From assembly GCA_035772785.1 (NCBI GenBank), contig JAOCPU010000005.1, forward strand, positions 62,001 through 126,000: 64,000 nucleotides of DNA, given 5' to 3'. Position numbers and translations under genes: made by a program. The DNA comes from Phlebiopsis flavidoalba. Lineage: Eukaryota; Basidiomycota; Agaricomycetes; Polyporales; Phanerochaetaceae. Below the pieces are notes generated by a model. The model ran no database searches and was not told the DNA's origin. It worked only from the letters and a program-made list of their open reading frames with translations. Shown in pieces: positions 1-64,000 of this stretch; the stretch's first letter is position 1, and every line of letters starts with the position of its first letter.

Positions 1-254
1 ATACACTCACTTTGGAAGGGCCGAACTTTCGTTGATGCTTGGGACAGGGTGGCTGCAAGAAGGGGTAATCGCAGGAATAGAGTCAAACACGCCAAGTGCA
101 CATAGCAAGTTCATACGGCGTCTCATGCGCGCGATCGGGGAAAACCAGGCTGTCGCATGTAATCTACCTACTCTCAGCGCCCCCACTTTCGGAGGACTCG
201 CACCTGATTCTGTACCAGGGATTCTCCTCCTATACCGGCAAATTCCCTTCCTCC

Positions 255-951
255 TCCGCTCCTCTTCATCACCCCCACTCTATTTTACATCCAAAACTAC
301 ATTCAAGCACTTGTCCATCACCGCTGCCCTCCGTGCGCTTGTACGGATCCCCACGACCCCTGCTAAGCGCAAGGCAAATTCCGAAGAGAGCGAACTCATG
401 TCAGAAGGGGGCATTTCTACAACGAATCTGGACATTACTGAAGGGTGACATCGACGGGACGGATCCGGATTTGAAACTGGTAAAACCTTGCCGACGAAGT
501 CGTGCGGATAAGCCAGGCCTACGGAGGAAACTGCACTGGATGGGACGGCCGTTAAAGGAGCGAAGGAAATCCAGCTGCGGGACGCCGTAGATCGAACGCT
601 GAAGCCAACGGATCCCGTATTCTTGCTATTACACAAGCGGCTTATCGAAGCTGTCACTACCCATCTCCTACATCATTCACCCGTCCTCACCGCTGAGAAT
701 GTACCGAAAGGGATGAGTTACCGGGAAGAAGCACGAAGAAGGCAGCTGAAAGCCGAGCATGCCTCCACATGTAGATGGCGTACGCAATGATCACGCTCGC
801 CTCGAGTTTTGTACGAGAAATCCTACCAGTGAAGGGTTTCGACCATCCGGTTCTGGCAGAACCAGTCTCGGATATGCTCTCAATGCTACGGAAGTGTATA
901 GCGTGGACAGAACTAGTTTGGCCAGAACTGTTCTCCCCCGAATCATCATAG
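255..951 (+). CDS. Possible TCP11/Sok1-like protein, C-terminal part
   Basis: Two open stretches read as one protein broken by a one-base shift near 770-780. The first (about 540-780) carries TDPVFLLLHKRLIEAV. The second (about 775-951) carries LPVKGFDHPVLAEPVSDML, then an RKCIAWTELVWPELF segment, and stops at TAG 949-951. A helical C-terminus with a conserved Trp-rich end recalls the TCP11/Sok1 family, which acts in cAMP-linked signalling in yeast. That match is from memory of family texture, not a search. A possible upstream exon lies around 290-450. The start codon is not visible and the gene may extend beyond the left edge of the window. No intron fits the break at 770-780, so an indel is the simplest explanation. 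Confidence 0.38.
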
Positions 952-1504
952 AATGTTTGTGTAATGTGAGTTACTCCCTTGTTCCTCGTTGTGGCAGTCT
1001 CATAGAGGTCTACAGAGATAAATGTATCGGTCACGCGAGCTCGAACCAAATAATGACAGCCATACTCCGTGTGGCGTGACTGTTTGTGATCGACGATACT
1101 CTGTATTAATCGTAAGTGTGAGCGTTTTCTTTACAGCATCTTACTCTGGCGCGTTATGAGTTGAATATTGAAACGCAGGTTCGGAGTCGGAAATCGCAAC
1201 TTATTTCTCTTGATTTGTAGACATTTCACCGCTGACTTCGCCGCTCGGTGCATGAGATGCTTGACCCTGGTTTGCTCTCACGATGTCTCTCTGCTTCCAT
1301 ACCAACAGGTTGCATAGTATGACAGGCGAACAACACAAACATGGACAGTATTTGTCATGAAGACTAGTAATGAGAAGCACCATCTAGCCGACATCGACGC
1401 CTTATAAAGAATGGCCCGCCGTACAAATGCTAATTCACACTTTCGAGTCAAGTAGCCTCCCGCACGCCCAGGAGACTACTCGCTTCATCGACGACGAGAA
1501 CCGA

Positions 1505-2056
1505 TTACAAGATGATGGGGATGCAGCCGATAGAGATGAGGCCGCCCTGGAAACTTGGTGAGGTTCGCATGTTTATAAAGGATTCATTTGTGCTTACCAC
1601 AGAGTTGTTTTCGCAGCACACGACGTTAGCGTCGCAGCCGTTGCCAGACCCGATGCCCACGATTTGGATGGGAGAGCACTGGAAGCCCAGAAGAAACATC
1701 AAGTGTGCTCAAGACTATACCGAGGAGACCAAGGATAAGTCCACTTTCCGCCTCGCTGGCCTATCTCGGTCGAACAAAATGCCAGTGAGCACAATGTTTT
1801 TTACTACTACATAGCCTGACTACTCACGGACTGGACTCCTTTGGCAGCATTGGACAGGCCCAGTGGTGCACTGGTCGGCAGGTGTGGCTGTCGACGCGGG
1901 TGCGGTAACCGTGATTGTCTTGGTCACCGTGGCTGAGGTGGTCGGGGTTCGCCCACCGCTTGGCGTTGTCCACGACGACGGGGCTGGGGTGGCGGCCGCA
2001 AGGAGAGCGAAGGCGAAGAACGCGTAGAAGAGTGCGACGGAGACACGAGTAAACAT
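1505..2056 (-). CDS. Class I hydrophobin A (Thr-rich linker)
   Basis: Secreted small protein that self-assembles into the amphipathic coat of aerial hyphae and spores. Exon 1 (2056-1828) starts MFTRVSVALFYAFFAFALL, a signal peptide. A Thr-rich linker with TVTKTITVT follows, then the first cysteines in CTTGPVQCC. Exon 2 (1760-1598) carries CSPIQIVGIGSGNGC and NVVCC. Exon 3 (1546-1505) is 42 nt and encodes [13 protein letters not shown]. This gives the full C-CC-C-C-CC-C pattern. Introns start GTGAGT and GTAAGC and are phase 0. Exon 1 is 229 nt and exon 2 is 163 nt, each one base longer than a multiple of three. The extra bases are near CAAAGGAG and in a TTT run, so raw translation breaks twice. 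I infer sequence error, because every other family feature is intact. A TATA box lies 66 nt upstream of the ATG. It is closest to hydrophobin B at 5016, which is transcribed divergently. Confidence 0.88.
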
Positions 2057-2121
2057 CTTTCTGCTAGTGGGTAGGTGGAGCGGAGGGCTTAACCTGCCTT
2101 GAGTTCAGCGTTGTCTAGGCC

Positions 2122-2128
2122 TTTTATA
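2122..2128 (-). promoter_or_regulatory. TATA box of hydrophobin A
   Basis: On the minus strand this reads TATAAAAGG, about 66-72 nt upstream of the ATG at 2056. The same arrangement recurs in front of hydrophobins B, D and the degenerate copy, which supports the chosen starts. Confidence 0.7.
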
Positions 2129-4921
2129 GCGAAACTCGGAGACGGTGAGCATCTTTATCCATGTTGCAGATGCCTTGGCTAAGTCGCTCATTGGTTGCCA
2201 GTGTTTCTGCCGTGTAACGGAACAACACCGAGCACCGATCGTAATCTTGCTCTCGTTCATAATACCCCCAGCCAATAATGCCGGCACACATTCGGCTCCG
2301 TAAGATTCTTCGCAACACCATATACACCGACATTGTGGGAGCGCATCTGCGCAGTGGGACTCCCATCTCTCCCTCAACGTTCCACCGCCGCGGCATATAG
2401 TCAAAAGAATATGGCACAGATAAAAGGCTCGTCATACCTTCCTTCGCACATCGAAACCTATGCGCCTAACTTCGCTACGGCACTATGCAGTGTACAATTT
2501 GCCCTACAGACATTAAGCTCACCTTCGTTGCTCCTCTTGCACACCGTATTTAACCTGGGACCTCGTCATTCTCCTCCAGTTGGTGGGTACGGGCAGAATC
2601 CATTCATTTCCGCGCACAATTGCATAACATCGACTTCCACCAGGACTCCTCGCTGTACCGCCCCACTCAGCCCGTCTGCCTCGTCTCGCCGGGCGTTGAG
2701 TACGGTCAGCAATCGTTACGAGCCACGCCCGTATTGCGGCATAGTCTGGTGCAGTTCCAGTCAAGGCCATCGCCTGTGACGCCCCTCTCCCAAAATGGAA
2801 AATCAGACATACCAGGTTCGCACAGGGTCAACACACACTGTGCTCAGCACGTTCCCAGAGGCGTCACCCTGCAAGATTGACAGGCTAAATGAAAATGATC
2901 AGGTGTTTCCCTGATCATCTTCTCGGTGATGCGGCAGTGAAGCTCACGCATTCCTTGTTTTTCTAGGAATTCCGAATAAACTCGAGTCTCCCATTCGCCC
3001 AGCGTAGTGACCGCCCGCGCGCGGCGCTGGCTCGGGGGATGGAGATTAACATTTTCTCCACTCTGCGGGTCTGCGTCCCTGCTCTTCTCCAGACCCCGCT
3101 CGCGCGGGGCGAAACGCGCTCTCGGCACTTTCCATACTTTGGAAATGGCTGGATCGTCTCATTAAAATTCCAAGGAAGGTGTCGCCGCATTCAACCCGTA
3201 AGTTGAGACCAATCCAAGTCAATGGCACGGGAAGCTGTTGTGCTGTGTCACTGACGCGCTCCTGTTCTCGCATTTGTAAGGCAAGGCGAAGGCATAGTTC
3301 AAGCTGACCCGGGCTCTCTGTGGAGATTTCTTGAGGGCATTCGCTTTGTACGTCCAAGTTGCGACCCCAGCTTTCCACGGCCGGCATTGGATGACTTGCA
3401 ACGAGGACCGCCGTGGAGCTTTCAATCGCCGGTGAGTTTTGCCCTTGCCCAACGTCATGTCGTGACCTATAGGATGCGCGCCGCAGGCCAACTCTGTTTT
3501 CATGTTGAAGAATTAATCACCCTATCATGACCGCCTATGCGCCAAGAATGCTTGCGCACCTTGTGACTGTGTTGACCATAAACAAAGCTCAAGAGCACCA
3601 GCCACCGCATCAGCCGAGAAATGAAGATTGTTGTTCTCCTGACGTCGGCCTGACGGTCTGGACACGAGGAATGGTGTCTGATACCGCGTTTGCATTGGAC
3701 AATGAGATCTTTGTTCTCTCGTCTGTGATAGGTGGACCGGAGCCGTCCAATGAGCATCCTATTCGCTGACCCGTCTATCTACTCTGCCAGGTACGCAACG
3801 CTAGAAGCATGTTTTCTTCGTTTCAAACGCATGCAGCCTACCCTCGGGTGTCGCCAGCATACCCACGGGCTCAAGACTTGGTCCCCAATACGGCTATCTT
3901 ACGCACTCTGTTCTCACGCGCTCCCGCCCTACCGTGCGTTAGTATCTCGCGCGGATGACCGTACGTCACTCTTGCCATGAATCGACGTCTCTCTTCACAC
4001 GGTGTAACTGGGCACGAGCGCGGTGCGGCGTTTCTGCAGAGCGTTTCCTTTTGCAACCCTTGAAGCCAAAGTGGTTCGGGACGCCCTCCCCGAAGCGGAC
4101 CCGAAGCACGGCTACCATTTGCTCCCCCTTCGGGCTTCGCGTAGGCGTAAGACACGGGCTTACAGCGAGGTCGAACCCAGTCTTCGTCTCGCCGAGGCCA
4201 AATCCGGGCAGGCCTTCGCCCCAGCGAACTCAAGGTATGGGCGTCCCATTTACAATTATATCAAATATGTCTGACAGCGGATCTAAGCTGTTTGTTACTG
4301 CTGCGTGGCGGCTCGTGGCGGTGAACTAATTGCTGGCGTCAGAATCTCGACATGAGGCAATGAAGACAGGCTTTCGAGGTAAGTAACTACTACCAGGTGA
4401 CGTTCGCGCCTCACATGGGACCTGAATTGAAACGACGTACGAAGTGACGACACTGAGCCACTTTCTTCATGAGACACTCGTCGCACAGAGCTCAGTGATG
4501 CTCATACGAAGAGGGTAGTGTCAGTTAAACTTTCAATCCTAGTCTCACATCGCCACTAAGTGCTCGTTTGGCTTTTAGGCGTTGCGCACACCTAGACCGG
4601 GAACACCGACGGGTCGGGTAAAGCCACCGCTTCTGATCATACCATCGGAGACTGGAACAAACTCCACTTGGACATGTTCGTCATCAGGCATGCGGGCTGC
4701 CCGACCCAGTCAGGCTGGTTGCAAAGAAACTTACGCGTACGGTTGTCACTCTCCTTCAAACGCTGTCGTCTCAACCAATCGCCGCCTCGCGCTCGGGGGT
4801 GGAGCAACCATCTTCATTGGCGAAGATGCGCATGTGCGGGGATTGGATTGCAAAGATGCATCGCGCAGATTCGATGTACGGTCGCGTACCTTTTCTCCGT
4901 TCATTTCGCATTCGCTCAAGG
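2129..4921. other. Long divergent intergenic region between hydrophobins A and B
   Basis: About 2.8 kb separate two head-to-head, paralogous hydrophobins. Open frames on both strands here are short, have mixed composition and match no family I recognise. Both flanking genes have their own TATA box at the edges. The stretch is long for a promoter in this compact genome, so shared control elements are possible, but I see no defined motif. Confidence 0.5.
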
Positions 4922-4929
4922 TATAAATA
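4922..4929 (+). promoter_or_regulatory. TATA box of hydrophobin B
   Basis: The sequence AAGGTATAAATACC lies 94 nt before the ATG at 5016, the same relation seen at the other hydrophobin genes of the cluster. Confidence 0.7.
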
Positions 4930-5015
4930 CCAGGCCTGTAAGAAGAGAAGCAGCAAGCAGTCGCACCAGGACTACTACGAGTACCTCGAGCTCTCCTCTG
5001 CAACCAACGCCAAAG

Positions 5016-5545
5016 ATGTTCTCTCGTGTCTCCGCCGTTTCTCTCCTTGCCCTCTCCGTTCTTGCGGCCGCCACCCCCGCCCCCGTCGCTGACAAGCGTT
5101 GGGGCCAGCCCACCACCACTACGCCTACCGTGACAAAGACGATCACGGTCACTAACACGGCGACCGCGACTCCTGTGAGCTCCTGCTCGACTGGTCCCAT
5201 CCAGTGCTGCAACAGTGTCCAATCGGTCAGTTAATCGTTCAATTTGCGATAGCACATAGCACTCACGTTATTCCCTGACTTAGGCTACCTCTTCCAGTGC
5301 ATCGGCGATCCTTGGCCTCCTCGGCATCGTCCTCAGCGACGTGACCGCTCTCGTCGGTCTTGGCTGCTCGCCGATCACCGTGGTCGGTGTTGGCTCTGGC
5401 AGTGCATGCGACGCCAACGTTGTTTGCTGCCAGAAACAATGCTGTTGTGAGTGTACATGTTATGTGAACATCCATTTGTCACCCTGACAAATTGTGTGTA
5501 CAGGGCGGCCTCATCTCCATTGGATGTATTCCCGTCATTCTCTAA
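5016..5545 (+). CDS. Class I hydrophobin B (Thr-rich linker)
   Basis: Exon 1 (5016-5225) encodes signal peptide [19 protein letters not shown] and a linker with [18 protein letters not shown]. First cysteines are in CSTGPIQCC. Exon 2 (5284-5446) encodes LGLLGIVLS, then [17 protein letters not shown] and NVVCC. Exon 3 (5504-5545, 42 nt) encodes [13 protein letters not shown]. The predicted product is about 137 residues with eight cysteines in class I order. The first donor is GTCAGT and the second GTGAGT; both introns are phase 0. Exon 2 is 163 nt: an extra A in the AAA run at 5434-5436 shifts the frame just before the splice site. Paralogue A has 54 codons here, and removing one A restores that length. 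The product should be secreted and coat hyphal surfaces. Expression is probably developmental, as is usual for the family. Confidence 0.9.
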
Positions 5546-7067
5546 GAGCTGTGAGTTTTGTAGCAGGTACATCTCATATGAGGATTTCTTGATAGGCTTG
5601 CTGATGTTTGTCTTTTAGGTTGACTGTCTCTGACTCCATGATGGACTGGCACACATGGCTGTTGCGTTCTCGCCGAAAGAGTGGTCCAAAGAGCATTTGA
5701 CTTGATATACCATAGGCTGTTGATAGCATTGAATGAATCCGCGTACTTGTGATTCTCAGCTCGAGTGTTAGTGTGTGATCAACTTGCTTCTCTGACCGCG
5801 AGGCATCTTGACCCAGGCAAGTGTGATAGTCACTAGTCATCCCGCTCAAAGACATCAGAAACCTGCCTCAACTGCGCGTAGACTTAAGGCGATAGAGGCT
5901 TCAAGGCATGTAAGAAAGAGTCCGGGATCGGACTTGTTGGATAGCCTGTGCTGAGCCGGAAGTCCCCCGCACAAAGTATGATCGCGGAGCTGTGAATATT
6001 GATGTTGCTATAGGCATGTTAAAACTCCGATGGTTACCCGGTCACCTCTGATCCAGTCGCGCAAAGCGACAACCGAGCAGCTGCCTTCTGCCAGAGTTAT
6101 CAGTGCACAATTCCTCGACGTTCTTGAAACCGACGCGGCAGCTGACGCATCCCTACCCCAGCGTAAAAAAATTGGGTCAAAATTTGGCGAGTCGCACAGC
6201 TTTGACGTTCCCGAGGTTCCGTCCATGCCAGATACCCGTCTCGCCTGCCAGCCCGCAAATACGCAGTATCTGCGACCCTCGCTACTTGTAGCCTCTGCGC
6301 CCGCCACCCATCTAGAGTATAACATGCCTGAGGTATGGTTTGACGTCGGGGGCTCTAAATTGGAACCAACTATATTCGCACGTCAGACACGGTTCGACGA
6401 GACCGGCACCGATTGGTTGTTCGCACAGGGTGTCAAAAACAGGGTATTGTAGCATGCGGGACTTTTCAAAGTCGTGTTATGTTATCGTGAGGAATCACAT
6501 TGACCATCCTTCACTGCTCCCGGGACAAAACTCAGTCCGACATGAAGCTACCGAAGGCGGGATACTCTGCACGCGGGTGCCATGACAAGAAACTCTGCAG
6601 CCGTGAGTACACTCGCAAAGAATGAAGTTCGAATAGATTGAATTTGTTATTACCGGGACCCAGCCGGTAAAGCTCCCGAGTCTCCTCGTCTTGACCGGCG
6701 CAGCAGGACTGCGTTCTACATTTGGGGACACGTCCCGGGCGTGGATGAGACGTCGGGTCAGACTCGTACTGCTCACGAACGGTACGTGGCTGTATATGCT
6801 CTCAACCAGCAAGTCGATGACCCCATTTGCAGATGAAGGTGGGCTACAGTAATACCTGTTGTCATACCCATTGCCTGCAGCGTATGCGGGAGTTGCGGCA
6901 AGCGGCGATAGCAGTATTGGGCACATTGAGCACGATGCTCGCCTTCGTCAGTGAGGGAAATGGTTGAACGCGACAGCTGGCGGTAGCAACTCATAAGAGG
7001 GCTCAATCGTCTCTCTTCATCATCAAGCGACTCGCTCTCTCAGCTCACAGACCCGCAAAAACACACC
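5546..7067. other. Intergenic region between hydrophobins B and C
   Basis: About 1.5 kb without a gene I can support. An open frame of 140 codons on the plus strand (6030-6452) has no recognisable motif, no upstream TATA and no splice structure. I treat it as chance or as an unknown gene of low likelihood. Before hydrophobin C the sequence has only a weak TATA-like CATAAGAGG near 6990. Confidence 0.4.
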
Positions 7068-7511
7068 ATGAAGCTCACCATTGCTACCCTTCTCGCTCTA
7101 CCGTTCTTTGCGGCCGCCAGTCCTCTTGAGGCTCGTCAAGACTCAGGCTCGTGCAGCACCGGAAGCATGCAGTGCTGTGAACAGGCAGTTCCCGTGGGTG
7201 TTCGGATATGACGCGTGGACAGTCAGATGGCTTACTAGTCTGTATTGTGCAGACCAACTCGACCTCGACCAACAACCTGCTCGGAAGCTACCTCGGTATC
7301 CCCTTGGGTGATCTCACCGGCCTACTCGGGCTGGGCTGCACTCCGCTCAACGGCGTCGCGGTTGATGGAGGCAACGGCTGCACCTCCAACCCTGTGTGCT
7401 GCAGCAACACTCAGCAGGTGAGTAGATTTCACTCCGCCCGTTTCAAACGTAATGACCGTTACATCTCAGAATGGTCTGGTTGGTATCGGCTGTGCTCCCA
7501 TCGCTCTTTAG
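7068..7511 (+). CDS. Class I hydrophobin C, intact
   Basis: Exon 1 (7068-7193) encodes signal peptide MKLTIATLLALPFFAAASP, then CSTGSMQCC. Exon 2 (7253-7417) encodes LLGSYLGIPLGDLTGLLGL, GCTPLNGVAVDGGNGC and NPVCC. Exon 3 (7470-7511, 42 nt) encodes NGLVGIGCAPIAL and stop. Both introns are phase 0 (donors GTGGGT and GTGAGT), and all three exons are multiples of three. This is the one hydrophobin here that needs no correction: 110 residues, eight cysteines. It lacks the Thr-rich linker of A and B and has the short N-terminus typical of compact class I hydrophobins. The LEAR motif after the signal peptide may be a processing site. It sits in tandem with the degenerate copy at 8249 and hydrophobin D. 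Confidence 0.95.
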
Positions 7512-8167
7512 GCGGAGGTCCTGTCTATGTAACTCTCAAAGGGAGTCGGTGCTGTATCTAGTCCTATCTGTGTGCTCCGCTAGCCGTGCCGTCGTGGACA
7601 ATGCACATAAATGAGATTGTATTGAACTTGCTTGCATTGAACTTGCATCGAACTTTCCAAGCCTTCCAAGACTTCAATGACGTAGCGAATTTCTGTATAG
7701 AATGTTAGGCCACAGTGGCGTCACCCGCGCTACTCGACATGTGCGCTCGTACTGTCGTTCAAAGATGCTTGTCAGGCTAGTATGCGACCACGCGCTCTAG
7801 AGGAACGTATCAGCGACGCTGCTCGTAGTGACCATGAAGAAAATAAATTCGTGGACAAAGAAAATGGGGGCGAGAGTAGAAAGCGCTCACGCAGTGGCAT
7901 GGAAGCCGGCCCACAGCCTCGCAAGACTAGAGTAATGCCTCCCTAACCGAAGGCTACTTCTAGTGCACCGAACGTGATAGTCGATGCCTCTTATGTTCAT
8001 GCACGCTCTCCCAGTGCGTATTTCCGACAACAACACCAGTCATGAGTCGTCGAAACGGATGTCCGTCGTCATTGTGAGCGGTGTTAGACCTTTGCAGGAC
8101 GACGCTGTGGGAGGTAGATGCTCTGTATACGAAGGGAAGAGTGTTGTAGAGGCAAGTATAGGAGAGG
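7512..8167. other. Intergenic region downstream of hydrophobin C
   Basis: About 650 bases between hydrophobin C and the TATA box of the degenerate copy. No gene, RNA or repeat is visible. It contains a short imperfect direct repeat of GAACTTGC around 7625-7650, likely 3' UTR. Confidence 0.4.
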
Positions 8168-8174
8168 TATAAAA
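8168..8174 (+). promoter_or_regulatory. TATA box of degenerate hydrophobin
   Basis: GAGGTATAAAAGGTG lies 81 nt upstream of the ATG at 8249. It closely resembles the box of hydrophobin D (AAGGTATAAAAGGGGTG), so the promoter is conserved even though the coding part has diverged. Confidence 0.65.
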
Positions 8175-8248
8175 GGTGCACTCACCGTCCTAGTCTCAGC
8201 ATCGAACAACACAGTCGTTCATCCACATCTTCAAGCACACCTCACAAG

Positions 8249-8652
8249 ATGAAGTTCGCCGTCGCTGCCCTCTTTGCCCTCCCCGTCCTCGTAGCTACAA
8301 GCCCCATCCAGACCCGTCAGGACGCTGCAACTTGCCCTATCGGCACTATCCGCTGTGCTGCAGCGATGTAAGCCCCTTTCGCATGATCTCATTCATCTAA
8401 TGCTCTGTGCTAACCGCGGCGAACAGGTACTGGGCACTCTCCCCATCATCGCAGCTCTGGGTGACGGACTCTGCACTACTGTCGATGAAGTCAACCCTGC
8501 GTGTCCCACATCTCTTGTCGGGACCATAGTGTGCTCAGCAGTTAGCAAATTTTGGTGTTTTTCTTGCAAGACTGCTACTGACCCGTTGATGGCAGCTAAG
8601 CGGCTCCACCGGTATTCTCAGTGGCCTCGTTCCTGCAACCTCGAGCCTCTAA
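8249..8652 (+). pseudogene. Degenerate hydrophobin-like gene
   Basis: The first exon encodes a good signal peptide (MKFAVAALFALPVLVATSP), then CPIGTIRC at the position of the first cysteines. The expected CC pair is disrupted: CGCTGTGCTGCAGC needs two bases removed, or one added, to read CC, just before donor GTAAGC. A probable second exon after an AG at about 8427 reads VLGTLPIIAALGDGLC but then lacks the usual GC and CC spacing. A short final exon reads GLVPATSSL and stops at 8650-8652, mirroring the 14-codon last exon of its neighbours without its cysteine. The gene model and TATA box are preserved while the cysteine framework is eroded. It may be a decaying paralogue or a diverged small secreted protein. 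Confidence 0.55.
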
Positions 8653-8699
8653 TGAGGTGTAGCGGAGATTTCAGTATGATGAATTGTGCTCGGACACGT

Positions 8700-9563
8700 A
8701 CCTCTCAGGCTTGTAGCACGATCTGCACCTATACAAAGCATAGATACGCACCTTGAATAGGAATATCGCTGTTTCAGCCCTTGAATCCGTCGTTCGGGCC
8801 ACGTTGAGCCTAAGATCAAAATCATCACCAAACAAAGGGATGAGGACGACGATATGCGCGCCCTGATTGGCTTCAGAGCTTGGCCCTAAAATGATGACTC
8901 GGAGCAGAATTAACAGAGGGGGTTATGCCTGCAGAATGCGGACACGAAGAGCGGGACATGCGGCCTCGTGGTGGTGACCAGGAAGCAGAAAACTCGCTGA
9001 GCTTTGGATTTCCAACTTGAAATATAAAATAAAAACGCACTCACCTGATTGATGAGTACGTCACGGTTTAAGAGCGTATCATCCTTGTTCTCATCGTGCC
9101 TTGGTGCCTTATGAAGAGGACATTCCAGGCTTATCCCGTGTAGCGTTGTATCGAGCGGAAGCGCCATGAACGAGAATCAACGGCATTGGTGGCACAATCG
9201 TCGCCGCTAGCGTGAGATGCCCAGGTTAATGACGGCGAAGACAATGTACAGGTAACAATGGTACTCACAGGTTGTAATCTATAAAAATAGACTCATGCTG
9301 GCAGCAATGCACAGTATCCCGATGCCGTTGACGGGCCAGACCAGGTCGTGTCGGTCCCACAACGGCTTGCGGCTTCAATATATGCCGCCAGAAGGATATG
9401 GGAAGTGGCGCAGACAAGTCATGATCACTGCGTAACACACGAAGTCGGTGTGATTAGACGCCCGGCGGAGGATCGGAGCACATTGTCCAAATTTGGCAGG
9501 TACTGTATTGCCCTCAAGCCGTCTGATGATTCCTGAGCATAAGACCACAATATCACTGACCAT
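8700..9563 (-). other. Possible relic of a seven-helix (DUF6533-like) gene
   Basis: On the minus strand there are short hydrophobic stretches (HTDFVCYAVIMTCL; VWPVNGIGILCIAAS). There is a donor-like GTGAGT right after an open frame starting MALPLDTTLHG (9167-9045), and a VRIYALYR segment near 8740, a motif common in fungal DUF6533-type proteins. No continuous coding path can be assembled and the order is uncertain. It could be a degraded copy of the kind of gene seen intact at 50.5-52 kb, or coincidence. Confidence 0.2.
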
Positions 9564-10266
9564 GACTCCGCTAATTACCTTTGACTACGAGCTGTCGCCT
9601 GTAGTCTATATCTCACTGCCGAGTAAGACTTGATACGTAGGTATTCATCAAATCCTGGTCTGTGCACAACTGTCAAACAAGCTACAGCCCGCGGATTTTG
9701 ATCGACATAGCTTATAGGACAGATCCATACAGTCTACATTGTTCTAATAAATGCTTTTCAGGATATCTCTCACGTAGATTTCTCGATAGCGGCACTCTTG
9801 ACTCATATGGCTTGCTCAAACGCGCAGTACCAGTCAAGTGCGTTCAAACTAGGCGGGCTTTGGTATAAAAAATATATTCGTATATCTTCCCCAATTCAGC
9901 GTCTGGGCCCACTTGTTTGCTAGCCTTATGCACTTAACGGCTACACGTTCGAGCATGCTTGGCCATCGAGCTCACAAGTCTTCCAATTCTTCCCTTCTAG
10001 TACGTTTTCTACACTCCGAGCATTCTGCACCCCCGACCTGTCTGACTATAGCTTGTTTGACATTAGATAGCTAGGAGAACCAATTAACTGCGATCAAAAC
10101 ACCCGGTAGGCGAGCCATGTCCGCTACTACGTGTACAGATGCGTGTGAGGAGAGATGGACACCATTCTCTACGCCAGATGGTTGCAAATTGGAATTTAGA
10201 TTCCTGTGAAGAGGGCTGTCGCCGCACAAACGGAGATATTTTCAGTCGTATGAGGATGCTCGAAGG

Positions 10267-10273
10267 TATAAAA
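10267..10273 (+). promoter_or_regulatory. TATA box of hydrophobin D
   Basis: GAAGGTATAAAAGGGGTGC lies 85 nt before the ATG at 10352, the conserved spacing of the cluster. Confidence 0.7.
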
Positions 10274-10351
10274 GGGGTGCCAAACCAGCCTGCAAGCCTC
10301 AGTCGAACACTCAGTTCTTCTACTACAATCCTACTACCCATTCAGCCAGTC

Positions 10352-10809
10352 ATGAAGTTTTTTATCGCCACTGCATTGCTCTCCCTCCCTCTTTTGCGGT
10401 CGCCACGCCGCTGGAGGCTCGCTGGGGGCACGAGCCCTACCAGTTCTTGTAGCACGGGCAGTCTTCAATGCTGCGACAACACCGTGGACGTAAGCTGGCT
10501 ACCTGTGTTGGCGGTTCAGGGCTGCGCTGATTACTGCTGCAGAGTGCCTCTCTCGGCGCCAACGACCCTCTTCGTCTCCTTCTCGGTACTCTTCTGGGGT
10601 CCATCGGGTCTATCACTGGTCTCGTTGGGATGTCTTGCTCCCCCATCACCGACAGCGGTATTGGAAGCGGAGATACTTGCTCTTCCAACGCCGTTTGCTG
10701 CACTAATAACAATGTCGTGAGTACCAAGATTGACAGCTTTTGTGTGTCCAGCTCACGTTCGACTCAGGGTGGCTTCTTGAGCATCGGCTGCGAACCTTTG
10801 GGAATCTAG
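10352..10809 (+). CDS. Class I hydrophobin D
   Basis: Exon 1 (10352-10489) encodes a signal peptide starting MKFFIATALLSLPL and ends in CSTGSLQCCDNTVD. Exon 2 (10543-10716) carries LLLGTLLGSIGSITGLVG, CSPITDSGIGSGDTC and NAVCC. Exon 3 (10768-10809, 42 nt) encodes GGFLSIGCEPLGI. Introns are phase 0 (GTAAGC, GTGAGT) and exon lengths are multiples of three: 117 residues. In the middle of exon 1 the raw frame reads SPRRWRLAGG, whereas the next frame reads FAVATPLEARWG, the expected signal-peptide end and LEAR motif of paralogue C. The switch occurs in a T4 run and back in a G5 run. Two compensating homopolymer errors therefore hide there. Confidence 0.9.
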
Positions 10810-12461
10810 GCCGGGGGTGTGATATTGGACTGTGAGAGCAATAGGTTGTATATATCTGGAGGGTGTTTGATTATTCGATAATCAATTGGAATGCCGTACC
10901 AAACAGAGAATTTACAATTTCCGGTCGTGGGCTGGTACAGCGTGATAAAAAAGCTGTTTTTAACCATTGTTGATGTCCGCCCTAGCTCTTATGGATACTC
11001 TAGTTAGCTATGCTTTGCCGTGCCTTCAAGAAGCCCATGGCATTTGACAAGTCTGTTCGCCTTCAATCTGTAGTTTCCCGAGTCGTCCACGTTCATGTTT
11101 TAGGGTGACGCTCACTTACTTTGCCAGCTGGTATCACTCCATCTTTCCCCGTCTTAATTACGCGAGTCGATCTAGATATGAAACCTGGATATGAAAGCTT
11201 TGAAGGGTTGGCGGCGGCTCTCCTGGACTCCCAGACGCGTAAGCTTGGCGCGTGAGTCACATGTCACATAGCACGTGCTTAGGTAACGTCACACCTCTGG
11301 GACCTGAGGCAGATGTGAGCTGTCCGATGATTCAAGCTTCAAGTCCGATTCGAATGCTTTCGACTGCGTTGCTTCTCCGTCAATCTTTGTACTTATCACC
11401 GTCAGAGCTTCAGGCGAGCTCGTTCGTGTGTGTGGTGCACCCCGGATAAGTATCGTCACTTCAAACGGCGCTCTATGATATCTTAGACTTAATTGAACTC
11501 TCAAGTTCATGCGCAAAGCACTATGCCACGATACCACTGGGTCGATTGCGTTTTTCGAATGGTCAGTTTCACTTAGCCTTTGGAGATATTAGATCCTTGA
11601 TATCCTGACCAAAAGTCCAGGACCATCCCGCTACACGGCCTCTCCAGCTCTGTCAATGATAGATGCAACTGAAGATGTGCCGCCCAATATCAGTGAACAA
11701 CTTTGAGGTCCATTCCGATGATGCTATCTGCGAGTAAGTGTAAGTCGACACTTATGCTCTAGAGGGGGAAAGACTCGACACCCCTCAAACCCGTGTGCAT
11801 GCAGTCCACGGTCGAGTTCCATCCATGCCGGGTAGGCGTAACGCTGCTCCTTACCTACTTACTCGTTTTCTCCTAGCTCTTGTAGCGCACCAAGTGCACA
11901 TCATTCAACGAATCAATGTTAAAAGTTTAAACGTTAAAATCCGGTGCTGTGAAGCAGGACGCCGAACTAGCTGACACTATATCAGCATCTTGGTGACTAA
12001 ACATCGGTCCTGACGCGTTCGTTGAGGACCATGTCCTAGGCTCTTGTGGTGCGAGCGCGTTGTGGAATGGAGCGTTCTGTGGTCCACTCTACATCTCGCG
12101 TCAAATGTAGCCTACGTGAAACGTGACAACCGCAACCGGAAGATATCTTTGGGAAGCCGGTGGCCACTGATCCGATGCCGACGCAAGCCTCTCGCTCAAT
12201 TGTGGCAGCAGGATCTGTTCGGGAAGGCCACACGGGGATTCGTGGTACTCTTGTGGTACTGCAATGTTTGTGGCAATGACAGATGCGTAGATGTCGAAGC
12301 CATTTGGTCGTGTCTCAGCCTTGTTCCTGGCGAATATGGCGGTGACGCAGGTTTGTAGACCGTCATGAGCTGTCCGATATCTAGGACCGCCCGCCGTGAT
12401 TATCTGACGACATTGACAGCCTCAAACACCTGGGCATCTAAGGCCGACGACACATAGCAGT
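10810..12461. other. Intergenic region
   Basis: About 1.6 kb between hydrophobin D and the repeat-exon gene. Open frames are short and unrelated to any family I know; no repeat or RNA gene is visible. It may hold the promoter of the gene at 12664, whose TATA box is at 12462. Confidence 0.4.
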
Positions 12462-12468
12462 TATAAAT
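12462..12468 (+). promoter_or_regulatory. TATA-like box of the repeat-exon gene
   Basis: GCAGTTATAAATGG is about 200 nt before the ATG at 12664, leaving a long, pyrimidine-rich 5' leader (12540-12660). Confidence 0.45.
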
Positions 12469-12663
12469 GGCCTTGTGTGTGTCTTCTGGACACCTCAGCT
12501 CCGGAAGCTCCTCTCAATTTCTCATTACAACTGGCACTGTGTGGTACGCCTCCATATCTCCTCATTCATTTCTCGAGCTGACTCTTCTCTTAGCTTATTT
12601 TATTCTATTTTTCTACGAACTCGTTTACCTCTTCAGGACCTACTTCTTCACGAGATCATCATC

Positions 12664-14700
12664 ATGCGCTTCTTTCCCACAACATCTCTCGTATTTCTCG
12701 CCGTCACTACCCAAGTGTTCTCCGCCCCGGTCTCTTTGACCCCTGGCCATGTCTACCACGCCCGCGGATCTACCGTGCATGTTCCCTCAAAATCCGGATC
12801 CTCGACATTGGGGAAAATAGCGACAGGTGCTACCGTGGCATCTGGCGTGCTTCCGTTCCTCGAAGGCGCATTCCACCACTTCTTCGGCGGAGGAAACTCT
12901 ACTCGTCGTGATTTCGATGCCTTTCAGGAGTTATTACTGCGATCCGACGACGACGACGACAGTGAAGCTATTTCCCTCAAAAGCTCTCGGAAAGGGCTTG
13001 TCATTCGGTATACCTATAATCAGCGCGGCATTGCCAGTCTGTTTGGAGGGTGAGTATTGCTAATATACTTTCCTCTCACGATACGCTCATTGAGCTACAG
13101 ATCATCGAGTAACTCTACACGTCGTGAACTGCTAGAGTTCTACACTCGAGACGCCTCCGCCAACCAGAGCGACGCCATTTCGCTATCGAGTATCCTCGGC
13201 GTCGGCGAGGACATCATTAACGAGATTGAAGGTCTCTTCAGCGGGTACGGTTTCACCTCGCTCTCTTATTTTCATCGAATGCTAACTGTGCACCAGATCA
13301 ACGAGCAGTAACAGCACTGCCCAGAGGCGCGAGCTATACGAGCTGATCGCCCGATCCAATATTACTGACGACAGTGGCGCACATCAATCTGGGAAGCATT
13401 TTCAAGATAGGCTCAGGCTTACTTAGTGGTTTTGAGAGCTTGTTCGGAGGGTAAGCACACTATGTGAACTTCTGTACACAAAATTGACACCACATCTCCA
13501 GATCGTCTTCCAACAACCAGCAGCGCGATGTTCAACATGGGAGAATCGGCCTTGTCAGATTGCCTCCCAAGCTTGCAGTCGCGCGTGATTCAGCAACCTC
13601 TTCAAACTCAACTGCAAGTGAAGCCATCAGCGTCGGGGACATCATCGGCGACATCGGCAGCGCACTGAGCCTCTTCCTCAAGCGCGACTCCCTGGCACAG
13701 CCCGCGACGGGCAACTCGACGGACAGCGAGTGCGATCAACATTGGGAAACATCATCGGGGATATTGGCAGTGTCTTGGGCCTCTTCATCAAGCGCGACTC
13801 TGCCGCCCATTCGTCGTCGCTCGATGGCGCACGCCTTTCCCCAGATTTCACTGTTACTTTGAACAAGCTCATCGCAAGGCAAGCTCCTCACGACCCGTGA
13901 CTTCCACCAAGCACTAATACCGCAAACATTATGGGCTTCCGATGAGCAAAAGCGTGAGCTCCTCGAGCTGCTGGCCCGTGATGACGACGACAGCGAGGCG
14001 GCCGCGCTCCTCAACGAACATCTTCAACATCGGCAAGATCACGGCAGACGGCTTCAGCATCATAAGCCACTTGCTCCAAGGGTATGTGTCTGCGTCTTCA
14101 TTCTTCGAATGTCGTTTCTCTCAATGACTTCGGACCCACAGATTCCCGGCAACAGCACCCGCCGCGATTTCATTGAGATGGTCGCAGGGTGACGTTAGCG
14201 CGGACGACGAGAGCGGAGCGTTGAAGCTCAAGCTCGGGGATATCGCGAACATCGGCAGCATTGCCTCCCGACGCCGCCAGCGTGTTCACTAGCTTCTTCG
14301 GCGGGTAGGTCGTCCTGTCGCTGCTCCCAAGTGACCAACTGACGTCGGTACCATAGACATGGCAACAGCACGCGCCGCGACGATTTCGAGGAGCTCTTCG
14401 CCAGAGATGTCGACGCACGATGAGCGATGACGAGAGGGGGCATTGAAGCTGAAGCTCGGTGACCTCGCGAACATTTGGTAGCATCGCCTCGAGCGCTGTC
14501 AATGTTTTTGAAGGACTGTTCAGCTCGTAAGTGCCTCTTGGTGCTGTTGCTATTCTGCATCTGATTTTCCTGGCGTTTATAGACACGGGAACAGCACCCG
14601 CCGCGCTGAATTGCTTGAGATGTTCGGTTCGGGAAATTTGATAAGTCGTGCACGACGATCGAAACGATATCATGAAGTAGTAATGATCTTTTCTGAGTGA
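12664..14700 (+). CDS. Secreted modular protein of repeated exons
   Basis: The start MRFFPTTSLVFLAVTTQVFS is a clear signal peptide. About eight exons follow: 12664-13049, 13101-13244, 13297-13450, 13502-about 13900, about 13950-14081, 14142-14304, 14357-14526 and 14583 onward. Most exons end in a glycine-rich LFGG/LFSG-type codon pair split in phase 2. Most begin with a linker containing NSTRR or a related dibasic sequence, and then carry an acidic stretch, SEAI/GALKL and an INIGxI amphipathic segment. Examples are NSTRRELLEFYTRDASANQ, NSTRRDDFEELFARD and the segment NIGSIASSAVNVFEGLF. The exons are interchangeable in phase, so the protein grew by tandem exon duplication. RR/KR pairs between modules could be kexin cleavage sites and NST is an N-glycosylation sequon. 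Several exons carry one extra base (for example near 13385 and 13730). I know no named family for it. The stop is either about 14641 (after correction) or 14700 (raw frame). Confidence 0.7.
13040..14641 (+). repeat. Tandem exon-intron repeat units
   Basis: Seven successive units each hold an intron of about 50 nt. Each intron is followed by an exon whose 5' end reads A-TCx/CAT-…-AAC-AGC-ACx-CGC-CGC and whose 3' end reads CTGTTC/TTCTTC-GGCGG. Units at 14142, 14357 and 14583 are the most alike (GGCAACAGCACCCGCCGC core). The pattern indicates duplication of whole exon-intron units. Confidence 0.65.
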
Positions 14701-15196
14701 ACGTGGTTCTATTGTAAATTTAATCAATAATCCCCTCGCGTGTGTCGCTTGATTTGAGGCTTGGAGACTTGAGACTCGAGAGGTAGCAGCGTCCATTGTA
14801 CTAATCATGAAAGTCAAAATCGACGACATTGACTCGATTACGCCAATTCAGCGTATTGATTATGTTGGTGGCAAAGTGAAAGTCGACCTTGCTTTTTTTT
14901 TTCATCCGAACGAACTGGATAAGGGCAGCCTAAGGAAATGAAAATGAGTATCCGAATGGTGCATATAATCATGTTTTCACCTTTTTGTAGACTTCTTCTA
15001 TCCAAGCCATGTTGGCGATAGAATTTCAGCGTGACCCAATTCGCGGGTACCCTTCCCTTGAGCCTGTCCACAAACGCTTCGAGCTGGTATCGATATCCTG
15101 AATAGCCGTTAGCCAAAACTTAGGGACAGTTAAGATGATAAACCCACGTCAGCCACCACTCTTACCCCCTTTTGACAGTCGCCTCAGTCGGCTTTA
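14701..15196. other. Short intergenic region between convergent genes
   Basis: About 500 bases between the 3' ends of the repeat-exon gene (plus) and the oxidoreductase (minus). It is AT-richer than its flanks and has a T run near 14892. Nothing coding is supported; it likely holds both 3' UTRs. Confidence 0.4.
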
Positions 15197-16495
15197 TTAC
15201 ACCTTCTCCGTCCGCGTCTTTCCCCCCTTGTCCTTAGTCTTAACCTCAAATATAATGGTATAACGTCGGCATGACGAAATTGAACACCCGCATCTCCCCA
15301 TTCTCGCACTGCACGGAAACGTTGACCTTCGGAAAGCGTGGAATGATGCCGTACATCGGCGGTTCGCGCAGGTTGACGAACAGTTGAGCCCGTCACGTCG
15401 CCCAGGGAACGCGAGCGTCCCGATTCGCGGCCATGCCCTCGTCGACGAGCGGGGGGGCTACCGCGTGTGGTCTTGGGCACGTTGAGTTGGGTAGCAGAGA
15501 GTACGGAAGTCGGATCTGTGCCCGTAAGGAAGCGCATTTACGTTCATAGTGTAGCCTGTTTATCATTTGTGGAGTTCGCGCGGGGATGGCAGAAGAAGGG
15601 ACCCGGAGACGTACAGCCCATGTCCATCTATCGCGCCCCCGCCGCCCAGGTCATAGTTCAAGCGGATGTCAGAATCGGAGAATACGCGCGCGGGACCGTT
15701 CTAGAGCTCAATGCCTCCATGTGCTTGATCCCTCCGAGCTCCTTGCCTTTGCAAGATAGCATGATAGCCAAAAAAAATAAATATTTAGCTCTGTAGAATT
15801 GCTGGGTGTGAAAAACTCACGACAAGGTCTCAGACGAGAGAGGCGAGATATTGACGGAGGCTCATACTCGGTAATGAAAGGCTTCGAGGCAAGACGAGAC
15901 CTTTCGCCCTGTGCGAGCTCGAACATCTCACGAGTTTCGTCTGCTGTGTTCGCCTGGGCTTCTCTAACAGGACGTGCTTTCCAGCGTGTAGCGCTTTTCA
16001 TCGTCCACTCGTAGTGAAGTCCGTTTGGGAGCTATCTAGTTATCAGCTTTGCTTTCCCGACGTTCAGTTTGCATTCTACGTACAGGATTGTACACTGCAT
16101 CCACGTTCGGGTCGTCCAAAAGCTCTGTAAATTGATCGTGAGCTCTCTAAAAAACCACAACGTCTTAGACTACGCACCCTGATAACCCTGCGGCCCTCCA
16201 TAGGCCTTCTCAACACCATGTTTCCGCGCAAATTTCTGCGCCCTCTCCAGGCTTCTCGCCGCAACGGCGTATACCACGACCTCGGGATGGCTCCGTGCAG
16301 GCACAATGATAGCCTGAGGCGCGAGATTGCTGCAGCTCCAAGCACATGCCGAAGCGTCTATCGGCTTGTCCTTTGCAGCCGCGGGAGGGTTTTTTAGAGA
16401 CCTAAAATCACAAGTTTAGTAGACAGAGACCAAAAGATGTTGAGCGTAAAATACCTTGTTACAATCGTTGCACGAGACCTATGAAGCTTTGCCAT
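15197..16495 (-). CDS. Gfo/Idh/MocA-family NAD(P)-dependent oxidoreductase
   Basis: Cytosolic Rossmann-fold dehydrogenase of the fungal D-xylose/dihydrodiol dehydrogenase type; the exact sugar substrate cannot be told. Start ATG is at 16495-16493, followed by an intron with a CTAAAC branch point. The Rossmann start reads RFGM-LGAAAISPQAIIVPA, then SHPEVVVYAVAARSLERAQ. Next come LLDDPNVDAVYNPV, then after an intron PNGLHYEWTM, LHAGKHVLLEKP (the conserved EKP) and ANTADETREMFELA. EAFHYRV, with the active-site-region histidine, follows. The C-terminal part has YDLGGG, MDMG, MYGIIPRFPKVNVSVQC and a tail ending in TEKV-stop at 15199-15197. At least five single-base shifts interrupt these segments. 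Family order is complete, so I regard the gene as functional. Length fits the family's usual 370-390 residues. Confidence 0.85.
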
Positions 16496-16996
16496 GGTGG
16501 GGAGGTCACGGGCTGGCGAAAAGTCTGGATTATGCAAAGCACATCACGGGGCTGTCTATAAACATCCATGCGTTATCGTTAGTGGCCGGACAACAATACA
16601 GCAATCTCCTTTTATGGTCATCGGCCGAACGAGAATCACGTCAAACGTCTTGATACTAAACTCGCACGAGGATTTGCCAAAGCACGCCACAGGCGCTAGC
16701 GACCGCCGTGAGAAAGTCAGGTCGGGCTCCGTATATTCAACGCCGAGGCGGCGAGTCCGTCTCGCCGTAAAAGAGAGGCGGAATGACTGGCAACGTCCTC
16801 GCGAGGATAAAAGCCAATGTGCATAAATGATATTGCTTTAATCAATACATTTATGCGTTGAATAAGGGAAATATTTCACGTATGGACAGAGATCACGCTC
16901 TCGTTTTTGAGCCTCCTGCTTCAAAACCTTGCCAGCACCCTCCGCAGACCTTCGCCGTCGTGCTGTGCGTGGCGTCGCGCATCTAGATTCAGCTGC

Positions 16997-17835
16997 TCAG
17001 TCCTTCTTCTCCGTCTTCGCCTTGCCGTATATGCCACAACCAAAGGCTGCCCACCACTGACGGTACCCCCAGCCTCTGCGTCTCCGCCTCAACCGATGCG
17101 CCGCGTCCAGTTCCGCCTTGTGCTTCGACGTCCGCATACGTCGCCTCGCGCCCCTTGCGCGCCGCATCGTTGTACGTCGCCTCCGCCTTGCGCGCCGCGT
17201 CGCTATACGTCGCGCGTCGCCGGCGTCCTTCACGGACCACAGCTTCCCGCGCGCATCCGCCGCGGCTGACGCAGCCTCGTCACGCGCCTGGCTGGAGCTT
17301 CTGCAGTCCCGCCTCCTGCATATACCCATAAGCCCTCAGCACGCAAGCTTGGCGCGCTACACACACACGCACCTTGGTCTCGTCGTACTTGGCCTCACGC
17401 CCTCGCGCACGGTTTAGCATGTGCAGTCGCGATGAGCCCGGCCTCCTTCGCCTCCTTCGCCCTTGCGCTCGAGCTCCGCCTGCTCGCGCGCCGCGCTTGC
17501 TTCGCGGGTACAACGCCTGATGGCCGCCCCGGCTTCTCAGCGCGTACCCACCCGCTCCGTTTTTTTTTTTTTCGAATGTGGCGCCGGTGTGCCTGCGAGC
17601 AGGATCAGGAAGGATGTTGCCGCTGCTGGGCTTGTCGCTTGGTGCGGGCTTGTCGGTGGCTGTGTTGGGTCGGTGGATGGTTGCGTTATGTGCGTGCGTG
17701 CTACGGACGTCGCGTACGTGAGCTTTAGTTCGTGCGTGTGAGAGGAGTGTGCAGACGAACTGGTACGAACCACCGAGCGTGCAGCAAGTGGTGCCGAGCG
17801 CGTCGCAGCGACGGCTCTGAGAGTTCGTGAGGCAT
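16997..17835 (-). CDS. Ala/Lys-rich LEA-like (apolipoprotein-like) protein, possibly mitochondrial
   Basis: From a possible ATG at 17835-17833 (one base off frame), the N-terminus reads SRTLRAVAATRSAPLAARS. It is Arg-, Ser- and Ala-rich without acidic residues, as in a mitochondrial presequence. The body has long amphipathic, charged helices: REQAELERK, AKEAKEAGLIATA, EGREAKYDETK, then after a likely intron (GTGCGT…TGCAG) DEAASAAADARGKLW. It then has an imperfect 11-residue repeat: YSDAARKAEAT / YNDAARKGREAT / YADV. The tail ends in YGKAKTEKKD at stop 16999-16997. Such repeats are typical of LEA/apolipoprotein-like stress proteins that protect membranes on drying. The family call is inferred from the repeat pattern. 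A 13-base T run (17560-17572 on plus) lies within the locus and frames switch several times. Confidence 0.5.
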
Positions 17836-18410
17836 TTGCTTTGCGCGCATCATAGTCGTCCAAGAAAGATATAAAACTTTGGATAAAAAGAGATAAACGT
17901 AAGGCGTGACGGAGAGGGTGATGAGAAAGTCGTGGACGGTGTGAGTGCAGGCCTCGCCTTTTCATGCACGCAGAAAATTCCGCGATGACGACACGATGTC
18001 CCGAACGAGCCACTGACGTCAGGCGCGACCCCGGACACCTCGCTCTCAAAGGCTTGTGGCGCATGGAGTTGGATAGTAAAATGTACGCAGGGGAGTTGCC
18101 ATTACGAAGGTAAAATGTACGCAAGAAAATGTTTTACAAGCAGAGACAAGGAGAACATCCGTGGGAAGGCCAAAGTAAACAACTAGTGTCTTGAATTGAT
18201 GACCTGCTAAGAGGACTTGGGGTACCAAATTCGTGTTCGCGAAGACCAGGGATTCGGACTTGCATCCATTGCATCCTATAGAGGAAGCCAATGTTTGAAG
18301 GATTTACTTTCTTCTTGACTTATTCCACCTTAAATTGCAGGTCAACCCAGTCTTGCCGGGAATCGTACCACCCAATGCACCGTGGAGCTTCAAGCACTGT
18401 CTTCCGATTT
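17836..18410. other. Intergenic region
   Basis: About 570 bases between two minus-strand genes. It contains a near-repeat of GTAAAATGTACGCA (at about 18076 and 18110) and no supported gene. It is probably the promoter of the LEA-like gene plus the 3' UTR of the small gene. Confidence 0.35.
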
Positions 18411-18786
18411 TTACTCCCTCTGGCGACCTAGGGGCCTGTGCATTACCCTACCGCCCACATCAGCACCAGCACGCACATACCAGCCAAATCCACCCACCTT
18501 GAGCCCCCCACAGCCCGACACCTCGCCCCAGGGCCCCCTCATCCTACCACCGAGTCGTCCGCAAAGAGCTCCTTCTTCCGCGGGCACGCACACCGCTGCG
18601 TGACGAGTGGTGGCAGCGTCGTACGCCCAGCGGAGGAATTGTACCTGACGTCGCGCACACGCCCGTCGCGCGTCGAGTCGCCAGCTCTGCCGTCGTGGGT
18701 TTGGCGCGTTTTGCGGCGAGGTAGGCCGCGACGCGTTTCGGGTCGTTCATTGATGGGCGGGGGAGCGTGATCCGGGGGTTCGACAT
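18411..18786 (-). CDS. Small unknown protein
   Basis: ATG at 18786-18784 opens MSNPRITLPRPSMNDPKRV, then AAYLAAKRAKPTTAELATRR. After a probable one-base shift it continues as RDVRYNSSAGRTTLPPL and KKELFADDSV. A candidate intron (GTAGGATG…CCCCTAG) would join this to a last exon ending RRQRE, stop at 18413-18411. A TATA box sits about 90 nt upstream. The product would be about 90 basic residues without signal peptide or membrane segment. I do not recognise a family; the Pro/Arg start and TATA box are the reasons to call it a gene. Confidence 0.4.
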
Positions 18787-18872
18787 TTTGTCTCTCTTCG
18801 GAGGACTAGAGTGGTGGTTATGTCGCCAGAGAGTATGCGGATGTCTGCACCCCACCGGACACGACACATATC

Positions 18873-18878
18873 TTTATA
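18873..18878 (-). promoter_or_regulatory. TATA box of small unknown gene
   Basis: On minus the sequence reads GGGGTATAAAGATATG, about 87-92 nt upstream of the ATG at 18786, the same spacing as at the hydrophobin genes. Confidence 0.5.
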
Positions 18879-21185
18879 CCCCATCGGCCACCGCCAACAC
18901 ACCCTAGCCAATGCAGCTGCAGTTAAAGGTGGCCCACGGGTCCAAAAGCGGACGCAGACAAGCCCACGCCACATACGAGTTTTGATGGGCGGTACCACAA
19001 AAACGTGTGAACATCAAAAACTGTGCGCCGTTGTCTCTGCGCTTGTCTGCAGAGAGCGGGACAAAGCACGGATCAAGGCGCGCCCGGTCCGAGGGCCACA
19101 TGGACGGCAGTAAAGGCGGGCGTTGAGTGGCGTTTTTGGCGGACAACGCAGGCCTTCTTTTTTTCACGTGGACAGGTGCGAACCTTCTGTCATGTGTGAG
19201 TACAGAAGAGTCACCTGTGTTGTGCTGCAGAATCTGTTGGAAAGGCTCGTAGCGCTTCTCATTGTCGATGCAGAGGACAAAGTGAAGACTCACCATCGAT
19301 CGACAAACTTCACTAAGCAGGAGGAAACGTCGAAGCTCTTCGAACTTCAGAATTCAAGCTTCGAGACGAGCTCTGAAGATTGGTTCTCGCTGCGAGAAGC
19401 GCGTGAACACATGCTGGATAGCTGGATACTAGAGAAGCCCCGAATGCGTCTACGAAGCGGGCGAAGAGGAAGAGCAAGATGACTACGCCACCTATCCGCC
19501 AGCTAGCCAACGTTCGCAACAACTCGTCTCAAAGACGAATACGTCAATTGTGAGAAGCCAGACACGAACGAGATAAGTAGCAGAGAAGAGACACACCATC
19601 GTTATCCACACTTCCAAGATCAAGACTTTCCCGGCTGTCGACTACCCCGGGTCCGTCGCACACCTCCATTTGCTATGGCATCTAGGCACTGGCAGTCGAC
19701 AGCTCGCTCGCGTCTACCTGTCTCTCACAGCTTTGGACGAGAAGGGCAGCCGCAGGGCACGCGCCGGGATCGATCGCTGAAATAGAGTATGCTAGTTATA
19801 CCTACCTGATGCCGTCCCCACGATGAATTTGCTAATTGTGTGGCCGGTGCAATCACTCCATTGCTGGTTTTGCATCTGAAGGCTGTTCGGTTGGTGGATC
19901 CAGGAATGCTGAGATTGCAGGGGAGTGCGGCGGGCATCCGCGCTCAATGTGCACGCGGGATAGGATGCGAGATCGAAGGGTCCGCAAGCTTTGACGTGCT
20001 GACCATCTCACGCCGGAATCAGAGACAAGGTGATAGTTGTCTGGGCACTTGCATAATTCATTTGCGTGCGGAGGGGGGACCGCAGTGGGAGAAGCCGTGC
20101 GGCGGCTCAACGTACTGAGACGGCGAGCTCCGAGGACATGATCTCCTGATGGTCTATCTCACTTTTGCCGCTTCCGTATGCAGGTTCCCGCAAGGGTCAA
20201 TCTGGGCAGGAAAGGTCATGGGTATACAATGTGTCGTTGGCAGATGCAGGCAGCGCGGGTCTAGCCCTCTGAAGAGATCGTGGCGGGAGAAGACAAGACA
20301 TATGTACGCCGTCTGCAATGTGGCCTGGCGGGAGCTGGCGGGCTGGGAAGACCAAGTTGAGCCGCCGAGCTAGATTGGCTAGGCGGCGGGGGCTTTCAAT
20401 GTGGCTTGATAGTTGCCAGGGCTTGGGGGCGGGGCGCCTGTGCGAGCAAAAGGGGCCCCAAGGCACAGATAGCGGGCGGATGCGTCCCAGGGCGGCATGG
20501 ATTGCAGACGATCGTGTCCGTGGCCCAAAGTCGGTGGGATCCAGGCACCGACACGATTGAACACGGACGAATGATCACGACGGACAGAAATCTGGAGGCG
20601 TGCTTGTGCTGGAGGCTCGTGCGGCGAGGGCACGCTGCTGGGACCATATGCTTGCGTGGCGAAGACGCCGCTGGGGCAGTACGAGAGTGCCCTGCGCGAC
20701 GAGGCCGGTGGACACCCGCGTGCTTTCGAAAGATATAGTCTGAGTTGCTGGGGTGCAAGACTCGAGGCAGGGTGTTCGTGGGACCAGTGCGGGGTGCGTG
20801 GAGGGGAGTCCTGGGTGCAGGCTGGAGATAGATGCAACTTGCAGCGAATCAGCTGCTAAAGTGGCAGGTTACCCGGCGACCACGGAGGGCTTTGAAGACG
20901 CCTTTCCGGCTTCACATCACCCATGCAGTGCGCCTCGAGAGAGTCTCTGAACAAAGGCCCGTCTGCATCAGCGAATGCTATTCTTGTTGCGCCGCCCGTG
21001 CATTGAGTGCCATGTAACGAGCGAAGCATGCAGAGTCTAGAGATAATGTAACGATTATTCAGTATGTATTCTTGGTGTGCTCTCACGGAAGATATAGCAG
21101 CCAGAAGAATTACGTTGGTCGTAGTCGCGATTTGAATCGAATTAACGAGGATAGAGAGAGACCCGGGGCCAAAGCGCCCGAAGCG
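18879..21185. other. Long gene-poor region
   Basis: About 2.3 kb. Open frames on both strands (for example 19123-19482 plus, 20379-20837 minus) overlap each other, have no recognisable motif and no splice structure. 20200-20870 is G-rich on the plus strand. I see no gene, RNA or full mobile element. Confidence 0.4.
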
Positions 21186-21572
21186 GTTCACGTCACAGTC
21201 ACACACCCTGTGAACTGGCCGACTGTAATGTGAACTGAGGTCACGGTCACACCTGTCGCGTGAACCGGTAACAGTAAGTGTGACATAGGCGCTTAATATA
21301 TTGTCTTCGCTCTTTTTTCTCGAATTCTGCTGAAAAGGTTTGAATTCTTTTTAAATCCTAGATACAAGTTCCAGCACATATCTGCTGATTGAGCTGTTTT
21401 GTAATGTCACAGAGACTGTATGCATCGTATTGGATGGAGGTCGGGCACTGTACAGGTCACAGTTCACTCGGTCAACCGGTGTCACAGTCACAGCCAAACT
21501 GTGAACTGTGAATTGGCCTATTTTTGAGTGTCACACATCACAGAGCGTGACTGTTGGTCCGGTCACGCTCCC
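21186..21572. repeat. GTCAC/GTGAAC-rich inverted-repeat element (MITE candidate)
   Basis: Both ends of this 390-base stretch are packed with GTCAC/GTGAC and GTGAACTG words in both orientations. On the left are CGTCACAGTCACAC, CTGTGAACTGGCC, GGTCACGGTCACAC and GTGTGACA. On the right are GGTCACAGTTCAC, GTGTCACAGTCACAG, CTGTGAACTGTGAATTGG, GTGTCACACATCACAG and GGTCACGC. The middle (21295-21400) is AT-rich. Subterminal repeats of both polarities around an AT-rich core suggest a small non-autonomous DNA transposon. No target-site duplication could be fixed by eye. Confidence 0.45.
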
Positions 21573-21949
21573 TAATCTAATCATATTCTGCTCGGCGTTT
21601 GCCGTCCTTAGATCAATCCCCTACCCGCCGTGGGCCCTGCATCTCTCTTTCGTCCACCTCTGTCCTCGCTGTGGACTCTCCTGTCGTCGTCGACGCCCGA
21701 CACAGTGAGCATCATACCCCTCGCGGCTGCAACAGCCGACCCTCGCCCTCTGTCCGGCATCACAGCTCCTGTCCTGGGCCGCCCAGAACACAATTAACCT
21801 AGAACAGGCACTCTGACAGCGGGACAGGTCCCCTCTCCGACCCTGCTGTAGCCTCTATCAATCCTCCAAGCCTCTTTTTCGTTTCACCCACTGGGACTCT
21901 CATCCAATATATGTGCACCAGCTTTCTCTGATCGTCGTGAGAAGCCAAC
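21573..21949. other. Promoter region of the ankyrin gene
   Basis: About 380 bases, C/T-rich near the gene, between the GTCAC-rich repeat and the ATG at 21950. No gene is visible. Confidence 0.35.
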
Positions 21950-24900
21950 ATGCCCGGAGTTTCGAGAGCGCAGAGGGCAGAGGCAAAGTACAATGTGTCT
22001 TTGACTGTGAGTACCGCCTGTTCCTTCTCTTTCCTCATCGACATTTCCTCATCGACACTGACGGACACTGATAGACCCAAACCTCGGCTTGCACTCTGCC
22101 GCCCAGTCCGGAAACTTGGGGCTCGTCAAGTATGCGATAGATCACGGGCAGCCCGTCAACTCGGTACTGGATGGTGTCCTCCCCATTCATGCAGCATCGT
22201 TCGGTGGAAGCGACATCGTCGTGAAGAAGCTTGTAGAGTATGGCGCCAGATGTCAATGCTACCCGGTGCGTCCCCGCCACACAGCGTCTCATTACGAACC
22301 CAACTGATCAATGTCATTAGCCTACCTCGTCGGTACTCGACCGACAAACATCGGGGGAGTGCACCCCCATTTAGTCATCACTGGCGCATCTGGCTCAACC
22401 TCGTTGCATTTTGCCGCCATGCATGGTCACGCGCCAGTCATACTCACTCTCCTCATGCACGGTGCGCACCCTGACCGGATGGACAAACATGGCGATGACT
22501 CCGGAGATGATTGCGCGCCAGAACAATTACAACGATTGCGCGGATGTCTTGCAGCAGTGGGCCCACAACAAGGACCGTGATCTCAGGGAGCGGGAAACTC
22601 TTCCTTCCCAATCGGTAGACGACCAGTCTACTAAGGACGAAAGGAGCCACGCTTACTGGCGGATCAACTGGGAATGCTTCATATGCGCTACCAGAAAGCG
22701 GATACGCATGAAGCGGTCTATCGATAACGCTATTCATATTCTGCGCCATTCGTCGTCGAGCACCTCCGCTGTAGCTACGCCGCTGCACTCCGCTGGCTCA
22801 ATTATCGCCTCCAACTCGGTACAACCGCCATCGCCCACAGACAGGGTGCTCGGCAAGTACACGTTTTACCCGCCCGCCGATAGTGCCCTCGAGGACCTCC
22901 CCCCTCGACGCCCTTCCCTTCCCGATGTCTTTGAAGTGCCACGTAGCGCTTCGACAGCCCATCGGAGTCGGAGACCGTCAAACCTATCCGGCACCAGCTC
23001 CCGCCGGCCGCGGTCCGCTGGCTCTGATGCCGACCCCGCTGTCCCACCAAGAGTCAAGAGCAAGATCTCGTTGCTCAACATCTTCAAGAGGAATAACGAG
23101 GGCACAACCGATAGTCCCTCGCCGTCGAGCTCTGCGGTCACTTCAGTCTCCGTTTCACCAGCTCCTGCATCCGCCCTGGCGATGTCAACTATGACGAGCC
23201 GCTCCAGTGAGACGCTCGCCACTGCCGACTCCTCCCTGCCCATATCCGCGGGGAATCAGCTTCATCAACGATTGCTTGGTGACGCAGTCTCCTCGCCGTT
23301 GTCCTCGGCCGAGCTACGGCGCACCATCCTCCCCGAGACAGCCTGCGCGGCACGCACACCCTCCTATCGAACGACCCCTTTGCGAAGGCGAACCCCTCAA
23401 CGACACGCCCAGGAATCTTGCGTGCCACACACACGGCCGTTCATCATCGGGGAACTCGGTCCACGGGGACACGCCCCGCTCTGCATCCGGGGCTGCTTCG
23501 GCGAGAGCGCTTCGCTTCGACCCCGCCTCGCCGGGCGTCGTGGCGGGCACGCGGCGGCCAGATTCGCGCGTTCGGCAATCGCGCACCGAGAGAGATCGCA
23601 GCCCCGCGCGCTCGCTCGCTCGTCCATGGCCGCGGCAGCCTCAACTCGCTCCGCTCGCCGAGTCCGGGGCTCGCCGTGGGGGCATGCGCATGGAGAGCGA
23701 GCCCGAGGCGCTCCTGGCACGGCGGTCGCCGGGCCGGGGCACGGCCCTGCACGAGGAGGACGAGGAGGCCCTGTACGGCGCGCCGCGCGTGCGGGAGCTG
23801 CAGATGCGCCTGTCGGAACTCGACGCGAAGGCGCGGCGGCTGTCGGTGGACTCGCGCGCGTCGGACCTCGACTCCGCAGGACACGATCAGCCACCGGTTC
23901 GAGTGCCCGTTCAGCATCAACCGGCCGCCGCTCGACGAGGACGAGGACAGCGCGGGGCGCGCTGCCCGTGCCCGGCCCCGGCCCCCGCGCGAGCCTCGAC
24001 AGCCGCCTCCGCGGCAACTCGATGAGCAGCATGGTCACGGACAGCAGCGGCGGCCCGCCGAGCTCGTGTGTGCCCACGCCCGCGCTGCAGCACCCGAACC
24101 TGCCCAGCCCGTTTTGTCCTCTCGCCGTCGATGGGCCAGGCGGGCGGACCTGCCCTCGCCCGGCGAGAGCCCCGAGAAGGAGCTCGCGCAGGCGTCCCCG
24201 ACGAGGCGCGCGCGGGGCCCGCTCGACATCGATATCCGCCAGATCTCGTCGCACGCGCAGGCGGAGGCGCTCGTGCAGCGCGCGCAGCGGCGGATCCTGG
24301 CGATGGCCGACGACTCGGAGGAGGAGGGCGTGAAGACGTTTGGGCTCAATCTCGGCGAGGGCCACACGCCGCTCAGCGCGAAGCTCGCGGCGTACGGCGA
24401 GAGCCTGGCGATCGAGCGCCGGTTCAAGGAGGAGGAGCAGCGCAAGCGGTCGAGCCTCCGTCATCGACTCGCCCTCGGACCAGCACGCTCGTTTCCCACG
24501 GCGGCTCCGTGCAGCGGAAGCTACAGCCTCCAGGAGGGCGCGCACGGGGTGGCCGGTCGCGGAGGCGCGGCGGCCGCACACGAGGCGACGGAGACCGTGA
24601 GTGGCTCTACAGCTTGTCTTGTGCGCCCCGGCGATGCTGAGAGGCCGTGTGCCGTTGCAGAACCCGCGGACCAGTTCCTCGCGCCCGCCCCGAACGTCGT
24701 CGGAACCTGTCGATCTCCGACCCCGGCCACCGCCCCAGCCGGCTCGCCTGCACCGCGCGCCCGCGAGCAGCAGCACCGCGAGAGCACGCCCGGCGCGCAC
24801 TACAAGACGCGCTCCGAGACCGCGCCGCTGCCCGCGTTCGCGTTTGCGCCGCGCGCGCGCACGCCGGACCCCGACGCGTCGCACTATGCGCCGCCGCTCG

Positions 24901-25158
24901 GCGCGCCGCTGACGCGCTTCCCGACGTGCCCGCCCGAGGACACGCTCATCCCGCGCAGCGACCTGCTCTCGCGGCAGGAGCGCCAGGCCGCGCGCCGCGC
25001 AGAAGCTCGTGAAGATGGGCTTCTCGCGCGGCGGCGCGCCTGCGGAGCCGTGGAAGGAGAGCCCGCCGTACGCCGCGCGCGCGCAGGGGCAGCAGCAGCG
25101 CCACCACCGCTTTGGCGGGATCAAGACGCTCGTGCAGTCGCTGACTGGCCGCGTGTGA
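21950..25158 (+). CDS. Large ankyrin-repeat protein with disordered tail
   Basis: Exon 1 opens MPGVSRAQRAEAKYNVSLT and is followed by donor GTGAGT. The next exons hold ankyrin repeats: LGLHSAAQSGNLGLVKYAID, LPIHAASFGGSDIVVKKLVE, then STSLHFAAMHGHAPVILTLL. After these comes TPEMIARQNNYNDCADVL and a charged linker. The remaining 600 or so residues are Ser/Pro/Arg-rich and look disordered. Conserved islands stand out: KSKISLLNIFKRNNEG, the acidic/helical segment IDIRQISSHAQAEALVQRA, and a C-terminus with RFGGIKTLVQSLTGRV, stop 25156-25158. Frames switch at about 22250, 23320 and several places to 24900, in very GC-rich sequence. Ankyrin repeats bind proteins; a scaffold or signalling role is an inference. 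The layout (N-terminal repeats, basidiomycete-type tail) fits an uncharacterised conserved protein. Confidence 0.8.
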
Positions 25159-26421
25159 GCGTTCGTCTATGTTTTTTTTTCTTGTTCTCTTGGAGTCCTA
25201 CATCTCTGCATCCGTCCCCGCCATGCGCGGACGAACCCACCCCACCCCAGCACCGTCTCCTGTGTACCTGCTGTCTGTCGTTCTCTTGTTCCGCTGTTGT
25301 AGCCCCCCGTCTGTGCTCCCTCGTCGTTTCTCGTCCCGCTGGTACGCCCAGCTTTCCCGGAAGAGCCCCGTTTTCTCATCTTTCCTTCACCCATCCTGGA
25401 TCATCCCACCCCCATCCCAGCTTCTTCGTGTTGTGATCTGCCTGTTCACTGTGTGATCTTTTTATCTTTATTTTATCGGATCCCCTCCCTCTCGCAAGTC
25501 GTGTTTTACTTATTTGCTCCGTGCGCCTGCCGCGCCAGGTTTTCCCACTTTCCTTGTGTCATTCGCCCCTCCATCCACCCCATCTGTGCATCTCTGTGTC
25601 CGCTGCATTGTCCACCCCCACCCCAAGTCTGTACTTTCTACATGTATTTTGTCCGTCTGTTTTTGTCTGTACAAGAGAATGCATGGATCAGTTGCCCTTG
25701 TTCGTCTGCGCTCTGCGTCTTGCTCTACGTGAGCGCATCGGTGGGAAGCGCCGGCGCGTAGCTTGGAAGTTCATCGTCATCTTGGAAGTGTACCGTCATG
25801 ATCATGATGTCCTGATCCTGTCGAATGGCCGGTACGCTCGTATCTTTGCGATGGCGTATGTCTAGGATCGCTTTCTTGCGGACATTACCGCTCGAATGTA
25901 CGATTGTCTGCAGAGGTATGACAAAATTGCCTTTCTGAGAGCATCGGACGCGATTTCTGATATGTTTGTCGAGATCATAGTATACTCCATGTATGCGTGT
26001 TTTTCGATGTCCCTGTGATGCAAATGCATCATCATGGGTCAAGAAAGCAGTACGATCCGCAGAGGATCGACAAAGACATGTTTATTCCGTGACTTGCCAA
26101 CGACGGTCCGCGACTGAGCGAGGGGACCGAGGGACCGCGCACGCGACACAGGACGATGATCATCTGGCCTCTAGATGATGCAGTCCCCGTCTGCATGCTC
26201 GAAGCTGCAGCGACTCAGTGACTCTCGACGCTCCACCCCGGGATATCCCCGCCGCACAGAGTTGCGAAGGCCCAGGAAGCAGCAGCGAGCATGTGAGCGG
26301 CCTTCGCGCACCGTCCACGGGTGTCGGGCGCACGACGAGGATGTGCGATCCGCCGCAACCTCGAGCCAGTTCACCACACATATAAGCGGTCTCTCGGACC
26401 CAGGAGAAGCGACACCTACAA
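25159..26421. other. Intergenic region, pyrimidine-rich first half
   Basis: 25160-25720 is strongly C/T-rich on plus and follows directly on the ankyrin stop, so it is partly 3' UTR. 25720-26370 has no supported gene. The last part holds the GH79 promoter, with TATAAG at 26381, about 40 nt before the ATG. Confidence 0.4.
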
Positions 26422-28295
26422 ATGTCGCGCACCGCACTCCTCTGCAGCCTCCTCGCTGCGTCCCCGCGCACGCGCTCACCGTCCCGTCGTCCGCGCCCTC
26501 GTCCGCGGCGCCGCTCGACCCCGCGCTGCTTTCCTGAGCGTGTCGCTCGAGTTCTTCGCCTTCCCGCCGGGGGTACGCCGCGCTCCCCGCGACCGCGAAC
26601 TGTCTCGGGAACCTTGCGAACCTGCGCGGCGCCCAGCCCGCGATTCGTATCGGCGGGACCACGCAGTGCGTTTTTCTCCTGTTCTAAGGGGAGGGTCGGC
26701 TGATGGTGTGCTAGGGACCGCGCGACGTTCGAGCCTGGGCTGAATGTCGCGGTGAACTACTCGGTCGCGTCGCCTGCGGACGCGCCGGATAGTCTTACGT
26801 ACGGCCCGCCGTTCGTCCAGCTCGCGGCGCAGCTCAAGGGCCCGGTCACGCTTGGGCTGAACCGCCAGCTTGATAATCAGAGTGCGAGCCTCGCCGCGGC
26901 GGTACTCGCCAAGAAGACGGTGCTCCGAACCTGTTTGCGCTGGAGTTGAGGGGGAACGAGCCCGAGTGTGAGTTGGGTTTGGTGGTTTGGTGGTTCTGGG
27001 CTTGGTTCAAACGGTGGCGTAGTCTATGCGAGCGATTCGCCGATCATTGTCGACGGTGGTAAAGGGTGGAACGAGGCTGTGGACGCGGCGAGTGAAAAGT
27101 CGTGGTTTGAGACGTTCTCCAAGTCGGTGCGTGGCGGGGGGACTCGGCCGGTCAATCGATGCTCACGCCGAAGCTGATAGGTGGGGAACATCTTCCAAGG
27201 GGCGGTCAGGCTGTCGTGGTCTGCGGGCGACCTGCTAACCAGTATAGGGTCTGACGGCGTCGCGCTTCTAAAGTCGCTCTCTAGAGCCACTCGTACCCAC
27301 AGTCTGCATGTGGTGGCGCATCGACAAACCTAACTGCCCTCATGAGTCACTCGTATGTGCTGCTTCCATCCAGAGGTCACCTAAGCTCATTTGGGATTTT
27401 TAGGGGCATTGTGTCGTACATGAAAAACAATTTCAATCCGAGGCTAGCCTCGCGCATGCCGAACGGAATCAAGTACTTCCTCGGCGAGACGAATTCTGGT
27501 CAGTTTGAGCACTGTATGGCCAGTGTCTAGCTGGCTGACTGTCTCTCGTAGCAACGTGCGGCGGCGGTGGGATCAGTCCGGTGAGCAGGTATTCCAAGGG
27601 TCAAGCCTCTGACCTGCTGACCACGCGCGGTCTTTTGTACAGACGTTCGGTGCTGCCTTATGGATCGTCGATTATGTTTTACAGTGGGTGCACTCATCGG
27701 TGCTGATCCGGCCTATATTTCCACCAAGGACCATTTCAAACTGCGTATGTGTGCCGGCCGGGGGCGAGCACGGGTGTTACTCAGCACCTGCTGACCATTG
27801 CGCCCGCACAGGCATACTGCTTCTGGGCAGCCAATCTTCCATTTTCACAACCCTACTATGGAGCCGCGTTTGTGTCCGAGTTCCTGGGGGCAGGATGGTG
27901 CCTAAAGGTTGCCATGCTGGACGACGGCACGGAGCGCGGTCGGGTGCGTACGCCGTGTTCAACAGCGCGGGCACGCCGGTAAGGCTGCTCGCCATCAACA
28001 GCAACAACTATGGGGGCTCGGGCACGCGCGAGGCGTCGACCGTGTCATTTAGCGGGCTCAAGACGACGGTACCGGGAGCATCAAGGCAAAAGAGGATGAC
28101 TGCGCCCAGCGCCACGTCTCGTTGTGGACCAAGGGGTCACCGCGCGGTGACGATCGTTGTGGAGCTCTTCTTTCTCCTCGGACTGCTCGCGGACGGGCAC
28201 ACAGACGACGGAGAGCGTAGCGGTCAGCGGGGGTGCAGCATCGGTCTCTGTGAAGGCCATCTCCGACGGCGTTGAAGAATGTCGTCTTTTTGTGA
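26422..28295 (+). CDS. GH79 family glycoside hydrolase (beta-glucuronidase-like), secreted
   Basis: Secreted retaining hydrolase related to fungal beta-glucuronidases, which release (4-O-methyl-)glucuronic acid from plant polysaccharides and proteoglycans. Exon 1 (26422-26665) has signal peptide MSRTALLCSLLAA, then LSVSLEFFAFP and PAIRIGGTTQ. Exon 2 (26715-26967) has FEPGLNVAVNYSVASP and ends in LELRGNEPE, the acid/base glutamate motif. Later exons give SDSPIIVDGGKGWNEAVD, IVSYMKNNFNPRLASRMP, KYFLGETNS (nucleophile glutamate), TFGAALWIVDYVL, TISNCAYCFW, VAMLDDGTE, AYAVFNSAGTPVRLLAINSN and LKTTVPGA. The C-terminal beta-domain ends SVSVKA-SPTALKNVVFL, stop 28293-28295. About eight short introns. 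Single-base shifts occur after the signal peptide (about 26462), near 26925 and in the last 100 bases. Both catalytic residues are present, so it is probably active. Confidence 0.88.
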
Positions 28296-28970
28296 TCGTC
28301 GTAGCTGTGCCAGGAAACTTTATTTACAGGGGAACATGAGCAGGCTGCTGGGGTTCCGGTTGACCCACAAGTACGAACATGAGAGAGAGCATACGTTTTT
28401 GCACTATTGCACCCATATGTGGCAACGATCTGATGCCAAAGGCCCAACGAGCTCTTGCGTGGTTTAGACGCGGAACATAGGCTCTAAACGCCGTTTTCGT
28501 CGTTCCTTGCCCATCATTGCGGCTGGCGTTTTCCGGTCAGTTCACTGTCGGTCCGCGTGGTTTCCATTCTTTTGCATAGCAATATCGAGATCCTTCTGCC
28601 TTTGCCCCGTTTGCGCTCAGCAGCCAGAGATGACACCGTGCGGTCGGTGCGAATTGTGAACCCGCAGTGGCAGCGGTCCTGGCGCAGGCATGGAGACCTT
28701 TGTGCTAGTAGCGTTGCTGGTCCGCCAGACGCCACGAGTGGCGGAAAAGTCCAAGGTGTGCCCCGGTCCGACGCCGCGGTGCTGCAGATCTGGCTCGACG
28801 AGGGCTGACTGCCTCGCATAATTGACCGACAGGCCTCTGATTGGGGGCAGGCATTTACAATAGGGGCCTGGTCTCGCACGACTCATTGGGAAAGCACGCT
28901 TCTCTTTCCCACCTCCCACATCCTTACCGCTGGTGTGACACAGCGTTTTGCCTCTTGCTACCACTCGCGA
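28296..28970. other. Intergenic region between GH79 and transcription factor
   Basis: About 670 bases between two plus-strand genes. No gene is supported. It holds the 3' UTR of the GH79 gene and the promoter of the regulator. Confidence 0.4.
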
Positions 28971-31900
28971 TGCCTGCCGACAACACTCTGGTCCGAGTCG
29001 GCAACCCAAAAGCGACCAAGGCCGCTTCGCCTACCAGTTCGAATTCGTCGATGGCAAGAGGGTTGGATATCTCAACAAGGCGGGGACCATCTCCAGGATG
29101 CGGTCCCATGGGGGGAAACAAGCTATACTGCCATCCCCCCAGAGCACACACTGCCAACCTGTGCCCGGCCAAGTCACACGCGGCCGACGCACCTCGCATG
29201 CATATTCGAACAACACCCATCTTTTCGACAAACCCGTAAGATCCCTGCGTCGAACCCGTTCGGTCCCATGCCGTCTCACCGCGCCTCGCGTGTGTGCAGA
29301 TTGCCAACTCGCGTTCCCACAAGTGTGATGTAAGTCCTGCGTCTGCTGCCCTGGGCGTCTTCGGAACCAGCGATCTTGAGCTGTGCTGTGCTAGAATATG
29401 CGGGAGGGAGTTTTACTCGCAGCGAACTGCTCACACGACACAAGCGTAGCTGCCCCCCCCCCCCCCGGCGACCCGTACGATCTACAATCCCCCCGTCTCT
29501 GCTGTTGACGTCATCTGCTTCGTAGCTCGGTTGCCAACCGGACCGCCGCAAGTCCTGTCAAGCATTGTGCAGACGGCAAGACAAGTGTGACCTCCAGCAG
29601 CCATGCTCCAGGTGTAAAATGCGAGGAGTTGCATGGTGAGTGTACTTACGTGCGGCAGGCCTTTCTGTGAAGACGGAAGAAGAGATTGGCTCCCCTGTGT
29701 CCTCAAATCATGTTGCTTCCACTAGCTCCTGAGAGCTCGCCGGATTGGTTCAACGATTCGAGGAGGAGAACCGTCAAAAGAAAAAAACTAAGCTGACAAT
29801 TATCGCCGTTTGCAGTGCCCGACCCTGTCTCGCACGCCGTCGATCCCTCGCCACTTGTCAGCTCGTTCTCCACCTCCGAACTCGCTGGCCCTTCCCACGA
29901 TCTCTAACTCCTTCAGCGCCATCCCGAAGAGCGCCCTGCTAATGCCTGTACCTCGCACACCTTCCACGACTTCCGCTCGTACTCGCACTTATCCCGAATC
30001 GACGGCTACGACCTCGTATGCGCCCTCGGTCAGCGGCTACGCCGGCAGCGTCGACACCTCGCCCTCGACCTACGCCAGCCACATGGGCGGCCTGAGCGGC
30101 GGCTCCTTCGCCCAGGAGGCCTACAAGGTCAACAACGAGCTCAACGCGCTCTTCTCGACCGAGTTCTTCGACAAAGTTCTTCCACGACTACCTGAACGAC
30201 CCGATCGCCCACGCCGCGCTGCTCACGCCCCGACCCGTCCCTGTGCGGCTTCGTCGAGAAAACTTGCAGCCAGTTCCCGTTCTCGACTGCCCCGGCCCAG
30301 GATGGTGCAGCCCTTCATGTGCGCTGGGCCGCCTGACATGGATCCTGAGTTTCTTGAACAGCTGTCTTTGGTGCCAGCCACCGCTTGAGGTCATGCAGCC
30401 ATGGGCAGGAGGCCATCCGCATGTGCATGCAGCAGCACCCGCCGTTGCGCCACATACCCATATGAAAATCAGCATTATAGTATGTAACTTCACACGTAAT
30501 AGGCCTTCAATGTATCCGCTCATTTTAACCCCTCTGCAGTGCATAGCTTCTACCACATGTTCCTTCACCAGATGCCAGTCATGCATATCGCAACGTTCAG
30601 TATCCGAAGGGAAACCTCAGATCCTTCTTTCTGCTATGCAGGCGTCCTGTGGTGCCTTGTATGTGAAGACGGCTGCCGCCGCGCAGTTCATCGACGACAC
30701 CCTGCCCCAGTCTTCGATGGGAACAGCTCATGGCTGAATTTGTGGGTGTCTGTCTGCTTCGAACATTTCTCATTGCTAAAAACTGTCTATAGGCCAAGAA
30801 ATCGACAGACACGGCGCATCAAATGCACCTCGTTCTCGCCGTCGTCTTGCTTCAGACCATAGGCTTGTTCCACCAGAGGCCTGAGCAGCGCACGCATTCA
30901 AATTTCTATCACGGCATGCTCGTGACGGTACGTCTGTTTAGTGTTCGTTTCTAGAAATGTTATTGAAGATCAACGGCTACTCTGTTAGATGATTCGACAA
31001 GCAGGCTTGATTCAGAAAGAGTGGACGGAATGGGTCCCTCCTCCGATCTATCCTGGTATGGACGTCGACGCCGCCTGGCGTGATTGGGCTTTCCATGAAA
31101 CTACCAAGAGGTGATCGATTGCCTGTTCCGCCCATCTATCGTCACTAACGAAGTATCTTCAGAGCTCTTCTCTTGACGTATCTCCATGATTGTTGTCACT
31201 GCATCTATTTCACCCTTCGTCCCAACTTTGCTCGGGACGAGATGACAGTTTCCTCTCCCATGCGAAGACGGTCTATGGAACGCGTACACCTCATCGGATT
31301 GGCACAACGTTCTACAGAAGCAGTCTCACTACGGTACCCATGCTCAGCGGTTCCGCCCTCCCGGTCTCCCAGGACGCGCTCGTCTTCCTCGCCGAAAGAA
31401 CGCGAGAACGAAGCCATAAAACGAACCGGCGCTGCTCGTGACGCCCTTCGCCCACTTTGTCCTTTCCCACGCGATCCTGCGCCGGCTCTTCGACGACTGC
31501 ATCGAGAAAGCCGCTGCACACGGGCGACGAGCAGACGGCAGAGAGCCTCGGCGTGCAGTACATGCTGCACAAGTGGCTCAAGAGCTGGATGCACTCGCCG
31601 GACACGCCGCACTACACGGACGCGGCCGAGCCGCGCTTCCTCTTCGACGCGCGCTGCCGTTCTACTGGATCGCGCAGGTCGCGCTGCTCGCGTACCAGGA
31701 GCGCCTCCCGCCGTTTGCGACGTCCGCCAAGGCGGGCGAGGCCGCGCTCGGCGCGAGGCCAAGTTCCGCCTCCTCAAGGAGTGGCTCCGCCACATCCGCG
31801 CGTTCCTCCGCAAGGGCGAGCAGGGCCCGACGCTCTTCTGGGACGAGCTCACCAAGATTCGGATGAGTCTGCTGGCCGGGGCAATTTCTCGGATACGGAG

Positions 31901-31976
31901 AGTCTGGGCAACGGTTTCGGACGACTCGGACGGGCCGGGTGGGGGCTTTTGGGGTTCTTTGCTGGAGATGCCCTAG
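28971..31976 (+). CDS. Fungal-specific Zn2Cys6 transcription factor (fungal_trans domain)
   Basis: Nuclear regulator. The N-terminal exon is uncertain: ATG at 28971 gives a Ser/Thr-rich start. At 29540-29640 the sequence reads SCQALCRRQDKCDLQQPC then SRCKMRGVA, a zinc cluster in which the first two cysteines are three residues apart instead of two. Further exons give HMGGLSGGSFAQEAYKVNNE, LNALFSTEFFDKFFHDYL, FYHMFLHQMPVMHIATFSI, ILLSAMQA and LVKTAAAAQFIDDTLPQ-like segments. These are followed by LAVVLLQTIGLFHQRPEQRT, FYHGMLVTMIRQAGLIQKEW, AWRDWAFHETTKRALLLTYL and HDCCHCIYFTLRPNF, the hallmark of the fungal_trans middle homology region. The end has LVTPFAHFVLSHAILRRLFD, LHKWLKSWMHSPDTPHYTD, FYWIAQVALLAYQE and KFRLLKEWLRHIRAFLRKGE, stop 31974-31976. 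Frameshifts are frequent. A 14-C run (29453-29466) sits in the intron before the zinc cluster. The target genes are unknown. Confidence 0.75.
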
Positions 31977-33285
31977 AGGGAATATCTACGGCGGTCTGCC
32001 GACATACTATCGTATATGCTACACTAGTCTCTCATACGACGCGTTCTTGGTTGATGTGTATGTAACAACCGATGCGTTTTCTTCTCATGTACTCCTTCTG
32101 TATACGTACTCACCCACACTCCCAATCACATCTCAGCCACACACACCGAATATCGCGGAAACGATCACCGAGCAATGCGACAGCGTAATCCCCCCCTCAC
32201 AGTCATCTCTTATGCATTGTGTACAATTTTTGAGAGGGTTGGCCAATAAGCTAGGGAGACTGGAATCGCACCGCGTCAACAAGAGGGAATGTGATATATT
32301 CGCCGTTAAATGTGGGCTCACTTCACCTGATACTCGGGTTTTTCGAAGGCTTTACACAAGAATTTGGGGAATTTTGCCAGACAAGTCAATCAGAAAATGT
32401 GCAGGTGTGCGAGTCGTAAGCGCGTAAGCGTCGACTGTCACGGCAGATGTAGGATCTTTGTGTCAGCTGATCCACGTAAGCATCAAACCGCGCGACGCGT
32501 TTGTGTGGACTCATACATACCCACAAATCTTCCACCATGACCTGTCTGCCAGTACCGTCCTTGACAGCCCTAACTCTGCACATACATATTTAACAACCGC
32601 TTTCACTGCTACTATGGTTTTAGGCTTCCGCCTTCCTCCCTCTCGTACGTCGTCTCAGCCGCGGCGTCGAAGAGTACTGTGTGACCCGCATACAGGGAGG
32701 TAACTCGAGGTTGGTATTCATTCCTCGTATCTTATACTTATGTGGGCATTGGTGGACAATCTCATAGGATTTCAGTTATCGGAGCGCAGCTCATGGGACT
32801 TTCTCCGGGTTGCTTCCTTGGATGTAGACAAATTTCACTATGCGGCTACCCAAGAACGCGTACATTCGGACGGACGAAGTAGTTTTTTCGATATTGGGGG
32901 GGGGGACAGAAACCTTTCGATTAGAGTTCACAAACATTCTCAATCTAAATCAACACCTTACTCGCACGTGATTCGGTCAGTTCATCATGCCTCGTTGCAA
33001 GGCTGTCCTTGTATCCTGCGTTCATCCTGGCCCTGCCTTGTCCGCTCTTCGTTCACCAAGATCCCTTTCACGCTCATAAATACTCGCGAAACTTTGTCGA
33101 CAGCATGGTGCGGTTTCGGACGATCACCGCTGAATGCTCGCAGCTCGGTGAGTTCCTCTATTCATCAGGGTACTCGGCTTTGTTGACCGTTGCTTTCATG
33201 AGAGAGAACGCCAGATCCCAACTTGTCAGGTTGGACCGGTGTCGAGCATGAGATGATCAACTCACGATGATGCCTCCAATCGACA
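31977..33285. other. Region between transcription factor and DUF6535 gene
   Basis: About 1.3 kb. Open frames at 32740-33251 (for example KYSRNFVDSMVRFRTITAEC) may be 5' exons of the next gene but show no motif. A run of nine G occurs at about 32897. No other gene is supported. Confidence 0.3.
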
Positions 33286-34546
33286 GAGTGATTATGCGGA
33301 CGATATCGACACGATGCTCGTCTTCGTGAGTTCTTGAACGCCCGACGTACTACGGCAATTTCTCATCTATGTTTCTGTAGGCGGCGCTTTTTCTCAGCCG
33401 TCGTCGTCACAACGTTTGCTGCACAGACATACCAGTCTTTTCAACCAGACAACACCTCTACCACAAATCAGCTCATCGCATACCAGATCTCACTTCAGAA
33501 AGCTCCAGCGAACATCCCTCCAGGAATTAACTCCACCATCGCAGACCTTGCTCTCTCTCCGCAGCCATCGCAGGCCGCTACGTCCCACTCCACGCGCTGG
33601 ATCAATGCGCTCTTTTTCCTCAGTCTCGTATTCAGCCTCGCCGCAGCGCTGCTGACTGGGTATTATGTCGAAGCAATGGATCCGCGAATATCTCAAATGG
33701 AACCAGGCATTGGGAGTACGAAGTCGCGAGAACGTCATCATCCGCCAAATCCGGTTCGAGGCCTGGGAACAGTGGCGCGTCGAAGGCATTTTCTGGTCCA
33801 TTCCATCTTGCTCGAGCTCGCCATGGTGCTGTTCCCTCGCAGGAGTCTCCGTCCTCCTATGGACACTTGACGATATTACCGCAAAGTTGATCACCATCAT
33901 CGTGGCCGCATTCCTCGGCTTGTTTGCGTTGATCACCATCCTGCCGGTCCTTATCAAGCGGTGCCCTTACAAATCGCCTACGTCCTGGGTCCTTTTGCGG
34001 CTATATACGCTTGTCAGGGACGGGTTCATATTTGCCAGCTCTTTTTCGGGTTGGTCAGAGGCGGTTACGGGAAGATCTGCCGGCGCTACGCTCCTGGCGG
34101 GACTGGGACCTTGACAGCTGTAGAGCCGCAGGATGGATGGCAGTCATGGCCATGGTACTCGACTACCATAAGCCGCGCGATATTATGCTATGTGGGGTGA
34201 GATTGAGCTTATCAGTGAACTCAGTCATCCAATCTCAAGCTTAAGGGGAGAGCGAGATTGGACAAAAGAGCGTGTCTTGGACCCATTTGCAGTATGTTTT
34301 CAGAGACATCCGCGCGAGATGGTCGTCCTTGTCCGAGCGCTATCCTGGGTGGGGCAAGCGTCACATAAGCAACGAGTCCGGGAGTACATCTCCCAAGCCA
34401 CGTCGTCCATTCATACCACCGGCTCTCAGGGTGAAGACACAGTCCGAGCACGAACCATGATGCAGACCGGATCATCGTCGAGGCCTTCCTCAGTGGTGAG
34501 ATTAGCACACCTCATTCGGTTCTATCTGCCTCCGGGGCTCTTTTGA
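33286..34546 (+). CDS. DUF6535 transmembrane protein
   Basis: Member of a large, functionally unknown family of Agaricomycete membrane proteins. The upstream exon ends DYADDIDTMLVF and donor GTGAGT; the next begins after TTTCTGTAG with AALFSAVVVTTFAAQTYQSF, the signature start of the domain. It continues with PDNTSTTNQLIAYQISLQ, WINALFFLSLVFSLAAALL, KQWIREYLKWNQALG, FEAWEQWRVEGIFW and a double hydrophobic block (LELAMVLFLAGVSVLLWTL; LITIIVAAFLGLFALITILP), about four membrane helices in all. An extra T in a T5 run at 33388-33394 breaks the first exon. After 34100 the protein continues as WDLDSCRAAGWMAVMAMVLD and RIIVEAFLSG, but C-terminal exons (possibly to about 36 kb) cannot be resolved. The true start is not certain. 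Confidence 0.7.
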
Positions 34547-36084
34547 ACATCGCAACACCAGTCCGGAGTTTCAGTAGGACGCCACTCGAGTGCTCCGCTC
34601 GCTATACGTCGCTTGGGCAATGGCAGCTACTCTTGCCTGCTCTGAACAACATACGCAGTGATTCATTGGGGCTGGGCAGTTAAACATTATTTTGCATAAG
34701 TATAGTAGCCTCTCGGGACATCCTCCATGAACTACTGGCCATGGATTTGCGGCAAGCCGTGGCTCCCAATGAAGATGTTTTCATCAGGACTAGCTAGCAC
34801 TTTGCAACCTGGATCCTCCACCTTACTGCCGGATTGGATGGTCTCCGAAAATCGACTTTTACTGTATTTGCAAGGTGTTTTTAATGCTCGAGACTCTTCC
34901 CACCTCCGAACACGGCGTCCGAGATTCGTACCCGATCGACATTTGCCAATCCACCTCTCAAAGAGACTAACTACGCCCTATTGTTTGCATTTCGCAAGTT
35001 GCGCGAAGACAACCTCAGCACAGTGGCACCCAATCTCTGGTTCAGGATGGCCTTCAAACTTGTGCGTGTGAAGTTGCTGTGGGGCTGATATCAATGAAGG
35101 ATCTGGGGAGCTAGGTATGTACAAATTCTGAGTCCTTGGCGTCCTACAGCTTTTGCTAACAGTTTTTACCTCCTTTCTAATTACGATACCCCGGAATGCA
35201 GGAAATAAATCCTGGGTCCATGACTGACGACGCTCATCCGATGGATTGCTACTTCTGGGTTCATGGCTATTTTCAAAGGGCACCCCTTCTTTCTGTCTGA
35301 AACGACATGATCAACGCGGCTCTGTATTGCTCTGGCTGCTTGTGGCAGCCGGTCTCTTTTACAATTGCCACAGTCACAATTATTTGTGATATTCTAACAG
35401 TGTGCCTTTCCCGAAGGGACACCTTCAGATGTGCTTGCTGGGCCGCAAGGAGCACTTGGATTCAATCCTGAAGAACACACTGAGCTGCCGGACGGATACA
35501 GATGGAGCAGATATCGTTGCTAGGAGGTTTAAAGAGCAACTTGGCACATACCCTTGTGGGTGTGTACCGATACCACAGGCCCTTTGCGGAAGACTATTGC
35601 TAACGTGCGCCGCTACGAGCTGCCGAGCACCGGTCGCTTGGATGACGAGTATTTGCATCTCATCATGGAAAGGTTACACCCAAACGCCTTGCAACATCAA
35701 GAGATGTCCTTGGAACGCTTCATTCCTGCGGTCTCGGGAGGTCGGAGCCGCGGACTTGTTCATTATTGAAGCTGGCTCCTTTGTGGCAAGTTCGATCTCT
35801 CATGCCCTTTTTTCAGACTGCGCGAGTTGAGGTCCAATGATTTAAAAGGCATCTCGCTGCCACTCGGTTCTTTCTCACTCCCAAACCCTTCCGGAGGTTG
35901 CTCAAGGCGGGCACAGCCAGCTATCTGAGGCATAATCCGATGCTGCCTACAAGGCGTGCAAGGTTAGATAAATACAGCGCAATGGAGCGAGGTACCTCAC
36001 GGATCACACGTCGTCGTCCAAAGGACTGCCAGATGAATCTACCACGGCTCATTCTTTTATCTCCAATACATCTAGGGGCTTTCA
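34547..36084. other. Unresolved region, possibly C-terminal exons of the DUF6535 gene
   Basis: Helical, Leu-rich fragments occur in plus frames. Examples are DILHELLAMDLRQAVAPNED around 34720 and FAFRKLREDNLST near 34990. They may be distal exons of the preceding gene, as such proteins often run to 900 residues. No continuous model or clear splice chain can be given. Confidence 0.3.
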
Positions 36085-37160
36085 GTGCGCGCGCGTCCTA
36101 TCCCCGATAATATCTTCCTTGGACCCGAGAGGCCCGTCCCCAGTCGCTATCCATGGCTCGACATTCCCGAGCCACCGTACCTCGAGCCGCCGTCCCCGAT
36201 TTTCCACACCGAAGCAGACGTCACACGTAATCCTGCCTCGCGCCCGGTGATACATGAACTCAGCGACGAGACGATTCTCGAAGTGTTGACGAGCGATGTG
36301 GCCAAAATGGTACGCATGCTTCCACCTTTTTCCACGACCGAGCCCATGGAGAGGTACCTAGCGTGGATACCGAGGAGGCCAACGGTCAGGTCCTCTCTTT
36401 TTGTATCATTCTGCGCCCTACTCACCGTGTCCCAAAAGTAATTGACGACGACGGCATCCCAACCACGACCATCACGCCATTGTCGATCCTTGCTGGTCAC
36501 CTAGACCCCATGCATTTCCTTGCCTTCGTATGAGGATTTTTACCCCCACCTTACGAGAGCTACACGAGAGCTGGAGTGACGAGGAAGACTTGGGACGGTC
36601 GAGACTTGGATTTGATGGCCATATATGGGACGCGTGGATTGGATGGAGGGTCGGCTTGAGTCTCATTCATTTTCAGAGTGTTCTGGTATTGGGTTCTACA
36701 TTCCGGCTCAAAGCGGCACGGGATGTTCGACGATCGCTGTAAGATACAAGTGCAAGTTTTGAGCTTCCGATGTAGTCCCGCGTTCGCTGTTGCGTCGAAG
36801 TAAGAGTCAGTTTACGTGTTTGAGTCCTTTCGACTCACGAGTTTGTGTTCAGTCTCTATCCACGACGTCCCTGTCGCGAACCGTACGCGATTACATGACT
36901 TACAGATAAACATTCCTTGGGAAGTGCGCCAAATGGTATACGACGGACGCGGGCGAGGTCAAGTTGAGCCGAGACTGGTGCCACGGTCGAGCTCAAACTA
37001 CGACACCTTCCTAAAGGGAATGATCGATATCGTGTCAAGAGATCAAGATACTGCGTTTGTGTCGACGCCCCCTGTACCGCTTCAGTTAACTGGCCGGACG
37101 AAGCACAGAAGAAAAGAAGAAGAAAAGAAATTCCAGCGAGGGTCAAGCCCTCCGACGTAG
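36085..37160 (+). CDS. Putative gene of unknown function
   Basis: An open frame begins RPIPDNIFLGPERPVPSRYP. It continues with VIHELSDETILEVLTSDVAK and reaches a donor-like GTCAGG. A second exon after CCAAAAG reads VIDDDGIPTTTITPLSILA and GHLDPMHFLAF. Further frames read ELHESWSDEEDLGRSRLGFD and, at 36816-37160, LQINIPWEVRQMVYDGRGRG and FLKGMIDIVSRDQDTAF. Composition and junctions look coding, but no family is recognised. It could also be the 3' part of the DUF6535 locus. Confidence 0.3.
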
Positions 37161-37581
37161 AGTGCAATCTGAACTAGATCAACGTGATCACATTGACATC
37201 GTGGATACGATACTTGACCGGTGCCAACGTAAGAGAAAGAACCTAGGATCGTAGTCGTCCAAATTGCATCTTGGTTTGCTTCGGTGGTCGAAAAGATGAA
37301 GATCGTGTCCAATAAAAATCAAGATGTGTCAAGCGAAGAGTATGCAAACGTCCATTGTCTAGAGGTCCGATCGAAAGCGAATCGCTAACACAATGTCCCG
37401 GGAGGATATAAAAACGGCGGCGTGGTCGCGTGGAAAGGGAAAAGGAGGCTTTCGACCGCAACGTGAGAGTGGGCATATCGACTATTCGAATGGATTTGTG
37501 CGACCAGCCTAGGTCAAAACGTCGCAATGAGATCGCGCCGACCCATCGATTTCTTTTTCGATAATTGCGCAACACACCTGG
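37161..37581. other. Short intergenic region
   Basis: About 420 bases between a plus-strand and a minus-strand gene. A last exon of the minus-strand gene may lie here, because its reading frame meets a donor-like GTGTGT after the Trp-rich motif near 37580. Nothing else is seen. Confidence 0.3.
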
Positions 37582-38502
37582 TCATCTCCTCCTTCTCGAC
37601 ACCCACCACAACCAGTCTGTCCACCATCGTTTCGGGGGTGCTTCAGGCTCAGGGTCATGCGGCACCGGCACGGGCGGCGGCATAGGTTCTGGTGGCCTGT
37701 TCGCGTGAGGGGTCTCCGTTCTGGGCCGGTGGTGATCGCGGTACAGGGACGGGCCGAGGGCTGCGGAGGTGGATGAGGTCGCGACACCGAATTCTCGCGC
37801 CCCCCAACGACGCCCGCTTCGCCTTCGGCACCTCCGAGCTCCATCTCGTCCGGTCCTCAGCACCTTCGCGGGGTCCGCCTCGTGCCATGATCACCGAACC
37901 CTCCGGGGCGTTCAGGGACACCGTCGACGCGGCAGGGGTCATGAAACGGGTTGTCGGGCTCCGGAGTCGGCGGCGCAGACAGCCGTGTGGTCCATGTCGT
38001 CGAGCGCGACGCCGTCCTCAGATGTGCGTATCCGGTGGTGCTGCCCCGGTCCCTCCGGCGGGGCTTGCTGACGCGACCGCCGTCGGCCAGGCCACAAAAG
38101 ACTGGCTTTTCGGGTCACATCCCCGACGAGGGACGACGACGCGGCGGCCGTCGAGGTCGACTCTCTCGCGGCTTTCCTTCGCTGTCTCTCTGCTGTCTCC
38201 CATTGTCGTAGATGCTAGATGCCTGCGTAGGCAAGCTTGTAATCGCAACGAGATGCAGAGCTGCGCACCTCCTCTATCCTCTTTGACTCTGCTTCCTCGT
38301 TGTTCGTCGGTGGGTATCCCTTCCCCTCCGCATCATCCTCATCCTCCGAATTGCTCTCGTTGTCATCAAAAGGGTTTTCTGCCCGCTGTTTCCCTTTCGC
38401 ACCGGAACTGGGACTGAGCGCAGGCTCGTCATGGTAGACGCCGGCGCGGCTTATGTCCTCTTCCTCTGCGGGCTCAGGGTGCTGATTGGGTAGCAAGCTC
38501 AT
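37582..38502 (-). CDS. Conserved basidiomycete protein of unknown function
   Basis: Opens MSLLPNQHPEPAEEEDISRA. A low-complexity acidic region with NPFDDNESNSEDEDDAEGKG follows, then YPPTNNEEAESKRIEE and LRRWETAERQRRKAARES. The last is a strongly helical, charged segment. The middle is Ser/Pro-rich and the C-terminus has PEPEAPPKRWWTDWL. I recall this combination (YPPTN, RRWE, KRWWTDWL) from uncharacterised basidiomycete proteins, but no function is known. No signal peptide or membrane helix. Frames change at about 38210, 38040 and 37700. A short exon beyond 37580 may complete it. Confidence 0.6.
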
Positions 38503-38891
38503 GGCCAGTACGCCAGCGTTCGTGGCGGAAGAGTGCTCGGTGGCGTCGTGTCGGGTCGTAAGGAGATGGTCGTGGTCGTCGAATGTGAAGCGTCCAAACT
38601 TGGATCGAAACCCAGAACACTCCCGCCCCTTTTAGGCGCGCATCTGGGATGTGAGAGACGTGTGGAGAACATTCAGCGTGCGCCAGAACGAAGCGGTGTT
38701 AACGATTTAGAGGTGTGATATTGTATGCACGCAATGGGGGAAATACCGGAGCCATAGATGTATTCAGAGCAAGCGACGGATGCATTACAGTGCTAATAAG
38801 AAATGTCCAAGTCCAAGGGGAATAACGTGAGGGCGAGCGAGACGAAGAAAAACAAAATATGGAATCCGGTGCTTGTCGGCTCGAGTCTAGC

Positions 38892-40234
38892 TCAGAATCG
38901 TCCAGGGTCCCTCCTCTGGATCACAATACTTTCCTCGCTTCCATCGAAGCCGTCGTCAGAGAATTGATGACGGAGCGCGCTGGATTTGCTTTGGGGAGCC
39001 AGCATCGGCACCTGCGACTCTTCTGACTGGGCGCCCTCGCGGCTGTAGACGGTGCTACGCGGGCTGTGGTTGCCAGACTGTGGGAGTGACATTATCGAGT
39101 GTCGTGCGGTTTCCTGCATCTGGAGGATATTTTGCCGGAAAGCATTCTGCTCGCGCCAGTATTGCAGACGCTTCTCGCGCTCGACTTTGCGGTGGCCGCG
39201 GTGAAGGCAATACATGCCGATGAGTGTGGCGATCATACCTAATAAATACGTATTGGGTAAGCGAGCGGTTGACAGCAGAGTTCCCAGCGTACACACCTCC
39301 GAAAATGCAAATGCCGACAACGACATACACCCAGACAGCAACGTGCTTGGGCTTGTCTGCGGACACACCACAGACACCGCTTGCCATACAGTTGAATGAT
39401 GAACATCTATTTTGAGATGTTAGATCCCGCGTGAGCGCCCCTCGGACTGAACGGAAAACGTACTCTTTGTCGGCGTTGCAGGGAGCCACCGATGTCCTTC
39501 ATGGACATACAGACGTGAGCAGTCGAGTCGCAGTATAGGCCTGGCGAGCAGTTATCCCTACAGAGGGTATGAGCACAAAATAGTTTAGGAGTTGGAATGA
39601 AGGCACCTCGAGACAATGTTGATCGACTCGTTCGTGCTGGAGTATACTGTGTATCCAGTGTTTTCAACTGTACAGTTTGTTTCCGAGCGTAGCATTAGCC
39701 CACCTGTGAGAGATGAGCGGGCTATCAGGGTCAAAGTATTCATACGCGTACATGCAAACATTATTCAAGCAGACGGATCCGTTAACATTGAGGCCATAAC
39801 CGGTCTTGTCAGTGAGGTCCTTGAAGTTTGGTGGGCCTTCACATTCGTCTATATTTCCAGGTAAGAATCTGAAGGTATAGACACGCGTACCCACTCACCA
39901 TCTCGGTCAAAACTGGCACGCACTGCCCACAGCAAGGATTGGCAGACACTGGTCACCTTCGTCAGGACAAAAGAAGCCAGTGTCACATCGTGGCGGGAGA
40001 TCAGCAGTGGGGCTGTATCCGAAAGGGAACTCGTCCTTGCGGCAGCCTTTGTGATCACAGAGACTGGATGAATTGCAGTATGTGGTCGAATCGCAGTCGG
40101 ACTGGAACTGATAGGTGCCGAACTCGAGCTTCTGGTTGCCTATGGAGCAAGCAGTACCATAGTTTGCAGAGCCTGCGTTGGCAAGCGGTCCCCAGAGAGA
40201 AAAAAAGGAGCGTGAGGGGGAGCAGCCAGGTCAT
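38892..40234 (-). CDS. Cys-rich single-pass membrane protein of unknown function
   Basis: Signal peptide MTWLLPLTLLFFSLGTA starts at 40234. The ectodomain is built from cysteine pairs: YCNSSSLCDHKGC, RCDTGFFCPDEGDQCLP, CLNNVCMYA, RDNCSPGLYCDSTAHVCMS and FNCMASGVCGV. One membrane helix (VAVWVYVVVGICIFGG and MIATLIGMYCL, split by an intron) precedes a basic stop-transfer HRGHRKVEREKRLQYWREQ. The cytoplasmic tail is Ser/Gln-rich and ends IVIQRRDPGRF, stop 38894-38892. Five or so short introns. The type I topology and repeated short cysteine motifs resemble small disulfide-rich receptor ectodomains. A surface sensor or adhesion role is inference. The sequence needs few corrections. Confidence 0.7.
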
Positions 40235-40453
40235 CACCGGCGGCGGCGAGCAGAGGGAACTTTGAGGGTCGTTGGTAGGGAATGTGACGCCTGCGCATAG
40301 ACGGAGGTCACACAACAGACAAGGAATGTGACGCCTCCCACGGGTGTTGTGACTGTCACACTTCGCAAGCGAAGCGGCGGCGCTCCTATTTCGCTCAGGA
40401 GTTTACGTGCTATACCACCGCGGCGACGCGTCCGACTACTTTGTTTGCAAACC

Positions 40454-42169
40454 ATGCCTCCGAGACGTATAAATGACGACTTTATAGGCGGAGGCTCCGA
40501 CTCTGATGTGTCCATATTCGACGATGATGACCTACCAACGCGTAAGGGCAAAGGAAAAGGCAAAGGCGGTAGACCGCAAGGGTGACAAGGGGAAGAGTAA
40601 GGCGAAAGAGGTCCGTGAGAAGCTCGCAAAATGTACTTGAGATCTTGACTTTGACTGCCAACATAGCAACCCTATGCTTGGGGAGGCAACATATACACGG
40701 TCTTGGGACACTGTACAAGAGGATGAGGCAGGGAGCCTACAACACGACGACCGTTCAAGACCTCATCGCGCGAGGTAGACGGAGAAGGTTCGCTACTCAT
40801 TCTACAAATCGATGTTGTCATTATATTCTGAGTGTTCATCTTCAGGCTCCTAGCACCCCGCTTCAGCAGTCCCGCAGAACAATTATTCGTCACCGTTCGT
40901 ACTAATACTAGACCTTTCCGCTTTCTATGATGGACAGAGACATGCGACCGACCAGATTTGACCTGATCTGCAATATGACTCTCGCTCGCGAGTTCGTGTG
41001 AACGAATGGTTTGACCAAAATCCGCTCGGACAGATTGGCGTGGTCGGCATGCGAGGTGGGATCGGTGAGCGTGTAGGGGAAATGTCTGGTTCGTCACTTT
41101 CGCGTTCGTGGTGCTCAGTGTTTGTCTTATCCTTTTCCCGTTAGGAAATCCTCAGGATGTTCTCAAAGCAATATCAGAGCGGCATAAATTGGAGCCTGCA
41201 GGGGAGCCAAGTCTTCAGAATGCGATAGACATGGCGCGGAGTAGTATGAGGTGAGTCATAGGACTGTATTCATGGCCTTTTTGCTCACATTTATTTCTAG
41301 TCATCTGCCCACGCATTCGTCCAGAGAGATCACCAATAATATTCGGGTCCCTCACCACTTGAATTGATCCGAGCAATATTCACGAGACGTTGGATGATTG
41401 AGTGCGTCAAAGACAAAATTCGAATATCCTTGGTCGCGCCTTGCAGCCGAGATGAAAATATGTCGCGAGCTCTGCGTCAAAACTGGCGGTGCGTCTTTTA
41501 TATGGGTTGATATGCTGACTGAGCTCGTCTTGATCTTCGCCAGGGCCAGGTCAGTTTGGTGTAGCCCCTGAAACGAAGGACACTTCAAAGATCTCCTTTT
41601 CGAGCTCATACCTCCACCAGCACAACGTGCACTCGCCCGAGCTAACGGAACCTGGCGCGAACCCGGCTGCCGACCTTATGCTAATGGGATTCCCGACACG
41701 ACTGCCCGCGACGTCCCCGCCTAGCCTCTGCGTGTGCCACGGCGAACTGAAGAGCGAAGGCTTCCTGTGTCCGAGATGCATGGCCAAAGTCTGCGACGTG
41801 CCGACGGACTGCGACATCTGCGGGCTCATGATCGTAAGCTCTCCCCATCTAGCACGAAGCTACCATCACCTTTTCCCGGTGAAGCCATACCAAGCTGTGT
41901 AAGTGCCCGCGCCTGCCGTATCATCCCCCGACGACTGCTGAAATCTCGCGCTCTGTCAGGACGTCCCTTGATGACAAGACCAGCTCGACGTGCCACTCCT
42001 GCTCTGTGCCTTTCCAGGAGAAGGCGTCTCAGGCCGGCGTCCCCGCATAGCGGAGGGCGTCAGGCCCCTCGGCCGGTATCGATGCCCGGAGTGCAAGCAC
42101 GACTTCTGCACGGATTGCGACGTCTTTGTGCACGACGTCCTCCATTGCTGCCCGGGATGTGGCAAGTAG
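40454..42169 (+). CDS. SSL1: TFIIH core subunit SSL1/p44
   Basis: Subunit of the general transcription and nucleotide-excision repair factor TFIIH; it binds and stimulates the XPD/Rad3 helicase. The N-terminus [20 protein letters not shown] is followed by a Lys-rich stretch. Next comes [17 protein letters not shown] and [10 protein letters not shown], both typical of SSL1. The von Willebrand A-like domain has [74 protein letters not shown] and [22 protein letters not shown]4 zinc motif ([20 protein letters not shown]) comes next, then the C-terminal RING-like finger [20 protein letters not shown] and LHCCPGCGK, stop TAG 42167-42169. At least six introns. Single-base breaks occur in the Lys-rich region (about 40570), the A-domain start (about 40915) and near 42050. 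This is an essential gene, so the breaks argue for sequence error. Confidence 0.9.
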
Positions 42170-42590
42170 CGGACTGGCTAACTCTACCATAAACTTGTAT
42201 CGTAGGACAATCTGTGTCGCATGTTGTACCTTGATGGTGCCATAGGGCCGTCTACACCGGTTATCCGCCTTCATTCACGAGCCTCGGCTAATGTCAGAAA
42301 CGTTGACCGAAAAAACGAGCTTCGGCCTGAGCAGTCCCCTCGTCGGCCGTACGTTACCCGTCGGGTGCGTATATAAGACAGGCTTGATCCAAGACGTTGG
42401 GAGTATGCGTCCCCGCAAGCAACGTTCGAAGATCCTCGTGTAAGCGTATCCATTCCTCGTGAGAACCGTCTGACGAGAAGTAAAGTCCACTAATTACAAC
42501 AACTATTATACTAGGGTTTGACATACAATCCAGAGACGTGCAGAGATATGAGACGTGGATAAAGAAAGGACCAACAGAGAGACATCGCAA
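42170..42590. other. Intergenic region between convergent SSL1 and channel gene
   Basis: About 420 bases, expected to hold two 3' UTRs. No coding sequence is supported. Confidence 0.4.
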
Positions 42591-44090
42591 TTATGCCTTG
42601 TCCTCTATCGAAGATTCGCTCCTGGTTGAGAGCGTGGGCTCGGCAGGCTTATCCCCTGTGCGCATTGTGTCCTGTGAGGAACTCGACGCCGCTGGGGACA
42701 ACAACTGAAGAACAATCAGCACGTTACATACGAGCAGGGGAACGAAAGGCTGCTTACCCCTGGCGGAATCGGTCATGACGATCTAATAGAACAGCACAGC
42801 GGCGAGCGTGGAGGCAAAGTTTGTGGAGGGCGGATATCGCGGGCGTAGCTTCCACCGGCCAGCCTTCGTGCCCCAGATTGCGAGTACAAAGGAAACGACC
42901 GCCAAGGTCTCTCGCAAGGTTCAAGGTAGACGCCGACAGGAGCGAAGCCCCAGATGGAGATGCCACTGTGTCATGCATCAGCATGTGGACTTGATACAGC
43001 ATGTGTGAATGTGTACTCACTAGGCTAAACCCACAAAGACCGGGAGCAGTACTGGAGTTAGTGGTGGTGAAGAAGTTGGTCGGATCGAGAACGCCCCAAA
43101 GTACGGCCGGCATGAATGATGAAGGTCTGCGGCCGCGTCAGGATGAAATGGTTTCGCCCAAGGGGAGGAGGACACTCACGCAGACAAACTCATTCACGAA
43201 GACTTGGCCTTTGATCCAACCCGGCGCGAGATAGTTGCCGAAGTATACCAGCGGGACACTGGATGGAAGTGAATAGCATTGAGTCTCACCCAGGATTCGC
43301 CCTTCGCCAGCCATGCCGGCCTCGACTTCCTGTTCGGTATCAATCAGCACGTCAGGCCGATGGAGCACCGCAAACGGCACACGTACAAGGATGATGTGGC
43401 GGTATTGAACATTTTTTTTTTTTTAGACCAGCAGACAGGCGATGAAACCACACCAAGGGTCTGTGCGCGAGCATGTTAGCGGATACCCCTCACGACAGGG
43501 AAGCCCTTGAAGAGGATGTAGACTCATCGTGAACGCCGGGTTTTGAAAGTGTCCACCAGAGGTGGAACCGGAGGTCTAGGGCAGACGAGGTGAGCCAAGG
43601 ACGTGATGTGCGTGACATGGACCCACAATAACTCACCACCATGGCCAGGGCGATACCGATGGCATACGACATACCAATCTGGAAAGGAGATTGCTAAAAA
43701 TAAAATCCATGAGTTACTATGCGAGGAGCTGGGTCATGTTTACTTACATTCCCCAGTGGTTGACCAGTAGCTGTTACCAATGACCCAGCCAGCTTGGGAG
43801 CGCCGACTACCTAGTAACATTTTGTGAGTGCAATTCCACAAGAAGAGATATACGGTCTCATCGTACCAGCATAGCAATAGAGGAAGACACCGAACTGCGA
43901 TGGTGGTCAAAATCAGATTGCAGCTCATTCGAGTTTAAATCTTGGACTTACGCATTCCGCCATGCACCTCGACGAGCCAATGGGCCTGTCGGTGGCGAAC
44001 CTTCTCCCATTGTTCCAGCCAGCGCGGCCTAACGACGGATTGTCGCCAAGACGAACGAACTCGGGGCGAGGAAGGGCGTTCATAGAACAT
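42591..44090 (-). CDS. MIP-family channel (aquaporin/aquaglyceroporin-like)
   Basis: Membrane channel for water or small solutes. ATG at 44090-44088 gives MFYERPSSPRVRSS, then PRWLEQWEKVRHRQAHWLVE, a cytosolic N-terminus common in fungal MIPs. The first helix has FGVFLYCYAG; then QAGWVIGNSYWSTTG and GMSYAIGIALAMV. The first selectivity loop reads SGGHFQNPAFTM, that is GGH-NPA with an extra residue probably caused by indels. Then GGFIACLLVY, EQEVEAGMAGEGRILG, GQVFVNEF, VLDPTNFFT and the second loop NLARDLGGR, in which NPA is replaced by NLA. The end reads FYEIVMTDSARG and a short tail after an intron. A 13-T run (43412-43424) lies just after the IACLLVY exon segment. The degenerate second motif suggests altered selectivity, an inference from family knowledge. 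Confidence 0.85.
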
Positions 44091-45318
44091 GGTGGTTGAC
44101 CGTGGCGAGCTGGAATCGGGGCGGAGTGGCTGACGCTTTCGCAGGGGTGCGTGCTCTGCGCTCAGATCTGCGGGTGGGCAAGGAGTATAAATACTGAGTG
44201 CCAGGGAGACTAGCCCATGCGGGTATGGGCAGGACGGTGCCTGGGAAACACTGGCGTTGAAACTGACGCTGCGCGGGCCAGAACAGATGAACATCTCCTC
44301 AAAGATTGCTCTGGGATAGGGCTGCTTCTATCAGGGTCAAAACGCTGAGGTACATCAGCAAGGTATGGATAAACCACCGGTACTGGGATGTTATCGTCCC
44401 CAGACCCAGTTTAGTCGCAGAAGTTGAGTCCCATCGTGGGTATGATTCCAACCTTGTCGTCATCACCGACATGTACAGCGAAATTGAATGCTGACCTATG
44501 TGAAACTTCATGGTGAGCGAATCAGACGCGACAGAGGTCCAAGGACGAGGCAGGTCGACGGGTTGGTTGGTCTAAGATCTGTCGGGCGTCTCGGTAGACT
44601 GCGCAGGATCACCACGATCCAGCGCCCGAGGTCATTGCAGCAATCCCCCTCCGGTTTGATGGGCTGGTAGCTCCTTGGTATCCTGTGGCCTGCACGTCAT
44701 GTAAATGACACATGAATCCCGGTATGCCCATTGCGGACATTGCTCCGTGATGTTAGACCTCTCAACTATTGATCGTTAATCAATACCTAATTTACAACTC
44801 CGGCGGCCTTATTATCTTGGCAAGTGCGCGACTAGGTACATTGCGGCGGTGGTGAGGCGACGTCTTGCACACTCAATTGACAGATCAATGTTGACTGCAG
44901 CCCTGGAGGATAGCTTGTGTAGATGGCCAGCAAGCAACTGGACATTTTATTGGCATAGTCTCATGATCTAGTGCGATAGTAGTCGAATTCTAGTTGCCTT
45001 GTCCCTGAAAACAAGAGTACGGGTGGTCATCGGATCACGATGCCTTACCACAGGCTTGCGCACACAAATGCTCCAAATACATTCCGGTTGTCCATTTACG
45101 ATCGGTCGCCCGTTGCACACCTGTGGGGTCTATCAGACACCATTGTCAAGTGTGGGCACAGAACTTCTGCAGGTGATGCGGGGCCTACGGGCTGGTGTGA
45201 TGGTCGAAAATGCGGAGATGGCAAGTAGACTCGTCCGTATAGGGCCGATCCCGTCCGTGTACATGACACTTTGCCCATGGGGCGTGCATGAGGGCCTATC
45301 TGCCAGAAGGCCGCCGAG
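44091..45318. other. Intergenic region upstream of the channel gene
   Basis: About 1.2 kb. A palindromic GAGTATAAATACTG at 44184-44197 lies about 100 nt before the channel ATG and could serve as its TATA element. The rest has no recognisable gene. An open frame at 44299-44511 (minus) lacks motifs. Confidence 0.4.
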
Positions 45319-46068
45319 CTACAACGTGACCATCGGATCGTCCGCCGGCAGCAAGGCTTGGTTCTCCTCATTGTCCTCGGGGCCCTTGGCTAGCGGTCGG
45401 GCGGGCAGGTCGTCTTCTGCCATCCTCACAGGGACGCGGAGATGGCTTTGTGTCCGGGTCGAGTAGTTTGCGCGACAAACGCACCTATCGTCTAAGTGGG
45501 CCTGTCAACCGCCTGCTGCGTGCCCTCGACTTGAGTCCGACAGATGGCGCACTGACCAAAACGACTGCACCGAGCATCAATCTGTCCTTCCAACCGGTCG
45601 TCCATGCCGACGTTCATCTCAGCACGTCTACGTTGCTTCGCGCGCCACATTGCGGAACTGATGTTGTGAAAGTCTTGTTCGGGGACCTTCCGGCTCCCCG
45701 GACGCTGAGATAGAGCGAGGCTTGCCCCCGCAGCATGTCGTATGCGGAGGTTATAGCCTGAAACCTGGGGCCTGAGCTGTCGCTGACGGCAGCGGTCGGC
45801 TCACAGTTGAGAGTCTGGATGGTATATTCGCACCAGTTCATAGTCTAGAAATCGACCTCATTAAACAGATATTCTACGGTCCGGCAAGTGGTTACGAACA
45901 CCTTGCTTTTACTTCGGCTTTCTACCGTTGCACTTTGGGGGAGGTGAAATATCTGGTGCGGTGTCGGGTTTGGCGTGCACAGGATACGGATATGGATTTG
46001 CACTTGTAGAAGCATGTCTTGAGCCTATTCGATGCAATTGAGACAAGACGTAGCGTTGTGGAACGCAT
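45319..46068 (-). CDS. Mitochondrial-type J-domain protein
   Basis: Hsp70 co-chaperone. ATG at 46068-46066 gives MRSTTLRLVSIASNR, Arg/Ser-rich without acids as in a mitochondrial presequence. Then, one frame over, come RHASTSANPYPYPVHA and PTPHQIFHLPQSATV, the start of the J domain. After an intron (GTGTTC…TTTCTAG) comes YELVRIYHPDSQL, with the diagnostic HPD motif, and after a second gap GPRFQAITSAYDMLRG. The C-terminal part has MWRAKQRRRAEMNVGMDD. It ends LAKGPEDNEENQALLPADDP and VTL, stop 45321-45319. Fungal proteins with this short J domain and basic RRRAE tail are known but mostly uncharacterised. Frame switches occur at about 46020, 45720 and 45570. Confidence 0.7.
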
Positions 46069-47739
46069 GATGGTGAGAGTCTGGCGTCAGGACTCATGAC
46101 ATCCCGGATTTGATGGAGATCTATCATCCAAAATAGGAAGTGCCTCGGTGGCCACCATCTCCTCGCCGACCCAGGGGGATGGGAACAATGTCAATTTACT
46201 ACGTGTGCCAATTGATGTATGCCGCGGCATATGATTGTTTAAGGTGTAGATCTCATCCCCTTTTCTGCTGCTCAAAAACATCCTTAACCAATTGCCTCAA
46301 GACGTGAATATCTGCTGGCAGGTTCAAGATCAAGAACCTAAGCTAAGTACCCTTAAGACTAAAGTTTAAGTCATACCTAGCGCAAGGGTCTCTAAGCCAG
46401 TGTTGACCACCCAATTGAAACCCGCAATTCGTTTTTTACTATGATTTTTTGCGGCTTGTTTAACGTGACGGTAGAGGACCACGAGAGCCTTTGGTAATGC
46501 GGTCTCAGCGGCGTCATGTACTGGCCTTGACTCCTGTGTCTAGAACACCATAGCGTCGCTTAATTGAGACAAACGTAGTATTCCAGAATTTATCCGGCAC
46601 ATCATATGTACTGCCGTTGTCAATCGTTTCAGACTTCAACCTGCGGCGTAATGAGAGGGCCGTTTCAAGAACTCCTCGCACGAGGATCTGTCTGAATAGC
46701 AGCCCGGAAGGCGTCTCCAAGCCGCCTCAGCATTGACCTCAAAAGGCGAGATGATGACAGGAAGGGCACGACGCCCGAAGATCCCGGGAGATGGACTAAT
46801 ATTGGGTTATGCTTCTCGATAGTGAGGAGAAGCTCTTGGTACATGGCTTGTACGTGCAGGCTGCTATAAAATGTGAGATTGAAGCTGTTATCTTGGGCTC
46901 TTTGCTTAGATGACGCTTTCATAAAGTGAGCTAATGTTCACGGATTACCCGCCGCTCAATCCGACCGAAAACAGCATGGGCAGGTGTACTTTGGCACGCC
47001 CTCAGAGCGTTTGTTAAGCTATGTTTATTCGACCGCCACAAGCGTGGGGATAGTGAAGATGTACGTGTTCGTGGTTGTGTGCTTGGCATCTGGAGCGTGC
47101 CGGAAAACTTGAAAGTAGAATTACAAAATCAGGCTACGCTCATCGAGAACAAGACAGAACAGATGTCTGAAACGAATGAACACAGAACATCGTCATACAA
47201 ATGTTATGCCACAGGCAAAACAACGACAGGCGATTAAGGTTAAAGTAGCCAATCCCACCATTCTACTGAATGCCCAAAATTGCTTTCTCAACGCCGCAGA
47301 AAGCGCAAGGTGGGAGGGCTGACAACCTCCCCTTGTCTCCCGCAGTGAGCGGGCTCTGCGGCCATAGTAATCACCAATCGCACAGCCAACCGCGGGCGCC
47401 AGCACTGGCGGGGAAACACTGTGCTCGGCGGCTCGCTAGCACTAACTGGCCATCTCCATGTCGGCAGCAGCAACCCGCGCGGCCAAAGACATCTTCCAGG
47501 GGACTGCTCCGCTCGAGCCAGACGGTGGTCATTAGCTGGGGACTCGACGTGATCGCAAATCGGCGGGGGGGGGAAATCGGGGACATGCCCTAGTGTAAGA
47601 CTGGTGCTTGGATATTAAGTCTGATGATAGTTAACACGCTTGCCCAGGAGGCTCCGTGATAGGAGCTTCCGGGTAGTCCCAGACTCAACAGGTCACGAGG
47701 TCCTGGGCACTGCGTGCGACGCGGCCCCAGCATGCTTCC
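46069..47739. other. Intergenic region
   Basis: About 1.7 kb between two minus-strand genes. 46280-46480 is AT-rich; 47260-47580 is GC-rich with open frames in several phases that lack motifs. No gene, RNA gene or mobile element is recognised. Confidence 0.4.
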
Positions 47740-49729
47740 TCAGTCAGCCCCGCTACGCATCGACCAATCTTCTCCGCCCATGCTGTATGAGTCACCATGT
47801 GGCCCGTCTGCAGGTATTGGTGCGCCAGGGGAGACGTTGAACCTGACCAGCCCGAGTGCTGGGGCCGGCACAGGACCTACGAAGTCGCGGCTCCCTAGCT
47901 CGGCGTAGAGAAACCTGCAGAACTCTTCGTTAATGTTACTACTGTGGCGCGGTGAGCACTCGATCATGATGAAACAGTGAACAGTGAGACGTTGACGAGA
48001 CCTATATTGGATACAAGATGGTTCAGCGCTCAGTAGGCCCCCCATCATTTCGTAATACAAGCAGCCATCTAACTACTAGTACAGATAGGTAAAGGCTATC
48101 GCTGTTTATGAGCATCATCAGCCCTATATGTGGCAGCACTAGACCATTAATCTTAGCACGATGTCACTAAGTGAAGTCATCTGTGTACAGCACTCGTCAA
48201 ACGGCCACGTTCACAGCCTCTCCCGGAACTCCCATTCAGCAAATCTGCAAATTGCAATAGGGAGATATGATCCGATAGTGTATGCGACCTAGCAAAGCTG
48301 TTTAGCTTGGCCATACGTAGGCTGAACACCGTTGAGCCGAAGAACCATACCGTGGTGTACCTAATTTCACCGTACGCCCCGCACGTCGTCGTGCACTATG
48401 AATGAGCGCGAGTATAAAATTACAACTCACAAGAGCATCGAAGCTGCTTTTGCAATAGCTATAGTCTGGTCGTCCCCCTGCGCTGAGTCCCCGAGCGGAG
48501 TCGGTGCTGCGACATGAAGGCGGAAACGGATTCGCGCCACCCGGCGACGAGTACTATTGCCTTCGAATCTTGAGGAACACTAGCACATAAAGTACGAAGG
48601 CGAGGCCCGCTGACACGAACATCTATAACGCAGGGTCACCCCCGTGAGTCATCTTGGCAGTCCCTCCGTCTTGTGACTACTCACAAACAGATAGTCCAGC
48701 CTGTAATCAAGATGTATTAGCCGGCTTGGGTAGTGCCTTAAATAAATACGAGGGCATACACAATACGCCGCAACCGGATACCCTCCGAAATCCAGCACCA
48801 ATATCCCCCCAGAGATACCATCTACATGGTTTGTGGTGTTATTTTATTGGAAGACTGGTCAATATGACGCTTGCAACTCACAAAAGGCCCATTTTGCTTG
48901 ATATTAACGGTAGCTGGGCCTGCGATTACAAACGCCCCCAATGGCCGCCCAGTTGAACACCATAGTCGCGATCAAGACATAACGGCGTAAATGCCATCGG
49001 AGGAACAGCACCCAGAAGGTATGTGTAGCGATGACCAGAGCCCTGCATGGTAGGAATCCGTCATTAGCTCGGGGTTCCGACGACACAAGGAGTGCATACA
49101 CTCACCATATCGCGGTGCCAAACGTCCGCAATCTGCTTCAAAGCGCCTGTGAAATCACTCGAGATTGTGTATTAGAAGCAGACCTCGTCATGAACGCACC
49201 TTGCGCCTCACAGAAGGTCCCAAAGGACACAGCCTTGGTGCCGACCCATTGCGCATTTCATCACGACGACCCCCACAGCTAAAATGCACCACAGATTGTT
49301 TAAATTAGAATCTTCTCCTCATTCCCGCGCAAAAGAACTGACCTTGAATCAGATCACAAATAAGCAGCGAAACCAAGATACGCCGCCGCATGGCTCCGCA
49401 CAAACATATGCGGGTTGACCGACCGGCGCGTATTCCACGCCGACAGCTGCGCGCGGCCGTCAGCATCTGTCCATCCACCTGATTCGAATCACGCACCGCG
49501 ATGGCCGTCAGCAGCGCGATGACAGCTACGGCTGAGACGCCCGAGGTCGCGACGAGCACCTGTGAGGAGTGGTGTGTCGCCACGGTCAGCACAATCCGAT
49601 TTTCATATTCTTGTTGGAATATATTGAAAGGGTAATACTCACTATAAGCCCCGCTGCTTCGCCACCGGGGAGCTGGACTCCCGTCAGGAAGTCCTTTCCG
49701 TTGGGCAGTTTCGTCGTCGTGTTTGACAT
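47740..49729 (-). CDS. Seven-helix GPCR-like receptor
   Basis: ATG at 49729-49727 gives MSNTTTKLPNGKDFLTGVQL; the two N-glycosylation-type residues suit an outer N-terminus. After an intron come VLVATSGVSAVAVIALLTAI (helix 1), NPHMF and AAAYLVSLLICDLIQ (helix 2, with the LxxCDxxQ feature of basidiomycete receptors). Then VIATHTFWVLFLRWHLRRYV (helix 3 and a basic loop) and IAGPATVNIKQNGPF. YWCWISEGYPVAAY follows, with LDYLF, then MFVSAGLAFVLYVLVFLKIR and, near 48270, LPIAICRFAEWEF. A cytosolic tail may extend to 47740. It resembles fungal nutrient-type (Git3/class-A-like) receptors; the ligand is unknown. At least seven short introns and several frame breaks. It lies in tandem with the DUF6533 gene. 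Confidence 0.65.
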
Positions 49730-50546
49730 CGTGTCGTAAGTTTTATAGACGTCGTCTGTCAAGTGCGGACGCTGTCGTAGGGGGAGATGGTCAAGTGTCG
49801 TGAGTCTTCGTGAGTACAAACGATGGAGCCTGCCAACGGAATCAAACAACAAGAGAAAGGGCGTTCGGGCGCAGCGAAACAAAAAAGCAGGAGGTCCAGC
49901 CCCAGAGAACGAAAAACAAAAAGCGGAAAGGGGAAGAAGAAAGCGGACGACGACGAGGGGGCGCGAGGTACGTGGTCACAGTCGAAGGCCACGAGGCCCA
50001 TCCGCGGCTGATATGGACGGCCTCGAGCAACTCGTGTCCGCAGGGGCACCCCGCGGCGGACCGCCCCCAGGGACACCAGCCGTTGATACATCGACATCGC
50101 GCCGATAGCGTCGCGCTGATGACCATCAAACGCGCGCCACGCCATCATATTTGGGCTCTCAGGCGCAGCGCCTCGCCACACCGCCCGTGCGTTGCTGGCG
50201 GGGTTGCTACGTTTCAGTCCGGCGCTTGCCCATGGACGCTGCAGCGATGAGACGAAACCAAGAAATGTCGGTGGAGCCGGATGCCCGCGCCGGTTGTCGC
50301 GGGTTGGAGCGGTACGAGCTTCTAGGAGGATTAAGAGTCACTGCAATAGTAGAGCGATAAAAAGTACACGTATGCGGATTAGGACTCGTCCTCTCCGTAC
50401 AGGAAGGTAGTAAACGTGAATAGATAGCACGGGAGAGCTCTTGTGCTGCTGGTAGCGTGATGCAATTGATCGTTCGAGTGCGTAGCATGGTCGTAAAAGG
50501 GACGGGTCGGAGGCGACGGCGCGATACATTCCGAGGTACAGTCGGA

Positions 50547-52052
50547 CTATGGGTTGCTCGACAACTTGTTGAGCTCGAGCCATCGGGACTCCCATTCCGT
50601 TGGAGTAGTCATGTCCACGATGGACCACCCCGCGATCGCCCAAAGGGTGAACTGCCGTCCTGTCCGGATGCGCAGGGTCCCATTCTGGATTCCAACTCGA
50701 TTTGACGCATACGGAGCAGCGCGCGGTTGAGAATCGTGGTCGTCATACCCCCAGATCCAGCTCAGTAGAAAGAGCGTTTGAGGGCATTGGAAAGAAAAAG
50801 ACCACGATAGCAACTTACAACTGGCACCGACCATCGTCAGCGAACGCCCGAGCGACGATGGCTAGGGTCAAGTTGAGTACGCGGAAGCAGGTCACAGCCT
50901 GTGTAATATAATCGTCAGCGTAAGGGCAGTGAGCGAGATCTCAATTGCTTACAAAGAAGTATGTGATCCCGTCACGGTGTAGCGATCTCGTCAGTGGCAT
51001 TTCCGCCTGTTGAGGACGATCCAGGGCGTTGTAGATTGTCGAGAACAGAACAAGAAGCTCAAACAGCATCTGTGAGTCTTTTGTAAGAATCGTCGCTTAA
51101 ACACTATCTAGATTGGACACCACAGGAGAAGCCCACACGCCGATCAGGAAGGGAGACTTGTACTGAGTCAGATACAACATTCCGGCGCGGTTTTAGAGTT
51201 CACAGACAATTCCGGCTGCATATATTGCGCGATGTTAGGAATGTGAAAATGTCCAGTCCGAAATGGCCTTACGCCAGAACTTGATCAGTGTGGTGACCAT
51301 CATGACGGTCTGGGTGGTAAAGCTTGCAAAAAGAACCCCGCAATCATGAGCTTCAGTACGATCTAGCGAGATGCGCGACATTCGGTCAGTGAACACTGAG
51401 CCACCTTCAGCATGGTGCTTACCGGGCGGTGGTCCCATAGTATGACGACTCTGCAGCAAAAAGAACAAGGATGTTTCCGATCGCGGTGGAAACGAGACTC
51501 AGCATGGAAGTCACGTAAACAGCAATCGTTTGCACCTAATTGGACATCTCATCAATAACGCTAGCATATACTGGACATTGACAAGAGACATACCCCTATA
51601 TGCGGGTCAAATCGTGACTTTTATGGTACAACATAGGAAACTCACCAAGTCGCTGACGGCATTCCCCACAAACCCACACATGCTCTGTAAAAAGCGCATA
51701 TAAGCAGCATATATGCGTGTATACGGTGAGACTCACCGTGTGCAATGACCAGGAGATTGGGCCAACACCAAAATATTTGTTGAACAGGAACATAACGCGT
51801 ACTTTGGAAACGACCCCCGCGCCTTCCAAACAAGCCCTCACTTCATCGGAGAACGTCAAGAGATGGTCGTAGAGTAGAACGACAAGCCCGACCGCTGTTT
51901 GCAGAGTCAGATTACCAGGTCAGAAAGATGGTGAAAAGGTTAGGATGCGCACCGCTCAGATATTTCGTTATATGCGCATCCTGAAGTGCCTGCACTATTT
52001 CATGGTATTCAATGGCGGGCGGAAGGCCAGCCCAGGGAAGGGCCAACGACAT
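50547..52052 (-). CDS. DUF6533 seven-helix membrane protein
   Basis: ATG at 52052-52050 gives MSLALPWAGLPPAIEYHEIV, then QALQDAHITKYLSG and donor GTGCGC. Exon 2 carries VGLVVLLYDHLLTFSDEVR, the DUF6533 hallmark (YDHLLTxxxEV). It is followed by VMFLFNKYFGVGPISW. Later exons give MCGFVGNAVSDL, VQTIAVYVTSMLSLVSTAIG, LVLFAA, MIAGFLFASFTTQTVMMVTT and LIKFW. The region continues with MLFELLVLFSTIYNALDRPQ and ADEMPLTRSLHRDGITYFF-like segments. It ends with AVTCFRVLNLTLAIVARS and MVGAS. Six to seven helices with very short introns. The family is abundant in mushroom-forming fungi and its function is unknown; some relatives are annotated receptor-like. Exact 3' exons are uncertain. Confidence 0.68.
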
Positions 52053-55000
52053 ACAGACTGCTCGCGCGCGAAAGCAATATTAGCAAGGGAAATAAGCCAC
52101 GACAAAGAGCGAGATGAGAACGAGGATGAAAGGAGAAGGCAAAAGCAAGTGGGTCTAAGCCCGCACGAGGGTGGGCCACGATCGGAGGAGTGATACATTA
52201 TTTAGCTTCCCAAAAACGAGTGAGAACCAAGCGGCGCGAGCTCGCAACACTTAGCGGATACTCGCACGGTGATGGACGTGTGCGACAGATTCTTGCTCGT
52301 CTGTCTCCCGAAATCGCCGCCGCCGTCACAACCGCACGCACCGCCACACCGCATCGTCATGATGCGACGCCTGCGAGACAGGTCAACAAACACCACAGAG
52401 GGGAGACGCGTCTCACCTCACCTACAGGAGCTTAAACGAAACAAAACGGGGCACCGAGGAGGGAAGAGGGCAGCACCCATCGTCGTGTGCGAGTCGCGCG
52501 CGAACATGTCCTTTAAAGCATCTGTGCGCGGCCACCGACGAGAACAAGTTTAGAGTTAGCAACACAGTGTGCAAAATAGAGTATCTGATGGCGTCGTCGA
52601 GGCTCTGCAGCAATCTTCTCCATGCGAGAGCGTGTGCCTGGGGCAAAAGGTGTTGATCCGACATAGTGGCTCTGCGCGGGGGAGGGCAAGCAGGGCAAGC
52701 TGGATGCGAGTTGTTTTCGAGGTAAATTCGAGATGAGATCTCAAGTTTGGAGAGAGTTGAAGGTGGCGGGTAGCTCGTGGTACTCGTTCGGGAAGTCGTC
52801 GACCGAGACGAACCGTGTGAGGTGGCCTGCGGACTGTGAGCGCATGTGAGCCCTGATAGGTGGTAAAAGACGGTCAACATCTGCGCGTGTAGGAAAGCAC
52901 GCCGCTTTGAAAAGAATGAGATGCCTCACCACTCCACATCTTCCGTCCTAGAATGTTCAACACGGGCGAGACAGTCGCCGACATACTGCATCTCCTCGTG
53001 AAATGGCTTTCAAGCGTCGATGCGAACACTCAACACGCTTCAGTCGAAACCACCGGACCACGTCCTAGCGTTTCAGCATGTTTATGCATGCGTTCGCAGC
53101 ATGTTCGCATCGTGAAGGGGAAGCTTTTCCATTTCATGGTCCACACGGGCAGAAAGCTATTAGAATGGAGACACGGAATGTCTGGTCGTCGTCAGGTTCT
53201 CGCGAGGAGTTGTGGGCGCACCCTCGGCCTCGGGCAGGGTAGCGTTGCGTAGGCGCTTAACGCCTTGCCTCAGCTCGGCAACGGCCGTCCAATCCCTGAC
53301 AGGCCTCCTCCTCCTACGCACCGTCCAATGTTCTCCAGCCGGAACTGAGGCAGTTGGCGTCGACGGGGCGAGTTCACGAAACCAAACAAGGGCAAGAAAT
53401 ACGATATGCAAAGGATTTACATATGGTAATTATAACGACTACATTGAAGATAGACTTTGGAGAGTTCTTTCCAGACAGCAGCATGCTCAAGCAAATCCAG
53501 CAATTGGACGTGGTGGAAAATAGCATACAAGTACAAATGAGAACCAACACTGGGAGTAAAGAAGTAATTGGAAGCAAAAGCATCAATCATTCGTTCGTCG
53601 TGTAATCATGTCTTTCGGTGGCTAAGCGTGCAAATCATGAAAAACATGTCTGGCATGAATTGAGGAGCTTTTGACAGGGTCCACACAGGCGCGGAGGGCA
53701 GCTGACCACGCCTTCACACCACCGCAGGACCGCAGAAACCTCACCGGTCAACTGCGCCACACGACATGGGTTTAGTTGCCCGCCCCGACGAGAGGAGCTC
53801 TCTCCTCGTCAGCGACACAGCGTTTTCCACACCGCGGGGAAATCTGACACCGAGCGCGATGAGAGCCTTGCCGACAAAGATATTGGCAAGGATGGCAAAG
53901 GCGAGCGCGGACCAGTGGACGAACGCTGCTGGTGTGCTGGGTGAGCAAAGACGGCCCCAGATTGGTACCTGTTTGGCGATGCGGCTTGAGGCCAGCGGGG
54001 AGGTCACCCTCGTGGGGAGGAGAAGGCGTTAGTGTGTCGCGGCGGTGTCAAGACTCGAGGAAGAAGAACGCGAGGAAGCACGAAGACCTTGGTCCACGTT
54101 ACGGCTCGGTCGTGGTGGTGGGGAGGGAGTTGACGCGGGGCCAAAGGCGACGAAGGCGGACGGAGGACAACGAGGTAGCGGTGGTCCAGCCGTTGGTAGA
54201 GGGAGAAGGGGGCGAGGGGGTGCACAAAGATCTCGATCAGAAGTTACGCTAGGAGTGGCTCGTGTGATAGACTGTGCTTGGGTGACGATAGTCAGATAGA
54301 TTGCTGAGTGAACCGTGCAGAGGAGAACACGAAGAGTGCGAAGACGAAGGGCTGTGAAGGAAGTGGATGAGGAGATTATTGTTGGTTGGGTATGACACTT
54401 GGAACAATGACGTACCAACGATGGTAATGGTGGGACGGCAGCCCACAAATCTCACGTAGGATGGCATTCAGTCAGGAACCGCGAGAAGGGGGAAACGCCA
54501 CGCAATGCCCTCAATGACGCTGTACGGTCGGCCGGCTTCAGTTGAAGCTGGTAGATAATGGTACCGTACCAGAGGAGTGCAGAAGATGTATCACAGTCCT
54601 GAGATTTGTCAGAAATCAGGACAAACTCCAGTGGCGTGTGACGTCTCACTCACCAGATGGCAAACGCCCATTGCGTGCTGGCGTGATGAAGGTTTCCTTG
54701 CCCGTATTAGTAGAATGTCACTCAAGGCCCGCAACAAGTGCTTAAGATGTTGGAACCCAAGGAAGAAGAGAAGAAGTAAACCAAGACGTATTGATCGATC
54801 TACGCACAACAGTCCGTTCACACATCACCCAACATTTCCGCCACTTAGCACAAGACGCACGGCTTGAGGAAGATCCCGTCAGGTCCAAGAGTACGCTCAT
54901 TTTAGGTCTGTAACGGTAGCAGGTATTCGCGACGACGACAAGAGCAAGTCTGGGGAACGACGACGACGACAGCGAACGTCGAGGGGGGCGAAGGGAAAGG

Positions 55001-56193
55001 TGTAAAGCGGATGCACAGTCTTAGCGGGGCCTTATGAGGCAGGCCGCACAGACGCGTGACGTCACATTACACCGCGTGAACGCGCCATCTCCCCAGCTCC
55101 GCTTGACGTGGGCCGCGAACTTTCCTCAAGTGCAGCAGTCACGCGCGTCACACACGCTCTTGCCTCCCTCCTCGTTGCGCGCACCAGCGAGCCCCACGCC
55201 CATCTCCCCGTCTACAATAATTTCTCTTTTCTCCTCAACGCCGTCTTCAATAACTGGAAGGTTTGTGGCCGTCAGCGATGACCCAAGCCTGCGCCATCGT
55301 TGCAACGGTCAGTGGGGGCGTGACCCGGAACATACCATCCGCGTCATGCTCGTGCTGCGCCCCCAGCAACTGCCTGTGCCTCGTGTCTTGATGCACTAAC
55401 AAGCACAGAACATTTCCTCTGTCCTAGCCGCATATATTCAGCTGGCTTCCCTCTTCGCACGTGTACGTCAAAGGACACCATTCAAACGTGCTCACTGCTG
55501 CCAGAGAATCGTGCGGACGAGGTCGTTTCATTTCGCACGCAAAATGAAAACGGTGTATGTGCGTCCGTCTGAGCGGTCCGTCGAAGAACTCTCCCTCGCG
55601 GGCGATCATATGTCGCGAACTTCCGAATGTTCGTGAGGCTAGAAAGATATTCTAGAGTCGTCGCTTGTGAGTATTTTGTGCATTTCCCCCTCGCTTGAGG
55701 CACGAACATGCCCAGTCAATGATGCTACATGTGGATCGTACCTAGATAATCGGCGAAGCACGACTGCCCGGACTGCGTGAACTGCTATGCCGGAAGTCTA
55801 AAGGCTACCCAGACTGCGCTATGCATGTCACAGCATCAAGTGGAATTGTGACTTTTGAGATATTCACACATCTCATTCTCACTCATTCATTGCTCGTGAA
55901 TATAAAGGACCTCACGAGGTCGTAAGATGTTTGGTAGCGGTGTGAGAAGAGAAGCTATGACGGCCTGGCCCGCACCTAGTCGTTCTAGTGGGTCAAGTCG
56001 AGCATACGGACACTACGTACGAATTCTCGGGCCCTGTGTACGAAATAACGTATGTAAGGTCAACGGACTTGAACAAACGACAGCAAGGTACATAAAAGGC
56101 AAAGTTCTGCGCATCACGCACGATTGAATCTCTACTGCTACAAAAGCAAAAGCAAAAGTCTGGTATCGTCGTCAACAGTCCGTGAAACGTCCG
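52053..56193. other. Long region without a supported gene
   Basis: About 4.1 kb. Several frames look mildly coding but match nothing. On minus, 52932-52741 reads VRHLILFKAACFPTRADVD and HLTRFVSVDDFPNEYHELP; 54007-53741 includes a hydrophobic helix (VHWSALAFAILANIFVGKAL); 54448-54029 is Ser/Pro-rich. On plus, 55034-55399 is Pro/Ser-rich. No splice chains, TATA boxes or families tie them together. These may be parts of one or two indel-broken genes or chance frames. Confidence 0.35.
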
Positions 56194-57292
56194 TTACATG
56201 ATCACACAGCGGTCGTCGTCGCCCTGGATGCCCCGCGCGAGGTCGTCCGGCCGCACGACGTTGCCCGTGCCTCTGTCGCGCCCATCGAGGCTCACGATCA
56301 ACACGCCCGAGTTGTGTTGGGTCGAGCTCCGCCACGAGTCGGTGCCTATGCACGCATGTCAGCGAGCGAAGCACGACGAAGGGCCGGAAATGAGACGCAC
56401 TTCTGCATGAGGTCTTCGATGGCGGGCTTGATTTTGGCCGCGCCGCCCTTTGAATGCAGGCCCTTGCCTGCGTGTGTCGCGAGGGTTAATAACCGTCTGC
56501 ATATATGCGGTTCTGGACACTCACCGACGATGAGGTGTATCTCCGTGTCTCCGCGTGCCTTTGCTTGGTTGATCGCCCGGTCGGTGTATGTTATGGCTTC
56601 TTTCACGTACAGGCCATGCAGATCAACTTCGCCGGGTGTGCGCTATCCTATAGAGTACAGCTTAATGAATACCCACGCCCCATATGCAGAACCAGCAACA
56701 CAGCGCACCTTATTGTTCTCTACAACCCCACACTTGCGTTCAGTTTCTCTAGCACATCAAAGAAGGATTAGTACGCACCAACAAAGATCCACTCGCTGGC
56801 CTCCCTGTTGAGCCTCTCCATCTCAGCCTGGTGCCCGCTTACCCTTGTTCGAGAGCTCCTTAGCACGCGCACCGTCCCCATTCGCATACGCCTGGTGGCT
56901 CTCCTCGAACGAACGCGCCATCTGGTCACCCTCCTCATTCGCGCGCGCCCTGAGTGCCGTATACTGCGGGTTCGCCTGGTTCACCTGGTTCTGGTCCTGC
57001 CGCGCGCATCAGCCGTCTGTTCTCCCCTGAACACGATACACTACGTACTACGCGTCCGGGGCTCGGGCTATGCGGCTTGTGCTGCTGCTGCGGTGGCCGC
57101 TGGTGCGCAGGAGGCCGCGAATCGTACGAGGGCGGGGTGCTCACGGGCGGGCGGTATTGTTCTGTGGGCTTGTGCGGCACCGTCGGAGGGCATATACACC
57201 TCTTGCGACGCGCCGTCGGGCGGTGGCTGCGGTGCTGGAGGCCCGCATATGACCCACCGGAGGCCGCGAACGAGGACCTCAAGCAATCCCAT
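56194..57292 (-). CDS. DUF1771-Smr domain protein with C-terminal CaaX box
   Basis: Smr proteins bind nucleic acid and many have endonuclease activity; fungal DUF1771-Smr members act in RNA or DNA quality control. The start is MGLLEVLVRGLRWVICGPPA (ATG 57292-57290). A Pro/Gln-rich linker with EQYRPPVSTPPSYDSRPP follows. DUF1771 reads QYTALRARANEEGDQMARSF, EESHQAYANGDGARAKELS and KRHQAEMERLNREASEWIF. The Smr domain begins VDLHGLYVKEAITYTDRAI (DLHG motif), continues EIHLIVG and, after an intron, GKGLHSKGGAAKIKPAIEDL and LDPTQLGVLIVSLDG. The protein ends DDDRCVIM, stop TAA at 56196-56194. CVIM is a farnesylation-type CaaX box, implying membrane anchoring. Two or three introns; one-base shifts at about 57160 and 56290. 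Confidence 0.88.
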
Positions 57293-58100
57293 CTGTTCGT
57301 TCGGGTGCCTTGGTGAAGCTGGTGAAGTTCAACAAAGGAGTTTCTCTTAGAGAGAGATGTCCGGCGGCAAGTCGAGGAAGCGTAAGCTCGGACGTTAAGT
57401 GACAGAGAGAGGAAGAGCGGAGTACTCGGAGGGGGAGGGGTGGTCGCGAGACCTATGTCATAGAACGCCGTGGCGGTCAAATATGAGAGTGTTGGAGCGA
57501 CCATGCTGTCTTTGTACAGCTCTTAGCGCCATGCAAAACGTCGAAAACATGAGGCTCTGCAGCGATCTGCAGCGGCGGCGGTGAAGGATAAAATGCAAGT
57601 TCAGTGCCAGTAAATCGACTCTTAGTAGCACGGTGCCTGTGCCTGAGGACATACTCTAGAGCTCGAACAAAAGTCCATGTGCCTGCGCGCCACACACACG
57701 ACCGTTGAGTATTGCCCTCAATATGCATCGTCTCGAATGCTGCAGCTCAAGGTAAAGATATTGAGTGAGCATACTACATAGCTCTTACGTTACCAAGAGC
57801 GTGAGCCTTGTATAAATGAGACAAGATGTAGGAGATATTGCCTGTGCACTTTACGTAGAGGAGTCGCAGTCTACGAAAAGTGTAGCGACAGAGGATTGCG
57901 ATGTGAACAACAATGATTTTATTGTCATCCTACAAAGATGTATACAAGATGAGAGACATATATGCCCCTGCATGCCCATGAGATATACGGATTAAAGACA
58001 TTGGTGAGCCGCGAAGGGGACACTAGAAACGTTTTCGAAACACAAAGACTTCAGAGATTCCACCGGTACCACCACAGACTCGCTCGCCCAACAGCGACGT
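57293..58100. other. Intergenic region between Smr and antizyme genes
   Basis: About 800 bases between minus-strand genes. Expected Smr promoter and antizyme 3' UTR. No other gene is supported. Confidence 0.4.
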
Positions 58101-59025
58101 CTAGAGCTCCATCCCAACGAGGATGTAGGCCGGGTCCACCGCGAACGGAGGGGCCGTGACGACGGTGCCACCAACATACATCAACGAGTGGAGTAGCTCG
58201 CCGAGCACGGGGAGACGACTTCTCGAGCACGAGGACGAGGGCGGCACACTCGAACCGCTCGTCGGCAAGGTCAAGCAAGGCCACGATGCTGGGGTAATGT
58301 CAATCTTGGGAAGGCCAATGCAGCGTGATGGACGTACCTCTCACGGAGATTGACATGGGCAGCGCTCTTGCCGTCCACGTACAGCGTCTTCGGCTTACCT
58401 GGCAGCTCAAGCACGACACCTTCGAAGGTTGCCCCCGGTGTTGGGGGCCGAGATCTGGACGCTCTTGGCATAGGGCAGCGCACCGAGGGCGTTGCGGGGA
58501 ACAGCGTGCTGAGGAACTCGAGCGCCTGGTTGCGCTGCTTCAGACTGATGCTGTCGCCGCTCTCGTCGAGGTCGTCGGGCGTGAGCGGGGGCGTGTCCAT
58601 ATTCGGAGGCGGCACATCGCGCTTCGCGAGGATTGCGCGTGGCGGGGTCGGGAACGGGAACGCGGCGGCTGGCCCGGGGGGCGTGGCCGCGCCGGGAGAA
58701 GAGGTGCGGGAGCACACGTTGGAATCTTTAAAGCTTTCTGAACCGAATGATGATAGCGTGTTGCGGTCGGAGTCGGAGGGAGTGGGAGAGGAGGAAAGGG
58801 GAGTCGACGCCAGACTGTCTGTCACCCAGTCTGACGACCCTCTGTCAGGAGGGCATTTTGCCGTAGGGATGTCAAAAGCGCCACTACACAATGTTAGGAC
58901 ACACCCCTTGGAGACATTCGGATGTATATGACTCACCCCAGGCCCGCCAGAGAAACGTAGTAGAGTAGTAGTACATCGAGTCGTCGCCCTGAATGTGGCA
59001 GACGGCAAGCACCGCTAGGAATCAT
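58101..59025 (-). CDS. OAZ: Ornithine decarboxylase antizyme
   Basis: Polyamine-induced protein that binds ornithine decarboxylase monomers and sends them to the proteasome, closing a feedback loop. The main frame carries a Ser/Pro-rich part (GAFDIPTAKCPPDRGSSDW; LPGKPKTLYVDGKSAAHVNL). The conserved C-terminal fold follows: RESIVALLDLADERFECAAL, LVLVLEK, LGELLHSLMYVGGTVVT and PPFAVDPAYILVGMEL, stop TAG 58103-58101. The first short frame (ORF0) starts at ATG 59025. With two homopolymer corrections it reads AVLAVCHIQGDDSMYYYSTT and FSGGPG before an intron (GTGAGT…TGTGTAG). As in all antizymes, a +1 ribosomal frameshift between ORF0 and the main frame is expected; candidate sites are listed separately. 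A further frame switch at about 58280 and one at about 58205 look like sequence error. Confidence 0.85.
58845..58877 (-). promoter_or_regulatory. Candidate +1 programmed frameshift sites of antizyme
   Basis: Just downstream of the first intron the corrected ORF0 frame runs TGG CGC TTT TGA C (TTT TGA at 58877-58872). A +1 shift there enters the main frame GAC ATC CCT ACG. A TCC TGA C, the classical antizyme shift word, also occurs at 58850-58845, directly followed by main-frame GAC AGA GGG. Which is used depends on the true ORF0 phase, which local indels obscure. Antizyme frameshifting at a UGA is established for fungi and animals. Confidence 0.45.
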
Positions 59026-60146
59026 GTCGGAAGAGAAAGCCCCATCTCCAACGGTTTGACGACCGTTGCTGTAGTGAGAACCCACGTAAGTCTGAAGTTT
59101 TAGCGAAGACAGAGGGCGTGTACGAACGTGGGGCAAATACTAGACGATTGTTTTGATTGATTTATCATAGTAATATTCGACATGAGCTGCCAACTTGGTT
59201 CTGCAGAGTTTGTCAATACACGAAGAGCATCTTTTCGGGCGAGATAGGGTACTAACAAATGTGCTAACGATGGGGTTTGGAAGTCTGAAGACGTTTTCGC
59301 TGTCGGAGGGTGGTGATGAGCGAGGTGAGAGGCTGGTCTTTGGGGGCTGGCTTACTTATCGACGCTCCGACGGGACCTTGGACACCGCGCCACGTGCGCG
59401 CCTCCCAGCAGCTTTGTGGCTCCTTCGGCCGCTGCTCTCACCAGCTAAACTTTGTCCTACCCAACCTGCGGTCAACGCAGTGCAACATCTGAAACTGACG
59501 AAAAATACTTCATATTTATCATCAAGCACTCACCCCTATTTGAACGAACTATACTTTTAAATTTCGTGCGTCGTTTCCCTTAATTAGCATGGCAAAACTC
59601 AAAGAGCCTGCCATTATTTAGCTCACGTCGCATAAGCTACGAATTATCTGGCTGACATGCGTTTACCATGAGGCCAGTCACGCTCAGCCGTATGAATGCC
59701 TGGACTCTGCTGCGTATCTTTGCTCCCACTAACTCGCGCCAGCGCGGAGCACCTGGTCTCACCAGCGATGATTCCGACCTCGCTCAAGACATCGCGCTGG
59801 CAACCGAGCTCCTCTTCTGACTGTTATTACAATACGAAAAACAGGCCCGAATCAACCTGAATTATCGTGTCATGACGTTACAGCTGCGCCTTCATTTTGA
59901 CCTCCGCTCGCTAAATATGTGGCGTCAGTCCGGAAGGAAACGCTCGGGTCCGCGGCAAGCACGCTCAACGTGGCGCATACATGAACTCGGATTCCCTCCA
60001 TGTCGCAACACTGTCGCACCCGCAAATCTTCGGAAACACATGCTTCTGAATGCCCGAGTTTGCGGCTTCCAGTCATCCGCGGACACTCTTCGCGCCGATC
60101 TGCAGAGAAACCCGCGGCCGAAATACTAAATAAATGGTGCTAATCG
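59026..60146. other. Intergenic region upstream of antizyme
   Basis: About 1.1 kb. The part before the antizyme ATG is probably its leader. 59500-59660 is AT-rich. Frames here are short and unrecognised. Confidence 0.4.
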
Positions 60147-61640
60147 CTACATGCAGTAAAGTCGCTCTAAATCCCATAAAAATACACGTGTATCTGACGA
60201 GAAAACCCTATTCGTCGTTCCAGGTCCCCAAAAGGCCGAGCGGTGCGCAGGCCAGGGCCAGGGCTGCTGTTGCTGCTGCACCTCAAGCGGCCGCGCGAGG
60301 GCCAACGCCTCCGTGAGCGCGCGCACTTGGCCGGGCGTCGTGAGCTTGTAGTTCTCCTTCGACCACATTCGCGCCGTCCCGCGCTCGCGGTACGCAAATA
60401 CGCGCTCCTCAAGCACCTCCTCGATGTCAGCGGAAAGGGACGTCGTCGAAGGCACGATTGGGCTGAGCACAGGGCGCAGCGGGGAGCACGCTTCGTCGAC
60501 TTCGGGGCGGGAGAAGTAGCTGCTTGCAGCGCGAGAGGGCTTTGGCGGAGAAGACAGGACGGTGTGCGTGCTCACGGAGACGAGGATGCCGCGTTGGACC
60601 TCGACGCTCTTGACACGCCCCGCGCGGACGATGACCGCGTCGTTTATGTCCTCTATGTCGTCGTCCTCTGCCAGCGACGGCGGTGTCGACGTCTGGCGAC
60701 TGAGGCGTCATGGGCATCGCATCCGAAGCGGGTTTGTCGAGGGGGAAGGGCATAGGACTGGCAACGCGTACCAACCTTTCCCTCCTTGTCAACTTGGAAT
60801 AGCTGACTGATAGCGCACGGTCGGAGACGATGGGTCGAAGGAGACGGAGTTACCGGTCAAGGGCGCATAGCGCGGTGCTTGCGATGTCGACTTCGTGCTC
60901 CGACGGCATGGGACGATATCGAGCCCATGCGCTACGGACGCACGCTTGGAAACCTCGAGGACTGGGGCTGCTCAGCTCGGGGCAAGACGCCCGTGAGGCC
61001 GGTATCTCCTCACGCACGAACTTCATGCGCACCATCTGCTCTAGCTCCGCTGCCTTCTGCCGTTGGACATGAAGCGAGAAGTCTTTGGCGGACAGGAGCG
61101 GACTCGCGGGGGCAGATACGGAGGTGGTGAGGGTGGGCAAACCCCAATCGCGAGGTGGATGGAGAGGAGCGCTCTGGAGGACATCGCAGGACGAATAGCG
61201 ATGGTCGGGTGCGTGGTTGACTACTCGAAGCTCTCGTTTCTCCTTGAATGACGCAGCTGACCCGCTTCCGCGCTTTGTCCCAGACGCCGTGGCCGACACC
61301 TCCTTCTCAGAGTTTGAGATCAGCACGAAGTTGCCGAAACTGCTCGTTATTGATAAGGTGCCCGGCTTCGATGCCGCGCCGCCGCCACCGAGCTTCAACA
61401 TCGAGAATCGCGGTCCCGACGCCATAAGCTTTCTTGTCGCGTCGATTGAAGAGCACAACTAGATATGGCGGCTGAGATGCCGAGCAGCGCGGCGCCGACC
61501 AGGACTCCGCTGATGAGGAGGGGAAAGTTCGTTCCGTGGGACCCGTTTGCGCCTGTAGCTGGGCCGCTGGGTGACGTTGTAGGAGCTGAAAGGGATGGGG
61601 AGGGGGTCGGCAGTAGCTAATCTCTGGCGTGGCAGCGTGA
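60147..61640 (-). CDS. Single-pass membrane protein of unknown function
   Basis: The N-terminal visible part is Ser/Thr/Pro-rich (SAPTTSPSGPAATGANGSHG) and leads into one strong membrane helix, FPLLISGVLVGAALLGISAA. Basic residues follow (NRRDKKAYG, in a neighbouring frame). The cytoplasmic part is long: RFSMLKLGGGGAASKPGTLS, ITSSFGNFVLISNSEKEVSA, SAPASPLLSAKDFSLHVQRQ and KAAELEQMVRMKFVREEIPA, then ACVRSAWARYRPM. After a probable intron come DAVIVRAGRVKSVEVQRGIL, VSTHTVLSSPPKPSR, IEEVLEERVFAYRERG and WSKENYKLTTPGQVRALTEA. The signal peptide and first exon (upstream of 61640) are not resolved. A mucin-like outside plus Ser-rich inside resembles fungal wall-stress-sensor architecture, but no cysteine motif supports that. 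Family unknown. Confidence 0.45.
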
Positions 61641-63603
61641 TGCTGATGTGTACGGAGGGGTGGTGCTGCTACTGCATGGTCTGTGGCCGCAGGTGCAGGT
61701 GCGCCTGCAACGTCCATCTCTCTTCTTCAACACTCTCCTGTGTTTCGTGCCAACGTCCGACCTTTGTATCGTTGGCTCTTTCTGGCGAAAGTCTGCAATA
61801 TTCTGTACGGCAGACGAGGACCGCTGGTCAGGATGGCGTGGCTTATGGTGAGTGGCAGGTGCCATAGTGTTGGGGCGAAATGAACGTGCAGATAGGAGCG
61901 GTCGACGAGGGGAAGAACAAAGGAGACCGTTGGATGCACATCGAGTCCGTCTCTAGCCATAACTGCCCCTCGCCAGCGGCTGACATGGCGGGCGGACGCA
62001 GTCGAGTTCGAAACTGAGCCAAGACGAGGTGAGTTCAACTTGAAGTTGGGCTCACAAGCTGTGTTGGGTGGCCCACTTCTAACTAGGATACACGTGTTGT
62101 CTCACGCTATACCAGGACCCTGGACCCTATGCGGGGGCCATGTCATCCCCTAACCCCTTTCACACCCGCTAGGCTCTGCTAGTAGGTTCCCTTTGTCTTA
62201 GCCTGGGCCCCTTCGTCGCTCCTCGAAGCACGGACGTGAACTTGCCACGTTGGTCAAATGGGCGCCTCACACAGAGTGCCGTCGCTAGCTGCTGTGCCTC
62301 GGGTTGAGAAGCTGGCCGTGTCTGGTAAAAAGACCTCTGCGATCGTCTTCACGCTTCGTGAACTCAAAAGCTGGGCGTATGTACGAAACTTCCGATCACT
62401 GTGTCTTTCTTGGCCTCTGGAAACTACTCGTCTCTCGACCGGAAATCGGCCACCCCGTGCGCCCGAAGATACGACCGAGTACTGGTACACGGCGTATGCA
62501 GAGTTCGCTATCATAGCCCTGTGAAATTGGGCCATCGTATCGATTACCGCCATCTGGACTCGTATCTCGGACGACAGGTCTCGTTAGTCGCGCCACATGA
62601 TCGATTTCTTCTCTCGGGGGCCTCCTGCTCGCCCAACTTTGCTCGACTTTTTCGATATTTCTCATGCACGTCCGCACGCCAAAATTCCCGTTTGTGCCCG
62701 GATTTCACACCCACAACGCAAACGGTAACTTGACTCAGAGAATTCGGCGCCCAGGAACACTGATCGGGCGCTGGGAAAGCTCTCGGTTGATCAAATTCCC
62801 GGGAAAAGCCATTCTGTATAAGAATAAGATCAGCGCGTCGAAATGCCCGCAACACTCACCTTGACTTATCCCTCGCTCATCTCAGCCCCGCCGAACTCGA
62901 ATTAATCAGTTTGGACTTATATTGACACTCTTTTGATTCTCGACGCTCATTTTATCATGGGCGCGCGGATTTATGGAACGAAACATCACCTTTTGGGGGA
63001 TTGGTAGGCGTTGTTATGACCGCGCTGAAGCTCAAGGATCGCTATGATGCCTGTTTGTATCTCATTGTCATTCCTGTCCACGGTCGTGTTTCCATCTCAG
63101 ACCCCGCAGATCATCAATTGCCTGCTGAGGAGCAGGCTTGGCCTCGGACAAGGACCTGTCGCGCTACACAGTCCCGTTGATGAGGAAACGGGTAGAACTT
63201 TGCCTGATACTCTCAGTATCGACACCCCACAATACCTTCTGCCAGGCCGAAGCGTAAGCGCGCAGCGGACTGCTGCATGTGCTGTGGTCTCAAGTGCGTT
63301 CGTACTTATCAAGTCTCTCTGCTCTGTCTTATTGATGCACCGACTTAAAAAAGGTGCGGTCTCTTTTGGAAAGCCTTCGGTATCGTCTGTTTGTTGTTTT
63401 TGGCTTGGCAAGCGGTCAAGTTAGTCTTTTGGCTTGTAACGGTCGGTAGTACTTCAGGTTCTCTACAGGCACACGGACTCTGAGTTTCTGTTCAGCCTTC
63501 GCCTACTGGTCTCGAAGGAATGCCTGTTTACAGCAAGTCGCTGGGTGTGTGCCGATGCAAGATTCATTTATAACCCAGAACAAAACCCTTTACTCGATTC
63601 CCA
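61641..63603. other. Region without a supported gene, possibly including 5' exons on both sides
   Basis: About 2 kb. 61641-61870 may hold the first exon of the membrane protein on minus. 62040-62240 has an odd pyrimidine-rich segment with no coding potential. 63000-63430 on plus has frames such as RYDACLYLIVIPVHGRVSIS that could be 5' exons of the gene entering at 63604. Nothing is firm. Confidence 0.3.
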
Positions 63604-64000
63604 TTGGTGTTTCTAAGGCCGACTCTTCACTCACCATCCGCGGACGTTCTGTTTGGCACCATTGTCCTCGCCGAAGGTGCAAACGACGCTGAAGATATCA
63701 AACTCGAAATGGTGTGCTACGAGCTGACAAGAAAGAGCTCCTCGATCAGGTTCAATTCCGGTACCCGACGGCTGAAGACGTCAAAGATGGCCTGTCTCAG
63801 AGCTCGGTACATCTCGACACCGTGACAAAGCCTGGCTCTTGTATGCGCTACGACATTGTCTTGCGCATCCCTCCCGCACTCAAAGAGCTTTTAATCAAGT
63901 CCTCGTCCGTTGCTCAACTCCGGTTTGCCGAAGACGCACAAATTACACTCGACAGTCTGCGTGGTCGATTTCCAAGCAATCGGCGAGAACAGCGAGCTTT
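63604..64000 (+). CDS. Unidentified gene running off the window end
   Basis: A coding-like stretch alternates between two frames. It reads KADSSLTIRGRSV, then DVLFGTIVLAEGANDAEDIK and LEMVCYEL. It continues as KKELLDQVQFRYPTAEDVKD, HLDTVTKPGSCMRYDIVLRI and PPALKELLIKSSSVAQLRFA, and reaches the last base. It looks like a beta-rich domain of alternating hydrophobic residues. I do not recognise it; the C-terminus lies outside the window. One-base shifts near 63650 and 63735. Confidence 0.4.

Follow-up and report, generated by a model that had tools for sequence, protein, structure and literature searches.

A tandem-module secreted protein of Phlebiopsis flavidoalba as a probable KEP-type peptide precursor with relatives among polypore fungi

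Main finding

In a 64,000-nucleotide stretch of Phlebiopsis flavidoalba DNA (the window), a gene on the forward strand which, from a reading of the frames, starts at 12664 and stops at about 14700 encodes a signal peptide followed by a series of repeated modules. On balance, we judge it probable that this gene encodes a precursor of the KEP type (KEX2-processed repeat protein), predicted from its sequence to release helical peptides some 40 residues long, anionic and free of cysteine, that would act at surfaces or membranes. The family to which it belongs is apparently unnamed and its products have apparently not been studied; the member from Phlebiopsis gigantea could already stand in the tables of KEP surveys.

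Gene structure

The modules of the 12664 protein repeat one plan, in which a linker leads to an RR or KR pair and then to a helix resembling ELLELLAR, an acidic stretch of the form D-x-S-G-A, an amphipathic helix and, finally, LFGG. The hydrophobic N-terminus, recognised as a signal peptide by eye, ends FSA-PVS, and most full-length relatives have one that looks similar on the same inspection. The original prediction of a secreted, repeated-module protein is borne out by P0001, a protein of P. gigantea which is 53% identical to the 12664 protein, and since the alignment between the two species covers 93% of the joined query (E 1e-118), the repeats are not a product of chance.

Exons 2, 3, 5, 6 and 7 each carry one module and exon 4 carries two (Table 1), and within exon 4 a 52-nt duplication (13639-13690 and 13749-13800, 83% identical, spacing 110 nt) can be recognised. 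Six introns are clear, and these are 51-60 nt long, bordered by GT..AG throughout and all in phase 2, with junctions of GG/A in five and TC/A in one (the slash marking the intron); they cut the linker just 5' of the Ser/Asn/Gln-rich stretch that precedes the basic site. The step of the reading from exon 4 into exon 5 calls for one more intron near 13879-13934, where the borders are abnormal as read. The idea that the exons are of symmetric phase is consequently upheld by all six clear borders, but not by the exon lengths as read: among the four one-module exons with clear borders (exons 2, 3, 6 and 7, of 144, 154, 163 and 170 nt), only exon 2 is a multiple of three in length, the frame being broken within the other three. 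Similarly, the modules do recur, but the NSTRR that had been taken as part of their plan is found at five borders (12895, 13111, 14151, 14364 and 14590), the others reading TAQRR, QQR, LKR, IKR and QKR. Elsewhere in the window, in six frames, NSTRR occurs as single copies in unrelated surroundings (23817 and 43832 on the plus strand, 48558 on the minus strand).

Table 1. Features of the gene at 12664 (window coordinates)
Feature	Position	Strand	Basis or remark
Exon 1: signal peptide (~12664-12726), first amphipathic segment to FFGG, module 1 (GNSTRR...SLFGG)	12664..13049	+	aligns with about the first 130 residues of P0001
Intron 1, phase 2	13050..13100	+	splice borders
Exon 2: module 2 (SSSNSTRRELLEFYTRD...GLFSG), 144 nt, frame intact	13101..13244	+	splice borders, reading frames
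Intron 2, phase 2	13245..13296	+	splice borders
Exon 3: module 3 (TAQRRELYELIARS...LFGG), frame break	13297..13450	+	splice borders, tblastn with P0001
Intron 3, phase 2	13451..13501	+	splice borders
Exon 4: modules 4a and 4b, each with a KR end; frame break between; 3' end uncertain	13502..13878	+	repeat, tblastn with P0001
Probable intron 4, splice sites abnormal as read	13879..13934	+	flanking anchors only
Exon 5: module 5 (QKRELLELLARDDDDSEA...HLLQG), frame break; 5' end uncertain	13935..14081	+	tblastn with P0001
Intron 5, phase 2	14082..14141	+	splice borders
Exon 6: module 6 (GNSTRRDFIEMVA...FFGG), frame breaks	14142..14304	+	splice borders, tblastn with P0001
Intron 6, phase 2	14305..14356	+	splice borders
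Exon 7: module 7 (GNSTRRDDFEELFARD...GLFSS), frame breaks	14357..14526	+	splice borders, tblastn with P0001
Intron 7, phase 2	14527..14582	+	splice borders
Exon 8: GNSTRRAELLEMF... to stop, partial last module	14583..14700	+	no counterpart in P0001 as deposited

As to the rest of the window, Pfam places a Glycosyl hydrolase family 79 C-terminal domain at 27613-28272 (+), and the stretch 22000-26000 is GC-rich (63-65%) and holds long ORFs that overlap, the largest being 717 aa on the plus strand and 589 aa on the minus strand; the 717-aa ORF has no Pfam match at E 0.01.

Relatives in the polypores

Protein searches, at E 1e-3 first and then at 1e-5, each scoring only the roughly 8000 candidates that shared most words, returned 27 different relatives. 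The 12 with a species name span eight polypore-group genera and come from Phlebiopsis gigantea, Irpex rosettiformis (2), Phanerochaete sordida (3), Hermanssonia centrifuga, Trametopsis cervina, Steccherinum ochraceum, Cytidiella melzeri and Amylocystis lapponica (2); a taxonomy check confirmed three of these species as Polyporales, where the remainder presumably also belong. Ustilago proteins were absent from the species-named matches among the candidates scored. The labels of the 12 are 'hypothetical' or 'uncharacterized', with a single 'EF-hand domain-containing' (P0005). That the module belongs to no named family had been suggested beforehand and held: Pfam gives the 12664 protein a single match (E 0.07, short of its cut-off), and across 13 relatives finds no family common to more than three at E 0.001, the matches being spread over unrelated families. 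The literature matches listed for the DESGAL motif include no fungal protein.

The pattern by which modules were located fixes S and A in the core, so that conservation at these two residues is built in, and it finds six modules of the 12664 protein, modules 4b and 7 being missed because of frame breaks. All six have their best match in a module of P0001, in the same order, and none in a module of their own protein, while three of the seven P0001 modules match one another best. Modules of several other relatives are most similar to those of their own protein (13/14 in P0008, 10/11 in P0004 and 8/8 in P0020), which fits repeated duplication or homogenisation as judged from these sequences; P0006 (3/11) and P0014 (2/9) show little of this. 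Against P0001, exon 4 of the 12664 gene contributes one sub-module more, and the protein closes with an additional partial module, the latter difference perhaps reflecting only a gap in the P0001 gene model. The expectation that modules are gained and lost is thus supported both by the extra exon 4 sub-module and by the likeness of modules within single proteins of several other species. Twelve of the 27 relatives (P0002, P0004 to P0006, P0008 to P0012, P0014, P0019 and P0027) finish with a conserved short tail, R/K-S-L/I-N-D/E-L-D, which the 12664 gene as read does not have.

Putative cleavage sites

Across the family, a dibasic site stands at 100 of 149 borders between neighbouring modules, as compared with 28.1 expected when each segment is shuffled, a 3.6-fold excess. 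The 49 borders that lack one include 22 that read QQR before D or E, and two relatives are mostly without dibasic borders, P0002 having them at 3 of 13 and P0009 at 2 of 8. By the conservation of RR among modules of related species, on which the original prediction could be judged, the evidence goes partly against that prediction, as these two proteins and the QQR borders show. The 12664 protein has nine dibasic sites that are followed by D, E or A. Compared by eye, six of the seven dibasic sites in P0001 have a dibasic counterpart in the 12664 protein, the seventh, ILKR, corresponding to a single Arg, and where P0001 has a QQQQR border the 12664 protein reads NNQQR.

A second site appears to accompany the first, since two-Arg arrangements (pattern spacings 7-14) are present in 110 of 151 cores from 18 relatives; this count, like those of EF-type loops, of sequons and of helices per module, includes a small number of cores that are spurious or overlap others (such as P0004 position 2 and P0008 position 52). 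The two Arg are 8 apart in 77 of the 110 and 11 apart in 17, P2 of the linker site is R or K in 68, and the second site reads AR in 89. The residue that follows the second, single-Arg site is Gln in 34 of the 110 and Ala in 50, and, if that site is cut, a Gln thereby exposed at the N-terminus could be converted to pyroglutamate.

Glycosylatable linkers had also been proposed, and sequons do lie within eight residues upstream of dibasic sites in the 12664 protein (6/9) and in five relatives (P0001, 4/7; P0003, 4/12; P0007, 2/6; P0018, 1/4; P0005, 1/7), but 19 proteins were examined and the remaining 13 have none, so that this is not a feature of the family. The linkers of many relatives are Gln-rich.

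Predicted peptides

Among 156 cores from 19 proteins, 101 are flanked by an Arg on the upstream side and by a dibasic site on the downstream side, the other 55 being without one or both ends, and the peptides predicted from these 101 have a median length of 40 residues (quartiles 38-42) and a median charge of -3, with 100 of them negative. An earlier length count had set 35 residues where no dibasic site followed, and the recount restricted to cores with both ends gives the same median. Extended to all 28 proteins, this yields 116 of 195 cores, a median of 40.5 residues and a charge of -3, with 114 of 116 negative. Tyr, Trp, Met and Cys are nearly absent from the predicted peptides (Tyr 0.1%), and 17 of the 19 proteins have no Cys beyond the first 22 residues. 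With a predicted charge that is negative, they are unlike antimicrobial peptides of the classical cationic kind.

In 194 segments, each of 24 residues after the core, the hydrophobic moment at 100 degrees is 0.278 as against 0.156 in shuffles, the moment at the strand angles of 160-170 degrees is below shuffles, and small residues recur above the shuffled level at spacings 3 to 8, with a peak at 3, and below it at 2. Because z-values from shuffling ignore relatedness, the helix test was repeated on 28 proteins, each represented by a single module, in 20 draws, which gave helical z-values of 7.6 to 12.8; taken module by module, the helical moment beats shuffles at the 5% level in 86 of 157 modules only. 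By this periodicity, the C-terminal half of the module is a predicted amphipathic helix. The AlphaFold models of P0001 (mean pLDDT 37, 7 sequences) and P0013 (mean pLDDT 52, 13 sequences) consist mostly of short helices, and neither contains a confident globular fold; the low pLDDT may stem from thin alignments of repeats.

Proposed processing and function

The anatomy of the protein and the enrichment of dibasic sites are the evidence for the kexin-processed precursor that was originally envisaged, and from these features of sequence we consider processing by kexin quite likely. In the scheme that we propose, in which expression, cleavage, product ends and activity are all predicted, the signal peptide would be removed first, Kex2-like proteases in the Golgi would cut the linkers after RR or KR, and a Kex1-like carboxypeptidase would then trim the basic residues. 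Each module would in this way give a peptide of about 40-50 residues, in which a short ELLELLAR helix is followed by the acidic stretch, by an amphipathic helix with many small residues and by a tail of polar character; the second conserved single Arg, usually eight residues past the first, might also be cut, which would leave an anionic product some 40 residues long. The freed peptides would be expected to work at surfaces or membranes, either in a hyphal coat, as repellents do, or by acting on other cells. Given processing, the chances of such a surface- or membrane-active role seem to us about even, and the peptides might also play a part in contacts with other organisms.

A bolder and decidedly tentative proposal is that of a polypore cassette family, in which most exons would represent one cleavable unit with phase-2 borders, each unit being cut twice (at the dibasic site and then at the single Arg eight residues on) to yield anionic amphipathic helical peptides for hyphal surfaces or for use against competing microbes, making the family an independent helical counterpart of the Ustilago repellents.

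Alternative readings

The chief competitor of a processed precursor is a repetitive surface or wall protein that is never cut, whose modules remain joined and in which RR and QQR are merely the helix starts of a repeat rod. In its favour, RR lies at or near the start of the one moderately confident helix in the P0013 model (pLDDT blocks 71-75), and QQR often takes the place of RR in P0002 and P0008, as does KQR or the like in P0009. We nevertheless regard it as rather doubtful, given the excess of dibasic sites over shuffled expectation, the LKR and IKR ends in the 12664 protein and P0001 that have no ELLELLAR following them, and the AlphaFold results for P0001 and P0013. A different kind of objection is that the gene might be a decaying pseudogene of its family, as could be read from frames that jump inside six exons (1, 3, 4, 5, 6 and 7, with two breaks in exon 1, both in the second half of module 1) and from the one abnormal splice junction. 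This we think unlikely: tblastn of P0001 against the region finds aligned stretches on either side of the breaks, and sequence error is likelier than decay because a DUF6535 gene in the window (33292-34111, +) is split too, Pfam matching it in two ORFs (33292-33867 and 33656-34111) that overlap but lie in different frames, an argument for error across the window that is based on one other gene. The split DUF6535 gene is in itself a sign of indel errors in the window.

A secreted calcium-binding protein with tandem EF-hand-like loops, to which the label of P0005 points, is suggested also by P0003, which passes the Pfam cut-offs of EF-hand_1, 5, 6 and 7, by P0002 and P0006, which pass that of CAPN13-like_C_EFh, by D at loop position 3 in 83%, and by a weak match to caltractin (E 0.093), the sole match in a PDB search. 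However, S or T occupies loop position 12 in 68% and D does so in 7%, canonical loops number 4 in 150, and among 13 members (P0002 not included) EF-hand_7 matches two and the other EF-hand models one each at E 0.001, with no EF-hand match in the 12664 protein. Some members, moreover, match unrelated families strongly (DinB_2, 2.9e-18; Spidroin_N, 1.2e-9), which suggests summing over repeats. With so few canonical loops and such inconsistent Pfam matches, we rejected the EF-hand reading as highly improbable and take the similarity to be that of a look-alike. We also set aside a dikaritin/ustiloxin-type RiPP, in view of the scarcity of Tyr, the residue that is cyclised in ustiloxin-type cores, and of any sign of DUF3328, which is marked by a pair of HxxHC motifs: six-frame translation of the window contains three isolated HxxHC and no pair, and no DUF3328 was found in the 40 of 150 window ORFs of at least 110 aa that were scanned with Pfam, where frame breaks could hide one.

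Comparison with known fungal systems

The 12664 protein resembles KEPs (PMC6339444, PMC7329392, PMC9769878) in having a signal peptide and repeated cores parted by RR or KR, and it differs from those portrayed there in that the cores of its family are about 40 residues long and imperfect, and have a single Arg conserved as a second site; roughly one border in three is without a dibasic site. Mass spectrometry has detected peptides from KEPs in Agaricomycetes, and when Coprinopsis KEPs were placed in Pichia some cuts seemed to follow a single Arg; knockouts of six Coprinopsis KEPs are described in the same source as having no apparent phenotype in the growth conditions used, and KEP-derived peptides as widespread among fungi, with functions largely unknown (PMC9769878). 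Dikaritin/ustiloxin-type precursors share the Kex2-separated repeats (PMC7329392, PMC9769878), whereas the predicted peptides of the 12664 family are almost without Tyr.

The plan of Ustilago maydis Rep1 is very similar: amphipathic imperfect repeats of 34-55 residues between Kex2 sites give rise to peptides of 35-53 residues, which coat hyphae and form amyloid-like fibrils (PMC4617103). Our predicted median of 40 residues falls within 35-53 and the segments are amphipathic, release itself being predicted; in contrast to the amyloid-like fibrils of Rep1, the 12664 family has helical periodicity, with strand periodicity below shuffles. The likeness to Rep1 is one of plan. Hum3 of the same species has a hydrophobin domain (PMC4617103), whereas Pfam finds none in the 12664 protein. 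Candida Ece1p, the precursor of candidalysin (PMC12153327), likewise contains several KR-separated peptides, of which the active one is amphipathic and helical, but there the toxin is one of eight peptides, while the modules of the 12664 family are alike and their predicted peptides anionic; this likeness too is one of plan, and we claim no toxicity.

What emerges is a polypore family whose plan is very like that of a known surface-active system, in which the exon borders of the 12664 gene would allow peptide units to be added or lost in frame, and which supplies defined peptides to look for in the secretomes of Phlebiopsis gigantea and Phanerochaete sordida. By analogy with the systems described in these sources, the plan of the 12664 protein is that of a KEP, most like Rep1 and, in its helical character, like Ece1p.
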